The translations under genes and the position numbers were made by a program. Below, one piece after another: positions 1 through 64,000 of a stretch of 64,000 bases of DNA. Below the pieces are notes generated by a model. That model saw nothing but the letters and a program-made list of their open reading frames with translations, searched no databases and was not told the DNA's origin. The stretch is from Variovorax sp. DXTD-1 (GTDB taxonomy: Bacteria > Pseudomonadota > Gammaproteobacteria > Burkholderiales > Burkholderiaceae_C). The stretch lies in NCBI RefSeq assembly GCF_003984625.1, contig NZ_RWKH01000023.1, positions 1-64,000 on the forward strand. The letters run 5' to 3'. Position 1 is the first letter of the stretch; the number at the start of each line of letters is the position of its first letter.

Positions 1-926
1 GGCTGGGCCGAGGCCGCGCGCTTCAGCAGGCTGAGGTAGCCGGGCTGCACTTCCATGCGCGCAGTTGCGCCGCGTCGCTGCAGCAGCCGGTGCGCCTTCG
101 GCAGGCTCCAGCAGGGCAGATTCGTGAACATGTGGTGTTCGCAGTGGTAGTTGACCCAGTAGGGCGCGACCAGCGCGCGCTCGAGCCAGCCGGCATGCGT
201 GGTGCGCGCCTGGCGCAGCGGATCGGCCTCGTTCTGCGCCACCAGCGCGTGCTCGGCGATATTGCGCACGCGGCTCACGAGCGGCAGCCAGGTGGCCATG
301 GGCAGCAGCCACATCAGCAGCCAGACCCACCCGTAGCCGGCCAGCGCGAAGGCCAGGAAGCCGAGGCCGTTGCCGAGCAGGAAGCGTCGGTCCTTGGCGA
401 ACTCGCGCCCGAACACCCGGAGCGCCGACTCGCCCGGCGCGCGGTTCCGGATGCCTTCGGCGATGTGGCCGAAGCGCTGCTTGTAGAAGGTCTGGCCGCT
501 CAGGTCGCGCACGACCTTGCGCCACATCGATTCACGCGTGATCGGAAAAGGCGCCGACAGCACCAGGTCCGGGTCTTCGGTCTGCTGCACGAAGCGGTGG
601 TGCTGCAGGTGATACGGCCGGTAGTCGCGCAGCGTGGACGAGCACAGCCAGTAGGCCACCCAGTCGTTGACCTTGCGGTTGCGGTGCAATCCCGCATGCG
701 CGGCGTCGTGCATGAGGATGAAGAGCCCCAGCTGCCGCGCGCCAACGATCGGCACCATGAACGGCACAGTCCAGGGCCACGCGATGCCTACGAGCATCGC
801 GGCGCCGATGACACCCCAGCAATGCGCAACCAGCCAAAGGCCCTTCCATGAGGAACGGCTGGTGAGCGACTGCCACTCTTCGGCGGTGAAGAAGTCTTCG
901 GGTTGGGCGCGGGGTGCGACGGCCAT
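1..926 (-). CDS. Fatty acid desaturase family protein (3' end cut by window edge)
   Basis: Membrane di-iron enzyme that would introduce a double bond, or hydroxylate, a fatty acyl or related lipid substrate. The reading frame starts at an ATG at 926 (MAVAPRAQPEDFFTAEEW) and runs off the left edge after about 308 codons. The three histidine boxes of the family are visible: HDAAH (about residue 73), HLQHH (about 105) and a C-terminal HCEHH, with hydrophobic helices between them. Sequences of this type in Burkholderiales are annotated simply as fatty acid desaturase; the substrate cannot be read from sequence. It lies next to, and is co-directional with, the GntR-led cluster but is separated by 72 bases, so it may be a separate unit. 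The C-terminus is missing. Confidence 0.88.
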   Translation of the reverse strand, partial: MAVAPRAQPEDFFTAEEWQSLTSRSSWKGLWLVAHCWGVIGAAMLVGIAWPWTVPFMVPIVGARQLGLFILMHDAAHAGLHRNRKVNDWVAYWLCSSTLRDYRPYHLQHHRFVQQTEDPDLVLSAPFPITRESMWRKVVRDLSGQTFYKQRFGHIAEGIRNRAPGESALRVFGREFAKDRRFLLGNGLGFLAFALAGYGWVWLLMWLLPMATWLPLVSRVRNIAEHALVAQNEADPLRQARTTHAGWLERALVAPYWVNYHCEHHMFTNLPCWSLPKAHRLLQRRGATARMEVQPGYLSLLKRAASAQ

Positions 927-998
927 CGCGCCAGTATGCGCCGGAGGCCGCGGCAGATCACGCGTAGTTCCCCGGTGTTGGCCGAGCGGCCCTTCGGC

Positions 999-1700
999 CT
1001 ACTTGTCGATGATTTTCCGGGCGAAAAGCTCGAGGTAGTCCATGAGCCGGTTGGCACCCGCGACGGCCGCGGCCTCGTTGCCGGTGGCAATGCCCTGCGC
1101 CAGTTCGAGGTGCGCATTGGCGCCTTCCACGATCTCGCCTTCATGCTGGTAGGCGTACCAGAAGCGCCGGCACTGCACGATGAGCGGGATCACCGCCTTC
1201 ACCGCCGAATCGTTGTGGCTCGCCTGGTGATTGACCAGGTCGAGCGCCCGGTCGGCCTGCATGTAGTCGTTCAGGTCGCCGCGATGGGCGGCCTCGACCA
1301 TCACCTCGGCGCAGCGCACGATCTCCTTGCGCTGCAGCGCGGTGGCGCGGCGCGCCGAGCAGGCCGCAATCAGCAGTTCGAGCACGCGCCGGGTCTGGAT
1401 CACGTCGAGGTGGTCGGCCAGGTCGATGGTCGACACCAGCAGGCCACGGCGCGGCTGCTGCACGATGAGGCCGATCGACACCATGCGCATCAGCGCCTCT
1501 CGCACCGGCGTGCGGCCAAGCCCGGTGCGCTCGGCCAGGTCGGCCTCGACCACCTGGCTGCCGGGCTCCAGCTGCATGGTGGAAAGCAGCGTCTCGATCG
1601 CGTCGTAGGCGAGGTCGGCGGCCCGTCGCTTGGGCTGGGGGCGGGAGACGGTCTTCGGTGGGGCCATGGTTTTTTTCTTCTGAAGCTGCTTCGGTTTCAT
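999..1700 (-). CDS. GntR family (FCD-type) transcriptional regulator of the hydroxyproline-type cluster
   Basis: Predicted DNA-binding repressor or activator that senses a catabolite of the adjacent pathway. The 233-residue product has an N-terminal winged helix (about residues 25-85, with GLGRTPVREALMRM as recognition-helix signature) and an all-helical FCD-type effector domain. The ATG at 1700 overlaps the stop of the upstream flavoprotein gene as ATGA, which favours this start; an in-frame ATG at 1667 with an AGAAG-like site before it is the alternative. It is the last gene of the minus-strand cluster, so it is probably co-transcribed with the enzymes it controls. A candidate operator is the palindrome at 7547-7563. 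The effector is inferred from context only. Confidence 0.88.
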   Translation of the reverse strand: MKPKQLQKKKTMAPPKTVSRPQPKRRAADLAYDAIETLLSTMQLEPGSQVVEADLAERTGLGRTPVREALMRMVSIGLIVQQPRRGLLVSTIDLADHLDVIQTRRVLELLIAACSARRATALQRKEIVRCAEVMVEAAHRGDLNDYMQADRALDLVNHQASHNDSAVKAVIPLIVQCRRFWYAYQHEGEIVEGANAHLELAQGIATGNEAAAVAGANRLMDYLELFARKIIDK

Positions 1701-2992
1701 TGTCGGGCCACATCGTTGCCGTGGACCGCAAGGCCGGCCAGGGTTGCAATGCGCGCCGGCGAGAGTGGTGGCCGCGGCGAAGGCGGCGTCCAGCCGAAGA
1801 GGAACTGCGCCGCATCGCCGCACACGCGGCCCTGGCAAGCGCCCATGCCGCAGCGGCGATGCAGCTTGGCATCGGTCCAGCCGCTGCAGCCTGCAAGCGC
1901 CGAGAAGGGCACGTCTTCGCAGCGGCACACCAGCGTGTCGGGCTGCGGCATCTGGCGGATGCCGGGGGCCAGTGCAAAGCTTCGGTGCAACTGTGCGGCA
2001 AAGGCACTCCAGCGGGCACGTTCGTGTTCATGCTGCGTTGCCGCGCGTTCATTGCCGACTGCCGCGTAGCCGGCAATGGTGCCCTGCGCAAGCGCGCGTT
2101 CGCTGCCGCCGAAGCCGGTGCATTCGCCGGCCGCATAGACGTTGGGCAGGCTGGTGCGCTGCAAGGCATCGACCGCCAGCGCCAGTGCACCGTTGTCTGC
2201 AGGCGCAAGGCCGCAGCCGAGCAGTTGGCCGAGCTGCGTATTGGGCGTGAGGCCGAAGCCGCACGCCACGCGATCGCATTCGATCTGCACTTCTCGCGCG
2301 CCTTGGCGCAGCCGGACCGATTCGACCTGGCCATCGCCCTGAACGGCGACGATGTGCGACGAGGTGCGGTACCGTGCATCGCCCAGCGTCAACGCTTGAA
2401 CTGTCTTGCCCGGCCAGCGCAGCAGCTTGACGGCAAAACCCGCCACCGCCGCGAGCGATGCCTGCTCGGCGATGCGCACGACCTTCGCGCCCGCGGCGCG
2501 CGCGGTGGCCGCGGCTGCGAGCAGCAAGGGCCCGCTGCCCGCAACGACGATGCGCTCGCCCTCGACGGGCAAGCCTGCCTTGACGAGCGCCTGCAAGCCG
2601 CCCGCACCAGTGACGCCGGGCAGTGTCCAGCCCGGGAACGGCAGCAACAGTTCGCGTGCGCCGGTGCACAGGATCAGCTTCTTCCACTGCATGCGCCAGC
2701 CGCGCACGGCATCTTCGAGCAGCAGTTCGCCGTCTGCAGGCGCAGCGATCACGCGCGTGCCGCTGCACACGCGAATGTTGGCGTGGCGCTCCAGTGCCTC
2801 GCGCCACTTGCGCGCGGCGGGCGGTAGTGCGGCGCCGGGACCATCGCGCCAGATCTGGCCGCCGGGCGCGGGGTTGTCGTCTATGACGACGATGGATGCG
2901 CCGCTGGGCGCCGCCGCCAGCGCCGCGGCCATGCCCGCGGGACCCGCGCCGACGATCAACAGATCGCAATGCTCCAGCGCCATGGCGTTCAT
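1697..2992 (-). CDS. FAD/NAD(P)-binding oxidoreductase, alpha subunit of a D-hydroxyproline dehydrogenase-type complex
   Basis: Large flavoprotein subunit (431 aa) of a three-part amino-acid dehydrogenase related to opine oxidase and HcnB. The N-terminus has a dinucleotide-binding GAGPAG motif (about residues 13-18), a second GxGxxG-like VVAGSGP region follows mid-protein, and the C-terminus carries a BFD-like cluster-binding segment with CRCEDV and CGMGACQGRVC cysteines. The start ATG at 2992 overlaps the stop of the ferredoxin-like subunit (ATGA), and the stop overlaps the GntR start in the same way, indicating translational coupling. In pseudomonads such subunits form a heteromeric D-hydroxyproline dehydrogenase that yields pyrroline-4-hydroxy-2-carboxylate. 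The substrate here is assigned from the neighbouring epimerase and deaminase genes. Confidence 0.85.
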   Translation of the reverse strand: MNAMALEHCDLLIVGAGPAGMAAALAAAPSGASIVVIDDNPAPGGQIWRDGPGAALPPAARKWREALERHANIRVCSGTRVIAAPADGELLLEDAVRGWRMQWKKLILCTGARELLLPFPGWTLPGVTGAGGLQALVKAGLPVEGERIVVAGSGPLLLAAAATARAAGAKVVRIAEQASLAAVAGFAVKLLRWPGKTVQALTLGDARYRTSSHIVAVQGDGQVESVRLRQGAREVQIECDRVACGFGLTPNTQLGQLLGCGLAPADNGALALAVDALQRTSLPNVYAAGECTGFGGSERALAQGTIAGYAAVGNERAATQHEHERARWSAFAAQLHRSFALAPGIRQMPQPDTLVCRCEDVPFSALAGCSGWTDAKLHRRCGMGACQGRVCGDAAQFLFGWTPPSPRPPLSPARIATLAGLAVHGNDVARQ

Positions 2993-3237
2993 GCCGTGGT
3001 CTCCACCTGCATGCCTTCGGCGCAGACCGTCTGGCAGGCCAGCATGCGGCGTCCGTCGATCCGTACACGGCATTCCTGGCACACGCCCATGCCGCAGAAC
3101 GGCGCGCGCGGCTGGCCCGAGACGGAGGTGCGTGCAACGCCTACGCCACCGGCGATGCGCAATGCCGCGGCCACCGAAGTGCCCGCCTTTACGCGAACCC
3201 GGCGGCCATCGATGTGCAGCGAGGTCTCGCCGCTCAT
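2989..3237 (-). CDS. (2Fe-2S)-binding protein, gamma subunit of the D-hydroxyproline dehydrogenase-type complex
   Basis: Small electron-transfer subunit of 82 residues. Four cysteines at about positions 48, 53, 56 and 68 (CGMGVCQEC followed by LACQ) match the plant-type [2Fe-2S] ferredoxin fold used by HcnA-like subunits. It sits between the two flavoprotein genes and overlaps both by 4 bases (ATGA at each junction), so the three subunits should be made in fixed ratio. Its role is to pass electrons from the flavin sites to an acceptor, probably the respiratory chain; this is family knowledge rather than something visible here. Confidence 0.87.
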   Translation of the reverse strand: MSGETSLHIDGRRVRVKAGTSVAAALRIAGGVGVARTSVSGQPRAPFCGMGVCQECRVRIDGRRMLACQTVCAEGMQVETTA

Positions 3238-4343
3238 GCGAATTTTTCTGAAGCAAGGCCGCGCGGCGCGTAAGGCGCCGCGTCGAATTCAGGGGCGGTG
3301 CCGTTCATGAGCGCCGCAAGCAGGTGCGCGCTGCCCGGCGCAGTCGTCACGCCCAGGCCTTCGTGGCCGACCGCGAGCCAGAGCTTTTCGCGCCACGGGT
3401 GCTTGCCCAGCAGGGGCAGCCCGTCGGGCGTGGCAGCGCGCATGCCGGTCCAGGAGCGCACGGCGGTGAGGTCCGCAAGGCCGGGCAGGTACTCGAGCGT
3501 GCGTTGCAGCATGCGCGCGAGCATCGGCGCCTCGACGGCAGGGTCGGTAGTGTCGAACTGGCGCGAGGAACCGATCAGCAGTTGCCCCGTCGGCCGCGGC
3601 TGCACGTTGAAGGCGACCGAATCTCCGTCGCTGTGGTGCGCGCTGGTCACGTAGCCGAGCTCGACGAGCTGGTGATGCACGGTGCCCGGATAGCGGTCGG
3701 TGATCAGCAGGTGGCCCTTCTTGGGGCGAATCGGCAGTTCGGGGCACAGCGTGGGGGCCTCGATGCCGTTGGCGAGCACGATCTGCGGTGCAGTGCGGCG
3801 GCTGCCGCCAACGAGCCGCAGCGTGCCGTCGCCTTCAATCTCATCGACCTTCGCATGTTCGACGCGGACCGAATCGCCGTCCTGTGCGAGCAGCCAGCGC
3901 GCCGCATTGGGCGCATAGAGAATGCCGTCGCCAGGCACTTCGAGCGCACCTGCAAGACCGTTGCGCAGCGCGGGTTCGGCGCGCGCCAGTGCGACCCCAT
4001 CGAGCAGGCGGCTTTCGATGCCGTGCGCCCGCAGCCTCTGCTGCTTGCGTTCGGCCTCGGTCATTTCTTCTTCGTTCGCGGCAATCCACAGGGTGCCGCA
4101 GGCGCTGTAGGCACACTCTTCGCTCATGCGCGGCGCCAGCGCGCGCCATTGCGCGGTCGAGTGGCTGCTCAGTGCAAGTTCGGCCAGGTTGTCGTCCATC
4201 ACCACCAGGTGCCCCATGCCGGCGCCGGTGGCCCCGCCGATGCGCGCGTCGAGCACCAGCACGCGGCGGCCTGCTTGTGCCAGCGCATGCGCGCAAGCGG
4301 CACCGACGATGCCGGCACCTATGACGATGACATCGGCGTGCAC
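3234..4343 (-). CDS. FAD-dependent oxidoreductase (DAO family), beta subunit of the D-hydroxyproline dehydrogenase-type complex
   Basis: 369-residue D-amino-acid-oxidase family flavoprotein, the likely catalytic subunit that oxidises the D-amino acid. It begins MHADVIVIGAGIVGAAC, with the Rossmann GxGxxG for FAD at residues 8-13, and ends with the typical GHEGLGVTTAPGSAHLLAAL segment that contacts the flavin. Length and architecture match HcnC/LhpB-type subunits. It is the first gene of the three-subunit set and overlaps the ferredoxin-like gene by 4 bases. A 113-base spacer with a hairpin-rich repeat separates it from the epimerase upstream. Glycine oxidase or another D-amino-acid dehydrogenase would look similar; the epimerase and deaminase neighbours favour cis-4-hydroxy-D-proline as substrate. 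Confidence 0.85.
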   Translation of the reverse strand: MHADVIVIGAGIVGAACAHALAQAGRRVLVLDARIGGATGAGMGHLVVMDDNLAELALSSHSTAQWRALAPRMSEECAYSACGTLWIAANEEEMTEAERKQQRLRAHGIESRLLDGVALARAEPALRNGLAGALEVPGDGILYAPNAARWLLAQDGDSVRVEHAKVDEIEGDGTLRLVGGSRRTAPQIVLANGIEAPTLCPELPIRPKKGHLLITDRYPGTVHHQLVELGYVTSAHHSDGDSVAFNVQPRPTGQLLIGSSRQFDTTDPAVEAPMLARMLQRTLEYLPGLADLTAVRSWTGMRAATPDGLPLLGKHPWREKLWLAVGHEGLGVTTAPGSAHLLAALMNGTAPEFDAAPYAPRGLASEKFA

Positions 4344-4358
4344 GGCCTATTGCACTTC

Positions 4359-4446
4359 GGGGAACACCGCGGAACCGGCTTTGCCGGGCCGCTGGTGTTG
4401 CCCCCGGTAGGGGGTTGGCGCAGCGACACGAAGTGCGCGAAGACTG
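4359..4446. repeat. Hairpin-rich intergenic element resembling a dispersed Comamonadaceae repeat
   Basis: The spacer between the epimerase and DAO-family genes holds two compact hairpins: CCGGC/GCCGG around TTT at 4375-4387, and CCCCC/GGGGG around GGTA at 4401-4414, followed by a GC-rich tail. The wording resembles a short interspersed repeat I associate with Variovorax genomes, but only one copy lies in this window, so the repeat nature is recalled, not shown. It may attenuate read-through between the two genes. Confidence 0.45.
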
Positions 4447-4456
4447 GAAGCGAGCT

Positions 4457-5392
<936 letters not shown>

Positions 5393-5405
5393 GTCTTCCT
5401 TCGGC

Positions 5406-6548
5406 TCAGTAGCTGGCCAGGGGAACGGGCGCTGCGTTCTTGAAGGTGTACACCGTAATCGGTGCCTGCTTCATGTTGCCCTGCTCGTCGTAGGCGTAGG
5501 TTGCGGCCACGCCCTTGTAGGTGGTCTTGTAGAGCTCGGCGCCCACCTTGTCGGGGTCGATGGAGTTGGCCTTCTGCATCGATTCGCCGATGAACATCAC
5601 CTGGTCGTAGTACGAGGCCGCATAGGCATCCGCGTCGACATTGAAGCGCTTCTTGAACTTGGCCTTGAACGCCGGGCCGCTCTGCGCCTTTTCAAGGATG
5701 GAGCCACCCTGTGCGCAGAACACCAGGTCGTTGACCGCGTCGCCGCCCAGCTTGCCGGTGGCCGGGCTGCACACGGTGTCGCCGCCCAGCAGCTTGCCGG
5801 GCACGGCAAGCTGCTTCATCTGGCGCGCCATGGGTGCGGCCTGCGGCGCATAGCCGCCGAAGAAGATGGCTTCGGGCGCCTTGGACTTCATGTTGGTGAG
5901 GATGGCGGTGAAATCCACGGCCTTGTCGGTGGTGAACTCCTGGCCGACGATGGTGAGGCCCTGCTTCTTCGCCTCCTTGGTGAACTCTTCCGCAAGGCCC
6001 TGGCCGAAGGCGGTGCGGTCGTCGATCACGCCCACCTTGGTGACCTTGAGCACCTTGGCCGCGTACACCGCCATGCTGGAGCCGATCTGGTTATCGCTCG
6101 CGATGATGCGGTACAGGTTCTTGTAGCCGCCCTGCGTGACCTTCGGGTTGGTGCCCACGGTCGAGATCATGGTGCCGCCGCTGGCATAGATGCGCGAAGC
6201 CGGAATGGCCACGCCCGAGCAGTACGGGCCCATGACGTACTTGACGCCGTCGTCCACGAACTTCTGCGCAACGCTCACGCCGGTCTTGGCGTCGCACTGG
6301 TCGTCTTCGGACACCAGCTCGAACTTCAGCGTCTTGCCCCCCGCGGTGATCTTCTTCGCGTTGAGTTCCTCGATGGCAAGGCGCACGCCGTTTTCGTTGT
6401 CCTTGCCCGCGAATGCATTGGGCCCGGAGAGAGGGCCGCTGTGGCCGATCTTGACGACCTGCTCTTGCGCGCCGGCGTGGCCTGCGAGGGTGAGGGCGGC
6501 GAAGCCCACGAGGCCGATGAACGGAACCATGCCTACTTTTGTCTTCAT
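5406..6548 (-). CDS. Branched-chain amino acid-type ABC transporter substrate-binding protein (LivJ-like)
   Basis: Periplasmic receptor of 380 residues that would capture an amino acid, here probably hydroxyproline, for a HAAT-type ABC importer. A Sec signal peptide is evident ([10 protein letters not shown] followed by a hydrophobic stretch ending AGHAGA, about residues 1-25). The mature part starts [18 protein letters not shown], the usual opening of the Leu/Ile/Val-binding family. The ATG at 6548 has an AGGAAG ribosome site about 6 bases upstream. It is placed between deaminase and epimerase genes. No permease or ATPase genes accompany it in this window, so it must dock with components encoded elsewhere. 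Confidence 0.9.
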
Positions 6549-6586
6549 GCTTCTTCCTAGGTTGGGAACAACGAAAAGAGCGGTTA

Positions 6587-7501
6587 TTACATAACCGACT
6601 GGTATTGCACAGGCCGTGTTGCCAGCGCCTTCTTCACGATGGCCTCGACGGCCGCTCGCTCTTCGCCGATGAGCGGCAGCCGCGGGCGGCGCATGTGCTC
6701 GCTGCCCACGCCCACCAGTGCGTCGATCAGCTTCAGGTTCTGCACCAGCTTGGTCGACACGTCCAGGTGCAGCATCGGCGTCATCCACTGGTACAGCTTC
6801 AGCGCTTCGGCAAACTTGCCGGCCTTCATCAGGTCGTACAGCGCCACCGTCTCGCGCGGGAATGCGCAGCCGACGCCGGCCAGGAGGCCGTCGCAGCCCA
6901 GCGCCAGCCCTTCGTACGCCAGGTCGTCCACGCCCAGGAACAGCTGGTAGCGGTCGCCCACCGTGTTGCGCAGGTCCGTGATGCGGCGGATGTTGTCCGT
7001 GCTCTCCTTGATGGCCGCGATCCATTCGCAGTCGGCCAGTTCCACCATGTGCTCGGGCTTCAGGTCCACCCGATAGGCCACCGGGTTGTTGTAGACCATG
7101 ACGGGTTTTTGCGCCGCATTGGCGATGGTGCGCACATTCAGCATTGCCTCGCGCGAATCGGCCACGTAGATCACCGACGGCATCACCATGAAGCCCGCCA
7201 CGCCCAGCTTGTTGGCTCCGTCCACATAGCGCAGCGCTTCACGCGTGCTGGTTTCGGACACATTCGCCAGCACCGGAATGCGGCCGTCCGCGGCTTCGAG
7301 CGCAATCTTGGCGACCTGCAGCTTTTCTTCGAGCGTGAGCGTGCTTGCCTCGCCCAGCGAGCCGCAGGTGACCAGGCCGTGGATGCCGTTGCGGATTTGA
7401 AAATCGATGTGGCGCGCGGTGCCTTCGGTATCGATGCTTTCGTCGGCGTGGAACTTGGTGGTGATGGCGGGAAAGATGCCTTGCCAGCGGGGATTGGTCA
7501 C
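6587..7501 (-). CDS. DapA-like lyase, probable pyrroline-4-hydroxy-2-carboxylate deaminase
   Basis: Class I aldolase-fold (N-acetylneuraminate lyase/dihydrodipicolinate synthase family) enzyme of 304 residues. The Schiff-base lysine is Lys165 in IAAIKEST and the catalytic tyrosine is Tyr137 in VYNNP. The substrate-loop is TCGSLGE rather than the GTTGE of true DapA, so lysine biosynthesis is unlikely. In hydroxyproline catabolism the homologous enzyme (called LhpC or HypD) converts pyrroline-4-hydroxy-2-carboxylate to 2-oxoglutarate semialdehyde; the epimerase and dehydrogenase neighbours support that role. The start is a GTG at 7501 with AGGAG upstream. It is the promoter-proximal gene of the operon. 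The semialdehyde dehydrogenase that should follow is not in this window. Confidence 0.88.
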   Translation of the reverse strand: MTNPRWQGIFPAITTKFHADESIDTEGTARHIDFQIRNGIHGLVTCGSLGEASTLTLEEKLQVAKIALEAADGRIPVLANVSETSTREALRYVDGANKLGVAGFMVMPSVIYVADSREAMLNVRTIANAAQKPVMVYNNPVAYRVDLKPEHMVELADCEWIAAIKESTDNIRRITDLRNTVGDRYQLFLGVDDLAYEGLALGCDGLLAGVGCAFPRETVALYDLMKAGKFAEALKLYQWMTPMLHLDVSTKLVQNLKLIDALVGVGSEHMRRPRLPLIGEERAAVEAIVKKALATRPVQYQSVM

Positions 7502-7540
7502 GGATGGTGCTCCTGAGGTGTGCGGTGGAAATCAGGTGCA

Positions 7541-7569
7541 CTTTAAATATATTAACAATATATCGTCAA
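7541..7569 (-). promoter_or_regulatory. Candidate promoter and operator of the hydroxyproline-type operon
   Basis: In an otherwise GC-rich region there is an AT-rich patch with a perfect inverted repeat, ATATATT-AAC-AATATAT, at 7547-7563. On the minus strand it is preceded by TTGACG (7564-7569), a good -35 hexamer, and followed by TTTAAA/TTAAAG as possible -10, so the palindrome fills the promoter spacer. That is where a GntR-family repressor would block transcription of the deaminase gene starting at 7501. Binding by the regulator at 999-1700 is inferred. Confidence 0.55.
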
Positions 7570-7635
7570 GACATTTCTGCTTTGCCACGCCCCTGGAACG
7601 AGGCTTGGCCTGGCGCGGTTCGCTGGCGGGCTCTC

Positions 7636-8631
7636 CTAGTCGATCTTCGCGCCCGATGCTTTCACCACCGCGCCCATCGCATCCCAATCCGCGCGCAGCA
7701 GCTTCTGAAACTCCTCGGCGCTCTGCGTGCGGGGCTCCACGCCCAGGCGCTTGAAGCGCTCCTGGATCACCGGATCGGCCAGAACCTTGTTGGCGGCCGC
7801 GTTCAGGCGCTCGACCTCAGCCTTGGGCGTGCCGGCAGGTGCGAGCAGGCCGATCCATGAATCGAAGGCGTAGCCCGGCAGCCCGCTCTCCGCGACGGTC
7901 GGCAGGCTGGGCAGGAAGGGGCTGCGCGCCTTGCCGGTCGACGCGAGCAGCTTCATGCGCGGGTCTGCCTGGAAACCCATCACGCCGATGCTCGAGGAAA
8001 TGACCGCCTGCACCCGACCCGCGAGCACTTCGTTCACCGCCTCGCCCGTGGACTTGGTCGGAATATGGGTCATCTCCAGCCCTGCCTTGGCGAGGAACGA
8101 CGCCATTGCAAGGTGCGTGGCGCTGCCGTTGCCCGCCGAGGCGTAGTTGTACTTGCCCGGGTTGGCCTTGACCTCCTTGATGAAGTCGGCCGTGTTCGAC
8201 ACGTTGAGCTCGCTCGCCACCGCCAGCACATAGCCCGCGTTGCCGATGTTGGCCACGCCCACGAAGTCCTTCAGCGGGTCGTACGAGAGCTTGCTGTACA
8301 GAAAGCCGGCGATGTTGTGGCTCGCGGCGGCGAGCACCAGCGTGTTGCCGTCCGCCGGCGCCTTGGCAACGGCTGCCGCGCCCACCGTGCCGCCCGCGCC
8401 CGCACGGTTTTCGACAACGGCGCTGGCATTGAGCGCCGCGCCAAGCTCGGCATTGAAGGCGCGCGCCACGGTGTCTTGCACCGCACCGGTGCCGAAGGGC
8501 ACGACGATGTGGATCACGCGCTGTTGCGCGTGAACGGGTGCGAGGGCGCCCACGGCCATGGCAGCTGCAAGGGCAGCGAGCGAACGTCGGGTGAACAGGG
8601 TCGGGGTCATTGGGGTGGCCGCTTTCATCAT
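7636..8631 (-). CDS. Bug/TctC-type tripartite tricarboxylate transporter substrate receptor
   Basis: Periplasmic solute receptor of 331 residues, from the large Bug family that is strongly expanded in Burkholderiales. The N-terminus has a signal peptide with an arginine pair (FTRRSLAALAAAMAVGA) ending near PVHA; the mature part shows the family hallmarks IHIVVPFGTGA and a NRAGAGGTVGA loop, and ends with the typical ADWDAMGAVVKASGAKID. Internal ATG codons at 8628 and 8610 are alternative starts. It follows the amidohydrolase gene by 18 bases, suggesting that the two share a substrate or its hydrolysis product. No TctA/TctB membrane partners are nearby, which is common for Bug proteins. The ligand is unknown. 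Confidence 0.9.
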   Translation of the reverse strand: MMKAATPMTPTLFTRRSLAALAAAMAVGALAPVHAQQRVIHIVVPFGTGAVQDTVARAFNAELGAALNASAVVENRAGAGGTVGAAAVAKAPADGNTLVLAAASHNIAGFLYSKLSYDPLKDFVGVANIGNAGYVLAVASELNVSNTADFIKEVKANPGKYNYASAGNGSATHLAMASFLAKAGLEMTHIPTKSTGEAVNEVLAGRVQAVISSSIGVMGFQADPRMKLLASTGKARSPFLPSLPTVAESGLPGYAFDSWIGLLAPAGTPKAEVERLNAAANKVLADPVIQERFKRLGVEPRTQSAEEFQKLLRADWDAMGAVVKASGAKID

Positions 8632-8649
8632 CGTTGGCAGTAAGAAATT

Positions 8650-9855
8650 TCAGGCGCCCGACGGCAGCCAGCGCTGTACCAGCTTCACGAAGTAGCTGGC
8701 GCCGATCGGAATGATCTCGTCGTTGAAGTCGAACGAGGTGTTGTGGATGATGCAAGGGCCGGGCCCGTGGCCGTCGAGCCGGTGGTCGCCTTCGCCATTG
8801 CCCAGGAAGGCGTAGCAGCCGGGCCGCGCAAGCAGCATGTGCGCAAAGTCTTCGGCGCCCATCACGGCAGGAAAGTTGTCGGTGACCATGTCGTCGCCCA
8901 CCACCTCCCGCATCACGCCGGCGGCAAAGCGCGCCTCGGCCGCGTGGTTGACCACCGGCGGCGAAGAACGGTTGAAGAAAACCTCGGCCGTGCAGCCGTG
9001 CGCCGCGGCCACGCCGGCGGCCACCTCGCGCAGGCGCGCCTCGATCTTGTCGATGGCCTCGATGGAGAAGGTGCGGATGGTGCCGCCGACCGTGGCCACG
9101 TCGGGAATCACGTTGGGCGCATCGGAGCCCTGCAGCTGCGTGACCGCGAGGAGGGCACGCTCGGTGCTCGGAATGGTGCGCGGCACGATGGTCTGCAGCT
9201 GCTGCGCGAGCGTGACCACCGCGGCCACCGGGTCGATGCCGGTGTGCGGCATCGAGGCGTGCGTGCCGCGCCCACGCACGGTGATCTTGTAGGTATTGCT
9301 CGACGCCATCAGTGCGCCTTCGTTGAGCGCGAAGCGACCCACGTCGCCCACCGGAAAGTTGTGCAGCGCAAAGACCGCATCGCACGGAAAGCGCTCGAAC
9401 AGGCCGTCCTGGATCATCTTCTTGGCGCCGGCCTTGCCCATCTCCTCGGCCGGCTGGAAGATGAAATGCACCGTGCCGTCGAAATCGTCAGGGCCCTGCT
9501 GCGACAAGTGCCACGCCGCGGCCAGCAGTATGGTGGTGTGGCCGTCGTGGCCGCAGGCGTGCATGCGGCCTGCGTGGGTGGACTTGTGGGCAAACTCGTT
9601 GGCCTCGTGGAGCGGCAGCGCATCCATGTCGGCGCGCAGGCCGATGGTGCGCGAGCTGGTGCCCTTGCGCAGCACGCCCACAAGGCCCGTGCCGGCAATG
9701 CCGCGGTGCACCTCGATGCCCCATTCGGCGAGCAGGCTCGCCACCTTTTCGGAGGTGCGGTGCTCTTCGAAACCGAGCTCAGGGTGGGCGTGAATGTCGC
9801 GCCGGATATCGACGAAGCGGGAGACGTTGGCGGCGAAGGAATCGACGATGTTCAT
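8650..9855 (-). CDS. M20 family metallo-amidohydrolase (hippurate hydrolase-like)
   Basis: Cytosolic zinc-dependent amidase of 401 residues, of the group that cleaves N-acyl amino acids such as hippurate or N-acetyl derivatives. The metal-binding and catalytic motifs are visible: RRDIHAHPELGFEE near the N-terminus, GLRADMDALP, MHACGHDGHT with the metal-ligand Cys and His, FQPAEE with the catalytic Glu, and GAEDFA near the C-terminus. It is the first gene of a pair with the downstream Bug receptor (18-base gap). The acyl group and amino acid cannot be read from sequence. It may feed the hydroxyproline-type pathway by releasing the free amino acid, but this is speculation from position. Confidence 0.9.
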   Translation of the reverse strand: MNIVDSFAANVSRFVDIRRDIHAHPELGFEEHRTSEKVASLLAEWGIEVHRGIAGTGLVGVLRKGTSSRTIGLRADMDALPLHEANEFAHKSTHAGRMHACGHDGHTTILLAAAWHLSQQGPDDFDGTVHFIFQPAEEMGKAGAKKMIQDGLFERFPCDAVFALHNFPVGDVGRFALNEGALMASSNTYKITVRGRGTHASMPHTGIDPVAAVVTLAQQLQTIVPRTIPSTERALLAVTQLQGSDAPNVIPDVATVGGTIRTFSIEAIDKIEARLREVAAGVAAAHGCTAEVFFNRSSPPVVNHAAEARFAAGVMREVVGDDMVTDNFPAVMGAEDFAHMLLARPGCYAFLGNGEGDHRLDGHGPGPCIIHNTSFDFNDEIIPIGASYFVKLVQRWLPSGA

Positions 9856-9932
9856 GAGGATGGGAGCTGCAGCGGAGTCGTTCGAAGCGAACGATTCTGG
9901 CGCAGCTGCCCATCGGGCGCAAAAACACAGGC

Positions 9933-10799
9933 TCAGGCGAGCCGGCCTTCCTGCCGCAATCGCGCGCCGATGCGCCGGATCTCGGCCTCCCCCTGGTCCA
10001 GCGCGGCCTTGCTCGTATGCACCGAATAGTGCCCCATCACCAGTTCATGCGGATGCTTCACGGCCGAGCCCAGCACGAAGGACGTGTTGCCGCGCGCCAC
10101 GAAGTCGATGGCCGCGCCGGACTCTTCGAACACCGCCAGCTCGCCCGTGCCGACGGGTTCGCCGCCGGTACCCGTGCCGAGGCGGCCCGCGCTCACCGCC
10201 ACCCACCCCACGGTGTGGCCGGCGGGCGGCGTGTAGCGCCAGTGCTCGCCGTCCTTCAGCTGCACGGCCAGGTAGTTCATCGGCGCCGGTGCCGGAATGA
10301 GGCTTTGCGCCGCGCCGTAGCGGCCGAGCAGCACGCGCGCCGGGCCTTCCGCCGGTACCTGCGAGGGCGAGAGATAAATGCTCTGGGCCGGCGCGTTTTC
10401 TTCCGCAGCCGGCAAGGCCACCCAGAGCTGGAAGCCTTGCACGCGCTTCGTGCCCGGCGCGGGTGCGCCGTCGTGCCACACGCCGTTGCCGGCGCGCATC
10501 CACTCGACGCCACCGGCCGGCAGCACGCCCTGCTCGCCGGTCGTGTCCTCGTATTGCGTGTCGCCTTCGATCAGCCAGGTGAGCGTGGCAATGCCCGAGT
10601 GCGGGTGCATGCCGAAGCCCTTGTGGCCGCCCGTGGTGTCGAAACCGAAGAGGTCCAGGAACACGAACGGCTTCAGAAACTCGCCCAGGTCGCCCGGGCT
10701 CATGAGCCGGACGATCGGCCCGTGCTGCGAGCCGAACGTGCGGTAGACGATGGCGCGCGCCGCGGTGGCGGCAGGAGTGATGGCGGTTGCGGTGCTCAT
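9933..10799 (-). CDS. Pirin family protein
   Basis: Bicupin protein of 288 residues. The N-terminal pirin domain has GMHPHSGIATLTWLIEGDTQYEDT, cut here as GMHPHSGIATLTW with metal-ligand histidines, and a downstream GVEWMRAGNGVWHD segment; a pirin C-terminal cupin follows (HWRYTPPAGHTVGW). Pirins bind a metal and some show quercetinase-like or redox-sensing activity; the role here is unknown. Its ATG at 10799 overlaps the stop of the FMN reductase gene (ATGA), so the two are co-translated. Together with the divergent LysR gene this looks like a small redox or quinone/flavonoid stress unit. A second pirin-like gene lies at 15310-16395. Confidence 0.9.
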   Translation of the reverse strand: MSTATAITPAATAARAIVYRTFGSQHGPIVRLMSPGDLGEFLKPFVFLDLFGFDTTGGHKGFGMHPHSGIATLTWLIEGDTQYEDTTGEQGVLPAGGVEWMRAGNGVWHDGAPAPGTKRVQGFQLWVALPAAEENAPAQSIYLSPSQVPAEGPARVLLGRYGAAQSLIPAPAPMNYLAVQLKDGEHWRYTPPAGHTVGWVAVSAGRLGTGTGGEPVGTGELAVFEESGAAIDFVARGNTSFVLGSAVKHPHELVMGHYSVHTSKAALDQGEAEIRRIGARLRQEGRLA

Positions 10800-11392
10800 G
10801 CGGCCTCCCTGGCGGTCTTCAGCGCCTTGGTCCACCACGCGAGGTCGTCGAGCATGCCGTTGGCGGCCTGCGCCAGGTGCGGAAAGTCGTCGAAAGTCTT
10901 GCCCTGCTGCCAGATGCCGAGAAACTCGACCATGCCGATGTGCACCGCGTTGCGCACCGGCGCCATCTGCATCTCGACGGCGACGAGCCGCAGCTGCTCC
11001 ACGGCACGCGCAGCGCCCACGCCGCCGTAGCCCACAAAAGCGATCGGCTTGCGGATGAACTCCTTGTAGGCCCAGTCGATGGCGTTCTTCAGCACCGCGC
11101 TCGGGCCGTGGTTGTATTCGGGCGTGACGACGATGAGCCCGTCCAGCGTGTCGAGCTTGGCGGCCCAGCGCTGCGCGGCCTCGTTCTTTACGGGGCCCCA
11201 GGCCGGCGCGCCTGCTTCGTTGAAGAAGGGCAGCGGATAGTCGCGCAGGTCGATCAGTTCGAACGACAGATCGGTGCGCTGCCTGGCCAGCTCGTAAATC
11301 CAATGCGCGGGCTTTTCGCCGAAACGGCCTTCACGGGTCGAGCCGATGATGATTCCGATGCGAGGTGGTTGTTGTTGCGAGGTCATGGGCAC
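10796..11392 (-). CDS. NADPH-dependent FMN reductase (flavodoxin-like NADPH:quinone reductase family)
   Basis: Flavodoxin-fold oxidoreductase of 198 residues that would use NAD(P)H to reduce FMN, quinones or azo compounds. Visible motifs are the phosphate-binding IGIIIGSTREGRFGEK near the N-terminus and PEYNHGPSAVLKNAIDWA around residues 90-107. An in-frame ATG at 11386 is an alternative start. It is coupled to the pirin gene and transcribed divergently from the LysR regulator at 11472, with about 79 bases between them; this arrangement suggests LysR control of the pair in response to an electrophile or quinone. Confidence 0.9.
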   Translation of the reverse strand: MPMTSQQQPPRIGIIIGSTREGRFGEKPAHWIYELARQRTDLSFELIDLRDYPLPFFNEAGAPAWGPVKNEAAQRWAAKLDTLDGLIVVTPEYNHGPSAVLKNAIDWAYKEFIRKPIAFVGYGGVGAARAVEQLRLVAVEMQMAPVRNAVHIGMVEFLGIWQQGKTFDDFPHLAQAANGMLDDLAWWTKALKTAREAA

Positions 11393-11471
11393 AAGGTTAG
11401 GGTTGCACCCATTGATCGACTAGACGGCAGAATCGGATTTCACTCATCCATTGTTGCAAGGAATCGCCGCC

Positions 11472-12404
11472 ATGCTCGACCTCAACGACATCGCCATGTT
11501 CGTGCAGGTGGTGCGCCACGGCAGCTTTGCCGGGGCGGCGCGCCGGCTCGGCCTGCCGCCCAACACGGTGAGCCGGCGCATCCAGCAGCTGGAGGCACGG
11601 TTGGGCACGCGGCTGATGCAGCGCTCCACCCGCAAGCTCACCCTCACCAGTGCGGGCCAGGCTTTTCACGAGCGCTGCGCCGGCGCGGTCGACGGGCTGG
11701 TGGAGGCTGGGCAAGAGCTGATGACCGGCAGCCGCGAGCCGAGCGGCTTGATCCGCGTGGCGGCAACCGCCGATTTCTTCGACTTCTTTCCCATGGAGTG
11801 GGTGGCCGACTTTCTGGCCGCGCATCCGCTGGTGCGCGTCGACTTCGTGCTCAGCGACGCCAAGGCCGACCTGATCGCCGAGCAGATCGACATCGCATTC
11901 CGCGGCGGCGAACTGCCCGACTCAGGCTATATCGCCCGCAAGCTCCTGAACGCCCTGACCGACGGCATGGTCGCCAGCCCCGCCTACATTGCCGCGCGCG
12001 GCGCACCCGCCACTTTGCAAGACCTGGCGGCGAACCACGACTGCGTGACCTCGCCGCACCCCAGCGGCCGCACCATCTGGCGCATGGCGGGCCCTGACGG
12101 CGTGCAGGAAGAGGTGCAGGTCGCGGGCCGCTTCAGCGGCAACACCGCCCAGGCGCTGCGCAAGGCTGCCATCGCCGGACTGGGCGTCGCGCTGCTGCCG
12201 CCCACCATGGCCCGGATCGACGTTCAGGCCGGCCGGCTCGTACCGGTGCTGCCGCAATACCAGCGCACGGGGCAGGGGCTGAGCGTGCTGTATCCGAGCC
12301 GCAAGCACCTGCCGCTGGCGGTGTCGGCGTTCATCGACGTGGTGACGGAGAAGCTGAGTGCGGAGGAGGCGTTGCCGGAAATGCTGCGGGTGGCGAAGGC
12401 CTAG
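11472..12404 (+). CDS. LysR family transcriptional regulator
   Basis: LysR-type regulator of 310 residues: an N-terminal winged helix (LNDIAMFVQVVRHGSFAGAA, then RIQQLEARLGTRLMQRSTRK) and a periplasmic-binding-protein-like effector domain. The ATG at 11472 is preceded by AAGGAA at a suitable distance; a TTG at 11451 would add seven residues but lacks support. It is divergent from the FMN reductase and pirin genes, the classic LysR arrangement, so those two are the likely targets. The effector is unknown. Confidence 0.9.
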   Translation: MLDLNDIAMFVQVVRHGSFAGAARRLGLPPNTVSRRIQQLEARLGTRLMQRSTRKLTLTSAGQAFHERCAGAVDGLVEAGQELMTGSREPSGLIRVAATADFFDFFPMEWVADFLAAHPLVRVDFVLSDAKADLIAEQIDIAFRGGELPDSGYIARKLLNALTDGMVASPAYIAARGAPATLQDLAANHDCVTSPHPSGRTIWRMAGPDGVQEEVQVAGRFSGNTAQALRKAAIAGLGVALLPPTMARIDVQAGRLVPVLPQYQRTGQGLSVLYPSRKHLPLAVSAFIDVVTEKLSAEEALPEMLRVAKA

Positions 12405-12441
12405 CCTCACCGGCCGATCGATTTGCACAGAAAATGCCTTC

Positions 12442-12918
12442 ATGAAAATCGAAAAAGACACCGTCGTCACCCTCAAGTACAAGGTCGCCGACGCCCAGGG
12501 CAAGCTCATCGAAGCCAGCCCCGAGCCGATGGCCTACCTGCATGGCGGGTACGAGAACACGCTGCCCAAGATCGAGGAAGCGCTCGATGGCAAGGAAAAG
12601 GGCTACCAGACCATACTGAACCTTGCGCCTGAAGACGCCTTCGGCCTGCGCGATGAATCGCTGGTGCGCAGCATTCCCAAGTCCGAATTTCCGCCGGGCG
12701 TGAAGGTGGGCGGACAGCTGCAGGGGCGGCTCGACGACGGCACCGAGCACGTTTTCACGGTAATGAAGATCAAGGGTCCGGTGGTGCTGCTCGACGGCAA
12801 CCATCCGTGGGCGGGCAAGGCGCTGAAGTTCAGCCTCCAGGTGACGGACGTGCGCGCCGCGCTGCCGGTGGAGATCGAGCATCGTCACGTGCATGGGGCG
12901 CACGGGCACCACCACTGA
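12442..12918 (+). CDS. FKBP-type peptidyl-prolyl isomerase, SlyD-like
   Basis: Cytosolic prolyl isomerase and chaperone of 158 residues. It starts MKIEKDTVVTLKYKV and has the SlyD organisation: a short FKBP domain with AYLHGGYENTLPKIEEAL, an inserted insert-in-flap chaperone domain in the middle, and LDGNHPWAGKALKF near the end. The C-terminus is histidine-rich (HRHVHGAHGHHH), which in SlyD binds nickel and other metals. No hydrogenase or urease genes are near, so a metal-delivery role is only suggested by the tail. It stands alone, converging on the CYTH-CHAD gene. Confidence 0.9.
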   Translation: MKIEKDTVVTLKYKVADAQGKLIEASPEPMAYLHGGYENTLPKIEEALDGKEKGYQTILNLAPEDAFGLRDESLVRSIPKSEFPPGVKVGGQLQGRLDDGTEHVFTVMKIKGPVVLLDGNHPWAGKALKFSLQVTDVRAALPVEIEHRHVHGAHGHHH

Positions 12919-12932
12919 TCGAAGCTTCGATC
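12917..12932. terminator. Perfect palindrome between convergent genes, possible terminator
   Basis: GATCGAAGCTTCGATC is a 16-bp perfect palindrome that begins inside the stop codon of the FKBP gene and lies 23 bases before the end of the convergent CYTH-CHAD gene. As RNA it could fold on either strand. It lacks a U-run, so a classical intrinsic terminator is doubtful. Confidence 0.3.
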
Positions 12933-12954
12933 CTTCGGCCTTCCGGCGTGCGGC

Positions 12955-14547
12955 CTACTTCTTTGCCCAGAAGCTCCGCGCCTTCTCGATCTTGCCCAGC
13001 GCCTTGCGGCACGCCTTCGCGCCAGCCGCATGGCGCGCGCTGAACCAGCCGACCGCGAACCATGCGCGCGCATCGTGCGCAGCGGCTTCGCGGTAGAGCG
13101 CCATCGCCACGGCTTCGTCGTTGAACTCGCCCAGCGCGTCTTGCGCCGGACGCAGCCGCTTCAGGTATCGCTCGGCAGCTGAGCTTTTTCCATCGCCCGC
13201 GTCGGCAAACAGCGGCGCCACGAACTCGGCCAGGTAGCGCAGGCGCTTGAGCCGCTTGCGGGTGCGGTGCTGGTCTTCGGTGGGCAAGGACTCGAAGCGC
13301 TGGCCGTCTCGGACGACCTGTTTATGCAAGCGCTGCAGGCGTTTGCGCAAGAAGCCGCGGGCGTCGCCGGCATCCAGCGGCGCCGGTTGCTCCTGCTGCG
13401 CGGCTTCCCCGGCTTTCGCCGCTTCCGCGTGCGTCGTCGTGGCGGTAAAGCCGATGAGCGAGACCAGCACCGACTGGAATGCGTGCGTGCGCACGATGTC
13501 GCCGGCTGACTGTACGCGAGCCGCGGCCTGGTCTCCCGTGAGCGGATCGAACTCCGGTGCGCCTGCGCTACGCAATTGCGGCTGCGCCAGCTTCACGACC
13601 TGCTGGCGATCGCGCAGCGCGCCAAGGGCGTGAAAGGCTTCGACCAGGGGCGGCTCCCATGCGGCCGCGTCGAGAAGACCCGCGCTCGCATCGAGCCCCG
13701 CGAGTTCGCGCAATGCGGTACGCAGCCGACGGATGCCGATGCGCAACTGGTGGATCTGTTCCTCGTCGGTGCTGCCGGCTGCGATCTCGCTGGCGTTGGG
13801 CAGCATCTGGGCGAGGCAAGACGCAACCACAGCTTGCTGGATGGTGCGGCCGTCGAGCTTGCTGTTTTTTTCATCGGCGAAGCGGGGCGTCTCTGCCTTC
13901 ACGGCCGGCACGAGCTCGAGCTTTGCCAACAGGCGGGCGCCGCGTTCGGCCTTGGAGAGGGTGCTGAACCACAGGCCGTGCTGCTGCGACCAGCGGCGCG
14001 CAAGCGCCACCAGTCCTTGCACATCGCCCCGCTTGAGTTCGAGTTCCAGTTCGCACACCGGCGATTCGCGCTGCTCGGGCGTGCCTGCGTGGGCGACGAC
14101 CTTGCCGACGTCGAGCGCCAGCTCCACCACGGCCGCGTTGGCGCCGGTGGTGCGCACGTCGCGCGTGAGCCGCACGATGTCCGTCGATTGGCGCTCGACC
14201 AGTGCCGCGTCGCTCTCGGCCAGCACCTTGGCGAGCCGCTCGCCGACCGGCGTGCCCTGGTGGCGTTGCGGGTCGATCGTGGGCGATGCGCCGCCCGCCG
14301 CGGCGCCAAGATCGACGTTGTGTTCGAGCCGGTGCAAGGCGTTGTCGCCGGTGGCCTTGACGGTCTGCACCCAGCGCCGCCCTTCCTTGCGCAGGCGCAG
14401 CACGATGCCTTGCGCGGCCAGCGCCTGGTCGGCGGTGTCGAAATAGCGCGCCTGCAGCCGGGTGCGCGCCACGGTGCCGCGCCGCATGGCGGCCTCGACG
14501 GCTTTCAGGCGCTCGGCGGGAATATGAAACTTGAACTCGATTTCCAT
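12955..14547 (-). CDS. CYTH and CHAD domain-containing protein (inorganic triphosphatase/polyphosphate-associated)
   Basis: Two-domain protein of 530 residues. The N-terminal CYTH domain (about 1-200) opens MEIEFKF, giving the ExExK signature that binds metal and triphosphate; bacterial CYTH proteins of this kind hydrolyse inorganic triphosphate. The C-terminal CHAD domain (about 215-520) is helical and rich in His, Arg and Lys, with LRIGIRRLRTALREL and HRTRKRLKRLRYLAEF; CHAD domains bind polyphosphate and polyP granules. An upstream in-frame extension exists, but the ATG at 14547 places the signature at the N-terminus as in the family. It is divergent from the VOC gene, and the two share an upstream region with operator-like palindromes. 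Confidence 0.9.
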   Translation of the reverse strand: MEIEFKFHIPAERLKAVEAAMRRGTVARTRLQARYFDTADQALAAQGIVLRLRKEGRRWVQTVKATGDNALHRLEHNVDLGAAAGGASPTIDPQRHQGTPVGERLAKVLAESDAALVERQSTDIVRLTRDVRTTGANAAVVELALDVGKVVAHAGTPEQRESPVCELELELKRGDVQGLVALARRWSQQHGLWFSTLSKAERGARLLAKLELVPAVKAETPRFADEKNSKLDGRTIQQAVVASCLAQMLPNASEIAAGSTDEEQIHQLRIGIRRLRTALRELAGLDASAGLLDAAAWEPPLVEAFHALGALRDRQQVVKLAQPQLRSAGAPEFDPLTGDQAAARVQSAGDIVRTHAFQSVLVSLIGFTATTTHAEAAKAGEAAQQEQPAPLDAGDARGFLRKRLQRLHKQVVRDGQRFESLPTEDQHRTRKRLKRLRYLAEFVAPLFADAGDGKSSAAERYLKRLRPAQDALGEFNDEAVAMALYREAAAHDARAWFAVGWFSARHAAGAKACRKALGKIEKARSFWAKK

Positions 14548-14633
14548 GAGGGCATGATGCCCGCTCTTTTTCCGCCCGGCGCCACTTCCGGGCGGGCCAG
14601 GGATGCCCCCGCGATTCCGAGTCTGAAAAAATA

Positions 14634-14682
14634 TGTGGACGCCGTCCATTTTCTTTGATATCTTTTGTGGACGGCGTACACA
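14634..14682 (+). promoter_or_regulatory. Predicted promoter with two palindromic operator-like sites upstream of the VOC gene
   Basis: Two similar palindromic sites sit 32 bases apart: TGTGGACGCCGTCCAT (14634-14649) and TGTGGACGGCGTACACA (14666-14682). Between and overlapping them are TGGACG (14636-14641) and TATCTT (14659-14664), a plausible -35/-10 pair with a 17-base spacer. Site 1 covers the -35 and site 2 the start point, the usual layout for a TetR-type repressor. No such regulator is encoded nearby. Confidence 0.5.
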
Positions 14683-14733
14683 ACGCGCTGGCAAACCACC
14701 CGATCCACTCTTCATCGACACAGGAAGACCACC

Positions 14734-15150
14734 ATGGCCAACAAGCAAATCTTCGTGAACCTCCCCGTCAAGAACCTGGAAAAGTCCAAGGCGTTCTTTT
14801 CCGCGCTGGGCTACACCTTCAACGAGCAATTCACAAACGCCAACGCTACGTGCATGGTGATCAACGAAGGCAGCATCCACGCCATGCTGCTGGTCGAAGA
14901 CTTCTTCAAGACCTTTACGGACAAGAGCCTCACGGACACCAGCAAGAGCACCGAGGTGCTGCTGTGCCTGTCGTGCGAAAGCCGCGCGGAGGTGGACGAG
15001 ATGGTGGCCAAGGCGGTGGCCGCGGGCGGCACGGTGCCGCGCGCGCCGCAGGACTACGGCTTCATGTACGGACACGGCTTCCAGGACATCGACGGCCACC
15101 TGTGGGAGCTGAGCTACATGGACCCGAACGCCGAGATGCCCCCGCAGTAA
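14734..15150 (+). CDS. VOC family protein (glyoxalase/bleomycin resistance-like)
   Basis: Small vicinal-oxygen-chelate fold protein of 138 residues, starting MANKQIFVNLPVKNLEKSK after an AGGAAG site. Two beta-alpha-beta-beta-beta repeats are recognisable, with LCLSCESRAEVDEMVAKAV and ending DIDGHLWELSYMDP, a typical VOC metal-site end. Members range from glyoxalases to dioxygenases and antibiotic-binding proteins; this subgroup (YdeN/PhnB-like lactoylglutathione-lyase-like) has no assigned substrate. The palindromic sites upstream suggest repression until an inducer appears. Confidence 0.88.
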   Translation: MANKQIFVNLPVKNLEKSKAFFSALGYTFNEQFTNANATCMVINEGSIHAMLLVEDFFKTFTDKSLTDTSKSTEVLLCLSCESRAEVDEMVAKAVAAGGTVPRAPQDYGFMYGHGFQDIDGHLWELSYMDPNAEMPPQ

Positions 15151-15309
15151 GGCACGGCCGAAGAGAACGAGAGAACGATGCCCATCGTTCCATATGCGCT
15201 CTTCACTGTTGCACGGAAGGCACCTTCCTTAAAGCACGTTCGCCCCGATATTCCGAAGAACAATGCTGCCGCGCGTTCCGCGGCGCGATCAACGGAAAGG
15301 AATATCGAG

Positions 15310-16395
15310 GTGTCCAGCAACAACGACAGCAATGAAGAAGGCCGCAGCCCCGTGCTGCAGGTGAGCGCGCTCGGCTTTCCGTGGCAGACGATCGACCCGT
15401 TCCTGTTCTGCGTCTACCACGACGACGCTTATCCCAAGGCCAACGCGCAGATGGGGCCCGAGGCTCCGCTGGCGGGCCGGCAGATCGGCCAGGACTTCAG
15501 CCGCAAGGACGGCTGGAGCATGTACCACGGCGACACGGTGCCGGGCTTTCCATCGCACCCGCACCGCGGCTTCGAAACGGTGACCATCGTGCGCAAGGGG
15601 TTGGTCGACCATTCCGATTCGCTGGGCGCCACCGCGCGCTTCGGCGGCGGCGATGTGCAGTGGCTCACAGCGGGCAAGGGCATCGTGCATTCGGAGATGT
15701 TTCCGCTGCTCGATGCGAACGCGCCCAACCCGCTGGAGCTGTTCCAGATCTGGCTCAACCTGCCGGCCAGAAGCAAGATGGCCGATCCGCACTTCACGAT
15801 GTTCTGGTCGGAGGCGATTCCGCGCTTTGCGTCCGACGATGCGAACGGCGGCCGCACCGAGGTCGCGATCATCGCGGGCCGCTTCGGCGATTCCGCGGGC
15901 AATGGCAACGCATCGGCGCCGATCGCACCGCTTGCGCCGCCGCCCGATTCATGGGCTGCGCAGGCCAATGCCGACGTGGCGATCTGGACGCTGAAGATGA
16001 CGCCCGGCGCGCAGTGGACGCTGCCTGGCGCAACCGGGGAGGGCACGCGGCGCATGCTGTACTTCTTCAAGGGCGCCTTCGCACACGTTGCGGGGCAGCG
16101 CATAGAAGGCCCGGCCGCCATCGAGCTGCGCGCCGATGCGGCTGTGGACTTGGTCAATGGCAACGAAGAGGCCAGCGAATTCCTGCTGCTGCAAGGCCGC
16201 CCGATTGCGGAGCCCGTGGTGCAGTACGGGCCCTTCGTGATGAACACGCAGGCGGAGATCAGCCAGACGCTGGCCGATTACCGCCGCACACAATTCGGCG
16301 GCTGGCCGTGGAGCGACCCGGCGCCGGTGCATGGCCGCGATGAGGCGCGTTTTGCGCGGCACCCGGGTGGGCGCGAAGAAAAACCGAGGCCTTGA
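15310..16395 (+). CDS. Pirin family protein
   Basis: Bicupin pirin homologue of 361 residues, longer than the one at 9933-10799. The core shows HPHRGFETVTIVRKG with metal-ligand histidines and QWLTAGKGIVHSEMFP; the C-terminal half has a second cupin ending near QYGPFVMNTQAEI. I chose the GTG at 15310 because AAAGGA lies about 8 bases before it; an ATG at 15178 would add 44 residues of non-conserved, low-quality sequence. It follows the VOC gene by about 160 bases and may share its regulation. Function is unknown beyond metal binding and possible redox sensing. Confidence 0.88.
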   Translation: MSSNNDSNEEGRSPVLQVSALGFPWQTIDPFLFCVYHDDAYPKANAQMGPEAPLAGRQIGQDFSRKDGWSMYHGDTVPGFPSHPHRGFETVTIVRKGLVDHSDSLGATARFGGGDVQWLTAGKGIVHSEMFPLLDANAPNPLELFQIWLNLPARSKMADPHFTMFWSEAIPRFASDDANGGRTEVAIIAGRFGDSAGNGNASAPIAPLAPPPDSWAAQANADVAIWTLKMTPGAQWTLPGATGEGTRRMLYFFKGAFAHVAGQRIEGPAAIELRADAAVDLVNGNEEASEFLLLQGRPIAEPVVQYGPFVMNTQAEISQTLADYRRTQFGGWPWSDPAPVHGRDEARFARHPGGREEKPRP

Positions 16396-16425
16396 AAAAG
16401 AAGACGCAGGCCAGCCCGCGGCGCA

Positions 16426-16716
16426 TCAGAAAGTTTTAAGCAGCTCGACGGCGGGCGCGGTCATGCTGGGCACGAACTCGATCACGTGCGTGCTTGCGGC
16501 GCCGCTCTGCACGAACGGGTCGCGTGCCAGCACCGCGTCGAGCGCGGCCCGGTCGCCCGAGCGCGCGAGGATCACGCCACCCTTGCGCGGCACCTGCCGG
16601 CCCGAGGCCACGAAGAGGCCGCTTGCGTAGTGCTTTCGTAGCCATGTCATGTGCCCATCCATCAACGCATCGAGCTCTTCAAGCGGACGGATGTAGGTGA
16701 GAGTGACGATGAACAT
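16426..16716 (-). CDS. YciI family protein
   Basis: Ferredoxin-like alpha/beta dimeric protein of 96 residues of the YciI/YCII-related group (MFIVTLTYIRPLEELDALMDGH, ending EFVPSMTAPAVELLKTF). The family has a conserved His-Asp pair and is thought to be enzymatic, but no reaction is established for this subgroup. An ATG far upstream would give 136 residues; the ATG at 16716 is chosen because it starts at the conserved first strand. It is convergent with the pirin gene, 30 bases away, and divergent from the M4 protease gene. Confidence 0.88.
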   Translation of the reverse strand: MFIVTLTYIRPLEELDALMDGHMTWLRKHYASGLFVASGRQVPRKGGVILARSGDRAALDAVLARDPFVQSGAASTHVIEFVPSMTAPAVELLKTF

Positions 16717-16864
16717 GGACGAGGCGGCAAGTAGATCTGGAACTTGCAATCCTATGGCCTGAAGCGTGGGCATTCCGTGACACGAGAAGTAACGAAGTGA
16801 TCTATGTTTTGCAGCTTCTGCTAACTTCTTTTTCATTGCTTCAACTGCCCAGGGGAGTCGTTCA

Positions 16865-17944
16865 ATGCCGCTTCAGTCGCCGCGTTTTTTGCCGCCTGGT
16901 TTCGTACCGCCGTATCTGCTGGACCGGCTGGCCGAGCGTGCGAGCGCCCATGCGAGCGCGCGGGCGGCGCAAACGCTGATGATCGACCGCGAGCACCGCG
17001 GCCTTCGCGAGACGGTATCCGCCCAAGGCCCGCCAGGGGTCTCGTCAAGCCGGCCTCCGGCATATGTGCGGCGCGATTCGCCGCAGCGCGCCGTTCACGA
17101 CGCGGAGCACACCATGAGCCTGCCGGGCCGGCTGGTGCGCGCCGAAGGGCAGGCACCCACACGCGACATTGCAGCCGACGAGGCCTACGATTACCTGGGC
17201 GCCACCTACCGGCTGTACCGCGACATCTACGAGCGCGACTCCATCGACAACGCCGGCATGCCGCTCACGGGCAGCGTGCACTATGGCAACGACTACGACA
17301 ACGCCTTCTGGAACGGCAAGCAGATGGTGTTTGGCGACGGCGACGGCGAAGTCATGAACCGCTTCACCATCGCGGTGGACATCATCGGCCACGAGCTGAC
17401 GCACGGCGTCATCGACCACGAGTCGGGTTTGATCTACCAGGGGCAGTCGGGCGCGCTCAATGAATCGGTCTGCGACGTGTTCGGTGTTCTGGTGAAGCAG
17501 CACTTGCTCAAGCAGACGGCGCAGCAGGCCGACTGGCTCGTAGGTGCGGGGCTTTTCACCGCCAAGGTAGAGGCACGCGCCCTTCGTTCGATGGCCGAGC
17601 CCGGCACGGCTTACGACGATCCGGTGCTCGGCAAAGACCCGCAGCCCGCCCACATGAAAGACCTGGTCGTCACGCGGCAGGACAATGGCGGCGTGCACAT
17701 CAATTCCGGCATTCCGAACCGCGCTTTCTATCTTGCGGCCACGGCCATGCAGGGTCCGGCCTGGGAGACGGCGGGCCGCGTCTGGTACGACACCGTGTGC
17801 GACAGGCGGCTGCGCCAGGACTCTGATTTCCTGGCCTTCGCACAGCTGACCGTGGAGAATGCGGCCAGGCGCTTCGGCGCCGACAGCGCGGCGCACAAGG
17901 CCATCGGCGCCGCATGGAACACCGTGGGGGTCACACCATCATGA
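16865..17944 (+). CDS. M4 family metallopeptidase, protealysin-like
   Basis: Thermolysin-family zinc protease of 359 residues. The catalytic motif HELTH is at 176-180 and the third zinc ligand Glu200 is in NESVCDVFG; HINSGIPN further on supplies the catalytic histidine region. The N-terminus (PRFLPPGFVPPYLLDRLAE) is the short PPL-type propeptide of protealysin, not the long FTP propeptide of thermolysin, and no signal peptide is seen, so the enzyme is probably cytoplasmic or exported by an unusual route. An AGGGGAG site precedes the ATG. The stop overlaps the inhibitor gene start (ATGA), which fits known protealysin-emfourin operons where the protease is made with its inhibitor. Confidence 0.93.
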   Translation: MPLQSPRFLPPGFVPPYLLDRLAERASAHASARAAQTLMIDREHRGLRETVSAQGPPGVSSSRPPAYVRRDSPQRAVHDAEHTMSLPGRLVRAEGQAPTRDIAADEAYDYLGATYRLYRDIYERDSIDNAGMPLTGSVHYGNDYDNAFWNGKQMVFGDGDGEVMNRFTIAVDIIGHELTHGVIDHESGLIYQGQSGALNESVCDVFGVLVKQHLLKQTAQQADWLVGAGLFTAKVEARALRSMAEPGTAYDDPVLGKDPQPAHMKDLVVTRQDNGGVHINSGIPNRAFYLAATAMQGPAWETAGRVWYDTVCDRRLRQDSDFLAFAQLTVENAARRFGADSAAHKAIGAAWNTVGVTPS

Positions 17945-18279
17945 TTCAGCTTCCGCCTCTGGACCAGGCTTCGGTCGTGCGGGTGACGCGCGAAGGTGGC
18001 GTTGCCTACATGCCGGGCCTTTCGCGGCCGCGCAGCTACCAGTTGGGCAATTGCAGCGAAGAACTGCGCCAGCAGATCGGCGAAGCCTTGCAAAGCGCTG
18101 CTCCGCATGCAGAGCAGCGCGACGGACCCGCCTCGCCGGGCGGCGACCAGCGCTTCTACCGCGTGGAAGTGGTGGTGGAAAGCGCCACCACGCATTCGGG
18201 TTCGGTCAGCTTCGAAGTGCCCGAGAACGAAGCGCCGGAGGCGCTGGTGCATCTCTGGAAAGATGCGGCCGACCGCTGA
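17941..18279 (+). CDS. Emfourin-like inhibitor of the M4 protease
   Basis: Small protein of 112 residues coupled to the M4 protease gene by an ATGA overlap. Its sequence (MIQLPPLDQASVVRVTREGG, then ELRQQIGEAL, then a beta-rich FYRVEVVVESATTHSGSV stretch) and position match emfourins, the proteinaceous inhibitors encoded immediately downstream of protealysin-like proteases. The expected role is tight, reversible inhibition of the cognate enzyme inside the cell. The call rests on gene order plus general similarity; I cannot align it here. Confidence 0.78.
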   Translation: MIQLPPLDQASVVRVTREGGVAYMPGLSRPRSYQLGNCSEELRQQIGEALQSAAPHAEQRDGPASPGGDQRFYRVEVVVESATTHSGSVSFEVPENEAPEALVHLWKDAADR

Positions 18280-18292
18280 GCGCAGCCTCGGT

Positions 18293-19621
18293 TCAGAGCC
18301 CGCCGCAGATCGTAGACACCACGAGCCACACGTTGGCCGAGCTGATCACGCCGAACAGCCCCCACGCCAGCAGCTTGACCACGGGGCCGTTGGCAAAGCC
18401 GCCCATCATTGCGCGGCTGCTCGTGAAGCGGATCAGCGGCCACATCGCGAACGGCAGCTGAAAGCTCAGCACCACCTGGCTCAGCACGAGCATCTTGCCC
18501 ACGCCGCCGTCGCCGAACCACCACACGCCCAGAAAGGCCGGCCCGAGTGCCAGCGCCCGCGTGATGAGGCGCCGCTGCCAGCACGGAATCTTCAGGTCGA
18601 GAAAGCCTTCCATGATGATCTGGCCCGCAATGGTGCCGGTGAAGGTCGAGCTCTGGCCCGAGGCCAGCAGCGCAATGCCGAACAGCGTGGCCGCCACCGC
18701 ACTGCCCACGATGGGTTCGATGAGCCGGTAGGCATCGTCGATCTCCGTCACTTCCACGTGGCCTGTGCTGTGGAAGGCACTGGCCGCCAGCACCATGATG
18801 GCCGCGTTGACCAGAAGCGCGAGCGAAAGCGAGATCACCGCGTCGAAGGTGCAGAAGCGCACCGCCTCGCGCCGCGCCGCATCGCTGTCGGCCACCAGCC
18901 GGGTCTGCACGATGGACGAGTGCAGGTACAGGTTGTGCGGCATCACCGTGGCGCCGACCACGCCGATGGCAAGGTACAGCGCGCCGGGCTGCTGCAGCCG
19001 CTCGAAGCTCGGCGCAAAGCCCATGGCCACGCCGAACCAGTTGGGCTGCGACATCGCAAGCTCCACCACGAAACAGCCCGCGATGGTGCCCACCAGCCCG
19101 AGCACGATCGCCTCGACGCGCCGGAAGCCAGCGCCTTGCAACCCGAGGACGAGCAGCGTGTCGAACGCCGTGATCGCAATGCCGACCGGAATCGACACGC
19201 CGAACAGCAGATGCAATGCGAGCGCGCTGCCCAGCACCTCCGCCAGGTCGCAGGCCACGATGGCGAGTTCCGCGCCCAGCCACAGAAAGCGGCTGACGCG
19301 CGGCGAATAGTGTTCGCGGCAGGCGCGCGCAAGATCTTTCTGCGCCACGAGGCCGAGCCGCACGCACAGCGTTTGCAGCAGCATGGCGGCCAGGCTCGCA
19401 AGCAGCACCACGAAGAGCAGGCCGTAGCCGAAGCGCGAGCCGGCCTCGATGTCGGTCGCCCAGTTGCCGGGGTCCATGTAGCCGACCGACACCAGCAGGC
19501 CCGGGCCCGCGTAACGCAGCAGCTTTTTGCCGAAGGGCAGGTCCTGCGGGACCGCCACGCTGCCTTTGACCTCGGAAGGGCAGAACGGCGCGGTGGCGGT
19601 GCGGGGCAGCGGAAAGAACAT
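18293..19621 (-). CDS. mntH: NRAMP family divalent metal (Mn2+/Fe2+) transporter
   Basis: Inner-membrane proton-coupled importer of 442 residues with about 11 transmembrane segments. The metal-binding helix 1 motif DPGNWATD and the helix 6 motif MPHNLYLHSS are intact, and these residues select manganese over calcium. Nramp transporters in this position are named MntH when manganese is the physiological substrate. The ATG at 19621 is chosen; one at 19705 would add 28 residues of arginine-rich, unlikely sequence and would nearly abut the divergent monooxygenase gene. No clear ribosome site supports either. It converges on the emfourin gene with a 13-base gap. Compare the manganese exporter at 56242. 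Confidence 0.88.
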   Translation of the reverse strand: MFFPLPRTATAPFCPSEVKGSVAVPQDLPFGKKLLRYAGPGLLVSVGYMDPGNWATDIEAGSRFGYGLLFVVLLASLAAMLLQTLCVRLGLVAQKDLARACREHYSPRVSRFLWLGAELAIVACDLAEVLGSALALHLLFGVSIPVGIAITAFDTLLVLGLQGAGFRRVEAIVLGLVGTIAGCFVVELAMSQPNWFGVAMGFAPSFERLQQPGALYLAIGVVGATVMPHNLYLHSSIVQTRLVADSDAARREAVRFCTFDAVISLSLALLVNAAIMVLAASAFHSTGHVEVTEIDDAYRLIEPIVGSAVAATLFGIALLASGQSSTFTGTIAGQIIMEGFLDLKIPCWQRRLITRALALGPAFLGVWWFGDGGVGKMLVLSQVVLSFQLPFAMWPLIRFTSSRAMMGGFANGPVVKLLAWGLFGVISSANVWLVVSTICGGL

Positions 19622-19736
19622 GCGGGCGATGATAGGGGTGGCGCATCGGGTCTCGCGCGGGACCGACACCAAAGCGCCGGATCTTTTAGATTCGACGCTC
19701 GCCATTCAATCACTCACACCACCGGAGTCCGTTTCA

Positions 19737-20045
19737 ATGATCCACGTCGTCGCCGTCATTACCGCCAAGCCCGGCCAGCGCGCCCAGTTGCTCGAAGCCT
19801 TTGCCGCCAACCGCGCGGCCGTGCTGGCCGAAGAGGGCTGCATCGAATACGGTGCCACTATCGACGCGCAGGGCGTTCCGTCGTCGAAGGCCAGCTTCGG
19901 GCCCGACACCTTCGTGGTAATTGAAAAGTGGGAAACACTGGCCCACCTGCAGGCGCATGGTGTCGCACCGCACATGAAGGCCCATGGCGAGAAAACCAAG
20001 GCGCTGGTCGAGAGCAAGCTGATCCACGTGCTCGAACCCGTCTAA
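19737..20045 (+). CDS. Putative quinol monooxygenase (ABM domain)
   Basis: Small ferredoxin-like dimeric protein of 102 residues with the antibiotic biosynthesis monooxygenase fold: MIHVVAVITAKPGQRAQLLEAF, then EEGCIEYGATID, and FVVIEKWETLAHLQAH, as in YgiN-type quinol monooxygenases. These oxidise quinols without a cofactor, or act in quinone redox cycling. The ATG at 19737 is the only start that gives a full first strand. It is divergent from the NRAMP gene and separate from the lipoprotein genes downstream. Substrate is unknown. Confidence 0.87.
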   Translation: MIHVVAVITAKPGQRAQLLEAFAANRAAVLAEEGCIEYGATIDAQGVPSSKASFGPDTFVVIEKWETLAHLQAHGVAPHMKAHGEKTKALVESKLIHVLEPV

Positions 20046-20130
20046 GAGATCGGGCAACGGGCCTTCGCGCGCGGCGCAATGCCTGCTACCCTCGCGCCGG
20101 GATCAGGCATCCCGAGGAGGGACTCACGGC

Positions 20131-20727
20131 ATGGCGATCTTCTTCAGACCGCGCGGCTGGCACGTGCGCGCTTTCGCGCCAAGGCTCTGCGCAATGGCCG
20201 CGGCCGTGCTGCTGGCCGGTTGCGCGCAACTCGCTGCGCCGCCTTACGCGGCCGACTATGAAGCGCTCGACCGGCTCGAGGCCACGCGCCCGGGCATGGT
20301 GGCCGTGGCCAAGGTTCAGCCGACCGCCCCGAACGACAAGATCAACAGCCTGAGTCTGCGCCGCGCGAAGCTGCTTTCGCCCAGCGGCACCTTCGCGCAA
20401 TACCTGGAAGACGCGCTGATGCGCGACCTGGGCGAGATATCGGCATATGACCCCAAGGCGCCCACCCGCATCGCGGCGCGAATACTGGTCAATGAACTTG
20501 ATCTTGGCGTGATCAACGGCACGGGCCGCATGGACGTGGAGGTGGTGGTGACGCGCGCCAACGCGCAGCGGCTGCGCAAGACCTACCGCGGCGAGATCGC
20601 CTTCGATTCGAGCTACGCAAACATCGTCGCCGTGCCCGCCGGGCAAGCCGCCTACCCGAGGCTGGTGCGCGCGCTTTTGCGCCAGGTGTATGCCGACCCG
20701 CAATTCATCGCGGCCATTGCGCCGTAA
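20131..20727 (+). CDS. Hypothetical lipoprotein
   Basis: 198-residue protein with a lipoprotein signal: positively charged N-terminus, hydrophobic stretch and lipobox LLAGC with the acylated Cys at residue 31. The mature part is mixed alpha/beta and contains LSLRRAKLLSPSGTFAQYLEDALMRD, cut here as LLSPSGTFAQYLEDAL, which resembles CsgG-like or curli-type small lipoprotein folds only loosely. I do not recognise a family with confidence. It precedes a second lipoprotein gene by 19 bases, and both probably form one transcript ending at the terminator at 21374. Confidence 0.8.
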   Translation: MAIFFRPRGWHVRAFAPRLCAMAAAVLLAGCAQLAAPPYAADYEALDRLEATRPGMVAVAKVQPTAPNDKINSLSLRRAKLLSPSGTFAQYLEDALMRDLGEISAYDPKAPTRIAARILVNELDLGVINGTGRMDVEVVVTRANAQRLRKTYRGEIAFDSSYANIVAVPAGQAAYPRLVRALLRQVYADPQFIAAIAP

Positions 20728-20746
20728 CGCTGCAGAGAGCCGCACC

Positions 20747-21346
20747 ATGTCGTTCGCTTTTTCTTCTTCGGCTGCACGCGCGTGCGCTGCCGCGGCGCTC
20801 GCGGCCTTGCTCGCCGCCTGCGCCCATCCGATCACCATGATCACCGAGACCGCGCCGCCGCGGTCGATGGCCCACCTGGTCCCCAAGAAGGTGGCCTATG
20901 TGATGACCGACGCCCAGCGCGACCAGCAGGTGACGAGCCCCGGCGGCAGCGGCGACCGCGTGAGCTACTACCCCTACCGCGATCTGGAAAAGTCGATTCG
21001 CGATGCTTTGCGCGCGGTGTACCGCGACGTGATCGTGCTGCGCACCGCCGGTGACGCAAAGGCCAACGAGGCGGCGGGCGTTTCGCTGGTGTTCACGCCG
21101 CAGATCAAGACCGATTCGAGCTCGTCCTCATGGATCACCTGGCCGCCCACCTCGTTCACCGCCGAGGTGAGCTGCGTGGTGAGCGATGCGGCTGGCGGGG
21201 AGGTGACGCGCGTGCGGGCGGTGGGCAACGGCACGGCGGATTTCGGCGAGTTCAATGGCGACTACGGACTGGCCGCCCGGCGCGCGGCCAAGCAGATGAC
21301 TTCGCAGCTCAGCAGCGAGATCCGCAGGAACGAGAAGCTGCGTTGA
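20747..21346 (+). CDS. Hypothetical lipoprotein
   Basis: 199-residue protein with a signal peptide and lipobox LLAAC (Cys25). The mature region has VPKKVAYVMTDAQRDQQVTS and a tyrosine-containing SYYPYRDLEKSIRDAL helix, then a beta-rich part with a Ser-run (SSSSSW) and ends in a helical RRAAKQMTSQLSSEI segment. The pattern of a small lipoprotein with a conserved C-terminal helix recalls other paired outer-membrane lipoproteins, but no function can be given. It is the second gene of a pair, followed by a strong intrinsic terminator. Confidence 0.8.
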   Translation: MSFAFSSSAARACAAAALAALLAACAHPITMITETAPPRSMAHLVPKKVAYVMTDAQRDQQVTSPGGSGDRVSYYPYRDLEKSIRDALRAVYRDVIVLRTAGDAKANEAAGVSLVFTPQIKTDSSSSSWITWPPTSFTAEVSCVVSDAAGGEVTRVRAVGNGTADFGEFNGDYGLAARRAAKQMTSQLSSEIRRNEKLR

Positions 21347-21373
21347 AATACTGTGCTTGCTGACCGGACGCAT

Positions 21374-21402
21374 AAAAAAACGCGCCCAGGAGGCGCGTTT
21401 TT
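21374..21402. terminator. Bidirectional intrinsic terminator
   Basis: AAAAACGCGCC and GGCGCGTTTTT flank a CAGGA loop, with A-runs and T-runs on both sides. It lies between the convergent lipoprotein pair and gap gene and can stop transcription from either side. Confidence 0.85.
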
Positions 21403-21420
21403 CATTGAAGCGTCGAAGCC

Positions 21421-24596
<3,176 letters not shown>

Positions 24597-24731
24597 GGGC
24601 GGTGGACTTTCGGGGAATGTGGATTGGGGGGAACCCGCGATTTTACCGGGCTCGCTCCAACCCGCTCCAATACGGCCTGAACACCCGACTGATGTTCTTT
24701 GGCGACACCCGGACTGCTAGAGTTGCCACCC

Positions 24732-25112
24732 ATGCACGGGCTGCACCTCACCGCCGATCTCCACGACTGCCAATGCGCAATGCAATGGCTTACCGACAAG
24801 GAGGCGCTCGGCGCCGTGTGCCTGAAGGCCGTAACGGCCGCCGGGCTGCAGCCCGTGGGCAAGCTGGTGCACGGGTTTCCGGCCACGCCGCAGGGGCCGG
24901 GCGGCGTGACGGCCACGGTGCTGCTGGCCGAATCGCACCTGTGCATCCACACCTGGCCCGAACAGCGCGGCGCCACGCTCGACGTGTATGTGTGCAACTT
25001 CGGCGGAGACCATTCGACCAAGGCGCATGCGCTGATGGAATGCCTGGTAGCGCTGTTCCAACCCGGCCGCAGCGAACGAAACGAGCTGCTGCGCGGCAAG
25101 GTGGCGGCGTGA
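24732..25112 (+). CDS. speD: S-adenosylmethionine decarboxylase proenzyme (bacterial class 1b)
   Basis: Produces decarboxylated SAM, the aminopropyl donor for spermidine and related polyamines. At 126 residues it matches the short prokaryotic SpeH-type form. The self-cleavage site is AESHLCIHTWPE: Ser68 becomes the pyruvoyl cofactor after cleavage from Glu67, with His73 and neighbouring residues conserved. Its stop overlaps the GTG start of the murU-like gene. A canonical spermidine synthase is not adjacent, but a membrane-embedded aminopropyltransferase lies about 6 kb away at 31299-32858 and would use this product. Confidence 0.92.
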   Translation: MHGLHLTADLHDCQCAMQWLTDKEALGAVCLKAVTAAGLQPVGKLVHGFPATPQGPGGVTATVLLAESHLCIHTWPEQRGATLDVYVCNFGGDHSTKAHALMECLVALFQPGRSERNELLRGKVAA

Positions 25113-25849
25113 GCAGCGCCCCGGCTTCCGCGCGGGCGATGATCCTCGCCGCCGGCCGCGGCGAGCGCATGCGTCCGCTGACCGATACCACGCCCAAGCC
25201 GCTGCTCGAAGTGCGCGGCAAGCCGCTGATGCAATGGCCGATGGAAGCCCTGGCGGCCGGCGGATTCACCGACCTGGTGGTCAACACCGACTGGCTGGGC
25301 GAGCAGATTTACGCCCGCTTCGGCACCGAACCGCAGCTTGGCGAGCAGCTCGCGCTGTCAGTTTCGTATTCCGACGAAGGCCGCGACTTTGGCGGCGCGC
25401 TGGAAACGGCGGGCGGCATCGTGCGCGCACTGCCGCTGCTGGGCGATGTTTTCTGGGTGGCCGCGGGCGATGTGTTCGCGCCGGATTTCGCCTTCACACA
25501 GGCTTCGGTGGCGCGGTTCATGGCCAGCGGCAAGCTTGCGCACCTGTGGCTGGTGCCCAACCCGGCGCACAACCCGAAGGGCGATTTTGGCCTTTCGGCC
25601 GAAGGTCTGGCGCTCAATTCGGCGGCCGAGAAGTACACCTTCTCGACCATCGGCCTGTACCGGGCCGCGCTCTTTTCACCGCCTTACTGCAGCATTCCCG
25701 CCGGCAACCCGGCGGGCGTCAAAGCCCCGTTGGCACCGATCTTGCGCGCCGCGATGGACAATGAACTCGTGAGCGCCGAGCTCTACACCGGGCCATGGAC
25801 CGATGTGGGAACGCCCGAACGGCTTCTTCAATTGAACACGCCAAGATGA
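25109..25849 (+). CDS. murU: N-acetylmuramate-1-phosphate uridylyltransferase (MurU-type nucleotidyltransferase)
   Basis: Sugar nucleotidyltransferase of 246 residues that would make UDP-MurNAc from recycled MurNAc-1-phosphate and UTP, bypassing de novo MurA/MurB. The nucleotide-binding signature MILAAGRGERMRPLTDTTPKPL and the downstream DVFAPDF metal-binding Asp are clear; the length fits MurU rather than longer GlmU or RmlA. The GTG at 25109 overlaps the speD stop; an ATG at 25139 is an alternative that would start right at the signature. The partner kinase gene amgK is about 19 kb away here (44569), whereas in pseudomonads they are adjacent. A mannose-1-phosphate or glucose-1-phosphate transferase role is the alternative. 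Confidence 0.85.
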   Translation: MSSAPASARAMILAAGRGERMRPLTDTTPKPLLEVRGKPLMQWPMEALAAGGFTDLVVNTDWLGEQIYARFGTEPQLGEQLALSVSYSDEGRDFGGALETAGGIVRALPLLGDVFWVAAGDVFAPDFAFTQASVARFMASGKLAHLWLVPNPAHNPKGDFGLSAEGLALNSAAEKYTFSTIGLYRAALFSPPYCSIPAGNPAGVKAPLAPILRAAMDNELVSAELYTGPWTDVGTPERLLQLNTPR

Positions 25850-27240
25850 CCTCAGAAGACAACAAGATCTACGCCGAGCGCCGCGCGCGCCTCGCCTCGC
25901 AACTGGGCAAGGACGGCATCGCCATCGTCCCGACCGCGCCCGAGCGCCAGCGCAACCGCGACAGCGATTTCCTGTTCCGGCACGACAGCTACTTCTATTA
26001 CCTGACGGGCTTCACCGAACCGAACGCCTGGCTGGTGCTGGCGGGCGACGGCCGAAGCACGCTGTTCTGCGCCCCCAAGGACCTGGAGCGCGAGATCTGG
26101 GACGGCTACCGCCTGGGCCCCGATGCCGCGCCCGAGGCGCTCGGCGTGACAGAGGCCTTCTCTGTCAACGACCTTGACGCCAAGCTGCCCAAGCTGCTCG
26201 AGAACAGGTCGACCGTGTGGTTTCCGTTCGCCACCCACAAGGGACTCGAGACCCGCATCGACGGCTGGCTTCAATCGGTGCGTGCGCGCGTGCGCTATGG
26301 CGCGCTGTGCCCTCAGGAGCAGCACGACCTGTGCGGCCCGCTCGACGAAATGCGGCTGATCAAGGATGCGCACGAACAGGACATCATGCGGCGCGCCGCG
26401 CAGATCAGCGCCAGGGCGCACATTCGCGCGATGGAGCTTTCGGCGCGCATGCTGCGCGAGGGCAAGGACGTGCGCGAATACCACCTCGACGCCGAGCTGC
26501 TGCATGAGTTCCGCCTGGGCGGCTCGCAGTACCCGGCCTACGGCTCCATCGTGGCGGCGGGCGCCAATGCCTGCGTGCTGCACTACCGCGCCGATGCGGC
26601 CCCGGTGCGAAGCGGCGAGCTGGTGCTCATCGATGCCGGCTGCGAACTCGACGGCTACGCCAGCGACATCACGCGCACCTTTCCGGCCAACGGCAAGTTC
26701 AGCGGCCCGCAGCGCGCGCTGTACGACCTGGTGCTTGCCAGCCAGGACGCGTCGGCCGCGGCCACCAAGGCCGGCAACCGCTTCAACGACCCGCACGATG
26801 CGGCCGTGAAGGTGCTTGCGCAGGGCATGCTCGACCTGGGCCTGCTCGACGGCAACAAGGTCGGCAGCGTGGACGACGTGATCGACAACCGCGCCTACTT
26901 CCAGTTCTACATGCACCGCACCGGCCACTGGCTGGGCATGGACGTGCACGACTGCGGCAGCTACGTCGAGCCCACGCAGGTGGGCGAGGTGAGCGAACGA
27001 AAAGATCCGCTGTCCAATGAGGTCATCAAGAACCGGCCAAGCCGCATCCTGCATCCGGGCATGGTGCTGACGCTGGAACCCGGCATCTACGTGCGGCCCG
27101 CCGACGGGGTGCCCGAGCAGTTCCACAACATCGGCATCCGCATCGAGGACGACGCCATCGTCACGGCCACCGGCTGCGAGCTTATTTCGCGCGGCGTGCC
27201 GGTGAAGGCGGACGAGATCGAGGCACTGATGCGAGCTTGA
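25846..27240 (+). CDS. pepP: Xaa-Pro aminopeptidase (aminopeptidase P)
   Basis: Dimanganese cytosolic peptidase of 464 residues that removes an N-terminal residue before proline. The pita-bread fold is evident with metal ligands in DAGCELDGYASDITRTF (Asp pair), HRTGHWLGMDVHD (His), LEPGIYVRP (Glu) and RIEDD (Glu). The N-terminal creatinase-like domain spans about 1-175. The ATG at 25846 overlaps the murU stop (ATGA), so speD-murU-pepP reads as one operon. Its last 59 bases overlap the convergent LysR gene. Confidence 0.94.
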   Translation: MTSEDNKIYAERRARLASQLGKDGIAIVPTAPERQRNRDSDFLFRHDSYFYYLTGFTEPNAWLVLAGDGRSTLFCAPKDLEREIWDGYRLGPDAAPEALGVTEAFSVNDLDAKLPKLLENRSTVWFPFATHKGLETRIDGWLQSVRARVRYGALCPQEQHDLCGPLDEMRLIKDAHEQDIMRRAAQISARAHIRAMELSARMLREGKDVREYHLDAELLHEFRLGGSQYPAYGSIVAAGANACVLHYRADAAPVRSGELVLIDAGCELDGYASDITRTFPANGKFSGPQRALYDLVLASQDASAAATKAGNRFNDPHDAAVKVLAQGMLDLGLLDGNKVGSVDDVIDNRAYFQFYMHRTGHWLGMDVHDCGSYVEPTQVGEVSERKDPLSNEVIKNRPSRILHPGMVLTLEPGIYVRPADGVPEQFHNIGIRIEDDAIVTATGCELISRGVPVKADEIEALMRA

Positions 27241-28156
27241 CCGCCCGCTGAGACACCGGCGGCGGCACATGCCGCGCCTGCAGGAAGTCGATGAACACCC
27301 GCAGCTTGCGCGGTATCTGCGCCGAGCTCGGGTGATAGAGGTAGAAGCCCGGAAAGGTCGGCCACCAGGGCTCGAGCAGCGGAACCAGCCGGCCGCTGTC
27401 GAGATCGCCGCGCACCGAGCCTTCGAAAGCCACCGCAATGCCCGCGCCGTCGCGCGCGGCGGCCAGCAGCACGTCGCCGTCGTTGCTGATCAGCGGGCCG
27501 GCCACTTCGACGTCGAGCACGCGGCCGTCCTGCGCGTACTCCCACCGATAAAGGCCGCCCGTGGTCAGGCGGTAGTTCATGCATTGGTGTTCGCGCAGGT
27601 CTTCGGGCGTCTTCGGCAGCTGGCGTTTCGCAAGGTAGCGCGGCGACGCAACAGTCACCATGCGCTGCGGCCCGCCCATGGGCAACGCCACCACGTCTTG
27701 CGCCAGGCTTTCGCCAAGCCGGATGCCCGCATCGAAGCCGCCTTCGATCAGATCGACCATGCGGTTGTCGCACACCAGTTCGAGCGTGATGTCGGGAAAC
27801 GCTTCGGCAAAGTCCCCCAAGTGCGGATACAGCAGAAGCTCGGCCGACGCGCGCGCAACGTTCAGCCGCAGCAGCCCGGCCGGCTTGTCGCGCGCCTCGT
27901 TGATGCCTTCGACCGTTTGCGCGAGCGCGGCAAGCGCCGGCTGCGCACCCTTCAGCAGTTGCTGGCCCAGCTCGGTCACGCCCACGCGGCGCGTGGTGCG
28001 GTCGAGCAGGCGCACACCCAGCCGCCGCTCGAGCGTGCGCAAGGTCTGCGACAGCGCCGAAGGCGAGACGCCCAGCTCTTCCGCCGCCCGCGTGAAGCTG
28101 GCGTGGTGCGCAACGCGTGCGAAGGCGGCAATGGCGGGAAGCAGTTCGGGCGACAT
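27182..28156 (-). CDS. LysR family transcriptional regulator
   Basis: 324-residue regulator with an N-terminal winged helix (FARVAHHASFTRAAEELGVS, then TLRTLERRLGVRLLDRTTRR) and an effector domain. The C-terminus is arginine/proline-rich. Its 3' end overlaps the end of pepP by 59 bases on the opposite strand, both frames being coding there. It lies downstream of, and co-directional with, the phytase-like esterase gene, 33 bases away, so its target is not obvious from divergence. Confidence 0.88.
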   Translation of the reverse strand: MSPELLPAIAAFARVAHHASFTRAAEELGVSPSALSQTLRTLERRLGVRLLDRTTRRVGVTELGQQLLKGAQPALAALAQTVEGINEARDKPAGLLRLNVARASAELLLYPHLGDFAEAFPDITLELVCDNRMVDLIEGGFDAGIRLGESLAQDVVALPMGGPQRMVTVASPRYLAKRQLPKTPEDLREHQCMNYRLTTGGLYRWEYAQDGRVLDVEVAGPLISNDGDVLLAAARDGAGIAVAFEGSVRGDLDSGRLVPLLEPWWPTFPGFYLYHPSSAQIPRKLRVFIDFLQARHVPPPVSQRAVKLASVPRSRPPSPARRAK

Positions 28157-28189
28157 GCGCCCGATTATCGAGACCGCGGCAGACCCCGG

Positions 28190-29542
28190 CTACTTTGCCT
28201 GCAGCAACGCCCCCGCTTCGAGCAGCACCAGCTCGTTGTCGTCCGCCTTGTTCGGCTCGCGGCTGCTGGAGAACGGCAGGTTGTTGTCGTTGCCCACCAC
28301 GATGTGCGTGGCGTCGACCACATCGACGTTCTCGATGGTGAAGAACGGGAACTTGAGCACACCCTCGTTCAGCGGCTTGCGCGCGAGCCTGGCCGGGTCG
28401 GCGATGTTCAGCAGGTCGATGTAGCCGATCTTGCGCACCGCGCCGCCCACGTTGGCGTCGTTCAGCTCGACCTTGTAGACGCGCTTGAACTTGGCGATGT
28501 CGTGGAAGCAGTCGGTGCGCTTCTGGCCTTCGGGGCAGGCCTTGTCGTTGGTGCCTTCGCCGTTGTCGCGCTCGATGATGAGGCCCGTGGCGCCATCGAT
28601 CATGTTGAAGTCGCCGATGGCATGGCCGTTGGCTTCGAGCACGTAGTGCCAGTGGCGGCCGGTCCATTTTTCGGAGGCCACGTCGAACTCCAGCACGCGC
28701 AATGCTTCCTTGCCGTCCTGTTTCTCGTAGTCCTTGGCCTCCGCGTTCCACACCGGGCCTTCGAGCAGCGCATAGAGCTTGCTGCCGTCTTTCGACGCCG
28801 CCATGCCTTCGAAGCCCTTGGAGCGCTTGACCTGGAACTCGACCGCGCCACCTGGTGCACCCGGCGTCGTTACCGCGGGATGGTCCGGCGAACGAACGGC
28901 CTTGCCGCCCACCAGCGTGTCGAACACCGCGAGCACCTTGCCCTTCAGGCCGGCCTTGATCAGGAAGGGACCGAACTCATCGCCGATCCACATCGCGCCG
29001 CCGGCAAACTGCAGGCTCTCGGGGTCGAAGTCGGAACCCGTGAGGTAGCGCTGCTTCGTGCCTTCATGAACGATGCGGAAGGGCACTTTCTTGTCGGGGT
29101 CGTGCAGGAAGACGGTCTCGAGGCGGTTGAACTTGCCGCTCTTGAAGTCCACCTTGTAGTGGTTCAGGTAGAGCATGAAGTCCGGCGAATTGGCCTTGGC
29201 GCCCGCACCGTTGTCGGTAAGGACCCAGAACGAGCCATCGTCCATCTTCTTGATGCCCGAATGGCCCTGCAGCGGCTGGCCCTTGAAAGGCACCGAAACG
29301 CCCGTGCCGCGCCCGCCCGAGAGGCCTTCCACAGTGCCCGGCGCCTCCGCCCGCTTGCCCGTGGTGAACTTGCCGCTCACGTGCAGATCGGCCGGCGCGT
29401 CTTTGGGCGCCGCAACGAAGCTCTGCGCGGGCAGCACGGCATGGCCGGCGAGCGTGGCGGGAAAAGCGGTCTGTGCGGCGGCATGGCCGCAAGTAAATGC
29501 GGCGGCAAGGGCGATGAAGGAGAGAGAAGCGATGCGCGTCAT
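28190..29542 (-). CDS. Secreted esterase-like/phytase-like protein
   Basis: 450-residue exported protein with a signal peptide (IASLSFIALAAAFTCGHAAA). It belongs to the esterase-like activity of phytase family: a beta-propeller-type fold with EGLSGGRGTGV, MDDGSFWVLTDNGAGAKANS, EFGPFLIK and FEGMAASKDGSKLYALLEG motifs. The family name comes from weak esterase activity of a phytase-related protein; the true substrate is unknown. The ATG at 29542 fits the signal peptide better than a longer frame upstream. It is separated by 76 bases from the flavoprotein operon and might be its last gene. Confidence 0.85.
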   Translation of the reverse strand: MTRIASLSFIALAAAFTCGHAAAQTAFPATLAGHAVLPAQSFVAAPKDAPADLHVSGKFTTGKRAEAPGTVEGLSGGRGTGVSVPFKGQPLQGHSGIKKMDDGSFWVLTDNGAGAKANSPDFMLYLNHYKVDFKSGKFNRLETVFLHDPDKKVPFRIVHEGTKQRYLTGSDFDPESLQFAGGAMWIGDEFGPFLIKAGLKGKVLAVFDTLVGGKAVRSPDHPAVTTPGAPGGAVEFQVKRSKGFEGMAASKDGSKLYALLEGPVWNAEAKDYEKQDGKEALRVLEFDVASEKWTGRHWHYVLEANGHAIGDFNMIDGATGLIIERDNGEGTNDKACPEGQKRTDCFHDIAKFKRVYKVELNDANVGGAVRKIGYIDLLNIADPARLARKPLNEGVLKFPFFTIENVDVVDATHIVVGNDNNLPFSSSREPNKADDNELVLLEAGALLQAK

Positions 29543-29618
29543 GAGAGCAAGAAGAAAGGCTTCAGTCGAAACGCGAGACCATGCCGATTGCGCGTGACGC
29601 GGCCATGACATGCAGCGT

Positions 29619-29684
29619 TCAGAACTGGAGCGAAGGCTTGTTCATCATCAGCCGGGACACGGCCAGTGCGGCGAAGATCTTCAT
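29619..29684 (-). CDS. Tiny ORF coupled to the flavin amine oxidase gene
   Basis: 21-residue ORF (MKIFAALAVSRLMMNKPSLQF) that starts with ATGA overlapping the stop of the FAD oxidoreductase gene. It is hydrophobic at its N-terminus like a short membrane peptide. It could be a real leaderless small protein, or a remnant of a longer gene lost here, or chance. I could not match it to a family. Confidence 0.25.
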   Translation of the reverse strand: MKIFAALAVSRLMMNKPSLQF

Positions 29685-31291
29685 GCGGCGTCCATGCCCG
29701 CAACGTGCCCACGCGTGAAGGCTTCTTCAAAGATCGAGTAGCCCGACCAGTCCGCATGCGCGAACGAGAGGCGCCCGGCGGCAACGTCGCCGCGGTGCGC
29801 CGCACCGAGCCGTGCCAGCAGGCCCGGCGTTGGAATGGCCATGGCGTGGCCGTAGCGGGTGATCTCGACGTGCGTGGCCAGCTCCGGCAGGTCCGGGTGC
29901 GGCACCGAGAGCTCGGCGAGCAGATCGTCCCGCCATCCGGTCCAGGGGCGGTCCTGCAGCAGGCGGCGGCCGTCGGCCGTGTCGTAGCTGCTCGGGCCAA
30001 GCGGCCGGTACCAACTGATGACGGTGCTGCGCGGCGTGGGATCGAGCGTCTGGTGGCGCGCATCGACGTACCCCAGGCCGCGTGTGCCGTACACGACGTT
30101 GTCCCAGCTCGGCGCTGCGCCGGGACGGTCGGCAAGCGGGCCGCTCAGGTGCACGTTGGCGACCAGCCAGGGCGCATGGCGCGTGTGCGCGGCGGCATTG
30201 CGCAGTACCTCCGGTGCGTTCTCGACGATGCGGGCGGCGATGAACACCGGCAGCGCGACGATGCAGCGCTCGGCCTGCCAGCGCACCAGCGATTTTGTTT
30301 TCGCGTCCCATGCGTCGACCTCGACGCCGCCGCGCAGATCGGCGATGCGCGTGACGACCTGGCCCGTACGCAGCCGGTCGCCAAGTGGCTCGGCGAGCCG
30401 CTTCGTGAGCCAGCCGTTGCCCTCGGGCCAGGTGAGAACGCCGTCGCGTTCGGGGTTCGAATCGGCACCGGTGCCCGATGAACCCGGCGCGTGAAACCCG
30501 TGCCGGCTTGCGAAGTAGTGGATGCCGGCCCAGGCCGAAACGTGGGCGATGCCGGCGCCATAGTCGTCGCGGCAGCAGTAGTCGAGGTACCAGCGCAGTT
30601 GCGGATCGCTGAAGCCTTCGCTGTCGAGCCAGCGCTCGAACGGAACGGCGTCGAGCGCGAGCAGCTCGGGGGTTGCCGCCACCTTGAGCGTGGGAATGGC
30701 GAAATGCGCCGCGTGTTGCAGCGCATCGATCCGCTTTGCGAACTTGCGGTACTGCGCATGGGTGCTCTCGCCGACGTCGTTCACGGGCAGAAGGCCGTCC
30801 TGCCACTCGCCGCGAAAGAACAAACGCTCCTGCGGGCTATGGCAAAGGCTGCGCTCGTCGTATTCCCAGCGGCCGGCCACGCGGCGGCGCAGGCCGAGTT
30901 CCTCGAGCAGGTCTTGCACCTCGCGTGCGTTGTCGTCGGGCACCGGCAGGTAATGTGCGCCCAGCGGGCAGGCAATGCCGTTGACCATGCCGGAGCGGGA
31001 GTTGCCGCCGGCCGTGTCTTCGAGTTCGAGCAGGGCGAAGTCTTCGATGCCCGAAAGCCGCAAGGCTCGCGCCGCGGCAAGGCCTGCAACGCCGCCTCCG
31101 GCGATGACCACGCGCGTGCGCTTCACGGTTGCGGGGGCCTGGCTCTTGAGCGCGCCGTCGCGCATGGCGTGGCCTCGCGCCATGTCGATGCCGGTGAAGC
31201 CGCCTTCGATGATTGGCTGCGGCGCCTCGCAGCCCGCGAGGGCAAAGGCGCCCGCCGCACCCACTGCACCGAGAAAATCGCGCCGCTGCAT
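29681..31291 (-). CDS. Lipoprotein-type flavin amine oxidase-like oxidoreductase
   Basis: 536-residue FAD protein with an export signal that has a twin-arginine-like start (MQRRDFLGAVGAAGAFALAGC); the lipobox LAGC would lipidate Cys21 and place the enzyme at the membrane. After it comes a flavin-binding domain, VVIAGGGVAGLAAARAL at about 61-77 and LEDTAGGNSRSG, characteristic of amine oxidases. The C-terminus (IFEEAFTRGHVAGMDAA) contacts the flavin in this family. It is 7 bases downstream of the aminopropyltransferase gene, so a polyamine-type product of that enzyme is a likely substrate. Other amino oxidases cannot be ruled out. Confidence 0.82.
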   Translation of the reverse strand: MQRRDFLGAVGAAGAFALAGCEAPQPIIEGGFTGIDMARGHAMRDGALKSQAPATVKRTRVVIAGGGVAGLAAARALRLSGIEDFALLELEDTAGGNSRSGMVNGIACPLGAHYLPVPDDNAREVQDLLEELGLRRRVAGRWEYDERSLCHSPQERLFFRGEWQDGLLPVNDVGESTHAQYRKFAKRIDALQHAAHFAIPTLKVAATPELLALDAVPFERWLDSEGFSDPQLRWYLDYCCRDDYGAGIAHVSAWAGIHYFASRHGFHAPGSSGTGADSNPERDGVLTWPEGNGWLTKRLAEPLGDRLRTGQVVTRIADLRGGVEVDAWDAKTKSLVRWQAERCIVALPVFIAARIVENAPEVLRNAAAHTRHAPWLVANVHLSGPLADRPGAAPSWDNVVYGTRGLGYVDARHQTLDPTPRSTVISWYRPLGPSSYDTADGRRLLQDRPWTGWRDDLLAELSVPHPDLPELATHVEITRYGHAMAIPTPGLLARLGAAHRGDVAAGRLSFAHADWSGYSIFEEAFTRGHVAGMDAA

Positions 31292-31298
31292 GCCGGGG

Positions 31299-32858
31299 CT
31301 AGTGCGTCATAACCTTGCCCCACTCCTGTTCGTAAGTGGTGACGAGAGTCTGGTTCGACAGGCGGTTGACCTCGGCCGGCACACGCGCCATATCGAGCGG
31401 AAAGTCGAACATCAACGGCAATGTCGAAGGTGCCAGGAAACGCAGTCCGGAAGGCAGCGCATCCGGCATGCGGTACGGGCGGCGGCTGGCGATGATGTAG
31501 CCCCACTCGCCGAAGCTCGGCACGTGCGCGTGGTAGGGCGTGGCCTTCAGGCCGACCGATTCGATGGTGGTCGCGACGGTCCAGTAGCTCTTGCGCGCCA
31601 CCAGCGGCGAGGTGGTCTGGATCACCGCATAGCCGCTCGCGGAAAGACGCTTTTCGAGCAGCGAATAGAAGCTGTTGGTGTAGAGCTTGCCGATGGCGAA
31701 GTTGGTCGGGTCGGGAAAGTCCACCACGATGACGTCGAACATGTCTCCGGGTTGCTGCAGCCACTGGAAGGCGTCGGTGTTGACGACCTTCACCTTGGGG
31801 GACGACAGCGCATGGCCGTTGAGCGCAGCCAGCGTTTCATGTCCGGTAAAAAGCTGGGTCATGTTCGGATCGAGCTCCACCAGCGTGACCGATTCGACCG
31901 AGGGGTACTTGAGAATCTCGCGCACCGCCATGCCGTCGCCACCGCCGAGCACCGCCACTTTCTTCGGTGCGCCGTGCGCGGCCATTGCCGGGTGAACGAG
32001 TGCCTCGTGATAGCGGTATTCGTCGCGCTCGGCGAACTGCAGGTTGCCGTTCAGGAACAGCCGGTGCCCGAGCTGCCCGCGCGTGACCACGATCCGCTGG
32101 TAGGGCGAACTGGCGCTGAACACGATGTGGTCCTGGTAGAACTTGTCTTCGGCCAACGTGGTGATGTGGTCGGCCCACACAAAGGCGCCGAGCAGCGCCG
32201 CGAGCGAAAGAAAGCAAGCCAGCGCATGAGCACCCATGCGGCGCAGTTCATGGCGAAACAGCCACAGCGCCCACACGGCCACGGCCGCGTTCATGAAGCC
32301 GAACAGCAGACCGGTGCGGATCATGCCGAGCTGCGGCACCAGGATGAGCGGAAAAGCCACCGACACCGCCAGCGCCCCGAGGTAGTCGAAGGTGAGCACC
32401 TGCGACACGAGGTTCTTGAGCTGGATGTTGCGCTTGAGGATGCGCATCACGAGCGGTATCTCGAGCCCCACCAGCGTGCCCACCACCATCACGAGGCCGT
32501 AGAGCAGCAGGCGGAACGCGCCGGGCACATAGGCGTTGGCCAGGAAAAGAATGGCTGGCAGCGCACCGCCGATGAGCGCGACGAGCAACTCGATGCGAAG
32601 GAAATGCGCGGGCAGCTGCCGCTCGAAATAGCGCGAGAGCCACGAGCCGACGCCCATGGCGAACAGGTAGGTGCCGATGATGGTGCTGAACTGCAGCACC
32701 GAATCGCCGAGCAGGTAGGAGCTCAGCGCGGCCGCGGTCAGTTCATAGACCAGGCCGCAGGCGGCCACCACGAACACGCTGGCAAGCAGCGCAATTTCAA
32801 CGGGCTGCGGCCCCTTGGCCGGCGGCGCCGGACTGGCAGGAGCATCCACGGAAGCCAA
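31299..32858 (-). CDS. Membrane-embedded polyamine aminopropyltransferase (spermidine synthase-like, N-terminal TM domain)
   Basis: 519-residue fusion: about seven hydrophobic segments in residues 20-225, then a spermidine-synthase-type domain. The transferase part has YRYHEALVHPAM (substrate-binding YHE), LGGGDGMAVREILKY (decarboxylated-SAM binding), ELDPNM and VVDFPDPTN. Soluble SpeE ends near 290 residues; the extra N-terminal membrane domain puts this enzyme in the bilayer. The donor would be the product of SpeD (24732). It is 7 bases from the DUF350 gene and 7 from the flavoprotein gene, all on one strand. The acceptor is not known. Confidence 0.88.
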   Translation of the reverse strand: MASVDAPASPAPPAKGPQPVEIALLASVFVVAACGLVYELTAAALSSYLLGDSVLQFSTIIGTYLFAMGVGSWLSRYFERQLPAHFLRIELLVALIGGALPAILFLANAYVPGAFRLLLYGLVMVVGTLVGLEIPLVMRILKRNIQLKNLVSQVLTFDYLGALAVSVAFPLILVPQLGMIRTGLLFGFMNAAVAVWALWLFRHELRRMGAHALACFLSLAALLGAFVWADHITTLAEDKFYQDHIVFSASSPYQRIVVTRGQLGHRLFLNGNLQFAERDEYRYHEALVHPAMAAHGAPKKVAVLGGGDGMAVREILKYPSVESVTLVELDPNMTQLFTGHETLAALNGHALSSPKVKVVNTDAFQWLQQPGDMFDVIVVDFPDPTNFAIGKLYTNSFYSLLEKRLSASGYAVIQTTSPLVARKSYWTVATTIESVGLKATPYHAHVPSFGEWGYIIASRRPYRMPDALPSGLRFLAPSTLPLMFDFPLDMARVPAEVNRLSNQTLVTTYEQEWGKVMTH

Positions 32859-32865
32859 GCAGGCG

Positions 32866-33084
32866 CTAATGGATCGCCGCGGCCACGATGACGCAGATGC
32901 CCAGACTCATGGCCGCGACCACCAGCCCCAGCGCGACGTTCTGCTTCTCGACGATCTCGCCCCACAAATCGTAGGGGGTGAGCTTGTCGATGATCAGGAA
33001 GCAGAGCCAGAAGATCAGCACGCCAAGCAGCGCATACACGAGCGATCCGAGGACCACGCCCGGTTTCAGCCATTCAAATCCCAT
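32866..33084 (-). CDS. DUF350 family small membrane protein
   Basis: 72-residue protein with two transmembrane segments, VVLGSLVYALLGVLIFWLC (about 9-27) and ALGLVVAAMSLGICVIVAAA (about 51-70), joined by a short charged loop. This is the DUF350/UPF0719 family (related to YjfL), often encoded next to polyamine or glutathionylspermidine-type enzymes. It may form an oligomeric membrane module with the aminopropyltransferase. Function is unestablished. It lies 57 bases after the DUF4178 gene and 7 before the next. Confidence 0.87.
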   Translation of the reverse strand: MGFEWLKPGVVLGSLVYALLGVLIFWLCFLIIDKLTPYDLWGEIVEKQNVALGLVVAAMSLGICVIVAAAIH

Positions 33085-33141
33085 GGGGACCTCCAGTCGT
33101 AGTAGCAGTAGTGAGAGAAGACATCGCGCGAAACCCCGCCG

Positions 33142-34641
33142 TCATTTGTGGCCGCCGCCGCTCGAGTAGCCGCCGTACGAGCCGCCCGTGCTGCGCGAAC
33201 TCGAACAGTTTTGCACGCGCGGGTCGCAGCGCGACGAACAGGTGCTCAGGATGATGAGCACAACGATGACGATGATCACGATGAAGATGATGGTGCCGCA
33301 GCCCATGCCCGACGCAGCGCTGACGGGCAGTGCGTCGCCGCGCACGAACATGTCCTTCTTGTCGTCGAGCTTGAACGCGGCGGACACCGCGCCGCTGTCG
33401 AGCTTGCTGCCCGAAGACCAGGTCAGCTCGTTGGCCGAGCGCTCCATCGACAGCAGCGCATTGCCGCTGGCGAAGTCGCGGTTGAAGGTTTTCTGCCCGC
33501 GCTCCACCTGCCAGTAGAACTCGCCGGCCACATAGGTGGTCTCGGCGTTGTAGGCGTATTGCTGGGTGTAGCGCTTGCCAAGATAGCTGGCGCTGCTGCC
33601 GTTCTCGGCCATGACGGGCGCGCCGGTGGTCGGCTTGACCATGCTCCAGCCGTCTTCGGCGTCGACCAGGAAGCTGAAGCCGCGCTTCTTGTTGTACAGC
33701 AGGTACTCGCTCCAGCCGAAGTGCTCGTCGTCGCCGGGCTCGGTGCCCATGCGATGCTGGAAGCCCACCACCTGCCACTGCGCGCCCTGCAGCTGGCCCA
33801 CGCTGCCGATGGCGATGAGCGGCCGAACGGGTTCGTTCTGCTCCGCGTGCTTCAGCTCGCCGCCGATGCCTTGCGACAGGTCGATGATGCTGTTGCAAGA
33901 GCCGCAGGTAATGCTCTTGCTGTCGGCCAGGTTGACGGTAACGGGCGCGCCGCAATTGGGGCAGTTGAAGGCGCGGCCTTTTTCTTCCTTGGCGGATTCG
34001 TCGCGCAGGCCGGTGAGCTGCAGGTCTTCAAGCTGTACCGAGCGGCCCAGGTGCGCGCCGGGAGGCTGCGTGCTGTAGTCGAGGCTGAGCACCAGGCCGT
34101 TGCCGCTGCGCAGCTCGACCATGGGGAACGAGCGGCCCAGTTCCGGCAGATGCGAGAGCTCGCCCTGCGCGGAAAGCAGCGCCACCTGTTCGTTCGACGA
34201 CACGGTGTAGCTCTGGCCGTTGAAGGCGCTGGTGGCGCCCACGCGCAGGTCGGTCGGCGGCGGCGCGGCGCGCTGCAGTTCGAGCGGCAGCGCAAAGACA
34301 TAGGCACCGTTGTCCTCGCTCAGGATGCCGGCGCGGCCGTCTTCGAGCGCGGCGATCCATTCGGTCCAGCGACCGCCCGGATGGCTGTATTGCAGCCGCC
34401 CGACGATGGTGAACGGCTGGTCCTGGATGCGGCCCGCGGCAAGCAGCTGCAGCGGGCTGAAGTCGTCGAACAGCTCCGCCATCTTGCCGATGCGCGCGAG
34501 CGTGTCGCCCTGGCGCACGACGGTGCTCTGGCAATACGGGCACACCGCATGCGTCGATTGCGCGGAACGGAATTCGACCGGTGCGCCGCAGCCAGGGCAG
34601 GGCGCACGGTAGGCGCGCTGGGCGCCTGGTTGCTCAGCCAT
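33142..34641 (-). CDS. DUF4178 protein with two zinc ribbons and a C-terminal membrane anchor
   Basis: 499-residue protein with a duplicated structure. Each half begins with a zinc ribbon: CPGCGAPVEFRSAQ with CPYC at about 15-38, and CPNCGAPVTVNLADSK with CGSC at about 228-252. Beta-rich DUF4178 domains follow each, one at about 55-195 and one at about 280-420. One hydrophobic helix (GTIIFIVIIVIVVLIILS, about 447-464) anchors it, followed by a Cys/Ser/Gly-rich tail. DUF4178 proteins recur with SPFH, DUF350 and spermidine-synthase genes but no function is proven. It follows the SPFH gene by 9 bases. Confidence 0.87.
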   Translation of the reverse strand: MAEQPGAQRAYRAPCPGCGAPVEFRSAQSTHAVCPYCQSTVVRQGDTLARIGKMAELFDDFSPLQLLAAGRIQDQPFTIVGRLQYSHPGGRWTEWIAALEDGRAGILSEDNGAYVFALPLELQRAAPPPTDLRVGATSAFNGQSYTVSSNEQVALLSAQGELSHLPELGRSFPMVELRSGNGLVLSLDYSTQPPGAHLGRSVQLEDLQLTGLRDESAKEEKGRAFNCPNCGAPVTVNLADSKSITCGSCNSIIDLSQGIGGELKHAEQNEPVRPLIAIGSVGQLQGAQWQVVGFQHRMGTEPGDDEHFGWSEYLLYNKKRGFSFLVDAEDGWSMVKPTTGAPVMAENGSSASYLGKRYTQQYAYNAETTYVAGEFYWQVERGQKTFNRDFASGNALLSMERSANELTWSSGSKLDSGAVSAAFKLDDKKDMFVRGDALPVSAASGMGCGTIIFIVIIVIVVLIILSTCSSRCDPRVQNCSSSRSTGGSYGGYSSGGGHK

Positions 34642-34650
34642 TGCCGGTGC

Positions 34651-35700
34651 TTAGACCAGCTTCTTGAGCAGCTCCGCCTTCTTGGCGTCGAACTCTTCCT
34701 GCGTGAGGATGCCCTTGGTCTTGAGCTCGCCGAGCTTCTCGAGCGTGGTCATGACATCGTTCGGGCTCACCACGGCAACAGCGGGCTGCTGCTGGGTTGC
34801 CGCAGCCTGCGCCGCTGCGTTGGGGCTCAGGCCCTGCGCGAGGTTTTGCGCCAGCACCTGGCCGAGCGCCACGCCGGCACCCAGCCCCATGGCGTCGCCC
34901 GCAATGCCGCCGCCGTTGGCAGCGCCTTCGGCGAACTTGGGAATGGCTTGCGCCGTCTGGTACTGCATGAACTTGCCCATGTCGTTGCCGACCATGCCCA
35001 TGCCGATCTTCTGGTCGAGGATCTTCTGCAGCTCTTCGGGCAACGAGACGTTCTGGACCGTGATGTTCTCGAGCTTGATGCCGATCTTCTCGAACTCGGG
35101 CACCAGCTGCGCGGCCAGCGCCTGCGCAAACTGGATCTGGTTGGCCGCCAGGTCGAGAAAGGGCACGCCGCTGGAGGCAATGGCGTTGCTGATGTTCTGC
35201 AGCACCAGGCCGCGCAGCTGGCCGTCGAGATCGGCCACGCTGTAGATGTCGCGCGTGCCGGAAATCTCGGTGTGGAACAGCTTGGCATCGCCGATGCGGA
35301 ACGAGTAGTTGCCGAAGGCGCGCAGGCGCACGGCGCCGAAGTCCTTGTCGCGGATGGTGATGGGCTGCGGCGTGCCCCACTTCTGATCGACCTGCTGGCG
35401 CGTGCTGAAGAAATAGACGTCGCTCTTGAAGGGGGATTCGAAGAGCTTGTCCCAGTTCTTGAGGTACGTGAGCACGGGCAGCGTCTGCGTCGTGAGCTTG
35501 TACATGCCGGGGCCGAACACGTCGGCCACCTGGCCTTCGTTGACGAACACGGCCACCTGGGACTCGCGCACGGTGAGCGAGGCGCCGTTCTGGATTTCCA
35601 TCTCGGCCATGGGGAAGCGCCAGGCCAGCGTACCGTCTCCAGACTCGGTCCACTGGATGATGTCGATGAACTGTTTCTTGATGAAATCCATCAGGGCCAT
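34651..35700 (-). CDS. SPFH domain protein with C-terminal SHOCT domain
   Basis: 349-residue protein. The central SPFH (Band 7) domain spans about 20-235 (AEMEIQNGASLTVRESQVAV through LENITVQNVSLPEE), a membrane-scaffold fold shared by flotillins and stomatin; an Ala/Gln/Gly-rich linker follows, and the end is a SHOCT segment (LGELKTKGILTQEEFDAKKA). No transmembrane helix is obvious, so association with membranes would be peripheral. The ATG at 35700 is preceded by GAGGAG. It is the first gene of the operon and divergent from maeB. The likely role is to organise a membrane microdomain for the enzymes encoded downstream. Confidence 0.88.
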   Translation of the reverse strand: MALMDFIKKQFIDIIQWTESGDGTLAWRFPMAEMEIQNGASLTVRESQVAVFVNEGQVADVFGPGMYKLTTQTLPVLTYLKNWDKLFESPFKSDVYFFSTRQQVDQKWGTPQPITIRDKDFGAVRLRAFGNYSFRIGDAKLFHTEISGTRDIYSVADLDGQLRGLVLQNISNAIASSGVPFLDLAANQIQFAQALAAQLVPEFEKIGIKLENITVQNVSLPEELQKILDQKIGMGMVGNDMGKFMQYQTAQAIPKFAEGAANGGGIAGDAMGLGAGVALGQVLAQNLAQGLSPNAAAQAAATQQQPAVAVVSPNDVMTTLEKLGELKTKGILTQEEFDAKKAELLKKLV

Positions 35701-35868
35701 GGCCGCTCCTCGTCGAGTTTTTTTACAGACTGCGCATATTGCCACATCGCCTTGACAGGCCGGCGTGCTTTCGGCAAGGCCCATACCCCGCCATACCGGC
35801 CCATGGCGTCATGGGCCGAGGTCTACAATCGGCGCCCCCAGAAGAAGCGCCACCAGGAGCAACGGCCC

Positions 35869-38211
35869 ATGTCCGATTTGACGACCTCATCGACCCCTAC
35901 GCCCGAAGACAAGCGCGCCGAACTGCGGCGCGCCGCCCTCGAGTACCACGAGCTTCCGGTGCCCGGCAAGATTGCCATCGCCGCCACCAAGCAGATGGTG
36001 AACCAGCGCGACCTGTCGCTGGCCTATTCGCCCGGCGTGGCCGCGCCTTGCGAGGAAATCGTCAAGGATCCGGCCAACGCCTTCAAGTACACGGCGCGCG
36101 GCAACCTGGTGGCGGTGATCACCAACGGCACCGCGGTGCTCGGCCTGGGCGACATCGGCGCGCTGGCTTCCAAGCCGGTGATGGAAGGCAAGGGCGTTCT
36201 CTTCAAGAAGTTTGCCGGTGTCGACGTGTTCGACATCGAGATCGACGAAAAAGACCCGGTCAAGCTGGTCGAGATCATCGCCTCGCTGGAGCCGACCTTC
36301 GGCGCCATCAACCTGGAAGACATCAAGGCCCCGGACTGCTTCTACGTCGAGCGCGAGCTGCGCAAGCGCATGAAGATTCCGGTGTTCCACGACGACCAGC
36401 ACGGCACGGCCATTACCGTGGCGGCGGCCATGCTCAACGGCCTGAAGGTGGCGGGCAAGGACATCACCGAGGTCAAGCTGGTCACCTCCGGCGCGGGCGC
36501 TGCGGCGCTGGCTTGCCTGAACCTGCTGCTCAAGGTGGGCCTGAAGCGCGAGAACGTGTTCGTCACCGACCTGGCCGGCGTGGTCTATGAGGGCCGCGAA
36601 GAGCTGATGGACGACGACAAGCGCCAGTACATGCAAAAAACCACGGCCCGCACGCTGGCCGAGGTGATCGACGGTGCCGACGTGTTCCTGGGCCTGTCGG
36701 CCGGCGGGGTGCTCAAGCCTGCCATGGTGGCCAAGATGGCCCCCCGCCCGGTGATCTTCGCGCTGGCCAACCCGAACCCGGAAATCGCGCCCGAAGACGC
36801 CCATGCGGTGCGCCCTGACGTGATCATGGCCACGGGCCGCACCGACTACCCGAACCAGGTCAACAACGTTCTGTGCTTCCCGTACATCTTCCGCGGCGCG
36901 CTCGATTCGGGCGCCACCACGATCACCGACGAGATGGAAATTGCCGCGGTGCGCGCCATTGCCGACCTGGCGCAGGCCGAGCAGAGCGAGCGCGTGGCGG
37001 CCGCCTACGTCGGCGAAAAGCTGTCTTTCGGCCCTGAATACCTGATTCCGAAGCCCTTCGATCCGCGGCTGATGATGAAGATCGCACCCGCAGTGGCCAA
37101 GGCCGCCGAGGAAAGCGGTGTGGCATCGCGTCCCATCAAGGACATGGACGCCTACCGCGACCGCCTGCAGAGCTTCGTCTATGCCTCGGGCACCACGATG
37201 AAGCCGATCTTCGACGCCGCCAAGCGGGCGCAGAAGAAGCGCGTGGCGTACTGCGAAGGCGAGGAAGAGCGCGTGCTGCGCGCCGCGCAGATCGTGGTCG
37301 ACGAAGGCATTGCCCGCCCGACGCTGATCGGCCGCCCGGCCATCATTGCGCAGCGCATCGAGAAGTTCGGCCTGCGCCTGAAGGAAGAGCTCGACTACGA
37401 CATCGTCAACGTCGAGCAGGACCACCGCTACCGCGACTTCTGGCAGACCTACCACCGCATGACGGAGCGCAAAGGCCAGACGGTGCAAACCGCCAAGATC
37501 GAGATGCGCCGCCGCCTGACGCTGATCGGCGCCATGCTGCTGCACAAGGACGAGGTCGACGGCATGATCTGCGGCACCTGGGGCACCACGCTGATCCACC
37601 TGCACTACATCGACCAGGTGATCGGCAAGCGCCCGGGCGGCTGCGAAAGCACCCCGCAGGACGTGCCGGTGTACGCCTGCATGAACGGCCTGCTGCTGCC
37701 CGACCGCCAGGTGTTCCTGGTCGACACCCACGTCAACTACGACCCCTCGCCCGAGGAACTGGCCGAAATCACGACCATGGCGGCGGAGGAGATGATGCGT
37801 TTCGGCCTCAAGCCCAAGGCTGCGCTGTTGTCGCACTCCAACTTCGGCACCAGCAACGAGCCCAGCGCGGTCAAGATGCGCAAGACGCTCGACCTGCTGC
37901 GCGTGCAGGCACCCTGGCTCGAAGTGGACGGCGAAATGCACGGCGACGTGGCGCTCGACAGCAAGCAACGCGCGGTCGTCATGCCGCACAGCGCGCTCGC
38001 GGGCGACGCCAATCTGTTGGTTTTTCCGAACATCGACGCAGCCAATATTTCTTACAACCTGCTCAAAACTGCGGCAGGCGGAAATATCGCCATCGGCCCG
38101 GTTCTGCTCGGCGCCGCCAAACCTGTGCACATTCTCACGGCCAGCGCAACCGTTCGGCGCATCGTGAACATGACAGCCTTGACAGTCGCTGACGCAAACG
38201 CAGAGCGATAG
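35869..38211 (+). CDS. maeB: NADP-dependent malic enzyme with C-terminal phosphotransacetylase-like domain
   Basis: Oxidative decarboxylase converting malate to pyruvate with NADP reduction, 780 residues. The malic-enzyme core covers about 1-430: [15 protein letters not shown] (active-site Tyr/Lys region), [29 protein letters not shown] and [14 protein letters not shown] for NADP. The C-terminal about 340 residues resemble phosphotransacetylase and probably regulate or oligomerise rather than catalyse. The ATG at 35869 has AGGAG about 9 bases upstream; TACAAT at 35824-35829 is a candidate -10. A much longer frame reaching upstream is noise from antisense coding of the SPFH operon. Confidence 0.95.
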
Positions 38212-38220
38212 GCCATCTGG

Positions 38221-38253
38221 CGAGAGTGGCTGCCCACTTAAGGGGCCACTCTC
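38221..38253 (+). terminator. Hairpin downstream of maeB
   Basis: GAGAGTGGC and GCCACTCTC pair around a 14-base loop, about 10 bases after the maeB stop. There is no U-run after it, so it may act as an RNA stabiliser or a factor-dependent stop rather than an intrinsic terminator. Confidence 0.45.
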
Positions 38254-38393
38254 CGCCCCTTCGGACTGCTCAAACTTTGGGCAGTCGCTTGCTATTTTCG
38301 CCAGCGTGGTGCACACTCGCGGGCTTGAATTTGCGGGTTAACCCCAGGGTTGCACGCCAATTTGGAACCCCCGCTCTTTTCTTGTGGTGCCCC

Positions 38394-38807
38394 ATGGCGG
38401 CTTACGCCTCGATCACGTCCTCTGTCACTAAGTTTGCGCTCACCGGCTTCGTGCTGGCGGCGTTGGCGACGGGGGCCGAGGCCCGCCGCGAGTGGTTCGG
38501 CACCGGAAAGCCCGCCCAGGAATCGATTGCACTGACCGAATTGCCGGCTCAGGGCCAGCGAACCTACGAAGCCATTCTGAGTGGCGGCCCCTTCCGATAC
38601 GAAAAGGACGGCACGGTATTTGGCAATCGCGAGCGTCTTTTGCCGCCGGCGCGGCGCGGTCACTACCGCGAGTACACGGTGGCAACACCCGGCTCGCGCG
38701 ATCGCGGCGCACGGCGCATTGTCTGCGGCGGTGAACAGCGCACGACACCTGAGGCCTGCTGGTACACGGCAGACCATTACGCGAGTTTCAGACGGATTGC
38801 ACCATGA
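38394..38807 (+). CDS. Secreted barnase-like guanyl-specific ribonuclease
   Basis: 137-residue RNase with an N-terminal signal peptide (TKFALTGFVLAALATGAEA). The barnase/T1-type catalytic core is intact: FGNRERLLP aligns with the Arg59 region of barnase, REYTV supplies the general base Glu73, RDRGARRIV the Arg83/87 region, and TADHYASF the acid His102. The basic mature region fits an RNA-cleaving toxin or nutritional nuclease. The usual Lys27 helix appears shortened. Its stop overlaps the start of the barstar gene, so the cell makes the inhibitor with the enzyme. Confidence 0.9.
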   Translation: MAAYASITSSVTKFALTGFVLAALATGAEARREWFGTGKPAQESIALTELPAQGQRTYEAILSGGPFRYEKDGTVFGNRERLLPPARRGHYREYTVATPGSRDRGARRIVCGGEQRTTPEACWYTADHYASFRRIAP

Positions 38808-39283
38808 GCGATGACAACGACTTGAGCGGCGCCCCGAAGCGCCCCGAAGAAATGATGATGACTATGGAAAGACCAGCGGAGATGACTTTATCCCTTCGTG
38901 CCGTACGCCCGAACATCGTGCAATCGATTCGTGCGTTCCGCGTGAACGACCTGCAGGAAGCCGCCAACGCAGCAGGCCAGCACTTCCTGTACGCCAACCT
39001 GGGCAATGCCCAGACCAAGCAGGACGTTCTCGACCTCATCGCGCAGCAGTTCACCTTTCCGGCGCACTTCGGCAAGAATTTTGACGCGCTGTACGACTGC
39101 ATGACCGACCCGTTGTATAAATCGGGCCCGCAGCCCGGTTTTGTCATCGTGCTCGAACAGATTCCGGCCAACGCCAAGTTCGACAAGGAAGCGCGCGAGC
39201 AATTGCTCGACATCTTCCGCGACGCCTCCGACTACTGGGGCGACCGGAAGGTCCCGTTCCGGTGCTTCTATTCTTTTCTGTAG
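38804..39283 (+). CDS. Barstar-family ribonuclease inhibitor
   Basis: 159-residue cytosolic protein; residues about 60-159 are the barstar fold, with the hallmark FPAHFGKNFDALYDCMTDPL (helix 2 plugging the RNase active site) and DYWGDRKVPFRCFYSFL at the end. The N-terminal about 40 residues are extra compared with B. amyloliquefaciens barstar (89 residues). The ATGA overlap with the RNase gene assures inhibitor synthesis before export of the enzyme. The pair is the bacterial equivalent of barnase-barstar. Confidence 0.92.
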   Translation: MSDDNDLSGAPKRPEEMMMTMERPAEMTLSLRAVRPNIVQSIRAFRVNDLQEAANAAGQHFLYANLGNAQTKQDVLDLIAQQFTFPAHFGKNFDALYDCMTDPLYKSGPQPGFVIVLEQIPANAKFDKEAREQLLDIFRDASDYWGDRKVPFRCFYSFL

Positions 39284-39504
39284 CCCGTTCTGCACACACC
39301 AGCCAAGCAGAACGGGCGAACGAGGCTCAGCCGAACGGCGCAGCACTCGATGGCATCGAAATCAACAGCAACAATGCAACCGCAGCAGCCGGCGCGGAGC
39401 CGGAAGGCGAAAAAATGCCGACCGATAAACTGGTCGACGTTTCGCCGCTCGCATTGCGTATGAGCAGCCCCTTTAATGCGGGCTACTGGTTAGCAGCCGC
39501 GTAA
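39262..39504 (+). CDS. Hypothetical protein in the barstar-rsmA spacer
   Basis: Possible 80-residue ORF from a GTG inside the barstar end; an ATG at 39415 would give only 29 residues (MPTDKLVDVSPLALRMSS and on). The composition (Asn/Ala-rich middle, GIEINSNNATAAAG) is not obviously noise and the frame ends just before a terminator, but no family is recognised and codon use gives no strong support. It may be a small envelope protein or an artefact. The rest of the spacer shows nothing else besides the terminator. Confidence 0.3.
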   Translation: MLLFFSVARSAHTSQAERANEAQPNGAALDGIEINSNNATAAAGAEPEGEKMPTDKLVDVSPLALRMSSPFNAGYWLAAA

Positions 39505-39530
39505 GACGCTCTCGCCCCAGGCGCTACAAA

Positions 39531-39556
39531 AAGCCCGTCTCGCGACGGGCTTTTTT
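39531..39556. terminator. Intrinsic terminator between barstar region and rsmA
   Basis: AAGCCCGTC and GACGGGCTT flank a TCGC loop and are followed by TTTTTT; the preceding A-run makes it work in both directions. It ends transcription of the convergent barnase-barstar and lptD-surA-rsmA units. Confidence 0.85.
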
Positions 39557-40325
39557 ATTTGGACTCAGGAGGAACGGCCTGGGCCAAGGCCACGTATTCG
39601 GCCACAGGCACTTCCTCGGCCCGGCGCTGGGCGTCGAATTCACCCGCAAAGCCATGCTCTTCGAGCCACCGGCCCAAGGTATGCCGCATGATCTTGCGGC
39701 GCTGGCTGAAGGCAACCTGCACGATTTCACCGAGGCGGGCCGCATCGACGGCCGGCGGCTCGGTCAGCGGCACCATCCGCACCACGGCACTGTCGACACG
39801 CGGCGGCGGATCGAAACTCTCGGGCGGCACGAACAGCACGTTTTCCATCCGGTAGCGCCACTGCAGCATCACGCTCAGGCGGCTGTAGTCGGAGGTGGCG
39901 GGCTTGGCGACCATGCGGTCGATCACTTCCTTCTGCAGCATGAAATGCTGGTCGGCAATCAGGTGGGCGAAGCCCAGCAGATGGAACAGGATGGGGGTCG
40001 AGATGTTGTAGGGCAGGTTGCCGACCACGCGCAGCGGCGTCGGAAACCTGGCGGCCAGCTCGGCGAAATCGACCTTGAGCACGTCCGACTCGATCACGTC
40101 GAGCTGCGGATGGTCCCGCAGCCGCTTGGCCAGGTCGCGGTCGAGCTCGACAACCGTCAGGCGCCCGAGCCGCTCGACCAGCGGCTGCGTGAGCGCCGCC
40201 AGCCCCGGACCGATCTCGACCATGGCGTCGCCAGGCTGCGGCGCGATCTCGTGCACGATCGCATCGATGATGCCCCCGTCGGACAGGAAGTGCTGCCCGA
40301 ACCGTTTCCTGGCGATATGTGCCAT
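39555..40325 (-). CDS. rsmA: 16S rRNA (adenine(1518)-N6/adenine(1519)-N6)-dimethyltransferase
   Basis: Ribosome-maturation enzyme (KsgA) of 256 residues that dimethylates two adenines in the 3' terminal helix of 16S rRNA. The start [16 protein letters not shown] is diagnostic, followed by the SAM site [20 protein letters not shown] and the catalytic NLPYN. The start overlaps the surA stop by one base (TGATG), giving the order lptD-surA-rsmA. The pdxA gene commonly found between surA and rsmA is absent here. Confidence 0.95.
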
Positions 40326-41734
40326 CAGGACTGGGGCGGCTCGCGGTATTCGACGTAGGCGCGCGCCCGCACTTCCTGCACCCAGGTGGTGAAGGCTTCT
40401 TCGACCCGCTGCTCGCGCAGCACGGCCCGTGCGGCTTCGCGCTGCTCGGTCTGCGTGAGCTTGGATTCACGGCGGCCGACCACCTGGATCAGGTGAACGC
40501 CGAAGCGCGACACCACGGGGTCGCTGATCTGGCCGGGTGCGAGCCGGTCCATGGCTTCCTCGAACTCGGGCACGAACTGGCCCGGGCGCGACCAGCCGAG
40601 ATCGCCGCCTTCCTTGGCGCTCGCGTCCTGCGAGTTGTCGCGCGCCAGACCGGCAAAGTCGGCTGCGTTGGCTTGCAGGCGGCGCTTGAATTCGGCCAGC
40701 TGCGCAACCGCTTGCGCTGTCGTGCGCTTGGGGTCGTTGAGCAGCAGGATGTGGCGCACCTGGGTCTGGGTGACGGTCGCGTCCATGGCGCCCAACTGGG
40801 CCTTGGCCAGAACCTTCAGCACATGGAAGCCCGCACCCGAGCGGATGGGCCCCGCAATGCCGTTGACCGGTGTCGACTGCGTCGCTTCGACGAACAGCGA
40901 CGGATAGCGGTCGGCGCCGCGCATGCCGATGGCACCGCCGTTGGCGCGGTCGGGCGAATCGGAGTTTTCCTGCACCAGCTTGGCGAAGTCTTCGCCGGAA
41001 CGGGCGCGCTGCGCGAGGCCCTGGGCCTTCTGCTGCAGCGTGGCCACTTGCGCGGGGGTGGCGTTCTCGGGCACGGCGACGAGCAGCTGCGCGAGATTGA
41101 TGTTCTGCAGGGCCGCGTCCTTGGTGGGGGAGTTTCGCTGGTCGCGCAGGTATTCGTCGGCCTCGGAATCGCTGACCTTGACCTTCGATTCGACTTCGCG
41201 GTCGCGCAGCCGCGTGAGCAGCAGCTGGTCGCGCAGATCGTTGCGGAATTCGCGCGGTGCAATGCCTTCGGCCGCCACGCGGCGGCGCAGTTCTTCGACG
41301 CTGAGCTGGTTCTGGCGTGCCACGGTCTGTTCGGCCTGGTCGATCGCCACGTCGTCCACCTTGATGCCGTTTTCCTTCGCCAGTTGGAGCTGGGCACGCT
41401 CGGAGATCAGGCGCTCGAGCACGAGGCGCGTGAGTTCGGCGCGGGGCACGCGCTCGGCTTCGGCGTTTTCGCGGACGAGGCGAGTCACGCGCGTCTGCAC
41501 CTCGGTGTTGGTGATGGGCTCGGAATTGACCAGCGCGACGATGTACTCGGCCGAGCGCTGCACCGGCGCCGCGGTGGAGGGCGCGGTACGCGGGACCGGC
41601 GGCGCAAGCCGCGGGCCGGCGCGCATGATGTCCGTGATGCCCCCGCCGCCGCTGGGACGCAGGCCCTGCGCGCCGGACGTTGCAGCCAGCGCCGCAAGGC
41701 AGCTCAAGGTAAGGATGGAACGGATGTGTTTCAT
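40325..41734 (-). CDS. surA: Periplasmic peptidyl-prolyl isomerase/chaperone SurA
   Basis: 469-residue outer-membrane-protein chaperone. A signal peptide ([19 protein letters not shown]) precedes the helical N-terminal chaperone domain ([19 protein letters not shown] and [10 protein letters not shown]), and two parvulin domains follow: one around [19 protein letters not shown] and one around [17 protein letters not shown]. The ATG at 41734 is the natural start. It delivers unfolded porins and LptD to the BAM complex and is encoded immediately after lptD, its client, and before rsmA. Confidence 0.93.
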
Positions 41735-41751
41735 GGCTTTGCTCAATCGTC

Positions 41752-44334
41752 TCAGTCGTAATTGGTGAAGCGGCTCGGCGCCTCGGTGGGCTCGCGCAGG
41801 GGCTGGTAGCGCTGGATGTTTTGCCGCAGGGCCTGCATGGGACTCGATCCGATGCTGGAAAATCCGACGAATTCGAGCTGGAACATGATGCGGGTGTTGG
41901 CCGTCACCTGCCCGGTCGTCACGCGCTGAAGCACCACGCGCCCGATCCAGCAGCAGCCGTCGTACTCGAAGCCGAGCACGCCGTCCGTGAGTTTCTTGTC
42001 CTGCAGGCTGTAGTTGAGCCGGCCCACGGCATACCAACGCCCGCCGCCCTGGCCCTTGCCCGGGCCGAGGTCCTTGCCCTTGTCGCCCCACAGGTCGTTG
42101 AGCGGCCATTGCCAGCCCACGTCGAACGACTTGTTGCCGTCGGTGGCGGTCGGGGTGCTGGGCGCCTGGTAGCGGAATGCGGCGCTGAGGTTGTGATACG
42201 GCTCGGGGTTGTAACGCGCGCTGATGGCCGAACGCGTCGACCTTTGCGTGTCGGGGTTGTACTGCACGACCGTGTCCAGGCTCCACTTGGGCGTCCAGTT
42301 GATCTGCGCGCCCACCAGCAGGTCGCTCGCGCGATCGGTGATCGGCACGCCGCCCGGCAGTGTGACTTTTTGATCGCTGAAACGCAGCCGCTGCGCAATG
42401 CCGAAACGCGCTGCTTCAACACCCGTGGCGGGGTCGATCAGGCGGGACGTCACGCCGAGCGTGAGCGTGTTGGTGTCGGAGATGCGGTCGTTGCCCGAGA
42501 ACGCGTTCTCGGTATAGATGGTCGCAAAGCTGAAATCGTTGGCCGCCGAATCGTAGTTCGGCAGCATGCTCTGGTTGCGGTACGGCGTGTAGACGTAGTA
42601 CGCACGCGGTTCCAGCGTCTGGCGGAAGGCACGGCCGAAGTAGTTCGCATCCCGCTCGAAGATCAGGCCGCTGTCAAGGCTGAAGGTCGGCACCGTGCGG
42701 TTGCTCGAGGTCGGAAAGAAATACAGCGAGTTCGGGTTGTAGGGCACGCCGTTGACGTACGTGATTCCGTTGACGGTGAGCTTCGGAACGTCCGCCTGCG
42801 GCAGGTAGTAGTTGTACGAAGTCGCATGCAGCTGCAGCTTCGGAATGACGAAGGAACTCGGCGTGATGAACGGACGGCTGATGGTTGCCTGGGCGAAGGC
42901 GCGATCCCCGTCGGGCTGCGACTGCTGGTTGACGTCGAAGCCAGGCTGGCCGCTCAGGATGCTGTTGACCCGGAAGCGCGTGTAGTCGAGATTCAGCCCC
43001 ACGTCGAAGCCGTGCCAGTCGTACTTGGCGTAGTTCGCGGTGATCTGCGGCATCCGGTCGTACGACGGCACGATCGGCGAGAGGTTGTATTGCAGCGTCT
43101 GGTAGCGCGTGGTGCGCAGAATGCCGCTCCAGTCGTCCTTGGCCCAGTTGAGTGCCGCTTCGTTCGGCAGCTGGCGCTGCGCCAGTGTGGGCGTGCGCGT
43201 GAAGTCGCGCCAGTAGTCGTCGTCGCTGACCCGGTTGATATTGATGTTGGCCGACAGCGAATCCAGGCCCAGCGCCTTGGCATTGAACTCCTGGTGATGG
43301 GTGCCCCAGATGCCCCAGCGCTTGCTGCTGTTGGGCGCTGAGGTCAGGTCCTTGGCCTGGATTTCTCCGTTGGCCAGCTGCTGGAGCTGGCTGGCGCGCA
43401 GCTCGTTGTAGCGCTGGCCCACCAGGCGGTCGCTGCCCATGAAGTCCAGGCGGATGGTGCCGTTGTAATCCTTCTCGAGATAGCGGAACTCCGAACCCAG
43501 GTTGAGCCCCCGCTTGCTCATCAGCGTGGGCGTGAACGTGGCATCGCGGTTGGGTGCGATGTTCCAGTAGTACGGCTGCGAGATCTCGATGCCGTTGGTG
43601 TTGTCGATGCCGACCGTCGGCGGCAAGAGGCCGCTCTTGCGCTCGCTCGACAGCGGAAAGCTCACGCTCGGCAGCGGCGGCGTGCTGATGCCCATGAAGC
43701 TCAGCCGCGCATCGGTGGCCACGCCGATGTTTTCTTCGGTGTCGGTGGTCATGGTGGCCGCGGTCAGCAGCCAGGCGGGCATCCAGCCCGGGTAGTCTTC
43801 GCGCCGGCAGGTGGTGTAGGTGGCGCTGCGCGCCACCGACACGCTGCTGTCGACGAAATCGATGCGCTGCGCCTCGCCGTGCCCGCCGGTGGCGAGAAAG
43901 CTGTAGCGCACATTGTTGAAGAAGCCTTCGAAGGTCTCGAGCTTGAGCTCGAGCTCGGGACCTTCGTACACATTGCCGGCCTGGTTCACCCGCACGTTGC
44001 CGCGCGCCTTGGCCCGGTCGTCGGGCTGGTAGTACTCGAGCCGGTCGGCGGTGATGGCGACTTCGCCGCGCCGCAGGGTGGCATTGCCTTCGACCACGGT
44101 CTCCAGGTCCTGGCGGCCGGACAGGCGGTCACCGGTAATCAGGCTCGGCAACTGGCTGCGCTCGGCGGGGGGCAGTGTTTCGGTCAGCTGCGGCGTGCGC
44201 TTGAGCACCAGGGGGCCGTCGAGGCCGCCCGCCGGCTGCGCGGAGGCGCCGTGCGCGTGCAGCAGCGCCAGCGACAGCAACGCCAATGGCAGCGGCGGAC
44301 CGGAACGCCGCAAGGCAGCAGCACGTCGGCTCAT
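41752..44334 (-). CDS. lptD: LPS-assembly protein LptD (outer-membrane LPS translocon)
   Basis: 860-residue outer-membrane beta-barrel that inserts lipopolysaccharide into the outer leaflet with LptE. A signal peptide with an arginine-rich start (MSRRAAALRR) ends near HGASAQ; an OstA-type periplasmic jellyroll follows (about 75-210, AITADRLEYYQPDDRAKARG), then a barrel of about 26 strands. Cysteines in TTCRRED and DGCCWIGR match the conserved disulfide pairs. A longer TTG frame upstream is less likely than the ATG at 44334. It leads the operon with surA and rsmA, and is divergent from amgK. Confidence 0.93.
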   Translation of the reverse strand: MSRRAAALRRSGPPLPLALLSLALLHAHGASAQPAGGLDGPLVLKRTPQLTETLPPAERSQLPSLITGDRLSGRQDLETVVEGNATLRRGEVAITADRLEYYQPDDRAKARGNVRVNQAGNVYEGPELELKLETFEGFFNNVRYSFLATGGHGEAQRIDFVDSSVSVARSATYTTCRREDYPGWMPAWLLTAATMTTDTEENIGVATDARLSFMGISTPPLPSVSFPLSSERKSGLLPPTVGIDNTNGIEISQPYYWNIAPNRDATFTPTLMSKRGLNLGSEFRYLEKDYNGTIRLDFMGSDRLVGQRYNELRASQLQQLANGEIQAKDLTSAPNSSKRWGIWGTHHQEFNAKALGLDSLSANININRVSDDDYWRDFTRTPTLAQRQLPNEAALNWAKDDWSGILRTTRYQTLQYNLSPIVPSYDRMPQITANYAKYDWHGFDVGLNLDYTRFRVNSILSGQPGFDVNQQSQPDGDRAFAQATISRPFITPSSFVIPKLQLHATSYNYYLPQADVPKLTVNGITYVNGVPYNPNSLYFFPTSSNRTVPTFSLDSGLIFERDANYFGRAFRQTLEPRAYYVYTPYRNQSMLPNYDSAANDFSFATIYTENAFSGNDRISDTNTLTLGVTSRLIDPATGVEAARFGIAQRLRFSDQKVTLPGGVPITDRASDLLVGAQINWTPKWSLDTVVQYNPDTQRSTRSAISARYNPEPYHNLSAAFRYQAPSTPTATDGNKSFDVGWQWPLNDLWGDKGKDLGPGKGQGGGRWYAVGRLNYSLQDKKLTDGVLGFEYDGCCWIGRVVLQRVTTGQVTANTRIMFQLEFVGFSSIGSSPMQALRQNIQRYQPLREPTEAPSRFTNYD

Positions 44335-44568
44335 CAAGCGCCCCGCCGCATCGTTCCGGAGAAGGACCGCAGTCTCCCCGAGGAGGGCTGCGAGTGCACA
44401 AGGTGCCAAACGTGGGAGCTTTGGATCGTAGGCATCGGTCAGGAACGAAGGATCGTCGGGAGGACGGCGCGGCAGGCCGGCAGGTTGCAGGAGCCGGCGG
44501 CAACTCTGTTCGACCAGGGAGGACCGCAGGAGTTGCCGCGCCAGGCGGATTTGTAGAATCGATTATCC

Positions 44569-45663
44569 ATGACAGCACCCCAGTCCCCCGCCACCGAGCC
44601 CGCCCCCCCTGCCAACCCCATTCTGTGGGCCGATCCGCAGCGCGCCGCGGTGTTCGAAGGCTGGCTGGCCGGCATTGCCGCCGCGCACCGCCTGCTGCCC
44701 GGCACCGTGCGCCTCGCGTCGGCCGATGCGAGCTTTAGGCGCTACTTCCGCGTCGACACCTCAGAGGCCGCCGGCACCCGCATCGTGATGGATGCGCCGC
44801 CCGACAAGGAGAACAGCGAGCCGTTCGTGCAAGTCGCCCGTTTGATGGCCGAGGCCGGCGTCACGGCGCCGCGGGTGCTCGAATGGGACCGGCCCAACGG
44901 CTTTCTGCTGCTCGACGATCTCGGCCACCAGACCATGCTCGACGTGATCGATCCGGCCCAGCCGGACGCGAGCCGTCCGCTCTACGACCAGGCGATCGAC
45001 GCGCTGATCCGCTGGCAACTGGCGTCCAGGCCGGGCGTGCTGCCGCCGTACGACAGGGCTTTGCTCGAGCGGGAGCTGGCGCTTTTCCCCGAGTGGTACA
45101 TCGGCCGCCACCGCGGCATTGCCGTCGAGGGCAAGCTCAAGGAGCGGCTGGAGCGCAGCTTCAAGCTCATCGTCGAGAGCAACCTGGCCTCGCCCAGCGT
45201 CTACGTTCACCGCGACTTCATGCCCCGCAACATAATGGTCCGCGATGGTACCGACCTGGGCGTGCTCGACTTCCAGGACGCGGTCTACGGCCCCATCACC
45301 TACGACATCGCCAGCCTGATGCGGGACGCTTTCCTGAGCTGGGACGAAGAATTCGTGCTCGACATCACGATCCGCTACTGGGAGGCCGCCCGCAAGGCCA
45401 AGCTGCCGGTCGACGCGGATTTCGGCGCCTTCTATCGCTCGGTCGAATGGATGGGGCTGCAGCGCCATCTCAAGGTGGCCGGCATCTTCGCCCGCCTCAC
45501 GCTGAGGGATGGCAAGCCGCGCTACCTGGCCGACACGCCACGCTTCGTCGCCTACATCCGCTCGACGGCCAGCCGCTACATGGAGTTGACCCCGCTGCTG
45601 CGCGTGATCGACGAGATCGAAGGCAGCTCGGCCATCACCGGCTTTGCCTACGGCAGGGTCTAG
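44569..45663 (+). CDS. amgK: N-acetylmuramate/N-acetylglucosamine anomeric kinase (AmgK)
   Basis: Phosphotransferase of 364 residues with the aminoglycoside-phosphotransferase fold, acting in peptidoglycan recycling: it would phosphorylate MurNAc at C1 for MurU. The catalytic loop is VYVHRDFMPRN (HRD at 214-216) and the metal-binding motif is LDFQDA (234-236). In pseudomonads amgK sits next to lptD with murU behind it; here amgK is divergent from lptD, but murU lies elsewhere (25109). A TAGAAT about 10 bases before the ATG suggests a very short leader. A generic choline/aminoglycoside kinase is the alternative. Confidence 0.88.
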   Translation: MTAPQSPATEPAPPANPILWADPQRAAVFEGWLAGIAAAHRLLPGTVRLASADASFRRYFRVDTSEAAGTRIVMDAPPDKENSEPFVQVARLMAEAGVTAPRVLEWDRPNGFLLLDDLGHQTMLDVIDPAQPDASRPLYDQAIDALIRWQLASRPGVLPPYDRALLERELALFPEWYIGRHRGIAVEGKLKERLERSFKLIVESNLASPSVYVHRDFMPRNIMVRDGTDLGVLDFQDAVYGPITYDIASLMRDAFLSWDEEFVLDITIRYWEAARKAKLPVDADFGAFYRSVEWMGLQRHLKVAGIFARLTLRDGKPRYLADTPRFVAYIRSTASRYMELTPLLRVIDEIEGSSAITGFAYGRV

Positions 45664-46398
45664 ATGCCCCGCTTTCATTGCCCGGTGCCGCTGGCCGCCG
45701 GCGCCACACTGGCCCTGCCGCCCGGCGCGGCGCGCCACGTGCAGGTGCTGCGGATGCAACCCGGCGATGCGCTCACGCTGTTCGACGGTTCCGGCGGCGA
45801 ATACGCGGCCACGGTCGAGCGCATGGGGCGCAGCGACGTTTCCGTCACGGTCGGCGTCCACACGCCGGCGGAGCGCGAAGCCGCACGCGCAGTGCATCTC
45901 GCGGTCGGCATGCCCGCCAACGAGCGCATGGACTGGCTGGTCGAAAAGGCCACCGAACTGGGTGTCGCAAGCATCCAGCCCCTGGCAACGGCCCACGGCG
46001 TGCTGCGCCTTTCGGGCGAGCGCGCCGAGAAGAAGAGGGCCCACTGGGAGGCCATTGCCATTGCGGCCTGCGAGCAATGCGGCCGCAACCGCGTGCCGGT
46101 GATTCATCCGGTGCGGTCTTTTTCCAGCCCCTCGGCGTGGATCGATGCGGCCGCCGGCAAGGACACACTGCGCCTCATCCTGAGCCTCGCCGAAGGCACG
46201 CGGCGCCTCACGGACGCCACCGCTTCGGCGCCAGCCGAACGCGGCGTGCTGGTGCTGAGCGGACCCGAAGGTGGCCTGAGCGCCGCTGAGGAACAAGAAG
46301 CGCTCGCCTGCGGCTTTGCGCCGGTCACGCTCGGACCCCGCGTGCTGCGCGCCGAAACCGCGGCACTCGCTGCGCTGGTATTGCTGGCCGGTAGCTAG
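45664..46398 (+). CDS. rsmE: 16S rRNA (uracil(1498)-N3)-methyltransferase
   Basis: SPOUT-class methyltransferase of 244 residues that modifies U1498 in the 30S decoding region. The N-terminal PUA-like domain (MPRFHCPVPLAAGATLALPP, HVQVLRMQPGDALTLFDGSG) and the C-terminal trefoil knot (LVLSGPEGGLSAAEEQEAL, LGPRVLRAETAALAAL) are clear. The start abuts the amgK stop with no spacer (TAG immediately followed by ATG), so the two genes share a transcript. Confidence 0.94.
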   Translation: MPRFHCPVPLAAGATLALPPGAARHVQVLRMQPGDALTLFDGSGGEYAATVERMGRSDVSVTVGVHTPAEREAARAVHLAVGMPANERMDWLVEKATELGVASIQPLATAHGVLRLSGERAEKKRAHWEAIAIAACEQCGRNRVPVIHPVRSFSSPSAWIDAAAGKDTLRLILSLAEGTRRLTDATASAPAERGVLVLSGPEGGLSAAEEQEALACGFAPVTLGPRVLRAETAALAALVLLAGS

Positions 46399-46476
46399 GC
46401 CAGGCCGCTGGAGAGCAAGTTGCGGAACAATGCTTGCTTCACCCATTCATCACGACCAGAGAAGGATCTTCACGCC

Positions 46477-47841
46477 ATGCTTCGCTCGCCACGCGCGCTC
46501 CGATTTGCGCCCCTCGCTCCCCTTGTGCTGGCCATGCTCTTCGCCACCCAGGGTGCGCAGGCTCAGAACACCGCCGTGGCGCCCACGCCCGCGCAAGTCG
46601 CTCCCGAGGTGGACAAGGTCTTTACCCAGCTGACGGCGGCGCCTTCGATCCAGAAGCTGCTCGACGCAGTCAAGGCCGACCACGACCGCTCGATCGAAGA
46701 CCTGAAGATGCTGACCGAGATCGAGGCGCCCCCGTTCAAGGAGCAGAAGCGCGCCGAGGCTTTTCTGGCGCGCATGAAGGCACTCGGCCTCACCGACGCG
46801 AAGATCGATGCCGAAGGCAACGTGATCGGCCTGCGCAAGGGCACCGGCAACGGCCCCAAGCTGCTGGTCTCGGCCCATCTCGACACCGTGTTCCCGGCCG
46901 GCACCGACGTGAAGGTGAAGGAGCGCGACGGCAAGCTGCACGCGCCCGGCATCGCAGACGACACGCGCGGCCTCTCGGTGCTGCTGTCGTGGCTCAAGGT
47001 GCTCAACGACAACAAGGTGCAGACCGTGGGCGACCTGCTGTTCGTCGCCAATGTCGGCGAGGAAGAGCTCGGCAACCTGCGCGGCATGAAGGCCATCTTC
47101 CGCGACAACCTCGACATCGACGGCATGGTGGGACTCGAGCCGTCGCCGGACGGCAACGTGCTGATTCTCGGCACCGCGAGCCACCGCTATGAAGTCACGT
47201 TCAAGGGGCCGGGCGGCCACAGCTTTGCCGCCTTCGGCCAGGTGCCCAGCGCCATCCACGGCATGGGCCGCGCCATTGCCAAGATCGCGGAAGTGCGCAC
47301 GCCCAGCTTTCCGAAGACCACCTTCACGGTCGGCACGGTGGGCGGCGGCACCTCGGTGAACACCATTGCACCGGATGCGCGCATGGCGATCGACATCCGT
47401 TCGGACGACATGGCGTCGCTGCTCGAAACGGAGAAGAAGATCCTCGCCGCCATCGACGAAGCCGTGGCCGAAGAGAACAAGCGCTGGAACGTGAGCACGC
47501 TGAGCGCCAGCAACAAGCTGATCGGCGACCGGCCGGGCGGGCGCACGCCTTCCGACTCGGTGATCGTCGAGGCAGCCATCCGCTCGAACACCGCCTTCGG
47601 CCACAAGACGCTGCTGCGCGGCGGCAGCACCGATGCCAACGTGCCGATGTCGTATGGCATTCCGGCCATCATCATCGGCGGCGGCGGCAAGTCCGCCGGC
47701 TTTCACGCCCTGAGCGAATCGATCGACGTGACAGACGCCTGGAAAGGCGCGCAGAATTCGCTGGTGACAGTGCTCGGCCTGGTCGGCGTGCAAGGGGTCA
47801 GCCCCGCATTGCTGCCGAAGCGCGCGGTGCGCACCAAGTAA
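46477..47841 (+). CDS. Exported M20/M25/M40 family metallopeptidase
   Basis: 454-residue zinc peptidase with a signal peptide (RSPRALRFAPLAPLVLAMLFATQGAQA), so it acts in the periplasm. Metal-binding motifs: LLVSAHLDTVFPAGTD with the His-x-Asp ligand pair, GIADDTRG with the bridging Asp, NVGEEELGNLRG with the catalytic Glu, and a C-terminal FHALSESID. The GGHSFAAFGQ stretch marks the dimerisation domain. A TTG-type start upstream is not needed; the ATG at 46477 follows a GAAGGA site. Probable roles are peptide trimming or N-acyl amino acid hydrolysis. It is monocistronic. Confidence 0.9.
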   Translation: MLRSPRALRFAPLAPLVLAMLFATQGAQAQNTAVAPTPAQVAPEVDKVFTQLTAAPSIQKLLDAVKADHDRSIEDLKMLTEIEAPPFKEQKRAEAFLARMKALGLTDAKIDAEGNVIGLRKGTGNGPKLLVSAHLDTVFPAGTDVKVKERDGKLHAPGIADDTRGLSVLLSWLKVLNDNKVQTVGDLLFVANVGEEELGNLRGMKAIFRDNLDIDGMVGLEPSPDGNVLILGTASHRYEVTFKGPGGHSFAAFGQVPSAIHGMGRAIAKIAEVRTPSFPKTTFTVGTVGGGTSVNTIAPDARMAIDIRSDDMASLLETEKKILAAIDEAVAEENKRWNVSTLSASNKLIGDRPGGRTPSDSVIVEAAIRSNTAFGHKTLLRGGSTDANVPMSYGIPAIIIGGGGKSAGFHALSESIDVTDAWKGAQNSLVTVLGLVGVQGVSPALLPKRAVRTK

Positions 47842-47942
47842 TTTGTCACGCCGCGCGTTCGAAAGTGGGCAACCCCTTTCGCGCGCGGCTCATCTCGCTG
47901 GCGACAATGCCGGCAGTTCTGTCACACACCAAGGAAACGTCC

Positions 47943-48404
47943 ATGGGAATGCTCGATTCGGTACTCGGCCAAGTGCTGGGAGGCGCTGCCCAACAGCAGC
48001 AGCCACAAGGCGGCGGCATCGGCGGCTTGGGAGATCTCGGCGGCCTGGCCGGTGCGCTGGGCGGCCTGCTCGCCAACAACGGCGGCCAAGGCGGCCTGGG
48101 AGGGTTGGTCTCCAAGTTTGAACAGGCCGGCATGGGCGATGTCATCGGCTCATGGATCGGCAAGGGAGAAAACCAGCCGGTCTCCGGCGGACAGCTGCAA
48201 GAGGCGTTGGGCAGCGACACCATCGCCAACATCGCTTCCAAGCTCGGCATCAATGCGCAAACCCTGCTGCCCATGCTGGCGGCCATGTTGCCCACCCTCA
48301 TCGACCAGCTCACGCCGCAAGGCAAGGTGCCTGAGCAAGGCCTGGACACGCCGAACGACCTCCTGGGTTCGCTCGGCAGCCTGCTGCAGAACAAGCAGCT
48401 GTAA
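47943..48404 (+). CDS. YidB family protein (DUF937)
   Basis: 153-residue protein. The N-terminal third is Gly/Gln-rich (AQQQQPQGGGIGGLGDLGG); the C-terminal part is the conserved YidB fold with KFEQAGMGDVIGSWIGKGEN and NIASKLGINAQTLLPML. The family is of unknown function, sometimes linked to stress or envelope genes. The ATG at 47943 is taken because the family starts with MGMLD. An intrinsic terminator follows within 30 bases. Confidence 0.85.
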   Translation: MGMLDSVLGQVLGGAAQQQQPQGGGIGGLGDLGGLAGALGGLLANNGGQGGLGGLVSKFEQAGMGDVIGSWIGKGENQPVSGGQLQEALGSDTIANIASKLGINAQTLLPMLAAMLPTLIDQLTPQGKVPEQGLDTPNDLLGSLGSLLQNKQL

Positions 48405-48428
48405 GCCAATTTGCTCACAAGAATTATG

Positions 48429-48452
48429 GCGCCCGCGAGGGCGCTTTTTTTT
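48429..48452 (+). terminator. Intrinsic terminator after yidB-like gene
   Basis: GCGCCC and GGGCGC around GCGA, followed by eight T. It ends the YidB-like transcript before the MFS gene. Confidence 0.85.
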
Positions 48453-48538
48453 GGCTGCCGCATTTCGACTGGCGCATCCGCGGCGAATCACGTAGAACCT
48501 CAAACCTTCATGCCGCAACCTGCTTCCACCTTCTTCCG

Positions 48539-49714
48539 ATGAACCGCAACCTCTGGCTGCTTGCCATCTGCCAGGGCTTGTTCCTGACCAACAACGTCAC
48601 GTTCATTGCCATCAACGGCTTGGTGGGCCTGAGCATTGCGCCGCGCGGCTGGATGGCCACGCTGCCGATCATGGGCTACGTGGTGGGCGGCGCGCTGACC
48701 ACCGGGCTGGTGGCACGCACGCAGCAGCGCTTCGGCCGACGCGGGTCGTTCCAGATCGGCTTGGCCGTCGGGCTCGGATCGGCCCTGCTGTGCGCATTCG
48801 CGGTGATTTCGAAGAACTTCTGGCTGCTGTGCTTTGCCACGGTGGTGGCCGGCTACTACAACGCCAACGCCGGCCTCTACCGCTTTGCAGCCGCCGAACT
48901 TGCGGCACCGGCGTGGCGCGAGAAGGCCGTGTCGCTGGTGATGGCCGGTGGATTGATCGGCGCCGTGGCGGGGCCCAACCTCGCCACGGCCACGCGCGAA
49001 GTGTTTGCCGTGCCGTTCGCGGGTGCCTACATTGCGCTGGCGGCGGTGGCGTTGCTGTCCATGGCGGTCATGCACTTCATTGAATTTCCACCCCCGCTCA
49101 CTCGCCAGCAGGCAATGGGTGGAAGGACGTTGTCGCAGCTCATCCGCCAGCCGGTGTTCGTCGTGTCAGCCGCGGCGGGTGCGTTGGGCTTTGGCGTGAT
49201 GAACCTGCTGATGGCCGCCACGCCCATCGCGATGCAGATCTGCAGCCTGCCTTTCTCCGATGCCGCGCTGGTGCTCGAATGGCACGTGATCGGCATGTTC
49301 GCGCCCGGCTTCTTCACCGGCCACCTGATCCGCCGCTTCGGTGCGCTGCCAGTGATGGGCGTGGGAGTTGCGCTCAACTTCGGCTGCATTGCCGTCGCGC
49401 TCTCGGGTGTGGAGCTTCAGCACTTTCTCGTGGCGCTGTGCCTGTTGGGCGTGGGCTGGAACTTCCTGTTCACCGGCAGCACGACGCTTTCGCTCACCGC
49501 CTACACGGCGGAAGAACGAGACCGGGCACAGGGTGCGCTCAACTTCTGCGTATTCGCGACAGTGGCACTGACCTCGTTCGCCTCGGGCGTGCTGGTCACG
49601 ACGCAGGGCTGGCAGCTGTTGAACTACGGTTCGCTGGTGCCGGTGGTGCTCACGGGCGCGGGGCTGCTGTGGCTTGCCCGGATGCGCCGGTGCGAGGCCG
49701 CTACAAACGCATGA
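48539..49714 (+). CDS. MFS transporter
   Basis: 391-residue 12-helix major facilitator. It starts MNRNLWLLAICQGLFLTNNV, with the loop-2 signature RTQQRFGRRGSF and a second loop GHLIRRFGALP between the halves. Composition and length suggest an export or small-molecule uptake role but not which. It begins after the terminator, so it has its own promoter, and is followed by a convergent dipeptidase gene 67 bases later. Confidence 0.9.
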   Translation: MNRNLWLLAICQGLFLTNNVTFIAINGLVGLSIAPRGWMATLPIMGYVVGGALTTGLVARTQQRFGRRGSFQIGLAVGLGSALLCAFAVISKNFWLLCFATVVAGYYNANAGLYRFAAAELAAPAWREKAVSLVMAGGLIGAVAGPNLATATREVFAVPFAGAYIALAAVALLSMAVMHFIEFPPPLTRQQAMGGRTLSQLIRQPVFVVSAAAGALGFGVMNLLMAATPIAMQICSLPFSDAALVLEWHVIGMFAPGFFTGHLIRRFGALPVMGVGVALNFGCIAVALSGVELQHFLVALCLLGVGWNFLFTGSTTLSLTAYTAEERDRAQGALNFCVFATVALTSFASGVLVTTQGWQLLNYGSLVPVVLTGAGLLWLARMRRCEAATNA

Positions 49715-49781
49715 CGCGCCGCTTCAAGCGCGCGTGACGATGAAACGCGCTGCGGCAAGGGCTGCCGCAGCGCGGTACCGA

Positions 49782-51290
49782 TCAAGCAGCCGGCTCCGCG
49801 GCGGCGGTGCGGTGCGCGGCCGGCAAGGCCGCAATCACTTCGGCCACGGCGGCCGTCAGCTTCTTGGCATAGGGCACATGCAGGAACTCGTTGGGGCCGT
49901 GCGCGTTGCTCTTCGGGCCGAGCACGCCGCAGACCATCATCTGCGCCTTGGGAAAGCCGGCGCTCAGCATGTTCATCAGCGGAATGGTGCCGCCTTGGCC
50001 GATGTAGCCGCACGACGCGCCGAAATGCGCCTGCGAAGCCTTGTTGAGCGCGTCCTCGAACCACGGCGTGATCGTCGGCGCGTTCCAGCCGGTAGCGCCG
50101 CCGCCGCTTTCGAAGGTGACACGCGCCTGGTAGGGCGCGTTGTCCTCGAGCAGCGCCTTCAGCTTCTGCACCGCCTCGGCCGCGTCGACCAGCGGCGGCA
50201 GGCGCAGCGAGAGCTTGAACGCGGTGTAGGGGCGCAGCACGTTGCCCGCATCCTTCAGCGCCGGAAAGCCTTCGGCGCCGGTGACCGACAGCGTGGGCTT
50301 CCAGGTGCGGTTGAGCAGCGCCTCGACCGGGTCGGTGGTGGTCGGCAGCGCGAACATGGTCGAGCCGCCGCAGTCGTAGTGCGCCCACGGAAAGCGCTTG
50401 TAGACCTCTTCGCCGAGGATGGCGGCGGTGGCCTTGGCCTGCGCCAGCCGGTCAGCCGGCACTTCGCAATGGAAGCTCGCGGGCAGCAGGCGGCCGGTGG
50501 CGCTGTCTTCGAGGCGGTCGAGCACCTGCCGCATGATGCGGAAGCTCGAAGGCACCAGGCCCGACGCATCGCCGGAGTGAATGCCCTCGGTCAGCACCTC
50601 GACCTTGAGCGTGCCGCTCGCCATGCCGCGCAGCGACGTGGTGAGCCACAGCTGGTCGTAGTTGCCGGCGCCGGAGTCGAGGCAGATCACCAGTTCCACA
50701 TTGCCCAGCCGCGGGCGCAGCGCATCGACGTACGGCAGCAGGTCGTAGGAGCCGCTTTCCTCGCAGGTCTCGATGATGCCCACGATGCGCGGATGCGCCG
50801 CGCCCTGGTTCTTCAATGCCTGCAGCGCGGCGACGCTGGCGTAGACCGCGTAGCCGTCGTCGGCGCCGCCGCGGCCATAGAGCAGGCCATTCTCGTACTT
50901 GGGCGTCCAGGGGCCGAGGTCGTTGCGCCAGCCGGTGAATTCGGGTTGCTTGTCGAGGTGGCCGTACATCAGCACGGTCTCGCTCATGTCGGTGCCTGTG
51001 GCCCGCACTTCGAAGAACAGCACCGGCGTGCGGCCTTCGAGCCGCACGATCTCGAGCTTCAGGCCTTCGACCTTCTGCGCCTCGACCCAGGCCGCCGCAT
51101 TGCGCAGCACCGTTTCCAGGTAGCCGTTGGCCGACCAGTCCTTGTCGAAGCCCGGCGACTTGGCGGGAATGGCGATGTAGTCGGTGAGTTGCCTGACGAT
51201 GTCGCCGTCCCATTGGGCGGTGACATCGGAGAGAGCGCGCTCGGCGTCGAGCGTTCCGGCGGGCATTTCGCGGTGCAGGGGGGCGTTCAT
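49782..51290 (-). CDS. M20 family dipeptidase (carnosinase-like)
   Basis: 502-residue cytosolic di-zinc peptidase. Motifs: VLMYGHLDKQPE (metal His and Asp), RGGADDGYAVYA (bridging Asp), TCEESGSYDL (catalytic Glu and ligand), LDSGAGNYDQLW, and HGPNEFLHV with the last metal ligand. The length and the long lid domain (SGDASGLVPSSFRIM) match dipeptidases of the M20 CNDP-like group. The ATG at 51290 is the first start that leaves a full N-terminus. It is monocistronic and divergent from the DUF72 gene. Confidence 0.9.
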   Translation of the reverse strand: MNAPLHREMPAGTLDAERALSDVTAQWDGDIVRQLTDYIAIPAKSPGFDKDWSANGYLETVLRNAAAWVEAQKVEGLKLEIVRLEGRTPVLFFEVRATGTDMSETVLMYGHLDKQPEFTGWRNDLGPWTPKYENGLLYGRGGADDGYAVYASVAALQALKNQGAAHPRIVGIIETCEESGSYDLLPYVDALRPRLGNVELVICLDSGAGNYDQLWLTTSLRGMASGTLKVEVLTEGIHSGDASGLVPSSFRIMRQVLDRLEDSATGRLLPASFHCEVPADRLAQAKATAAILGEEVYKRFPWAHYDCGGSTMFALPTTTDPVEALLNRTWKPTLSVTGAEGFPALKDAGNVLRPYTAFKLSLRLPPLVDAAEAVQKLKALLEDNAPYQARVTFESGGGATGWNAPTITPWFEDALNKASQAHFGASCGYIGQGGTIPLMNMLSAGFPKAQMMVCGVLGPKSNAHGPNEFLHVPYAKKLTAAVAEVIAALPAAHRTAAAEPAA

Positions 51291-51381
51291 CGGTGGGTTC
51301 TCCGCGGGTGACGAAAAAAACGCATTTTGCGCCTCGTCGCGACCCCGCGTAGAGTGCGGCGTTCTCAACCCGGAGCGCAAT

Positions 51382-52179
51382 GTGAGCAAGGCAACATCGA
51401 CTCGGACCCAGGCGAATATCAAGGTGGGCATCGGCGGCTGGACCTACGAGCCCTGGCGGGACAACTTCTATCCCAAGGGGCTCGCGCACGCAAAGGAGCT
51501 GCGCTATGCGAGCCGCAAGGTCAGCGCCATCGAAATCAACGGTACTTACTACAGCACCTTCAAGCCGGAGACTTTTCGCAAGTGGCACGACGAGGTGCCC
51601 GACGACTTCATGTTCTCGATGAAAGCCTCGCGTTTTTCGACCAACCGCAAGGTGCTGGCCACCGCGGAAGACTCGATCAAGCGCTTCATCGACAGCGGCG
51701 TGAGTGAACTCGGCGACAAGCTCGGGCCGATCGTGTGGCAGTTCATGCCCACCAAGCAGTTCGATGCGGAAGACTTCGAGGCCTTTCTGGAGCTGCTGCC
51801 CAAGAAGGAGGGCAGCCGCGTGCTGCGCCACGTGATGGACGTGCGGCATGAGAGCTTCATCACGCCCGCCTACCGGGCACTCGCGAAGAAGCACAAGGTG
51901 TCGACCGTGTTCACCGACGCCGACAAGTTTCCGTCGTTCGAGGAGCCCGAAGGCGACTTCGCCTACGCGCGGCTCATGATGGCCGACGCCAAGCTCAAGA
52001 CCGGTTATGCGCCGAAGGCGCTCGACAGCTGGGCCGAGCGCGCGCAGCAATGGGCCGGGTCGCCCAAGAAGCGCGACGTGTTCGTCTATTTCATCAACGG
52101 CGCCAAAGAAAAAGCACCGGCCGCGGCCGGTGCCTTGCTGGAGCGCCTGGGTTGGAAGCCGCCCGAAGAGGCGGCCTGA
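51382..52179 (+). CDS. DUF72 family protein (TIM-barrel, YecE-like)
   Basis: 265-residue protein of the YecE/DUF72 family: KVGIGGWTYEPWRDNFYP at the N-terminus, then SAIEINGTYYSTFKPETFRKW and FSMKASRF. The fold is a TIM barrel, often proposed to bind a nucleic-acid or sugar-like ligand. I chose the GTG at 51382 because AGCG precedes it and it begins the conserved part; an ATG further upstream would add unrelated residues. Function remains unassigned. It converges on the bactofilin gene, with a 21-base gap. Confidence 0.87.
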   Translation: MSKATSTRTQANIKVGIGGWTYEPWRDNFYPKGLAHAKELRYASRKVSAIEINGTYYSTFKPETFRKWHDEVPDDFMFSMKASRFSTNRKVLATAEDSIKRFIDSGVSELGDKLGPIVWQFMPTKQFDAEDFEAFLELLPKKEGSRVLRHVMDVRHESFITPAYRALAKKHKVSTVFTDADKFPSFEEPEGDFAYARLMMADAKLKTGYAPKALDSWAERAQQWAGSPKKRDVFVYFINGAKEKAPAAAGALLERLGWKPPEEAA

Positions 52180-52200
52180 CAGCTAGGAGTCAGATATGGA

Positions 52201-52719
52201 TCAGGTGGCCGATTGCAGCGACTGCTTGGCGCCGAAGCTGATTTCGCCCGAGAGCTGGCCGCCTTCTTCGATCACGATCTTGCCGTAGCGGATCTTGCCG
52301 GTGACCTTGCCGGTCGAATGGATCACGAGCTTTTCGCGCACCGTGAGGCTGCCGTCGAAAATGCCGCGGATTTCGGCGATGTCGATTTCAGCCGAGCCCT
52401 TGAACTCGCCCTGTTCGGCAATCTGCATCAGGCGCGAGTCCATGGTGGCCTCGACCAGGCCTTCGACCACGAGCGTGTCGCAATCGGTGATCTCGACGCC
52501 CTTGAGCTTGATGTTGGGGCCGACGGTGAGCTTGCTGCCGCCTTCCTTGGCGACGGGAGCGGCCGCCGGAGCCAAGCCGCCTTGCTGTGCGCTGAGGGAA
52601 GAAGGGTTGACGGGCGAACCCGAGAGATTGGTACCCGAGCCCACCAGCGGCGCGGGGCGGGAGGTCAACGAGTCGGTGTCACGATCACGCTTGCCGAAAA
52701 ATGGGGACTGTGTAGCCAA
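52201..52719 (-). CDS. Bactofilin (polymer-forming cytoskeletal protein)
   Basis: 172-residue bactofilin: a Ser/Pro-rich N-terminal tail (about 1-55), then a right-handed beta-helix core (LVVEGLVEATMDSRLMQI and IRYGKIVIEEGGQLSGEIS) that polymerises into filaments. Bactofilins scaffold envelope growth or localise wall enzymes. The start is judged to be TTG at 52719, because GAGGAG precedes it by 8 bases; a longer frame with GTG at 52758 lacks such support. It is divergent from the ion channel gene. Confidence 0.85.
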   Translation of the reverse strand: MATQSPFFGKRDRDTDSLTSRPAPLVGSGTNLSGSPVNPSSLSAQQGGLAPAAAPVAKEGGSKLTVGPNIKLKGVEITDCDTLVVEGLVEATMDSRLMQIAEQGEFKGSAEIDIAEIRGIFDGSLTVREKLVIHSTGKVTGKIRYGKIVIEEGGQLSGEISFGAKQSLQSAT

Positions 52720-52854
52720 AGGGGAGCTCCTCAACAAAGGGGCTATCGTAAGAACCACTCCACGGCCTGCGGCACTTCATTGCGCAAGAAACGTAACTGA
52801 ATAAATCCCCCGGCGTTGGACAATCCCCCTTTTCGTGACCTCCCGGCCCGCAAG

Positions 52855-53778
52855 ATGACCCGAACGAACACCGCTCCCGCTGCCCGGACCCTGGCTATCT
52901 CCTCGACCATCGACGCGCGCTTCGACAAGCCGGCAAGCGGCTGGCGGCGCCGGCTGTTCACCGTGATCTTCGAGGCCGACACGCGTGCCGGCCTGCTCTT
53001 CGACCTGGCGCTGATCGCCGTCATCGTGACCAGCGTGCTGGTGGTCATTCTCGACAGCGTGCAATCGATCCGCGACCAGTGGCGGCCTCTGTTCAATGCG
53101 TTCGAATGGGGCTTCACCATTCTCTTCACGCTCGAATACATCGCGCGGCTCGCCTGCGTGAACAAGCCGATGCGCTATGCGCTGAGCTTCTACGGCGTGA
53201 TCGACCTGCTCGCGCTGCTGCCAACGTACCTGGTGGCGTTTGCGCCAGAGCTCGCCTACCTCATCGATGTGCGCGTGCTGCGGCTTTTGCGGGTGTTCCG
53301 CATCTTCAAGCTGTCGCGCTACTCGGTGGAATACCGCGCGCTGGTCTCCGCCGTGGCCGCGAGCCGCCGGAAGATCACGGTGTTCGTGGGTTTCGTGATG
53401 CTGGTGGTGCTGGTGATGGGCACGCTGATGTACGTGGTGGAAGGCCCGGTGCACGGCTTCACCAGTATTCCGGTGGCGATCTATTGGGCGATCTCGACCA
53501 TGGCCACGGTGGGCTTTGGCGACCTGGTACCCAAGACCGACCTTGGCCGCGCCATTGCGTCCGTGATGATGCTGGTGGGCTGGGGCGTGCTGGCGGTGCC
53601 GACCGGCATCGTCACCGCCGAGATGGCGCGCCGTGGCCCGGGCGACGATGAGGCCCCCGTGGTGCTCGCGCCGCGCGGCGTGCTGGCGATGGCCGCGCCC
53701 CCGGTGGTGCCCGCGCGGCGGCTTACGCCTGCGGCCAGACGGCGCGCCCTTGCGCAGCATCGTCGAGGCGGGCGATGA
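52855..53778 (+). CDS. Ion transporter (six-TM voltage-gated-like K+ channel)
   Basis: 307-residue channel subunit with a voltage-sensor-like arrangement: S1-S4 (about 45-165, S4 with arginines in DVRVLRLLRVFRIFKLSRY) and a pore with selectivity filter TVGFGD at about residue 222. Tetramer formation is expected. The C-terminus is arginine-rich and cytosolic. The ATG at 52855 is taken over an upstream TTG. Its last 56 bases overlap the convergent yigZ-like gene. It would set potassium permeability; the physiological trigger is unknown. Confidence 0.88.
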   Translation: MTRTNTAPAARTLAISSTIDARFDKPASGWRRRLFTVIFEADTRAGLLFDLALIAVIVTSVLVVILDSVQSIRDQWRPLFNAFEWGFTILFTLEYIARLACVNKPMRYALSFYGVIDLLALLPTYLVAFAPELAYLIDVRVLRLLRVFRIFKLSRYSVEYRALVSAVAASRRKITVFVGFVMLVVLVMGTLMYVVEGPVHGFTSIPVAIYWAISTMATVGFGDLVPKTDLGRAIASVMMLVGWGVLAVPTGIVTAEMARRGPGDDEAPVVLAPRGVLAMAAPPVVPARRLTPAARRRALAQHRRGGR

Positions 53779-54313
53779 AGGCGCTGGCGTCGGGCTCGGG
53801 CAGCGTGAATGCGAATTCCACGGCGTCGCCGTGCCGCACGTCTGTAATGGAGGCGCCGCTCACAGCTGCAATCTCACGGCGCACGAGCCCTTCGAGCGCA
53901 TAAGGCACGGTGCATTGCAGCAGCCGCTGGCGCACCAGCGGTACCAGCGTTGCGCCGACACAAGCCTGCGCAACCGCATCGGTGTAGGCCCGCACGAGCC
54001 CGCCCGCGCCCAGCTTGATGCCGCCGAAGTAGCGGACCACAGTGGCGAGCACGCCTTCGAGTTGCTGGTGCCGCAGCACCTCGAGCATCGGGCGTCCGGC
54101 GGTGCCGCCCGGCTCGCCGTCGTCGTTGGCCGCCGATTGGCCGCCTGCCATCAACGCCCAGCAGACATGCGCCGCGGCGGGGTGTTCATTGCGAAGCGCC
54201 GCCACCACGGCCAGCGCGGCGGCACGGTCGGCCACGGGCTGCACGCAACCGATGAAGCGGCTCTTCTTGACCAGCAGTTCGCTGTGCGCCGGTTGCGAGA
54301 GCGTGAAGCTCAT
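53723..54313 (-). CDS. YigZ/IMPACT family protein
   Basis: 196-residue protein with the IMPACT fold: SRFIGCVQPVADRAAALAVV, then DDGEPGGTAGRPMLEVL and VRYFGGIKLGAGGLVRAY. The family links to translation control under stress (eukaryotic IMPACT binds GCN1), and bacterial YigZ is of unclear function. The ATG at 54313 is used. It lies 37 bases downstream of metW and is probably co-transcribed with the metX-metW unit, while its end overlaps the channel gene. Confidence 0.9.
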   Translation of the reverse strand: MSFTLSQPAHSELLVKKSRFIGCVQPVADRAAALAVVAALRNEHPAAAHVCWALMAGGQSAANDDGEPGGTAGRPMLEVLRHQQLEGVLATVVRYFGGIKLGAGGLVRAYTDAVAQACVGATLVPLVRQRLLQCTVPYALEGLVRREIAAVSGASITDVRHGDAVEFAFTLPEPDASAFIARLDDAAQGRAVWPQA

Positions 54314-54350
54314 GAGGCCGCCGTGTTCGCTTTTGCGTGGCGCAAAGCGC

Positions 54351-54938
54351 TCAGCGCTCCCGCTCGAACTTGAACACGGCCGTGCTCGCGCGCGCGTTGG
54401 GCAGCCAGCGCACGCTGCGGCCTTCCTGCACGCCGAAGGCATCGAGCACGCGCAGGCTGTTCTTTTGCGCCAGCACTTCGAAGTCCTTGAAGGTGCCGAC
54501 CCGGATATTGGGCGTGTCGTACCACTGGTAAGGCAGGCGGCGCGTCACCGGCATGCGGCCGCGCGCAATGCTGATGCGGTTCGGCCAGTGGGCAAAGTTG
54601 GGAAACGCGACGATGCCGATGCGGCCCACGCGCGCGGTTTCGCGCAGCATGACCTCGGCATTGCGCAAATGTTGCAGCGTGTCGATCTGCAGCACCACGT
54701 CGAAGGTGGCGTCGTCGAACACCGCAAGGCCTTCGTCGAGGTTCAGCTGGATCACGTCGACGCCGCGGCGAATGCACTGCAGCACGTTGCCGTCGGCGAT
54801 TTCCACGCCGTAGCCGGTGCAGCCGCGCTCGCGCTGCAGCAGGTCGAGCAGGGCGCCGTCGCCGCAGCCGAGGTCGAGCACGCGCGCGCCCGCGGGCACA
54901 AGGTTGGCGATGAGGCGCTGGGCTTCGATATCGCTCAT
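54351..54938 (-). CDS. metW: Methionine biosynthesis protein MetW
   Basis: 195-residue methyltransferase-fold protein (SAM-binding [15 protein letters not shown] at 22-36). MetW activates MetX in Proteobacteria lacking MetA, so methionine synthesis starts from O-succinyl-L-homoserine. The ATGA overlap with metX and identical orientation support the pair. Confidence 0.94.
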
Positions 54939-56113
54939 TGGGCGGCACTCCCTTCAGCCTCGGTCTCGAGCGCCACGCGCTCGAAATAGGACCGCACCAC
55001 ACCCATGTAGCGCACATCGTCGAGCAGGAACGCGTCGTGCCCGTGCGGCGCGTCGATCTCGGCGTAGCTCACGTTGCGGCGGTTGTCGAGCAGCGCCTTC
55101 ACCAGTTCGCGGCTGCGCGCGGGCGAAAAGCGCCAGTCGGTCTTGAAGCTCACGAGCAAAAACTTGGCGGTGGCCTTCGCAAGCGCAGCGCTGAGGTTGC
55201 CGCCGTGCGCGCGTGCCGGGTCGAAGTAGTCGAGCGCGCGAGTGATCAAAAGGTAGGTGTTGGCGTCGAAATATTCGCTGAACTTGTCGCCCTGGTAGCG
55301 CAGGTAGCTTTCGATCTGGAACTCGATTTCCTGCGTGGAATAGCGGTAGTCCAGCGTGGCCGCCTCGCCTTCCACCGCGCTGCGCAGGATGCGTCCGAAC
55401 TTCTCGTTCATGACGTCGTCGCTCAGGTAGGTGATGTGGCCGATCATCCGCGCGATGCGCAGCCCCCTCTTGGGCACGACGCCGTGTTCGTAGAAGTGGC
55501 CGCCATGGAAGTCGGGGTCGGTCACGATCGCGCGGCGCGCGACTTCGTTGAAGGCGATGTTCTCGGCCGTGAGGTTGGGCGCACTGGCCACCACCACGGC
55601 GTGGCGCACGCGGTCCGGGTATTGCAGCGTCCACGACAGCGCCTGCATGCCGCCGAGGCTGCCGCCCATCACAGCCGCGAGCGTGCGGATGCCGAGCGCG
55701 TCGAGCAGCACGGCCTGGGCATCGACCCAGTCCTCGACCGTGACCACCGGAAAGTCTGCGCCGTAAATGCGCCCTGTGGCCGGGTTGGTGTGCATCGGAC
55801 CCGTGGACCCGAAGCAGGAGCCGAGGTTGTTCACGCCGATCACGAAGAAGCGGTTGGTGTCGACAGGCTTGCCCGGGCCCACCATGTTGTCCCACCAGCC
55901 TTCGGACTTGGCCTGGCCTTCGTAGACGCCGGCGACGTGGTGCGAGGCATTGAGCGCATGGCACACCAGCACCGCGTTGCTGCGGTCGGCGTTCAGAGTG
56001 CCGTAGGTTTCGTAGGCGAGCGTGTAGCTGCCGAGCGACGCGCCGCTGCGCAGGGCCAGCGGGCCCGCGAACTGCATCGACTGCGCAGAGACGACCAAAG
56101 AAGTTGACGACAT
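54935..56113 (-). CDS. metX: Homoserine O-succinyltransferase (MetX)
   Basis: Alpha/beta-hydrolase transferase of 392 residues, first committed step of methionine synthesis. Nucleophile Ser152 sits in [23 protein letters not shown] is the oxyanion-side loop and GHDAFLLDD supplies the catalytic His. MetX enzymes act as acetyl- or succinyltransferases; in MetW-bearing betaproteobacteria succinyl-CoA is the usual donor. The ATG at 56113 is preceded almost directly by a terminator T-run and no ribosome site, which fits control at transcription by the SAM-II-type leader (56117-56216). The stop overlaps metW. Confidence 0.94.
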
Positions 56114-56116
56114 CAA

Positions 56117-56228
56117 TAAAAAACCCGGCCTCGCCAAAAACGAGCCGGGTTGTTCGCCCACTGACTGTCTTTAGCTGAATTTATAAAGCGCCCGCAAGCT
56201 GAAGCAAATCGGCGCAGCCGGCAGTATA
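56117..56228 (-). promoter_or_regulatory. SAM-II (SAM-alpha)-type riboswitch with downstream terminator and promoter, upstream of metX
   Basis: Read on the minus strand: TATACT (56223-56228) as -10, then an aptamer with 5' arm GCGCC (56211-56215), loop GATTTGCTTCAGCTTGC, 3' arm GGCGC, an A/T-rich loop TTTATAAATTC and the conserved GCTAAAG (56169-56175). This order matches SAM-II: P1 stem, GATTTG loop, CTTGC, then GCTAAAG pseudoknot end. A terminator hairpin (arms AACCCGGC and GCCGGGTT at 56122-56151) with a T-run follows and ends at the metX ATG. Excess SAM should stop metX-metW transcription or translation. The aptamer call is by eye. Confidence 0.78.
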
Positions 56229-56241
56229 TCGCTCTGCCGCA

Positions 56242-56805
56242 TTACCAGCCGACGATCATCACGATGCCGAGCACGAGGAAGATCGCCGCAGAGATGCCGT
56301 GCACGAGCGTGATCGGCACCCGCTTCACCAGCTTGTCGCCCAGCCAGACCACGGGCGCATTGGCCAGCATCATGCCGAGCGTGGTGCCCGTGACCACCCA
56401 GATGTAGGCGTCGGTGAACCGGGCGGCGAGCATGACGGTGGCGATCTGGGTCTTGTCGCCCATTTCGGCCAGGAAGAACGCGATGAGCGTGGTGCCGAAG
56501 ACGCCGTAGTGCGAGGCCGCGGGCGCGTCGTCTTCGTCGAGCTTGTCCGGAACCAGCATCCAGGCGGCCATGGCGATGAACGAGCCCCCCAGGATCCAGC
56601 GCAGCAGGTCGGGGCCGAGCCAATGGGTGATCCAGTTGCCGACGGCGCCGGCCAGGGCATGGTTGACGATGGTGGCAACGAAGATGCCGAGCACGATTGG
56701 CCAGGGTTTTCTGAAGCGGGCGGCCAGCAGGAGGGCCAGCAACTGGGTCTTGTCGCCCATTTCGGCGAGCGCGACCACGCCGGTTGCAACGAGAAAAGCT
56801 TCCAT
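56242..56805 (-). CDS. UPF0016/GDT1-family manganese exporter
   Basis: 187-residue inner-membrane protein with two repeats, each carrying the motif EMGDKTQ (AEMGDKTQLLALLLAARF and AEMGDKTQIATVMLAARF), the metal-binding hallmark of this family. Six transmembrane segments are expected. Bacterial members (Mnx/MneA-like) export Mn2+. The ATG at 56805 starts MEAFLVATGVVALAEMGDKT; a longer frame is not supported. The leader carries a yybP-ykoY riboswitch, which ties the gene to manganese excess. Confidence 0.92.
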   Translation of the reverse strand: MEAFLVATGVVALAEMGDKTQLLALLLAARFRKPWPIVLGIFVATIVNHALAGAVGNWITHWLGPDLLRWILGGSFIAMAAWMLVPDKLDEDDAPAASHYGVFGTTLIAFFLAEMGDKTQIATVMLAARFTDAYIWVVTGTTLGMMLANAPVVWLGDKLVKRVPITLVHGISAAIFLVLGIVMIVGW

Positions 56806-56820
56806 GAGGGCAGGGGTTCC

Positions 56821-57004
56821 TTGGGCCGAAGGACGCAATTGACCGTGCAACACCTTCGGCCAAATTCCCGAAGTTGCACGGTCAAAGGTCTCGCCAGGTG
56901 AATCACTGCGCGCGCCATGTCCCGTGTGGGGCAGGACAAGTCTGTTGACGCGGGCCCTTCTCGCGGTGGAAGGCGGCTACTCCCCAATGACGGAGCGGAT
57001 TCTA
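56821..57004 (-). promoter_or_regulatory. yybP-ykoY manganese riboswitch with alternative hairpins, upstream of the UPF0016 gene
   Basis: Minus-strand leader. TAGAAT (56999-57004) as -10 and a start near 56991; the aptamer has GGGGAGTAGC (about 56978-56987), GCGTCAACA (about 56943-56951) and GGCGAGACCTTTGAC (56881-56895), the core elements of the Mn2+ yybP-ykoY class. GTCA at its start pairs with TGAC at its end as P1. The expression platform holds one hairpin of CGTGCAAC with GTTGCACG and CTTCGG with CCGAAG (56844-56880); its CCGAAGG half can instead pair with CCTTCGG (56827-56833) near the ribosome site. Mn2+ binding would therefore release or hide the start. Confidence 0.8.
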
Positions 57005-57080
57005 CCTGCGGCTTTGCGGCCCCTTCGGCGCCGTTCTTGTAAGCGGGCGCTAGCTTCTTTTAATTTTCGGAAGCCCTACA

Positions 57081-57103
57081 GCAAGCAGCAAATTCCTGCT
57101 TGC
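57081..57103 (+). other. Hairpin in the leader region of the RRM gene
   Basis: GCAAGCAG and CTGCTTGC flank a seven-base loop and form a perfect 8-bp stem about 160 bases before the RRM start. It lies in a roughly 260-base region (57005-57261) between the divergent manganese leader and the RRM gene, which holds at least one promoter for the + strand; TTGCAT (57100-57105) and TAATGC (57123-57128) are candidate hexamers. Cold-responsive RRM leaders often fold this way, but no role can be shown here. Confidence 0.35.
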
Positions 57104-57261
57104 ATTTCGTGTATTTCACCCATAATGCACGAGCCTCCCTCTTCATTTTGCCGGGGCGGCAGTTCGGTGATCGGTCAGTTTCGCGCGACTCGACAGCTCT
57201 TGGTTGAGTGATGCTTTCGGGACTCCATCGCTTTTCTTGATGTGTTTATAGGAGTCCCTTG

Positions 57262-57843
57262 ATGGGCAACAAACTGTATGTCGGCAACCTGCCTTACTCG
57301 GTGCGCGACGGTGATCTCGAACAGGCTTTCGGACAATTCGGCTCGGTAACCAGCGCCAAGGTCATGATGGAACGCGACACGGGCCGCTCGAAGGGCTTCG
57401 GCTTCGTCGAGATGGGCAGCGACGCGGAAGCACAAGCAGCAATCAACGGCATGAACGGCCAGCCCCTGGGCGGCCGCAGCGTCGTCGTCAATGAAGCACG
57501 CCCAATGGAAGCACGTCCCCCGCGCAGCGGTGGTGGTGGAGGCTACGGCGGCGGCGGTGGTGGCTACGGCGGCGGCGGTGGTGGTTATGGCGGCGGTGGT
57601 GGCGGTGGCTACGGCGGCGGTGGTGGCGGCTATGGTGGTGGCGGCGGCGATCGCAGCGGCGGTGGCGGCCGTTCGGGCGGTGGCGGCGGCTACGGCGGCG
57701 GTGGTGGTGGCCGTAGTGGCGGCGGCGGCGGTGGTGGCGATGGCGGTTTCCGCAGCCCCTACGGCGCCGGTCCCCGTGGCGGCGGCGGTGGCCGCTCCGG
57801 CGGTGGTGGCGGTGGCTACGGCGGCGGGAACAGCGGCTACTGA
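57262..57843 (+). CDS. Glycine-rich RNA-binding protein (RRM domain)
   Basis: 193-residue protein: one RRM (about 1-80) with RNP2 LYVGNLPY and RNP1 KGFGFVEM, and a tail (about 92-193) of repeated Gly-Gly-Gly-Gly-Tyr units with Arg/Ser interruptions. RRM-only proteins of this type in Proteobacteria are often cold-shock induced and bind single-stranded RNA. The ATG at 57262 has AGGAG 8 bases before it. The low-complexity tail may drive phase separation or RNA clustering. The coding GGN repeats are not a CRISPR. A terminator follows. Confidence 0.93.
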   Translation: MGNKLYVGNLPYSVRDGDLEQAFGQFGSVTSAKVMMERDTGRSKGFGFVEMGSDAEAQAAINGMNGQPLGGRSVVVNEARPMEARPPRSGGGGGYGGGGGGYGGGGGGYGGGGGGGYGGGGGGYGGGGGDRSGGGGRSGGGGGYGGGGGGRSGGGGGGGDGGFRSPYGAGPRGGGGGRSGGGGGGYGGGNSGY

Positions 57844-57867
57844 GCCCTGCATTCCAGGCACACAGGC

Positions 57868-57896
57868 AAAAGGCTCCCGAGGGAGCCTTTTTCTTT
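57868..57896 (+). terminator. Intrinsic terminator after the RRM gene
   Basis: AAAAGGCTCC and GGAGCCTTTT around CGAG, followed by T-rich sequence. Confidence 0.85.
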
Positions 57897-57945
57897 GGCG
57901 CTCGCGAAGAATCCGCTCGCGCAGCCTTGCCGAGAGCCCTGCCGT

Positions 57946-58728
57946 TCAGCTTTCGCCGCTGCGCTTCTTGCGGGCCCGGCCCTGCACGGCGCGGTCGAGC
58001 ACGGCGTTCGGCAGCATGCGCATGAGCTTGGCGACAACGCCCATCTGCCAGGGAATCACGCGGTAACTGGTGCCGGCCTCGATGGCGCGCAGCGCCTGGT
58101 CCGCAAAATCTTCGGCCTTCATGAGAAAGGGCATGCCGTACCGGTTGCCCTGGGTCAACGGCGTGTCGATGTAGCCGGGGCAGAGGGTGACGACCTTGAC
58201 GCCGCTGCCATGCAGCTCGCCGCGCAAGCTCTCGCAGTACGCGACGACACCCGCCTTGCTGGCGCAATAAGCCCCGTGCCCCGGCAAGCCGCGTATGGCC
58301 GCGACGCTCGCGATGCCGACCAGCCGGCCGCTGCCGCGCTGCCTCATTGCCGCCACGAAAGGGTGAAAGGTGCCCATCAGGCCCACGTTGTTGGTGGCGA
58401 AGGTTCGCGCCATCACGTCAATGTCTTCACGTTCCGCCGTGTCGATGCCCACGCTGATGCCGGCGTTGGCAATGACTACATCGGGCAAGCCCTGGCGCTC
58501 GATGCATGCGGCGCCCGCGGCCAGGATGCTGTCGATCTGCGCCACGTCCGCGCTATAGATCCGGTAGGTGGCCGGATCAAGGTTGCGGGCGTTTGCCCAG
58601 GTTTCGATTTCCGCGGTGCGCCGCGCCACAAGGGCCAGCCGGTAGCCGGCTTCGTGGAAGCTGGCGGCCAGGGCCTGGCCGATGCCGCTCGACGCACCGG
58701 TGATGAAGACCAGCGGGGACGTAGTCAT
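57946..58728 (-). CDS. SDR family NAD(P)-dependent oxidoreductase
   Basis: 260-residue short-chain dehydrogenase. The cofactor motif TGASSGIG is at 10-17, NAG at about 87-89 (VIANAGISVG) and the catalytic Tyr/Lys pair in YCASK; a helical C-terminal extension ends in basic residues. Members reduce sugars, lipids or ketones; which one is unknown here. It lies 31 bases after lptC on the same strand, possibly co-transcribed with the LPS genes, so a lipid or sugar substrate in envelope synthesis is conceivable. Confidence 0.9.
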   Translation of the reverse strand: MTTSPLVFITGASSGIGQALAASFHEAGYRLALVARRTAEIETWANARNLDPATYRIYSADVAQIDSILAAGAACIERQGLPDVVIANAGISVGIDTAEREDIDVMARTFATNNVGLMGTFHPFVAAMRQRGSGRLVGIASVAAIRGLPGHGAYCASKAGVVAYCESLRGELHGSGVKVVTLCPGYIDTPLTQGNRYGMPFLMKAEDFADQALRAIEAGTSYRVIPWQMGVVAKLMRMLPNAVLDRAVQGRARKKRSGES

Positions 58729-58759
58729 GGGTGCGGGCGGCTTCCGGTGATTTTTTTCT

Positions 58760-59404
58760 TCAGCGCGGCTTGCCGCCCGAGGCGGCTGCCGACGGAATCA
58801 GGACGCCGCGCACTCGCCCGGTCAGGTTGGCGACCCCGCTCAGGTTGTCGTAGTCGAGGTTGTCGGCGGTGAACTGGTCAGTGCCGCGAATGAGGGTGAC
58901 GGGCTTGTTCGAGGTCACGCGTTCGGTGTCGAGAAAGGCATGCAGAAAGTCGCCGCGGAACTCGAGGCGCGGCGTGGCCTTGCCGTTGGGGCCGACGACC
59001 GGATCGCGAATCACGATGGCATTGCCGAAGAGCTGGATCTCGCTGCCGTCGGAATTCGACAGCCCGCGGTTGGCCGTGGCATGGGTCGTGTAGCCCTGCG
59101 GAGAGACGGAGCGCACGCGCACCTCGTCAACCTCGGTGGTGTCGGTGTCGGGGTAGTGACGGCCTTCCTTGCCGTGGAGTTCGCTGCGCAAGTCGCCGTT
59201 GGGCAGGTAGTTCTTGATGACGAAGCCGCGCATGAAATAGTCGGGCTCGTGGGTGGGCGCGGCCTTGACCGTGGGCTCGAGCAGCTTGGGCGCATTGCGC
59301 ACCAGCCAGTAGGTGCCGAGCGCCACGGCCGCCGTCAGGATGATGGGCAGGTAGATGGTGGCGCGGTCGACCGCGTTGCGCAGCAGGTTCCAGGCGCGGC
59401 TCAT
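58760..59404 (-). CDS. lptC: LPS export ABC transporter periplasmic protein LptC
   Basis: 214-residue protein with an N-terminal membrane anchor (about 17-36, IYLPIILTAAVALGTYWLV) and a periplasmic jellyroll (about 55-205) with HGKEGRHYPDTDTTEVDEV and ANRGLSNSDGSEIQLFGNA. It bridges LptBFG and LptA in LPS transport. The ATGA overlap with kdsC puts lptC and kdsC in one operon, the usual KdsC-LptC pairing. Confidence 0.93.
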   Translation of the reverse strand: MSRAWNLLRNAVDRATIYLPIILTAAVALGTYWLVRNAPKLLEPTVKAAPTHEPDYFMRGFVIKNYLPNGDLRSELHGKEGRHYPDTDTTEVDEVRVRSVSPQGYTTHATANRGLSNSDGSEIQLFGNAIVIRDPVVGPNGKATPRLEFRGDFLHAFLDTERVTSNKPVTLIRGTDQFTADNLDYDNLSGVANLTGRVRGVLIPSAAASGGKPR

Positions 59405-59949
59405 TGCGTGGGACCTCGCGCAGCGTCGAGCAGGCGCCGGTACTGGCCGCAGGCGGTCAGCAGCACGTCGCAGAACTCGCGCGCCGCGCCTTCACCGCCG
59501 CGCGCCCGGGTGACGTAGTTGACGGCGTCGCGCACTTCCACGTGCGCGTTGGCTGGCGCCGCTGCAAAGCCGACGCGCGCCAGCACCGGCAGGTCGGGCC
59601 AGTCGTCGCCGATGGCGGCGGCCTGGTGCCAGCCGAAGCCCAGCTGTTCGAGCATGGCCTCGGCCGCGGGCAGCTTGTCTTCGGTGCCGTAGCGCACATG
59701 CTGGATGCCGAGTGCCTCGAGCCGCACGCGCAGCGGCTTGGAATCGCGTCCGGTAATCACCGCCGGCGTGATGCCCGCCAGGCGAAGCAGCTTGAGCCCG
59801 TAGCCGTCGAGGATGCTGAAGCGCTTGAGGGTTTCGCCGTGCTCGGTGAAGTACACACCGCCGTCGGTCAGCACGCCGTCGATGTCGAAGAAGGCCACCC
59901 GCACATCCTGCGCGGCCAGCAAGGTTTCAGCCTGGAAGTCGAGCGGCAT
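59401..59949 (-). CDS. kdsC: 3-deoxy-D-manno-octulosonate 8-phosphate phosphatase
   Basis: HAD-superfamily phosphatase of 182 residues producing free KDO. The nucleophile is Asp22 in AFFDIDGVLTDGGV, with ITGRDSK and GDDWPDLPVL motifs completing the HAD site; no cap domain, as in KdsC tetramers. The ATG at 59949 overlaps the kdsD stop (TGATG), and its end overlaps the lptC start. It works directly after KdsD-KdsA in KDO synthesis. Confidence 0.95.
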   Translation of the reverse strand: MPLDFQAETLLAAQDVRVAFFDIDGVLTDGGVYFTEHGETLKRFSILDGYGLKLLRLAGITPAVITGRDSKPLRVRLEALGIQHVRYGTEDKLPAAEAMLEQLGFGWHQAAAIGDDWPDLPVLARVGFAAAPANAHVEVRDAVNYVTRARGGEGAAREFCDVLLTACGQYRRLLDAARGPTQ

Positions 59950-60947
59950 CAGATGACCTTCGCGCGCATCAGGTCGTTGATGCTCAGCGCGCCGATCAAA
60001 AGCCCCACGGGGTCGACGATGAGCACGCTGGTGATGCGGTGTTCTTCCATCAGCTCGGCCGCCTCGACCGCCAGCGCATCGGCGCGCAGCGTGCGCGGGC
60101 CGGGGTGCATCACGTCGGCGGCGGTCAGGCCGCGCAGGTCGCCGCCGGTCTCCACCTGCCGGCGCAAGTCGCCGTCGGTGAAGATGCCGATGGCCCGGCC
60201 GTCGGCGTCGACCACCGCCGTGGCGCCCAGGCCCTTGGAGCTCATCTCGCGCATCAATTCGCTGAGCGTTGCGGTGGGGGCCACGCGCGGCACGTCGTCG
60301 CCCGAGCGCATCACGTCGCTCACATGGGTGAGCAGCTTGCGGCCCAGCGCACCGCCGGGGTGCGAGCGCGCGAAGTCTTCGGAGCCGAAACCGCGCGCGT
60401 CGAGCAGCGCCACCGCCAGCGCATCGCCCATTGCCATCTGGGCGGTGGTGCTTGCGGTGGGGGCCAGGTTGAGCGGGCAGGCTTCCTTGGCAACGCCGGC
60501 ATCGATCACGATGTCGGCGTGGCGCGCCAAGGTGGAATCGGTGCGACCGGTCATGGCGATGAGGGGCACGCCCTGGCGCTTGACCACGGGGAGAATCACG
60601 GTAAGCTCGTCGACCTCGCCGCTGTTGGAGATGGCCAGCACCAGGTCGACCGACTTGATCATGCCGAGGTCGCCGTGGCTGGCCTCGGCCGGGTGGACGA
60701 ACATGGCCGGCGTGCCGGTGGAGGCCAGGGTGGCGGCGATCTTGCGGCCGACGTGTCCGCTCTTGCCCATGCCCATCACGACCACGCGGCCGCGCACTTC
60801 GAGGACCTTGCGCACGGCTTCGACGAAGCTCGGGCCCACGCGCGACTTGAGGCCGAGTACGGCATCGGACTCGATGTCGAAGGTGGCACGGGCCCGCGCA
60901 AGGATGGCGTCGGCGTCGACCACGGGGGGCAGGGGAGCTGAACTCAT
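59949..60947 (-). CDS. kdsD: D-arabinose-5-phosphate isomerase
   Basis: 332-residue KpsF/GutQ-type isomerase converting ribulose-5-phosphate to arabinose-5-phosphate, the first step to KDO. An SIS domain (about 40-180, GMGKSGHVGRKIAATLASTG and SNSGEVDELT) is followed by two CBS domains (about 205-330, DVMRSGDDVPRV and DVMHPGPRTLRA). It starts the kdsD-kdsC-lptC operon. The ATG at 60947 is in frame with the SIS domain. Confidence 0.94.
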   Translation of the reverse strand: MSSAPLPPVVDADAILARARATFDIESDAVLGLKSRVGPSFVEAVRKVLEVRGRVVVMGMGKSGHVGRKIAATLASTGTPAMFVHPAEASHGDLGMIKSVDLVLAISNSGEVDELTVILPVVKRQGVPLIAMTGRTDSTLARHADIVIDAGVAKEACPLNLAPTASTTAQMAMGDALAVALLDARGFGSEDFARSHPGGALGRKLLTHVSDVMRSGDDVPRVAPTATLSELMREMSSKGLGATAVVDADGRAIGIFTDGDLRRQVETGGDLRGLTAADVMHPGPRTLRADALAVEAAELMEEHRITSVLIVDPVGLLIGALSINDLMRAKVI

Positions 60948-61034
60948 CGGCGGATTTTACGGGGCGGCCGGCATCCGCCGTCATCGGGTGAAAGCGGCGC
61001 GCGCGGGGCATGGACATTGCTCTAGCATCCAGCC

Positions 61035-63020
61035 ATGTCTTCGTTCGATCTCACGCTGTTGTATTTGCTTGCCGCGGTCATCGGCGTGGTGATCTGCCGC
61101 TCGCTGAAGCTGCCGCCGATGCTGGGCTATCTGTCGGCCGGCGTGCTGATCGGCCCCCATGCGTTGGCATTGGCGCAGAACTCCGAGGCCATCCGCCACT
61201 TGGGCGAGTTCGGCGTGGTGTTCCTGATGTTCGTCATCGGGCTGGAGTTCAGCCTGCCCAAGCTGCGCGCCATGCGCAAGCACGTGTTCGGCCTCGGCCT
61301 GCTGCAGGTGCTGCTGACGATGACCCTCGCCACCGCCGGCGCGCTCTTGATTGCCTCGCAGCTGCCACCGGCCTGGCGGCTCGGCTGGCAGACGGCGCTG
61401 GCCCTCTCGGGCGCGCTCACCATGAGCAGCACCGCCATCGTGGTCAAGCTGATGGCCGAGCGGCTCGAGCTCGAAAGCGAGCACGGCAAGCGGGTGATGG
61501 GCGTGCTGCTGTTCCAGGACTTGGCCGTGGTGCCGCTGCTGGTGCTCATTCCCGCGCTGGGCGCGCCGCCCGAAGCGCTGGCCAAGGCGCTCGGCTTCGC
61601 GACGGTGAAGGCCATCCTGCTGATCGGCGTGCTGCTTTATGGCGGGCCGCGCATCATGCGCTGGTGGCTCACGCTGGTGGCGCGGCGGCGCAGCGAGGAA
61701 CTCTTCATCCTGAACGTGCTGCTGATCACGCTCGGCCTGGCCTGGCTCACCGAACTGGCCGGCCTGAGCCTGGCGCTGGGCGCCTTCATCGCCGGCATGC
61801 TGGTTTCCGAAACCGAATACAAACACCAGGTCGAAACCGACATCCGCCCGTTCCACGACGTGCTGCTGGGGCTCTTCTTCATCACGGTGGGCATGTCGCT
61901 CGACTGGCACATCGTGGTGGACCGCTGGGCGCTGGTGGGCGTGCTGCTGCTGATACCGCTGGCGTTCAAGCTGGTTCTGGTGACGGTGCTGGCACGGGTG
62001 CTGGGCGCCACCTCGGGCGTGTCGCTGCGCACCGGCCTCTACCTGGCGCAGGCGGGCGAGTTCGGCTTTGTGCTGCTGACGCTCGCACAGGAGCGCAGCC
62101 TGCTGCCGCCGTGGCTGGCCAACCCGGTGCTGGCGTCGATGGTGCTGTCGATGCTGGCCACGCCGTTCATCGTGATGTACACCAACGCGATCGTGCGCAA
62201 GCTGGTAGCGAGCGACTGGCTCCAGCAGTCGCTGCAGATGACGTCCATCGCGCGCAAGACCATCAACACCGCCAAGCACGTGATCATCTGCGGCTACGGG
62301 CGCTGCGGCCAGAACCTCGCGCGCATCCTGGAGCGCGAAGGCATTCCCTACATGGCGCTGGACCTGGACCCCGACCGCGTGCGGCAGGCAGCCGCGGCCG
62401 GCGATTCGGTGGTGTTCGGCGACGCGGCGCGACTGCAGGCGCTGATGGCGGCCGGCCTGGCCCGCGCCAGCGCCGTGGTCGTCACCTATCTCGACGTACC
62501 CGGCGCCATGAAGGTGCTGGCCAACACCCGCGCCCACGCGCCGCAGGTGCCGGTGATCGTGCGCACCCAGGACGACCACGACCTGGAAAAGCTGCAGGCG
62601 GCCGGTGCGACCGAGGTGGTGCCCGAGGCCATCGAGGGTTCGCTGATGCTCGCGAGCCATGCGCTGGCGCTTGTCGGCGTGCCGATGCGGCGCGTGATCC
62701 GCGTGGTGCAGGACCAGCGCGACGCACGCTACAACCTGCTGCGCGGCTACTTTCACGGGGCCGACGACGACAACGCCGACGAACTCGACCATGAGCGGCT
62801 CAACACCTTTACGCTCACGCCGGGTGCGCGCGCCGTCGGCCAGACGCTGGCGCGGATGGCGCTGGAAACACTGGGTGTGCGCGTTGCCGGCCTGCGCCGG
62901 CACGACGGCCAACCCCAGGTGCCCACCGACGACACGGTGCTGACGGACGGCGACACCCTGGTGCTGTCGGGCAAGCCGGCCGCATTGGCGGTCGCTATCG
63001 AGCGGCTGCAAAAAGGCTGA
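61035..63020 (+). CDS. Monovalent cation:proton antiporter-2 (KefB/YbaL-like CPA2 family)
   Basis: 661-residue inner-membrane antiporter. The N-terminal about 390 residues carry 12 or so transmembrane segments with the GLEFSL and FQDLAVVPLLVLIPAL regions; the cytosolic part has an RCK_N (TrkA-N) domain, HVIICGYGRCGQNLARIL at about 415-432, and an RCK_C-like domain at the end. The family exchanges K+ or Na+ for H+ and is gated by NAD(H) or glutathione adducts. YbaL is the closest type judging from the length. It is divergent from kdsD. Confidence 0.9.
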   Translation: MSSFDLTLLYLLAAVIGVVICRSLKLPPMLGYLSAGVLIGPHALALAQNSEAIRHLGEFGVVFLMFVIGLEFSLPKLRAMRKHVFGLGLLQVLLTMTLATAGALLIASQLPPAWRLGWQTALALSGALTMSSTAIVVKLMAERLELESEHGKRVMGVLLFQDLAVVPLLVLIPALGAPPEALAKALGFATVKAILLIGVLLYGGPRIMRWWLTLVARRRSEELFILNVLLITLGLAWLTELAGLSLALGAFIAGMLVSETEYKHQVETDIRPFHDVLLGLFFITVGMSLDWHIVVDRWALVGVLLLIPLAFKLVLVTVLARVLGATSGVSLRTGLYLAQAGEFGFVLLTLAQERSLLPPWLANPVLASMVLSMLATPFIVMYTNAIVRKLVASDWLQQSLQMTSIARKTINTAKHVIICGYGRCGQNLARILEREGIPYMALDLDPDRVRQAAAAGDSVVFGDAARLQALMAAGLARASAVVVTYLDVPGAMKVLANTRAHAPQVPVIVRTQDDHDLEKLQAAGATEVVPEAIEGSLMLASHALALVGVPMRRVIRVVQDQRDARYNLLRGYFHGADDDNADELDHERLNTFTLTPGARAVGQTLARMALETLGVRVAGLRRHDGQPQVPTDDTVLTDGDTLVLSGKPAALAVAIERLQKG

Positions 63021-63061
63021 GAGTACGCGCCCGGCAGGGGCGGCCGCGGCTTTAAGCCCGC

Positions 63062-64000
63062 TCAGTTCACCAGCGTGGGATTGCGTTTTTCTTCTTCGAT
63101 CCGCTGCTGACGGCGCACCGCCTCGCATTGCGCGTGCGGCTTGAATTCGGGCTTGAGGCACTGCGCAGCCATGCATTGCGCCTTCGCGATGAAATTGCGG
63201 TCGCCGCAGATGGATTGCGGATCGGTGGGCCCCGCGGCCGCGGGCTGCGGCGCGGGCGCGGCGGCCACTGCGGGTGCGGCCTCGGGCGCACTCGGCTGCG
63301 ATGGTGCTGCCGGCGCCGGCTTGCGGGACTTGGCCGCGGATGGCGGCTTCGGCGTGGCGATGGTCGGCGTGGCCGGGGCTGCGGCGGCAAGTGCCGCATC
63401 TGCAGCAGCCGGGGGCTCAATGGGCGGCAATGCGAGCGGTGCCGCCTCGGAAGCTGGCGATGCAGGAGCAGGCGCCACGGCAGGTGCGGCAACAGGCGCG
63501 GCAGTCGACGCCGCTTCGGCCTGTTCGGCCGGCGTGCCTTTTCCGTAGCCGTACCAGCCGGCGACGATCATGAGCAGCCCGACGGCCAGCAGCACCAGCC
63601 ACAGCAGGATGCCGCGCACACGCGGCGGCTTGCGCACTTCCGCGCCGACAGGGCGCGGCGTCCGAGGCCTCGAAGCCTTCTTGACCCTGGGCTCGCGCGG
63701 CGGCGAAGGCGGCCGCTTGGAGCGGCCCGCGCCGACGATGACGGTCTTCTCATCAGCCAGCGACCCGGCATGCGCGTAGGCGGCTTGAGAAGCGATCGGC
63801 AAGCTGCCGTCGAAAAGCCCACCGGGGATGGTGGGTGCGCGCAGTTGCGCGGGCGCCGTGGCGGCCCATTCGCGCTCCGACCGGCTTTCAGGGCCCGGGG
63901 GCGGCGCCATCGGCGCCGGTGCCGCAGGCGCCAGCTTTCCGCCGCAACTCCTGCAGAAATTCGCGCCCTCGCGGTTCTCCGCACTGCACACCGGACAGAT
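63062..64000 (-). CDS. Zinc-ribbon membrane protein, proline/alanine-rich (5' end cut by window edge)
   Basis: At least 312 residues; the start lies beyond the right edge. The N-terminus opens with a zinc ribbon (CPVCSAENREG and FCRSCGG), then a Pro/Arg-rich linker, one transmembrane helix (GILLWLVLLAVGLLMIVAG), an Ala/Pro-rich spacer of about 120 residues, and a C-terminal patch with Cys pairs (SICGDRNF, AQCMAAQCLK, HAQCEAV). The layout resembles membrane-anchored zinc-ribbon proteins of unknown role in this family. Function is not recognised. Confidence 0.75.
   Translation of the reverse strand: MCPVCSAENREGANFCRSCGGKLAPAAPAPMAPPPGPESRSEREWAATAPAQLRAPTIPGGLFDGSLPIASQAAYAHAGSLADEKTVIVGAGRSKRPPSPPREPRVKKASRPRTPRPVGAEVRKPPRVRGILLWLVLLAVGLLMIVAGWYGYGKGTPAEQAEAASTAAPVAAPAVAPAPASPASEAAPLALPPIEPPAAADAALAAAAPATPTIATPKPPSAAKSRKPAPAAPSQPSAPEAAPAVAAAPAPQPAAAGPTDPQSICGDRNFIAKAQCMAAQCLKPEFKPHAQCEAVRRQQRIEEEKRNPTLVN

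What the first reader, a model, noticed from the sequence alone, without database searches (positions are those of the whole stretch)
29619..35700. Membrane polyamine operon: SPFH-DUF4178-DUF350-aminopropyltransferase-flavin oxidase
Five genes, one strand, gaps of 7-57 bases: a flotillin-like SPFH/SHOCT protein, a zinc-ribbon double-DUF4178 protein with a membrane anchor, a two-helix DUF350 protein, a spermidine-synthase domain fused to a seven-helix membrane domain, and a lipidated amine oxidase-like flavoprotein. Domain contents imply that an aminopropyl group is transferred at the membrane and the product then oxidised, with a microdomain scaffold organising it. These domain neighbourhoods are known from comparative genomics, but I know of no described biochemistry.
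Basis: partly seen in the sequence, partly recalled or inferred. Interest (0 to 1): 0.85.

Follow-up and report, generated by a model that had tools for sequence, protein, structure and literature searches.

The report
Membrane aminopropyltransferase operon, perhaps outward-facing
Bacteria of this group carry a conserved gene set built around a membrane-bound relative of spermidine synthase; the set was already known, but its sequence suggests that the enzyme part faces outside the inner membrane, where it may modify something other than ordinary polyamines.

Summary
The five genes are there as described: one strand, gaps 9, 57, 7 and 7 bases, Variovorax-like genome. They co-occur far beyond chance: in 100 genomes of the order, the 7TM-aminopropyltransferase fusion, DUF4178 and the flavoprotein were found in the same 14. 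dcAdoMet-site and catalytic acids are invariant, so the fusion is probably active; acceptor-side positions differ from soluble spermidine synthases (Tyr to Phe at 449).

The cluster is not new (Ravi 2024), and negative biochemistry exists: homologues are reported not to make spermidine or spermine (Li 2019, as cited in PMC12803844). The flavoprotein lacks the usual flavin-site lysine and was found in only 5 of 26 wider clusters, so 'product then oxidised' is weak.

My addition is topology. Charge bias in 47 of 47 fusions puts the N-terminus inside; seven spans then put the transferase domain in the periplasm, beside the Tat-exported flavoprotein. Best reading: outward-facing aminopropylation of an envelope molecule, with dcAdoMet crossing through the membrane domain. 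Topology is inferred, cysteine evidence is mixed, the acceptor unknown.

The parts
34651..35700 (-). SPFH/Band_7_1 protein with C-terminal SHOCT domain (ATG at 35700; the open frame runs back to 35784)
   Evidence: next to the fusion in 11 of the 14 order genomes that have it
33142..34641 (-). Protein with two zinc ribbons, two DUF4178 domains and a C-terminal membrane helix; probably cytoplasmic
32866..33084 (-). Half-length DUF350 (YjfL-like) two-helix membrane protein, 72 aa
   Evidence: full 4-helix form in 8 of the 14 order genomes, half form in 6
31299..32858 (-). Fusion: 7-helix membrane domain plus aminopropyltransferase domain (NF002956/PRK03612 family)
32178..32804 (-). Membrane domain of the fusion, residues 19-227, seven helices, charge bias N-in
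31479..32129 (-). Aminopropyltransferase domain, residues 244-460, with GGGDG (D308), D362, D380, D383
29681..31291 (-). FAD flavoprotein of the amine-oxidase fold with Tat/lipobox start (residues 1-21)
24699..25112 (+). AdoMet decarboxylase (SpeD, class 1b type), the only one in the genome; not in the same transcript here but in the same gene run in several relatives

Best explanation
The cluster encodes a dcAdoMet-dependent envelope-modifying unit. Steps: (1) SpeD decarboxylates AdoMet in the cytoplasm (inferred from family). (2) dcAdoMet passes through the 7-helix, half-MFS-like domain of the fusion (inference, no test). (3) The C-terminal aminopropyltransferase domain, on the periplasmic side, moves the aminopropyl group to an acceptor other than putrescine: a lipid head group, a lipoprotein or another envelope molecule (side inferred from charge bias; donor chemistry from conserved residues; acceptor unknown). 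(4) In some lineages a Tat-exported flavoprotein acts on the same side (location from its signal; reaction unknown). (5) DUF350, the DUF4178 protein and the SPFH/SHOCT protein, or PspA in other lineages, hold the unit at the membrane and tie it to envelope stress (inference from gene context).
For: Donor: D308, D362, D380, D383, Q254, Y283, H284 and Q414 are invariant in 94 of 94 fusions (14 order genomes plus 80 mostly close loci); D308, D362 and D380 in 47 of 47 of a wider set and D383 in 46. AdoMetDC occurs in exactly the 32 of 100 order genomes that have the fusion or a soluble SpeE, and 13 of the 14 fusion genomes showed no soluble SpeE at E 1e-20; it is within 10 kb of the fusion in 9 of 14. 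Acceptor change: F449 in 94 of 94 and 46 of 47 fusions, Tyr in 18 of 18 soluble SpeE; N270 in 94 of 94 and 38 of 47, Asp in 18 of 18. Side: mean K+R per loop 1.96, 4.07 and 2.93 (2-3, 4-5, 6-7) against 0.00, 0.02 and 1.12 (1-2, 3-4, 5-6) in 94 sequences, TM7 as hydrophobic as TM5 and TM6; 47 of 47 wider sequences have more K+R in the first kind of loop. The flavoprotein carries Tat and lipobox motifs in 89 of 99 sequences checked. Transferase domain nearly free of cysteine: 0.13 per 100 aa against 0.94 in 18 soluble SpeE.
Against: A periplasmic transferase needs dcAdoMet outside the cytoplasm, for which I found no precedent in bacteria. TM7 could lie at the surface; I could not see model coordinates. 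Cysteine content is not a clean marker: the SPFH protein, which I take to be cytoplasmic, has 0.03 per 100 aa, the exported flavoprotein 1.00, and a cytoplasmic enzyme in the window (KsgA) none. The sequences are related, so counts are not independent. The membrane domain had no PDB match at E 0.001 or better; MFS-like matches are weak. Two Comamonadaceae are reported to contain spermidine (PMC9628874, PMC5015223, passages); whether they carry the cluster was not tested.
Confidence: 0.42

Rival explanations
1. Cytoplasmic-face aminopropylation: TM7 is interfacial, the transferase domain stays inside and modifies a membrane-embedded acceptor (lipid or protein), which may then be flipped outward by the membrane domain.
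For: dcAdoMet is made inside; fits the published wording of a 7TM transporter-like domain fused to a spermidine-synthase domain (PMC11237479, section 19 read).
Against: TM7 is as hydrophobic as TM5 and TM6 and follows a positively charged loop; 47 of 47 sequences keep the bias; near-absence of cysteine in the domain, itself mixed evidence.
Confidence: 0.27
2. It makes an ordinary or unusual free polyamine (spermidine, thermospermine or norspermidine) at the membrane, and the exported flavoprotein converts it on the surface, as has been proposed for P. aeruginosa SpeE2 and its Tat-exported spermidine dehydrogenase.
For: It is the only strong aminopropyltransferase of this genome; the only PF00278 protein is LysA, so no carboxyspermidine decarboxylase of that family was found; spermidine is reported in two Comamonadaceae; the SpeE2-SpdH proposal is in PMC11107197 (passages).
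Against: PMC12803844 (passages) says bacterial homologues were shown to be uninvolved in spermidine or spermine biosynthesis; the score for the spermidine-synthase model is 153.8, under its cut-off 249.55; acceptor-side changes.
Confidence: 0.13
3. It is an AdoMet methyltransferase acting on exported proteins, like the fungal enzyme NHMT, which has the same 7TM plus spermidine-synthase-like layout.
For: Same layout, ER residence and secreted substrates in A. nidulans (PMC10349129; abstract, sections 9, 10, 12 and passages).
Against: NHMT has Ile in place of the Asp/Glu of GxG(D/E)G; here Asp is kept in 94 of 94 and 47 of 47; strict company of AdoMet decarboxylase. The paper's BLAST found the fungal 7TM only in fungi; I did not compare it with the bacterial one.
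Confidence: 0.1
4. The domain is a catalytically dead ligand sensor of a PSP-like envelope-stress complex.
For: Gene company: PspA beside the fusion and DUF350 in two distant loci; SPFH here; the published PSP link.
Against: Invariant donor and catalytic acids.
Confidence: 0.08

Closest known systems
Second operon group of Ravi et al. 2024 (PMC11237479): 7TM-spermidine-synthase fusion, DUF350, DUF4178, lipoprotein, CesT/Tir-PspA
   Same: Fusion, DUF350 and DUF4178 in one cluster; PspA is beside fusion and DUF350 in loci L178 and L188.
   Different: No PspA or CesT/Tir in this operon; SPFH/SHOCT and an exported flavoprotein instead. The paper describes a related variant with band-7/SHOCT, AdoMet decarboxylase and polyamine oxidase, so the difference is one of combination.
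Membrane protein-SpdSyn fusions with AdoMetDC and DUF350 (Li et al. 2019, Biochem J; not held)
   Same: Same fusion type and same decarboxylase link, as far as I recall the abstract and as cited.
   Different: Their work, as cited, shows no spermidine or spermine synthesis; no acceptor known to me. Full text not seen.
NHMT (AN4663) of Aspergillus nidulans (PMC10349129)
   Same: Seven-helix membrane domain, then a spermidine-synthase-like domain; acts on exported substrates.
   Different: Methyl transfer from AdoMet, Ile instead of Asp in the donor motif; sequence homology of the membrane domains not tested here.
Soluble spermidine/thermospermine synthases (e.g. 1uir, 6bq2)
   Same: Fold and donor site.
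   Different: Membrane domain, F449, N270, low score for the SpeE model.
Flavin amine oxidases such as Rhodococcus-type putrescine oxidase (2yg6)
   Same: FAD fold, 45.8 bits over residues 60-382.
   Different: Asn where the lysine lies; exported.

Membership tests
NF002956 / PRK03612 polyamine aminopropyltransferase (membrane fusion) | Score over curated cut-off across membrane and transferase parts | tested here: met
   690.6 bits, cut-off 472, residues 19-515
Spermidine synthase SpeE (TIGR00417) | Score over curated cut-off | tested here: not met
   153.8 bits, cut-off 249.55
Aminopropyltransferase active site | Asp/Glu in GxG(D/E)G and the Asp-x-x-Asp catalytic pair | tested here: met
   D308, D380, D383 in 94 of 94; 47, 47 and 46 of 47. 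Motif role from PMC10349129 section 9 and PMC11107197 passages; catalytic role of the Asp pair recalled
Aminopropyltransferase activity | Transfer from dcAdoMet | not testable with these tools
   needs biochemistry
AdoMet decarboxylase (TIGR03330) | Score over curated cut-off | tested here: met
   80.3 bits, cut-off 75.65; PF02675 88.7 bits
Flavin amine oxidase (PF01593) | Profile score and FAD motif | tested here: met
   60.6 bits, cut-off 19.8; GxGxxG region in the sequence
Flavin amine oxidase (PF01593) | Lysine facing flavin N5 (role recalled) | tested here: not met
   Aligned position is N379; Asn in 92 of 97, no Lys
PSP-linked polyamine operon (Ravi group 2) | 7TM-spermidine-synthase fusion with DUF350 and DUF4178 | tested here: met
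PSP-linked polyamine operon (Ravi group 2) | CesT/Tir-PspA pair in the operon | tested here: not met
   None among the window's five genes; the rest of the genome was not searched for PspA
NHMT-type methyltransferase | Loss of the Asp/Glu in GxG(D/E)G | tested here: not met
   Asp kept
Flotillin-type microdomain scaffold | SPFH domain | tested here: met
   Band_7_1 261.5 bits
Flotillin-type microdomain scaffold | Residence in ordered membrane microdomains | not testable with these tools
   needs cell biology; the relative YdjI resides in fluid regions (PMC8581546, abstract)

The most novel reading that the evidence does not exclude
A widespread bacterial system performs aminopropyl transfer outside the cytoplasm: the half-MFS-like membrane domain passes dcAdoMet to a periplasmic spermidine-synthase-like domain that decorates an envelope molecule, making dcAdoMet an exported group donor. 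This would be a bacterial counterpart of the exported-substrate enzyme NHMT of fungi, but with an aminopropyl group.
Probability: 0.38. Interest if true: 0.82.

Novelty: new member of a known kind. Interest (0 to 1): 0.5.

Why it matters
Genes annotated as spermidine synthase in many Pseudomonadota (44 of 398 phylum genomes had this fusion at E 1e-60) may not make polyamines at all. If the transferase faces the periplasm, AdoMet-derived chemistry happens outside the cytoplasm in bacteria, which would need a route for dcAdoMet and would point to an unknown envelope modification. The question becomes testable with one topology reporter and one lipid or surface mass search for +57.058 Da.

Tried and rejected
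Phytase-like neighbour as a sixth gene: rejected, 5 of 80 loci. Classical spermidine synthesis as the first choice: disfavoured. Dead enzyme: disfavoured. Cysteine depletion as proof of export: withdrawn as proof, since the SPFH protein is as poor in cysteine and the exported flavoprotein is not. Promoter scan found none; eight terminator-like sites against 4.1 expected, none used. No Rfam match in 24000-36500. PADLOC gave one partial match of the fusion to mad2 (52.2 bits), read as general Rossmann-domain likeness. Paper searches for an aminopropylated lipid or a periplasmic or membrane-bound spermidine synthase (listings, open-licence library only) showed no bacterial report; Li et al. 2019 was not held, so I cannot say whether it discusses the side of the membrane. 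Limits of counts: my profiles came from Burkholderiales and missed DUF350 and DUF4178 genes annotated in L170 and a DUF4178 match in L178, so one search gives lower bounds; in the flavoprotein search some genomes had more than 14 candidates of which 14 were scored; four of 103 flavoproteins were dropped for want of a FAD-motif match and the set holds some genes twice; in the 47-sequence set one gene (L153 and L178) is counted twice. Homospermidine synthase, fold-I ornithine decarboxylase and PspA were not searched for in the genome.
Full report
OBSERVATION. The five genes lie on the minus strand as reported, with gaps of 9, 57, 7 and 7 bases. Pfam confirms the domains. The genome is close to Variovorax: the nearest of 80 related loci, Variovorax sp. 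770b2, has 96% identity over the fusion (records very near the window may be left out there).

THE MISSING DONOR GENE. The genome has one AdoMet decarboxylase match, at window 24744-25097 on the plus strand (gene 24699-25112), 4.6 kb beyond the end of the flavoprotein gene. It passes the curated model TIGR03330 (80.3 bits, cut-off 75.65). Besides the fusion, the genome has one other Spermine_synth match, only just over cut-off (23.2 against 22.9 bits); its protein lacks the GGGDG motif and misses every NCBIfam aminopropyltransferase cut-off shown. DUF350 also occurs once. The single PF00278 protein is LysA.

CO-OCCURRENCE. In 100 genomes drawn from the order, the fusion was found in 14, DUF4178 in the same 14, and the flavoprotein (E 1e-20) in the same 14. 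DUF350 over cut-off occurs in 22 (the 14 plus 8, five of these with a soluble SpeE), Band_7_1 over cut-off in 23 (the 14 plus 9). AdoMetDC occurs in 32, exactly the genomes with the fusion or a soluble SpeE. Only one of the 14, G093, also has a soluble SpeE, in an open frame that matches both SpeD and SpeE. Three families (f1, f3, f8) hold both genomes with fusion, DUF4178 and flavoprotein and genomes with none of the three, so the genes come and go together. The hypergeometric value for the exact match is 2.3e-17, without correction for relatedness. Linkage is looser: the flavoprotein is on another contig in G077 and G032, Band_7_1 lies away from the fusion in G021, G068 and G093, and AdoMetDC is within 10 kb in 9 of 14.

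CLOSE RELATIVES. Of 80 loci, 77 had DUF350, 76 DUF4178, 75 the flavoprotein, 61 SPFH and 23 AdoMetDC within the stretch held; many stretches are cut by contig ends. AdoMetDC was found in 22 of the 66 loci with at least 8.9 kb downstream. Of the genes around this copy, malic enzyme occurs in 25 and the phytase-like gene in 5 of 80.

WIDER RELATIVES. Of 398 genomes of the phylum, 44 have the fusion at E 1e-60. In 26 wider loci (lower bounds) I found the fusion in 26, DUF350 in 22, AdoMetDC in 12, DUF4178 in 11, SPFH in 6 and the flavoprotein in 5. SPFH, two DUF4178 genes, DUF350, fusion, flavoprotein and AdoMetDC form one codirectional run in G314 and G122 (L174, L175), and the same set is found on a Novosphingobium plasmid (L167); a Gemmatirosa plasmid has the set too, with an AdoMetDC match nearby (L166). 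An Alteromonas plasmid has the fusion and speD 25 bases apart, with DUF4178 and DUF350 annotated downstream. PspA lies near the fusion and DUF350 in L178 and L188. In L178 and L185 a two-helix protein lies between DUF350 and the fusion, with positive ends and about 130 residues between its helices; L178's has relatives in other loci. So the core is fusion, DUF350 and AdoMetDC, often with DUF4178; the flavoprotein is an addition of some lineages.

ACTIVE SITE. Against 18 soluble aminopropyltransferases (17 from the order genomes, one from E. coli) and in 94 fusions, the donor and catalytic residues Q254, Y283, H284, D308, D362, D380, D383 and Q414 are invariant; position 328 is Glu in 80 and Asp in 14. 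Two positions set the fusions apart: N270 (94 of 94; soluble Asp 18 of 18) and F449 (94 of 94; soluble Tyr 18 of 18). In the wider 47 F449 holds in 46 and N270 in 38 (8 Asp, 1 Gly); the exception at 449 is a haloarchaeal protein with 24% identity that also lacks D383. That the Tyr of this motif binds putrescine is recalled, not tested. Loss of the active site is therefore not seen, and a changed acceptor is plausible.

TOPOLOGY. The model of the fusion (14 sequences, mean pLDDT 84.6, pTM 0.70) has seven long helices and then the transferase domain; a model of the membrane part alone (38 sequences) reaches pLDDT 91.6 and pTM 0.88. In 94 sequences the mean number of K+R is 3.68 at the N-terminus, 1.96, 4.07 and 2.93 in loops 2-3, 4-5 and 6-7, and 0.00, 0.02 and 1.12 in loops 1-2, 3-4 and 5-6; after TM7 it is 1.31 with 3.74 acidic residues. 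In 47 of 47 wider sequences the sum is larger for loops 2-3, 4-5 and 6-7. By the positive-inside rule the N-terminus is inside, and seven crossings put the transferase outside. Foldseek finds no PDB match to the membrane part at E 0.001 or better; weak matches are ZIP transporters (TM-score 0.23 at the top) and many MFS transporters (TM-score 0.45-0.59). The full model matches aminopropyltransferases (1uir, E 1.9e-17). Cysteine content is mixed evidence: 0.13 per 100 aa in 47 fusion domains against 0.94 in 18 soluble enzymes and 0.04 against 0.93 in the membrane part of the same 94 proteins, but the SPFH protein has 0.03 and the exported flavoprotein 1.00.

FLAVOPROTEIN. Of 99 sequences checked, 89 have a twin-arginine motif followed by a lipobox-like Cys and 10 a twin-arginine only (permissive patterns; sphingomonad forms lack the Cys). 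The best PDB relative is putrescine oxidase (45.8 bits), whose lysine aligns with N379; 92 of 97 sequences have Asn there and none has Lys. It is an exported FAD enzyme of unknown substrate.

LITERATURE. Ravi et al. 2024 (PMC11237479; section 19 read, other passages) describe operons of a 7TM-spermidine-synthase fusion with DUF350, DUF4178 and PspA, and variants with band-7/SHOCT, AdoMet decarboxylase and polyamine oxidase. PMC12803844 (passages) states that bacterial homologues of a fungal membrane fusion were shown to be uninvolved in spermidine or spermine synthesis, citing Li et al. 2019, which is not held. PMC10349129 (abstract, sections 9, 10, 12, passages) describes a fungal ER enzyme with the same layout that methylates secreted proteins; it does not use the word lumen, so a lumenal active site is my inference. 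PMC11107197 (passages) proposes a periplasmic oxidation of thermospermine in P. aeruginosa. PMC10407285 and PMC11999265 were seen as passages only and added nothing on this fusion. PMC9628874 and PMC5015223 (passages) report spermidine in two Comamonadaceae, which I count against my reading.

VERDICT. A real, conserved unit of known kind. What is new here is the decarboxylase next to it, the measured co-occurrence, the acceptor-side signature and, above all, the outward-facing reading of the transferase, which is an inference that one reporter experiment can settle.

Noticed in passing
L172 (G464) and L173 (G474), fusion genes: Same-genus and same-family copies of the fusion have extra residues near position 355 of the transferase domain (the match breaks at 355-357 within one open frame).
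   Followed up: no
L035-L047 and window 32866-33084: DUF350 is half-length (two helices) in six of the 14 order genomes and full-length in eight; distant loci have about 280-300 aa forms.
   Followed up: partly
order genomes G083, G059, G022, G069: DUF350 also lies within a few kb of soluble speDE genes in genomes without the fusion.
   Followed up: no
L166 4585-6492 and L178 8283-8912: The second DUF4178 gene of Gemmatirosa weakly matches (E 1.2e-5) the two-helix protein that lies before the fusion in L178.
   Followed up: partly
L171: A haloarchaeal plasmid encodes a distant fusion relative followed by DUF2617, the partner named for actinobacterial variants in PMC11237479.
   Followed up: no
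C1:228792-229049 of the genome (L002): A small spermidine-synthase-like protein without the GGGDG motif, best NCBIfam match NF003380 under its cut-off.
   Followed up: partly
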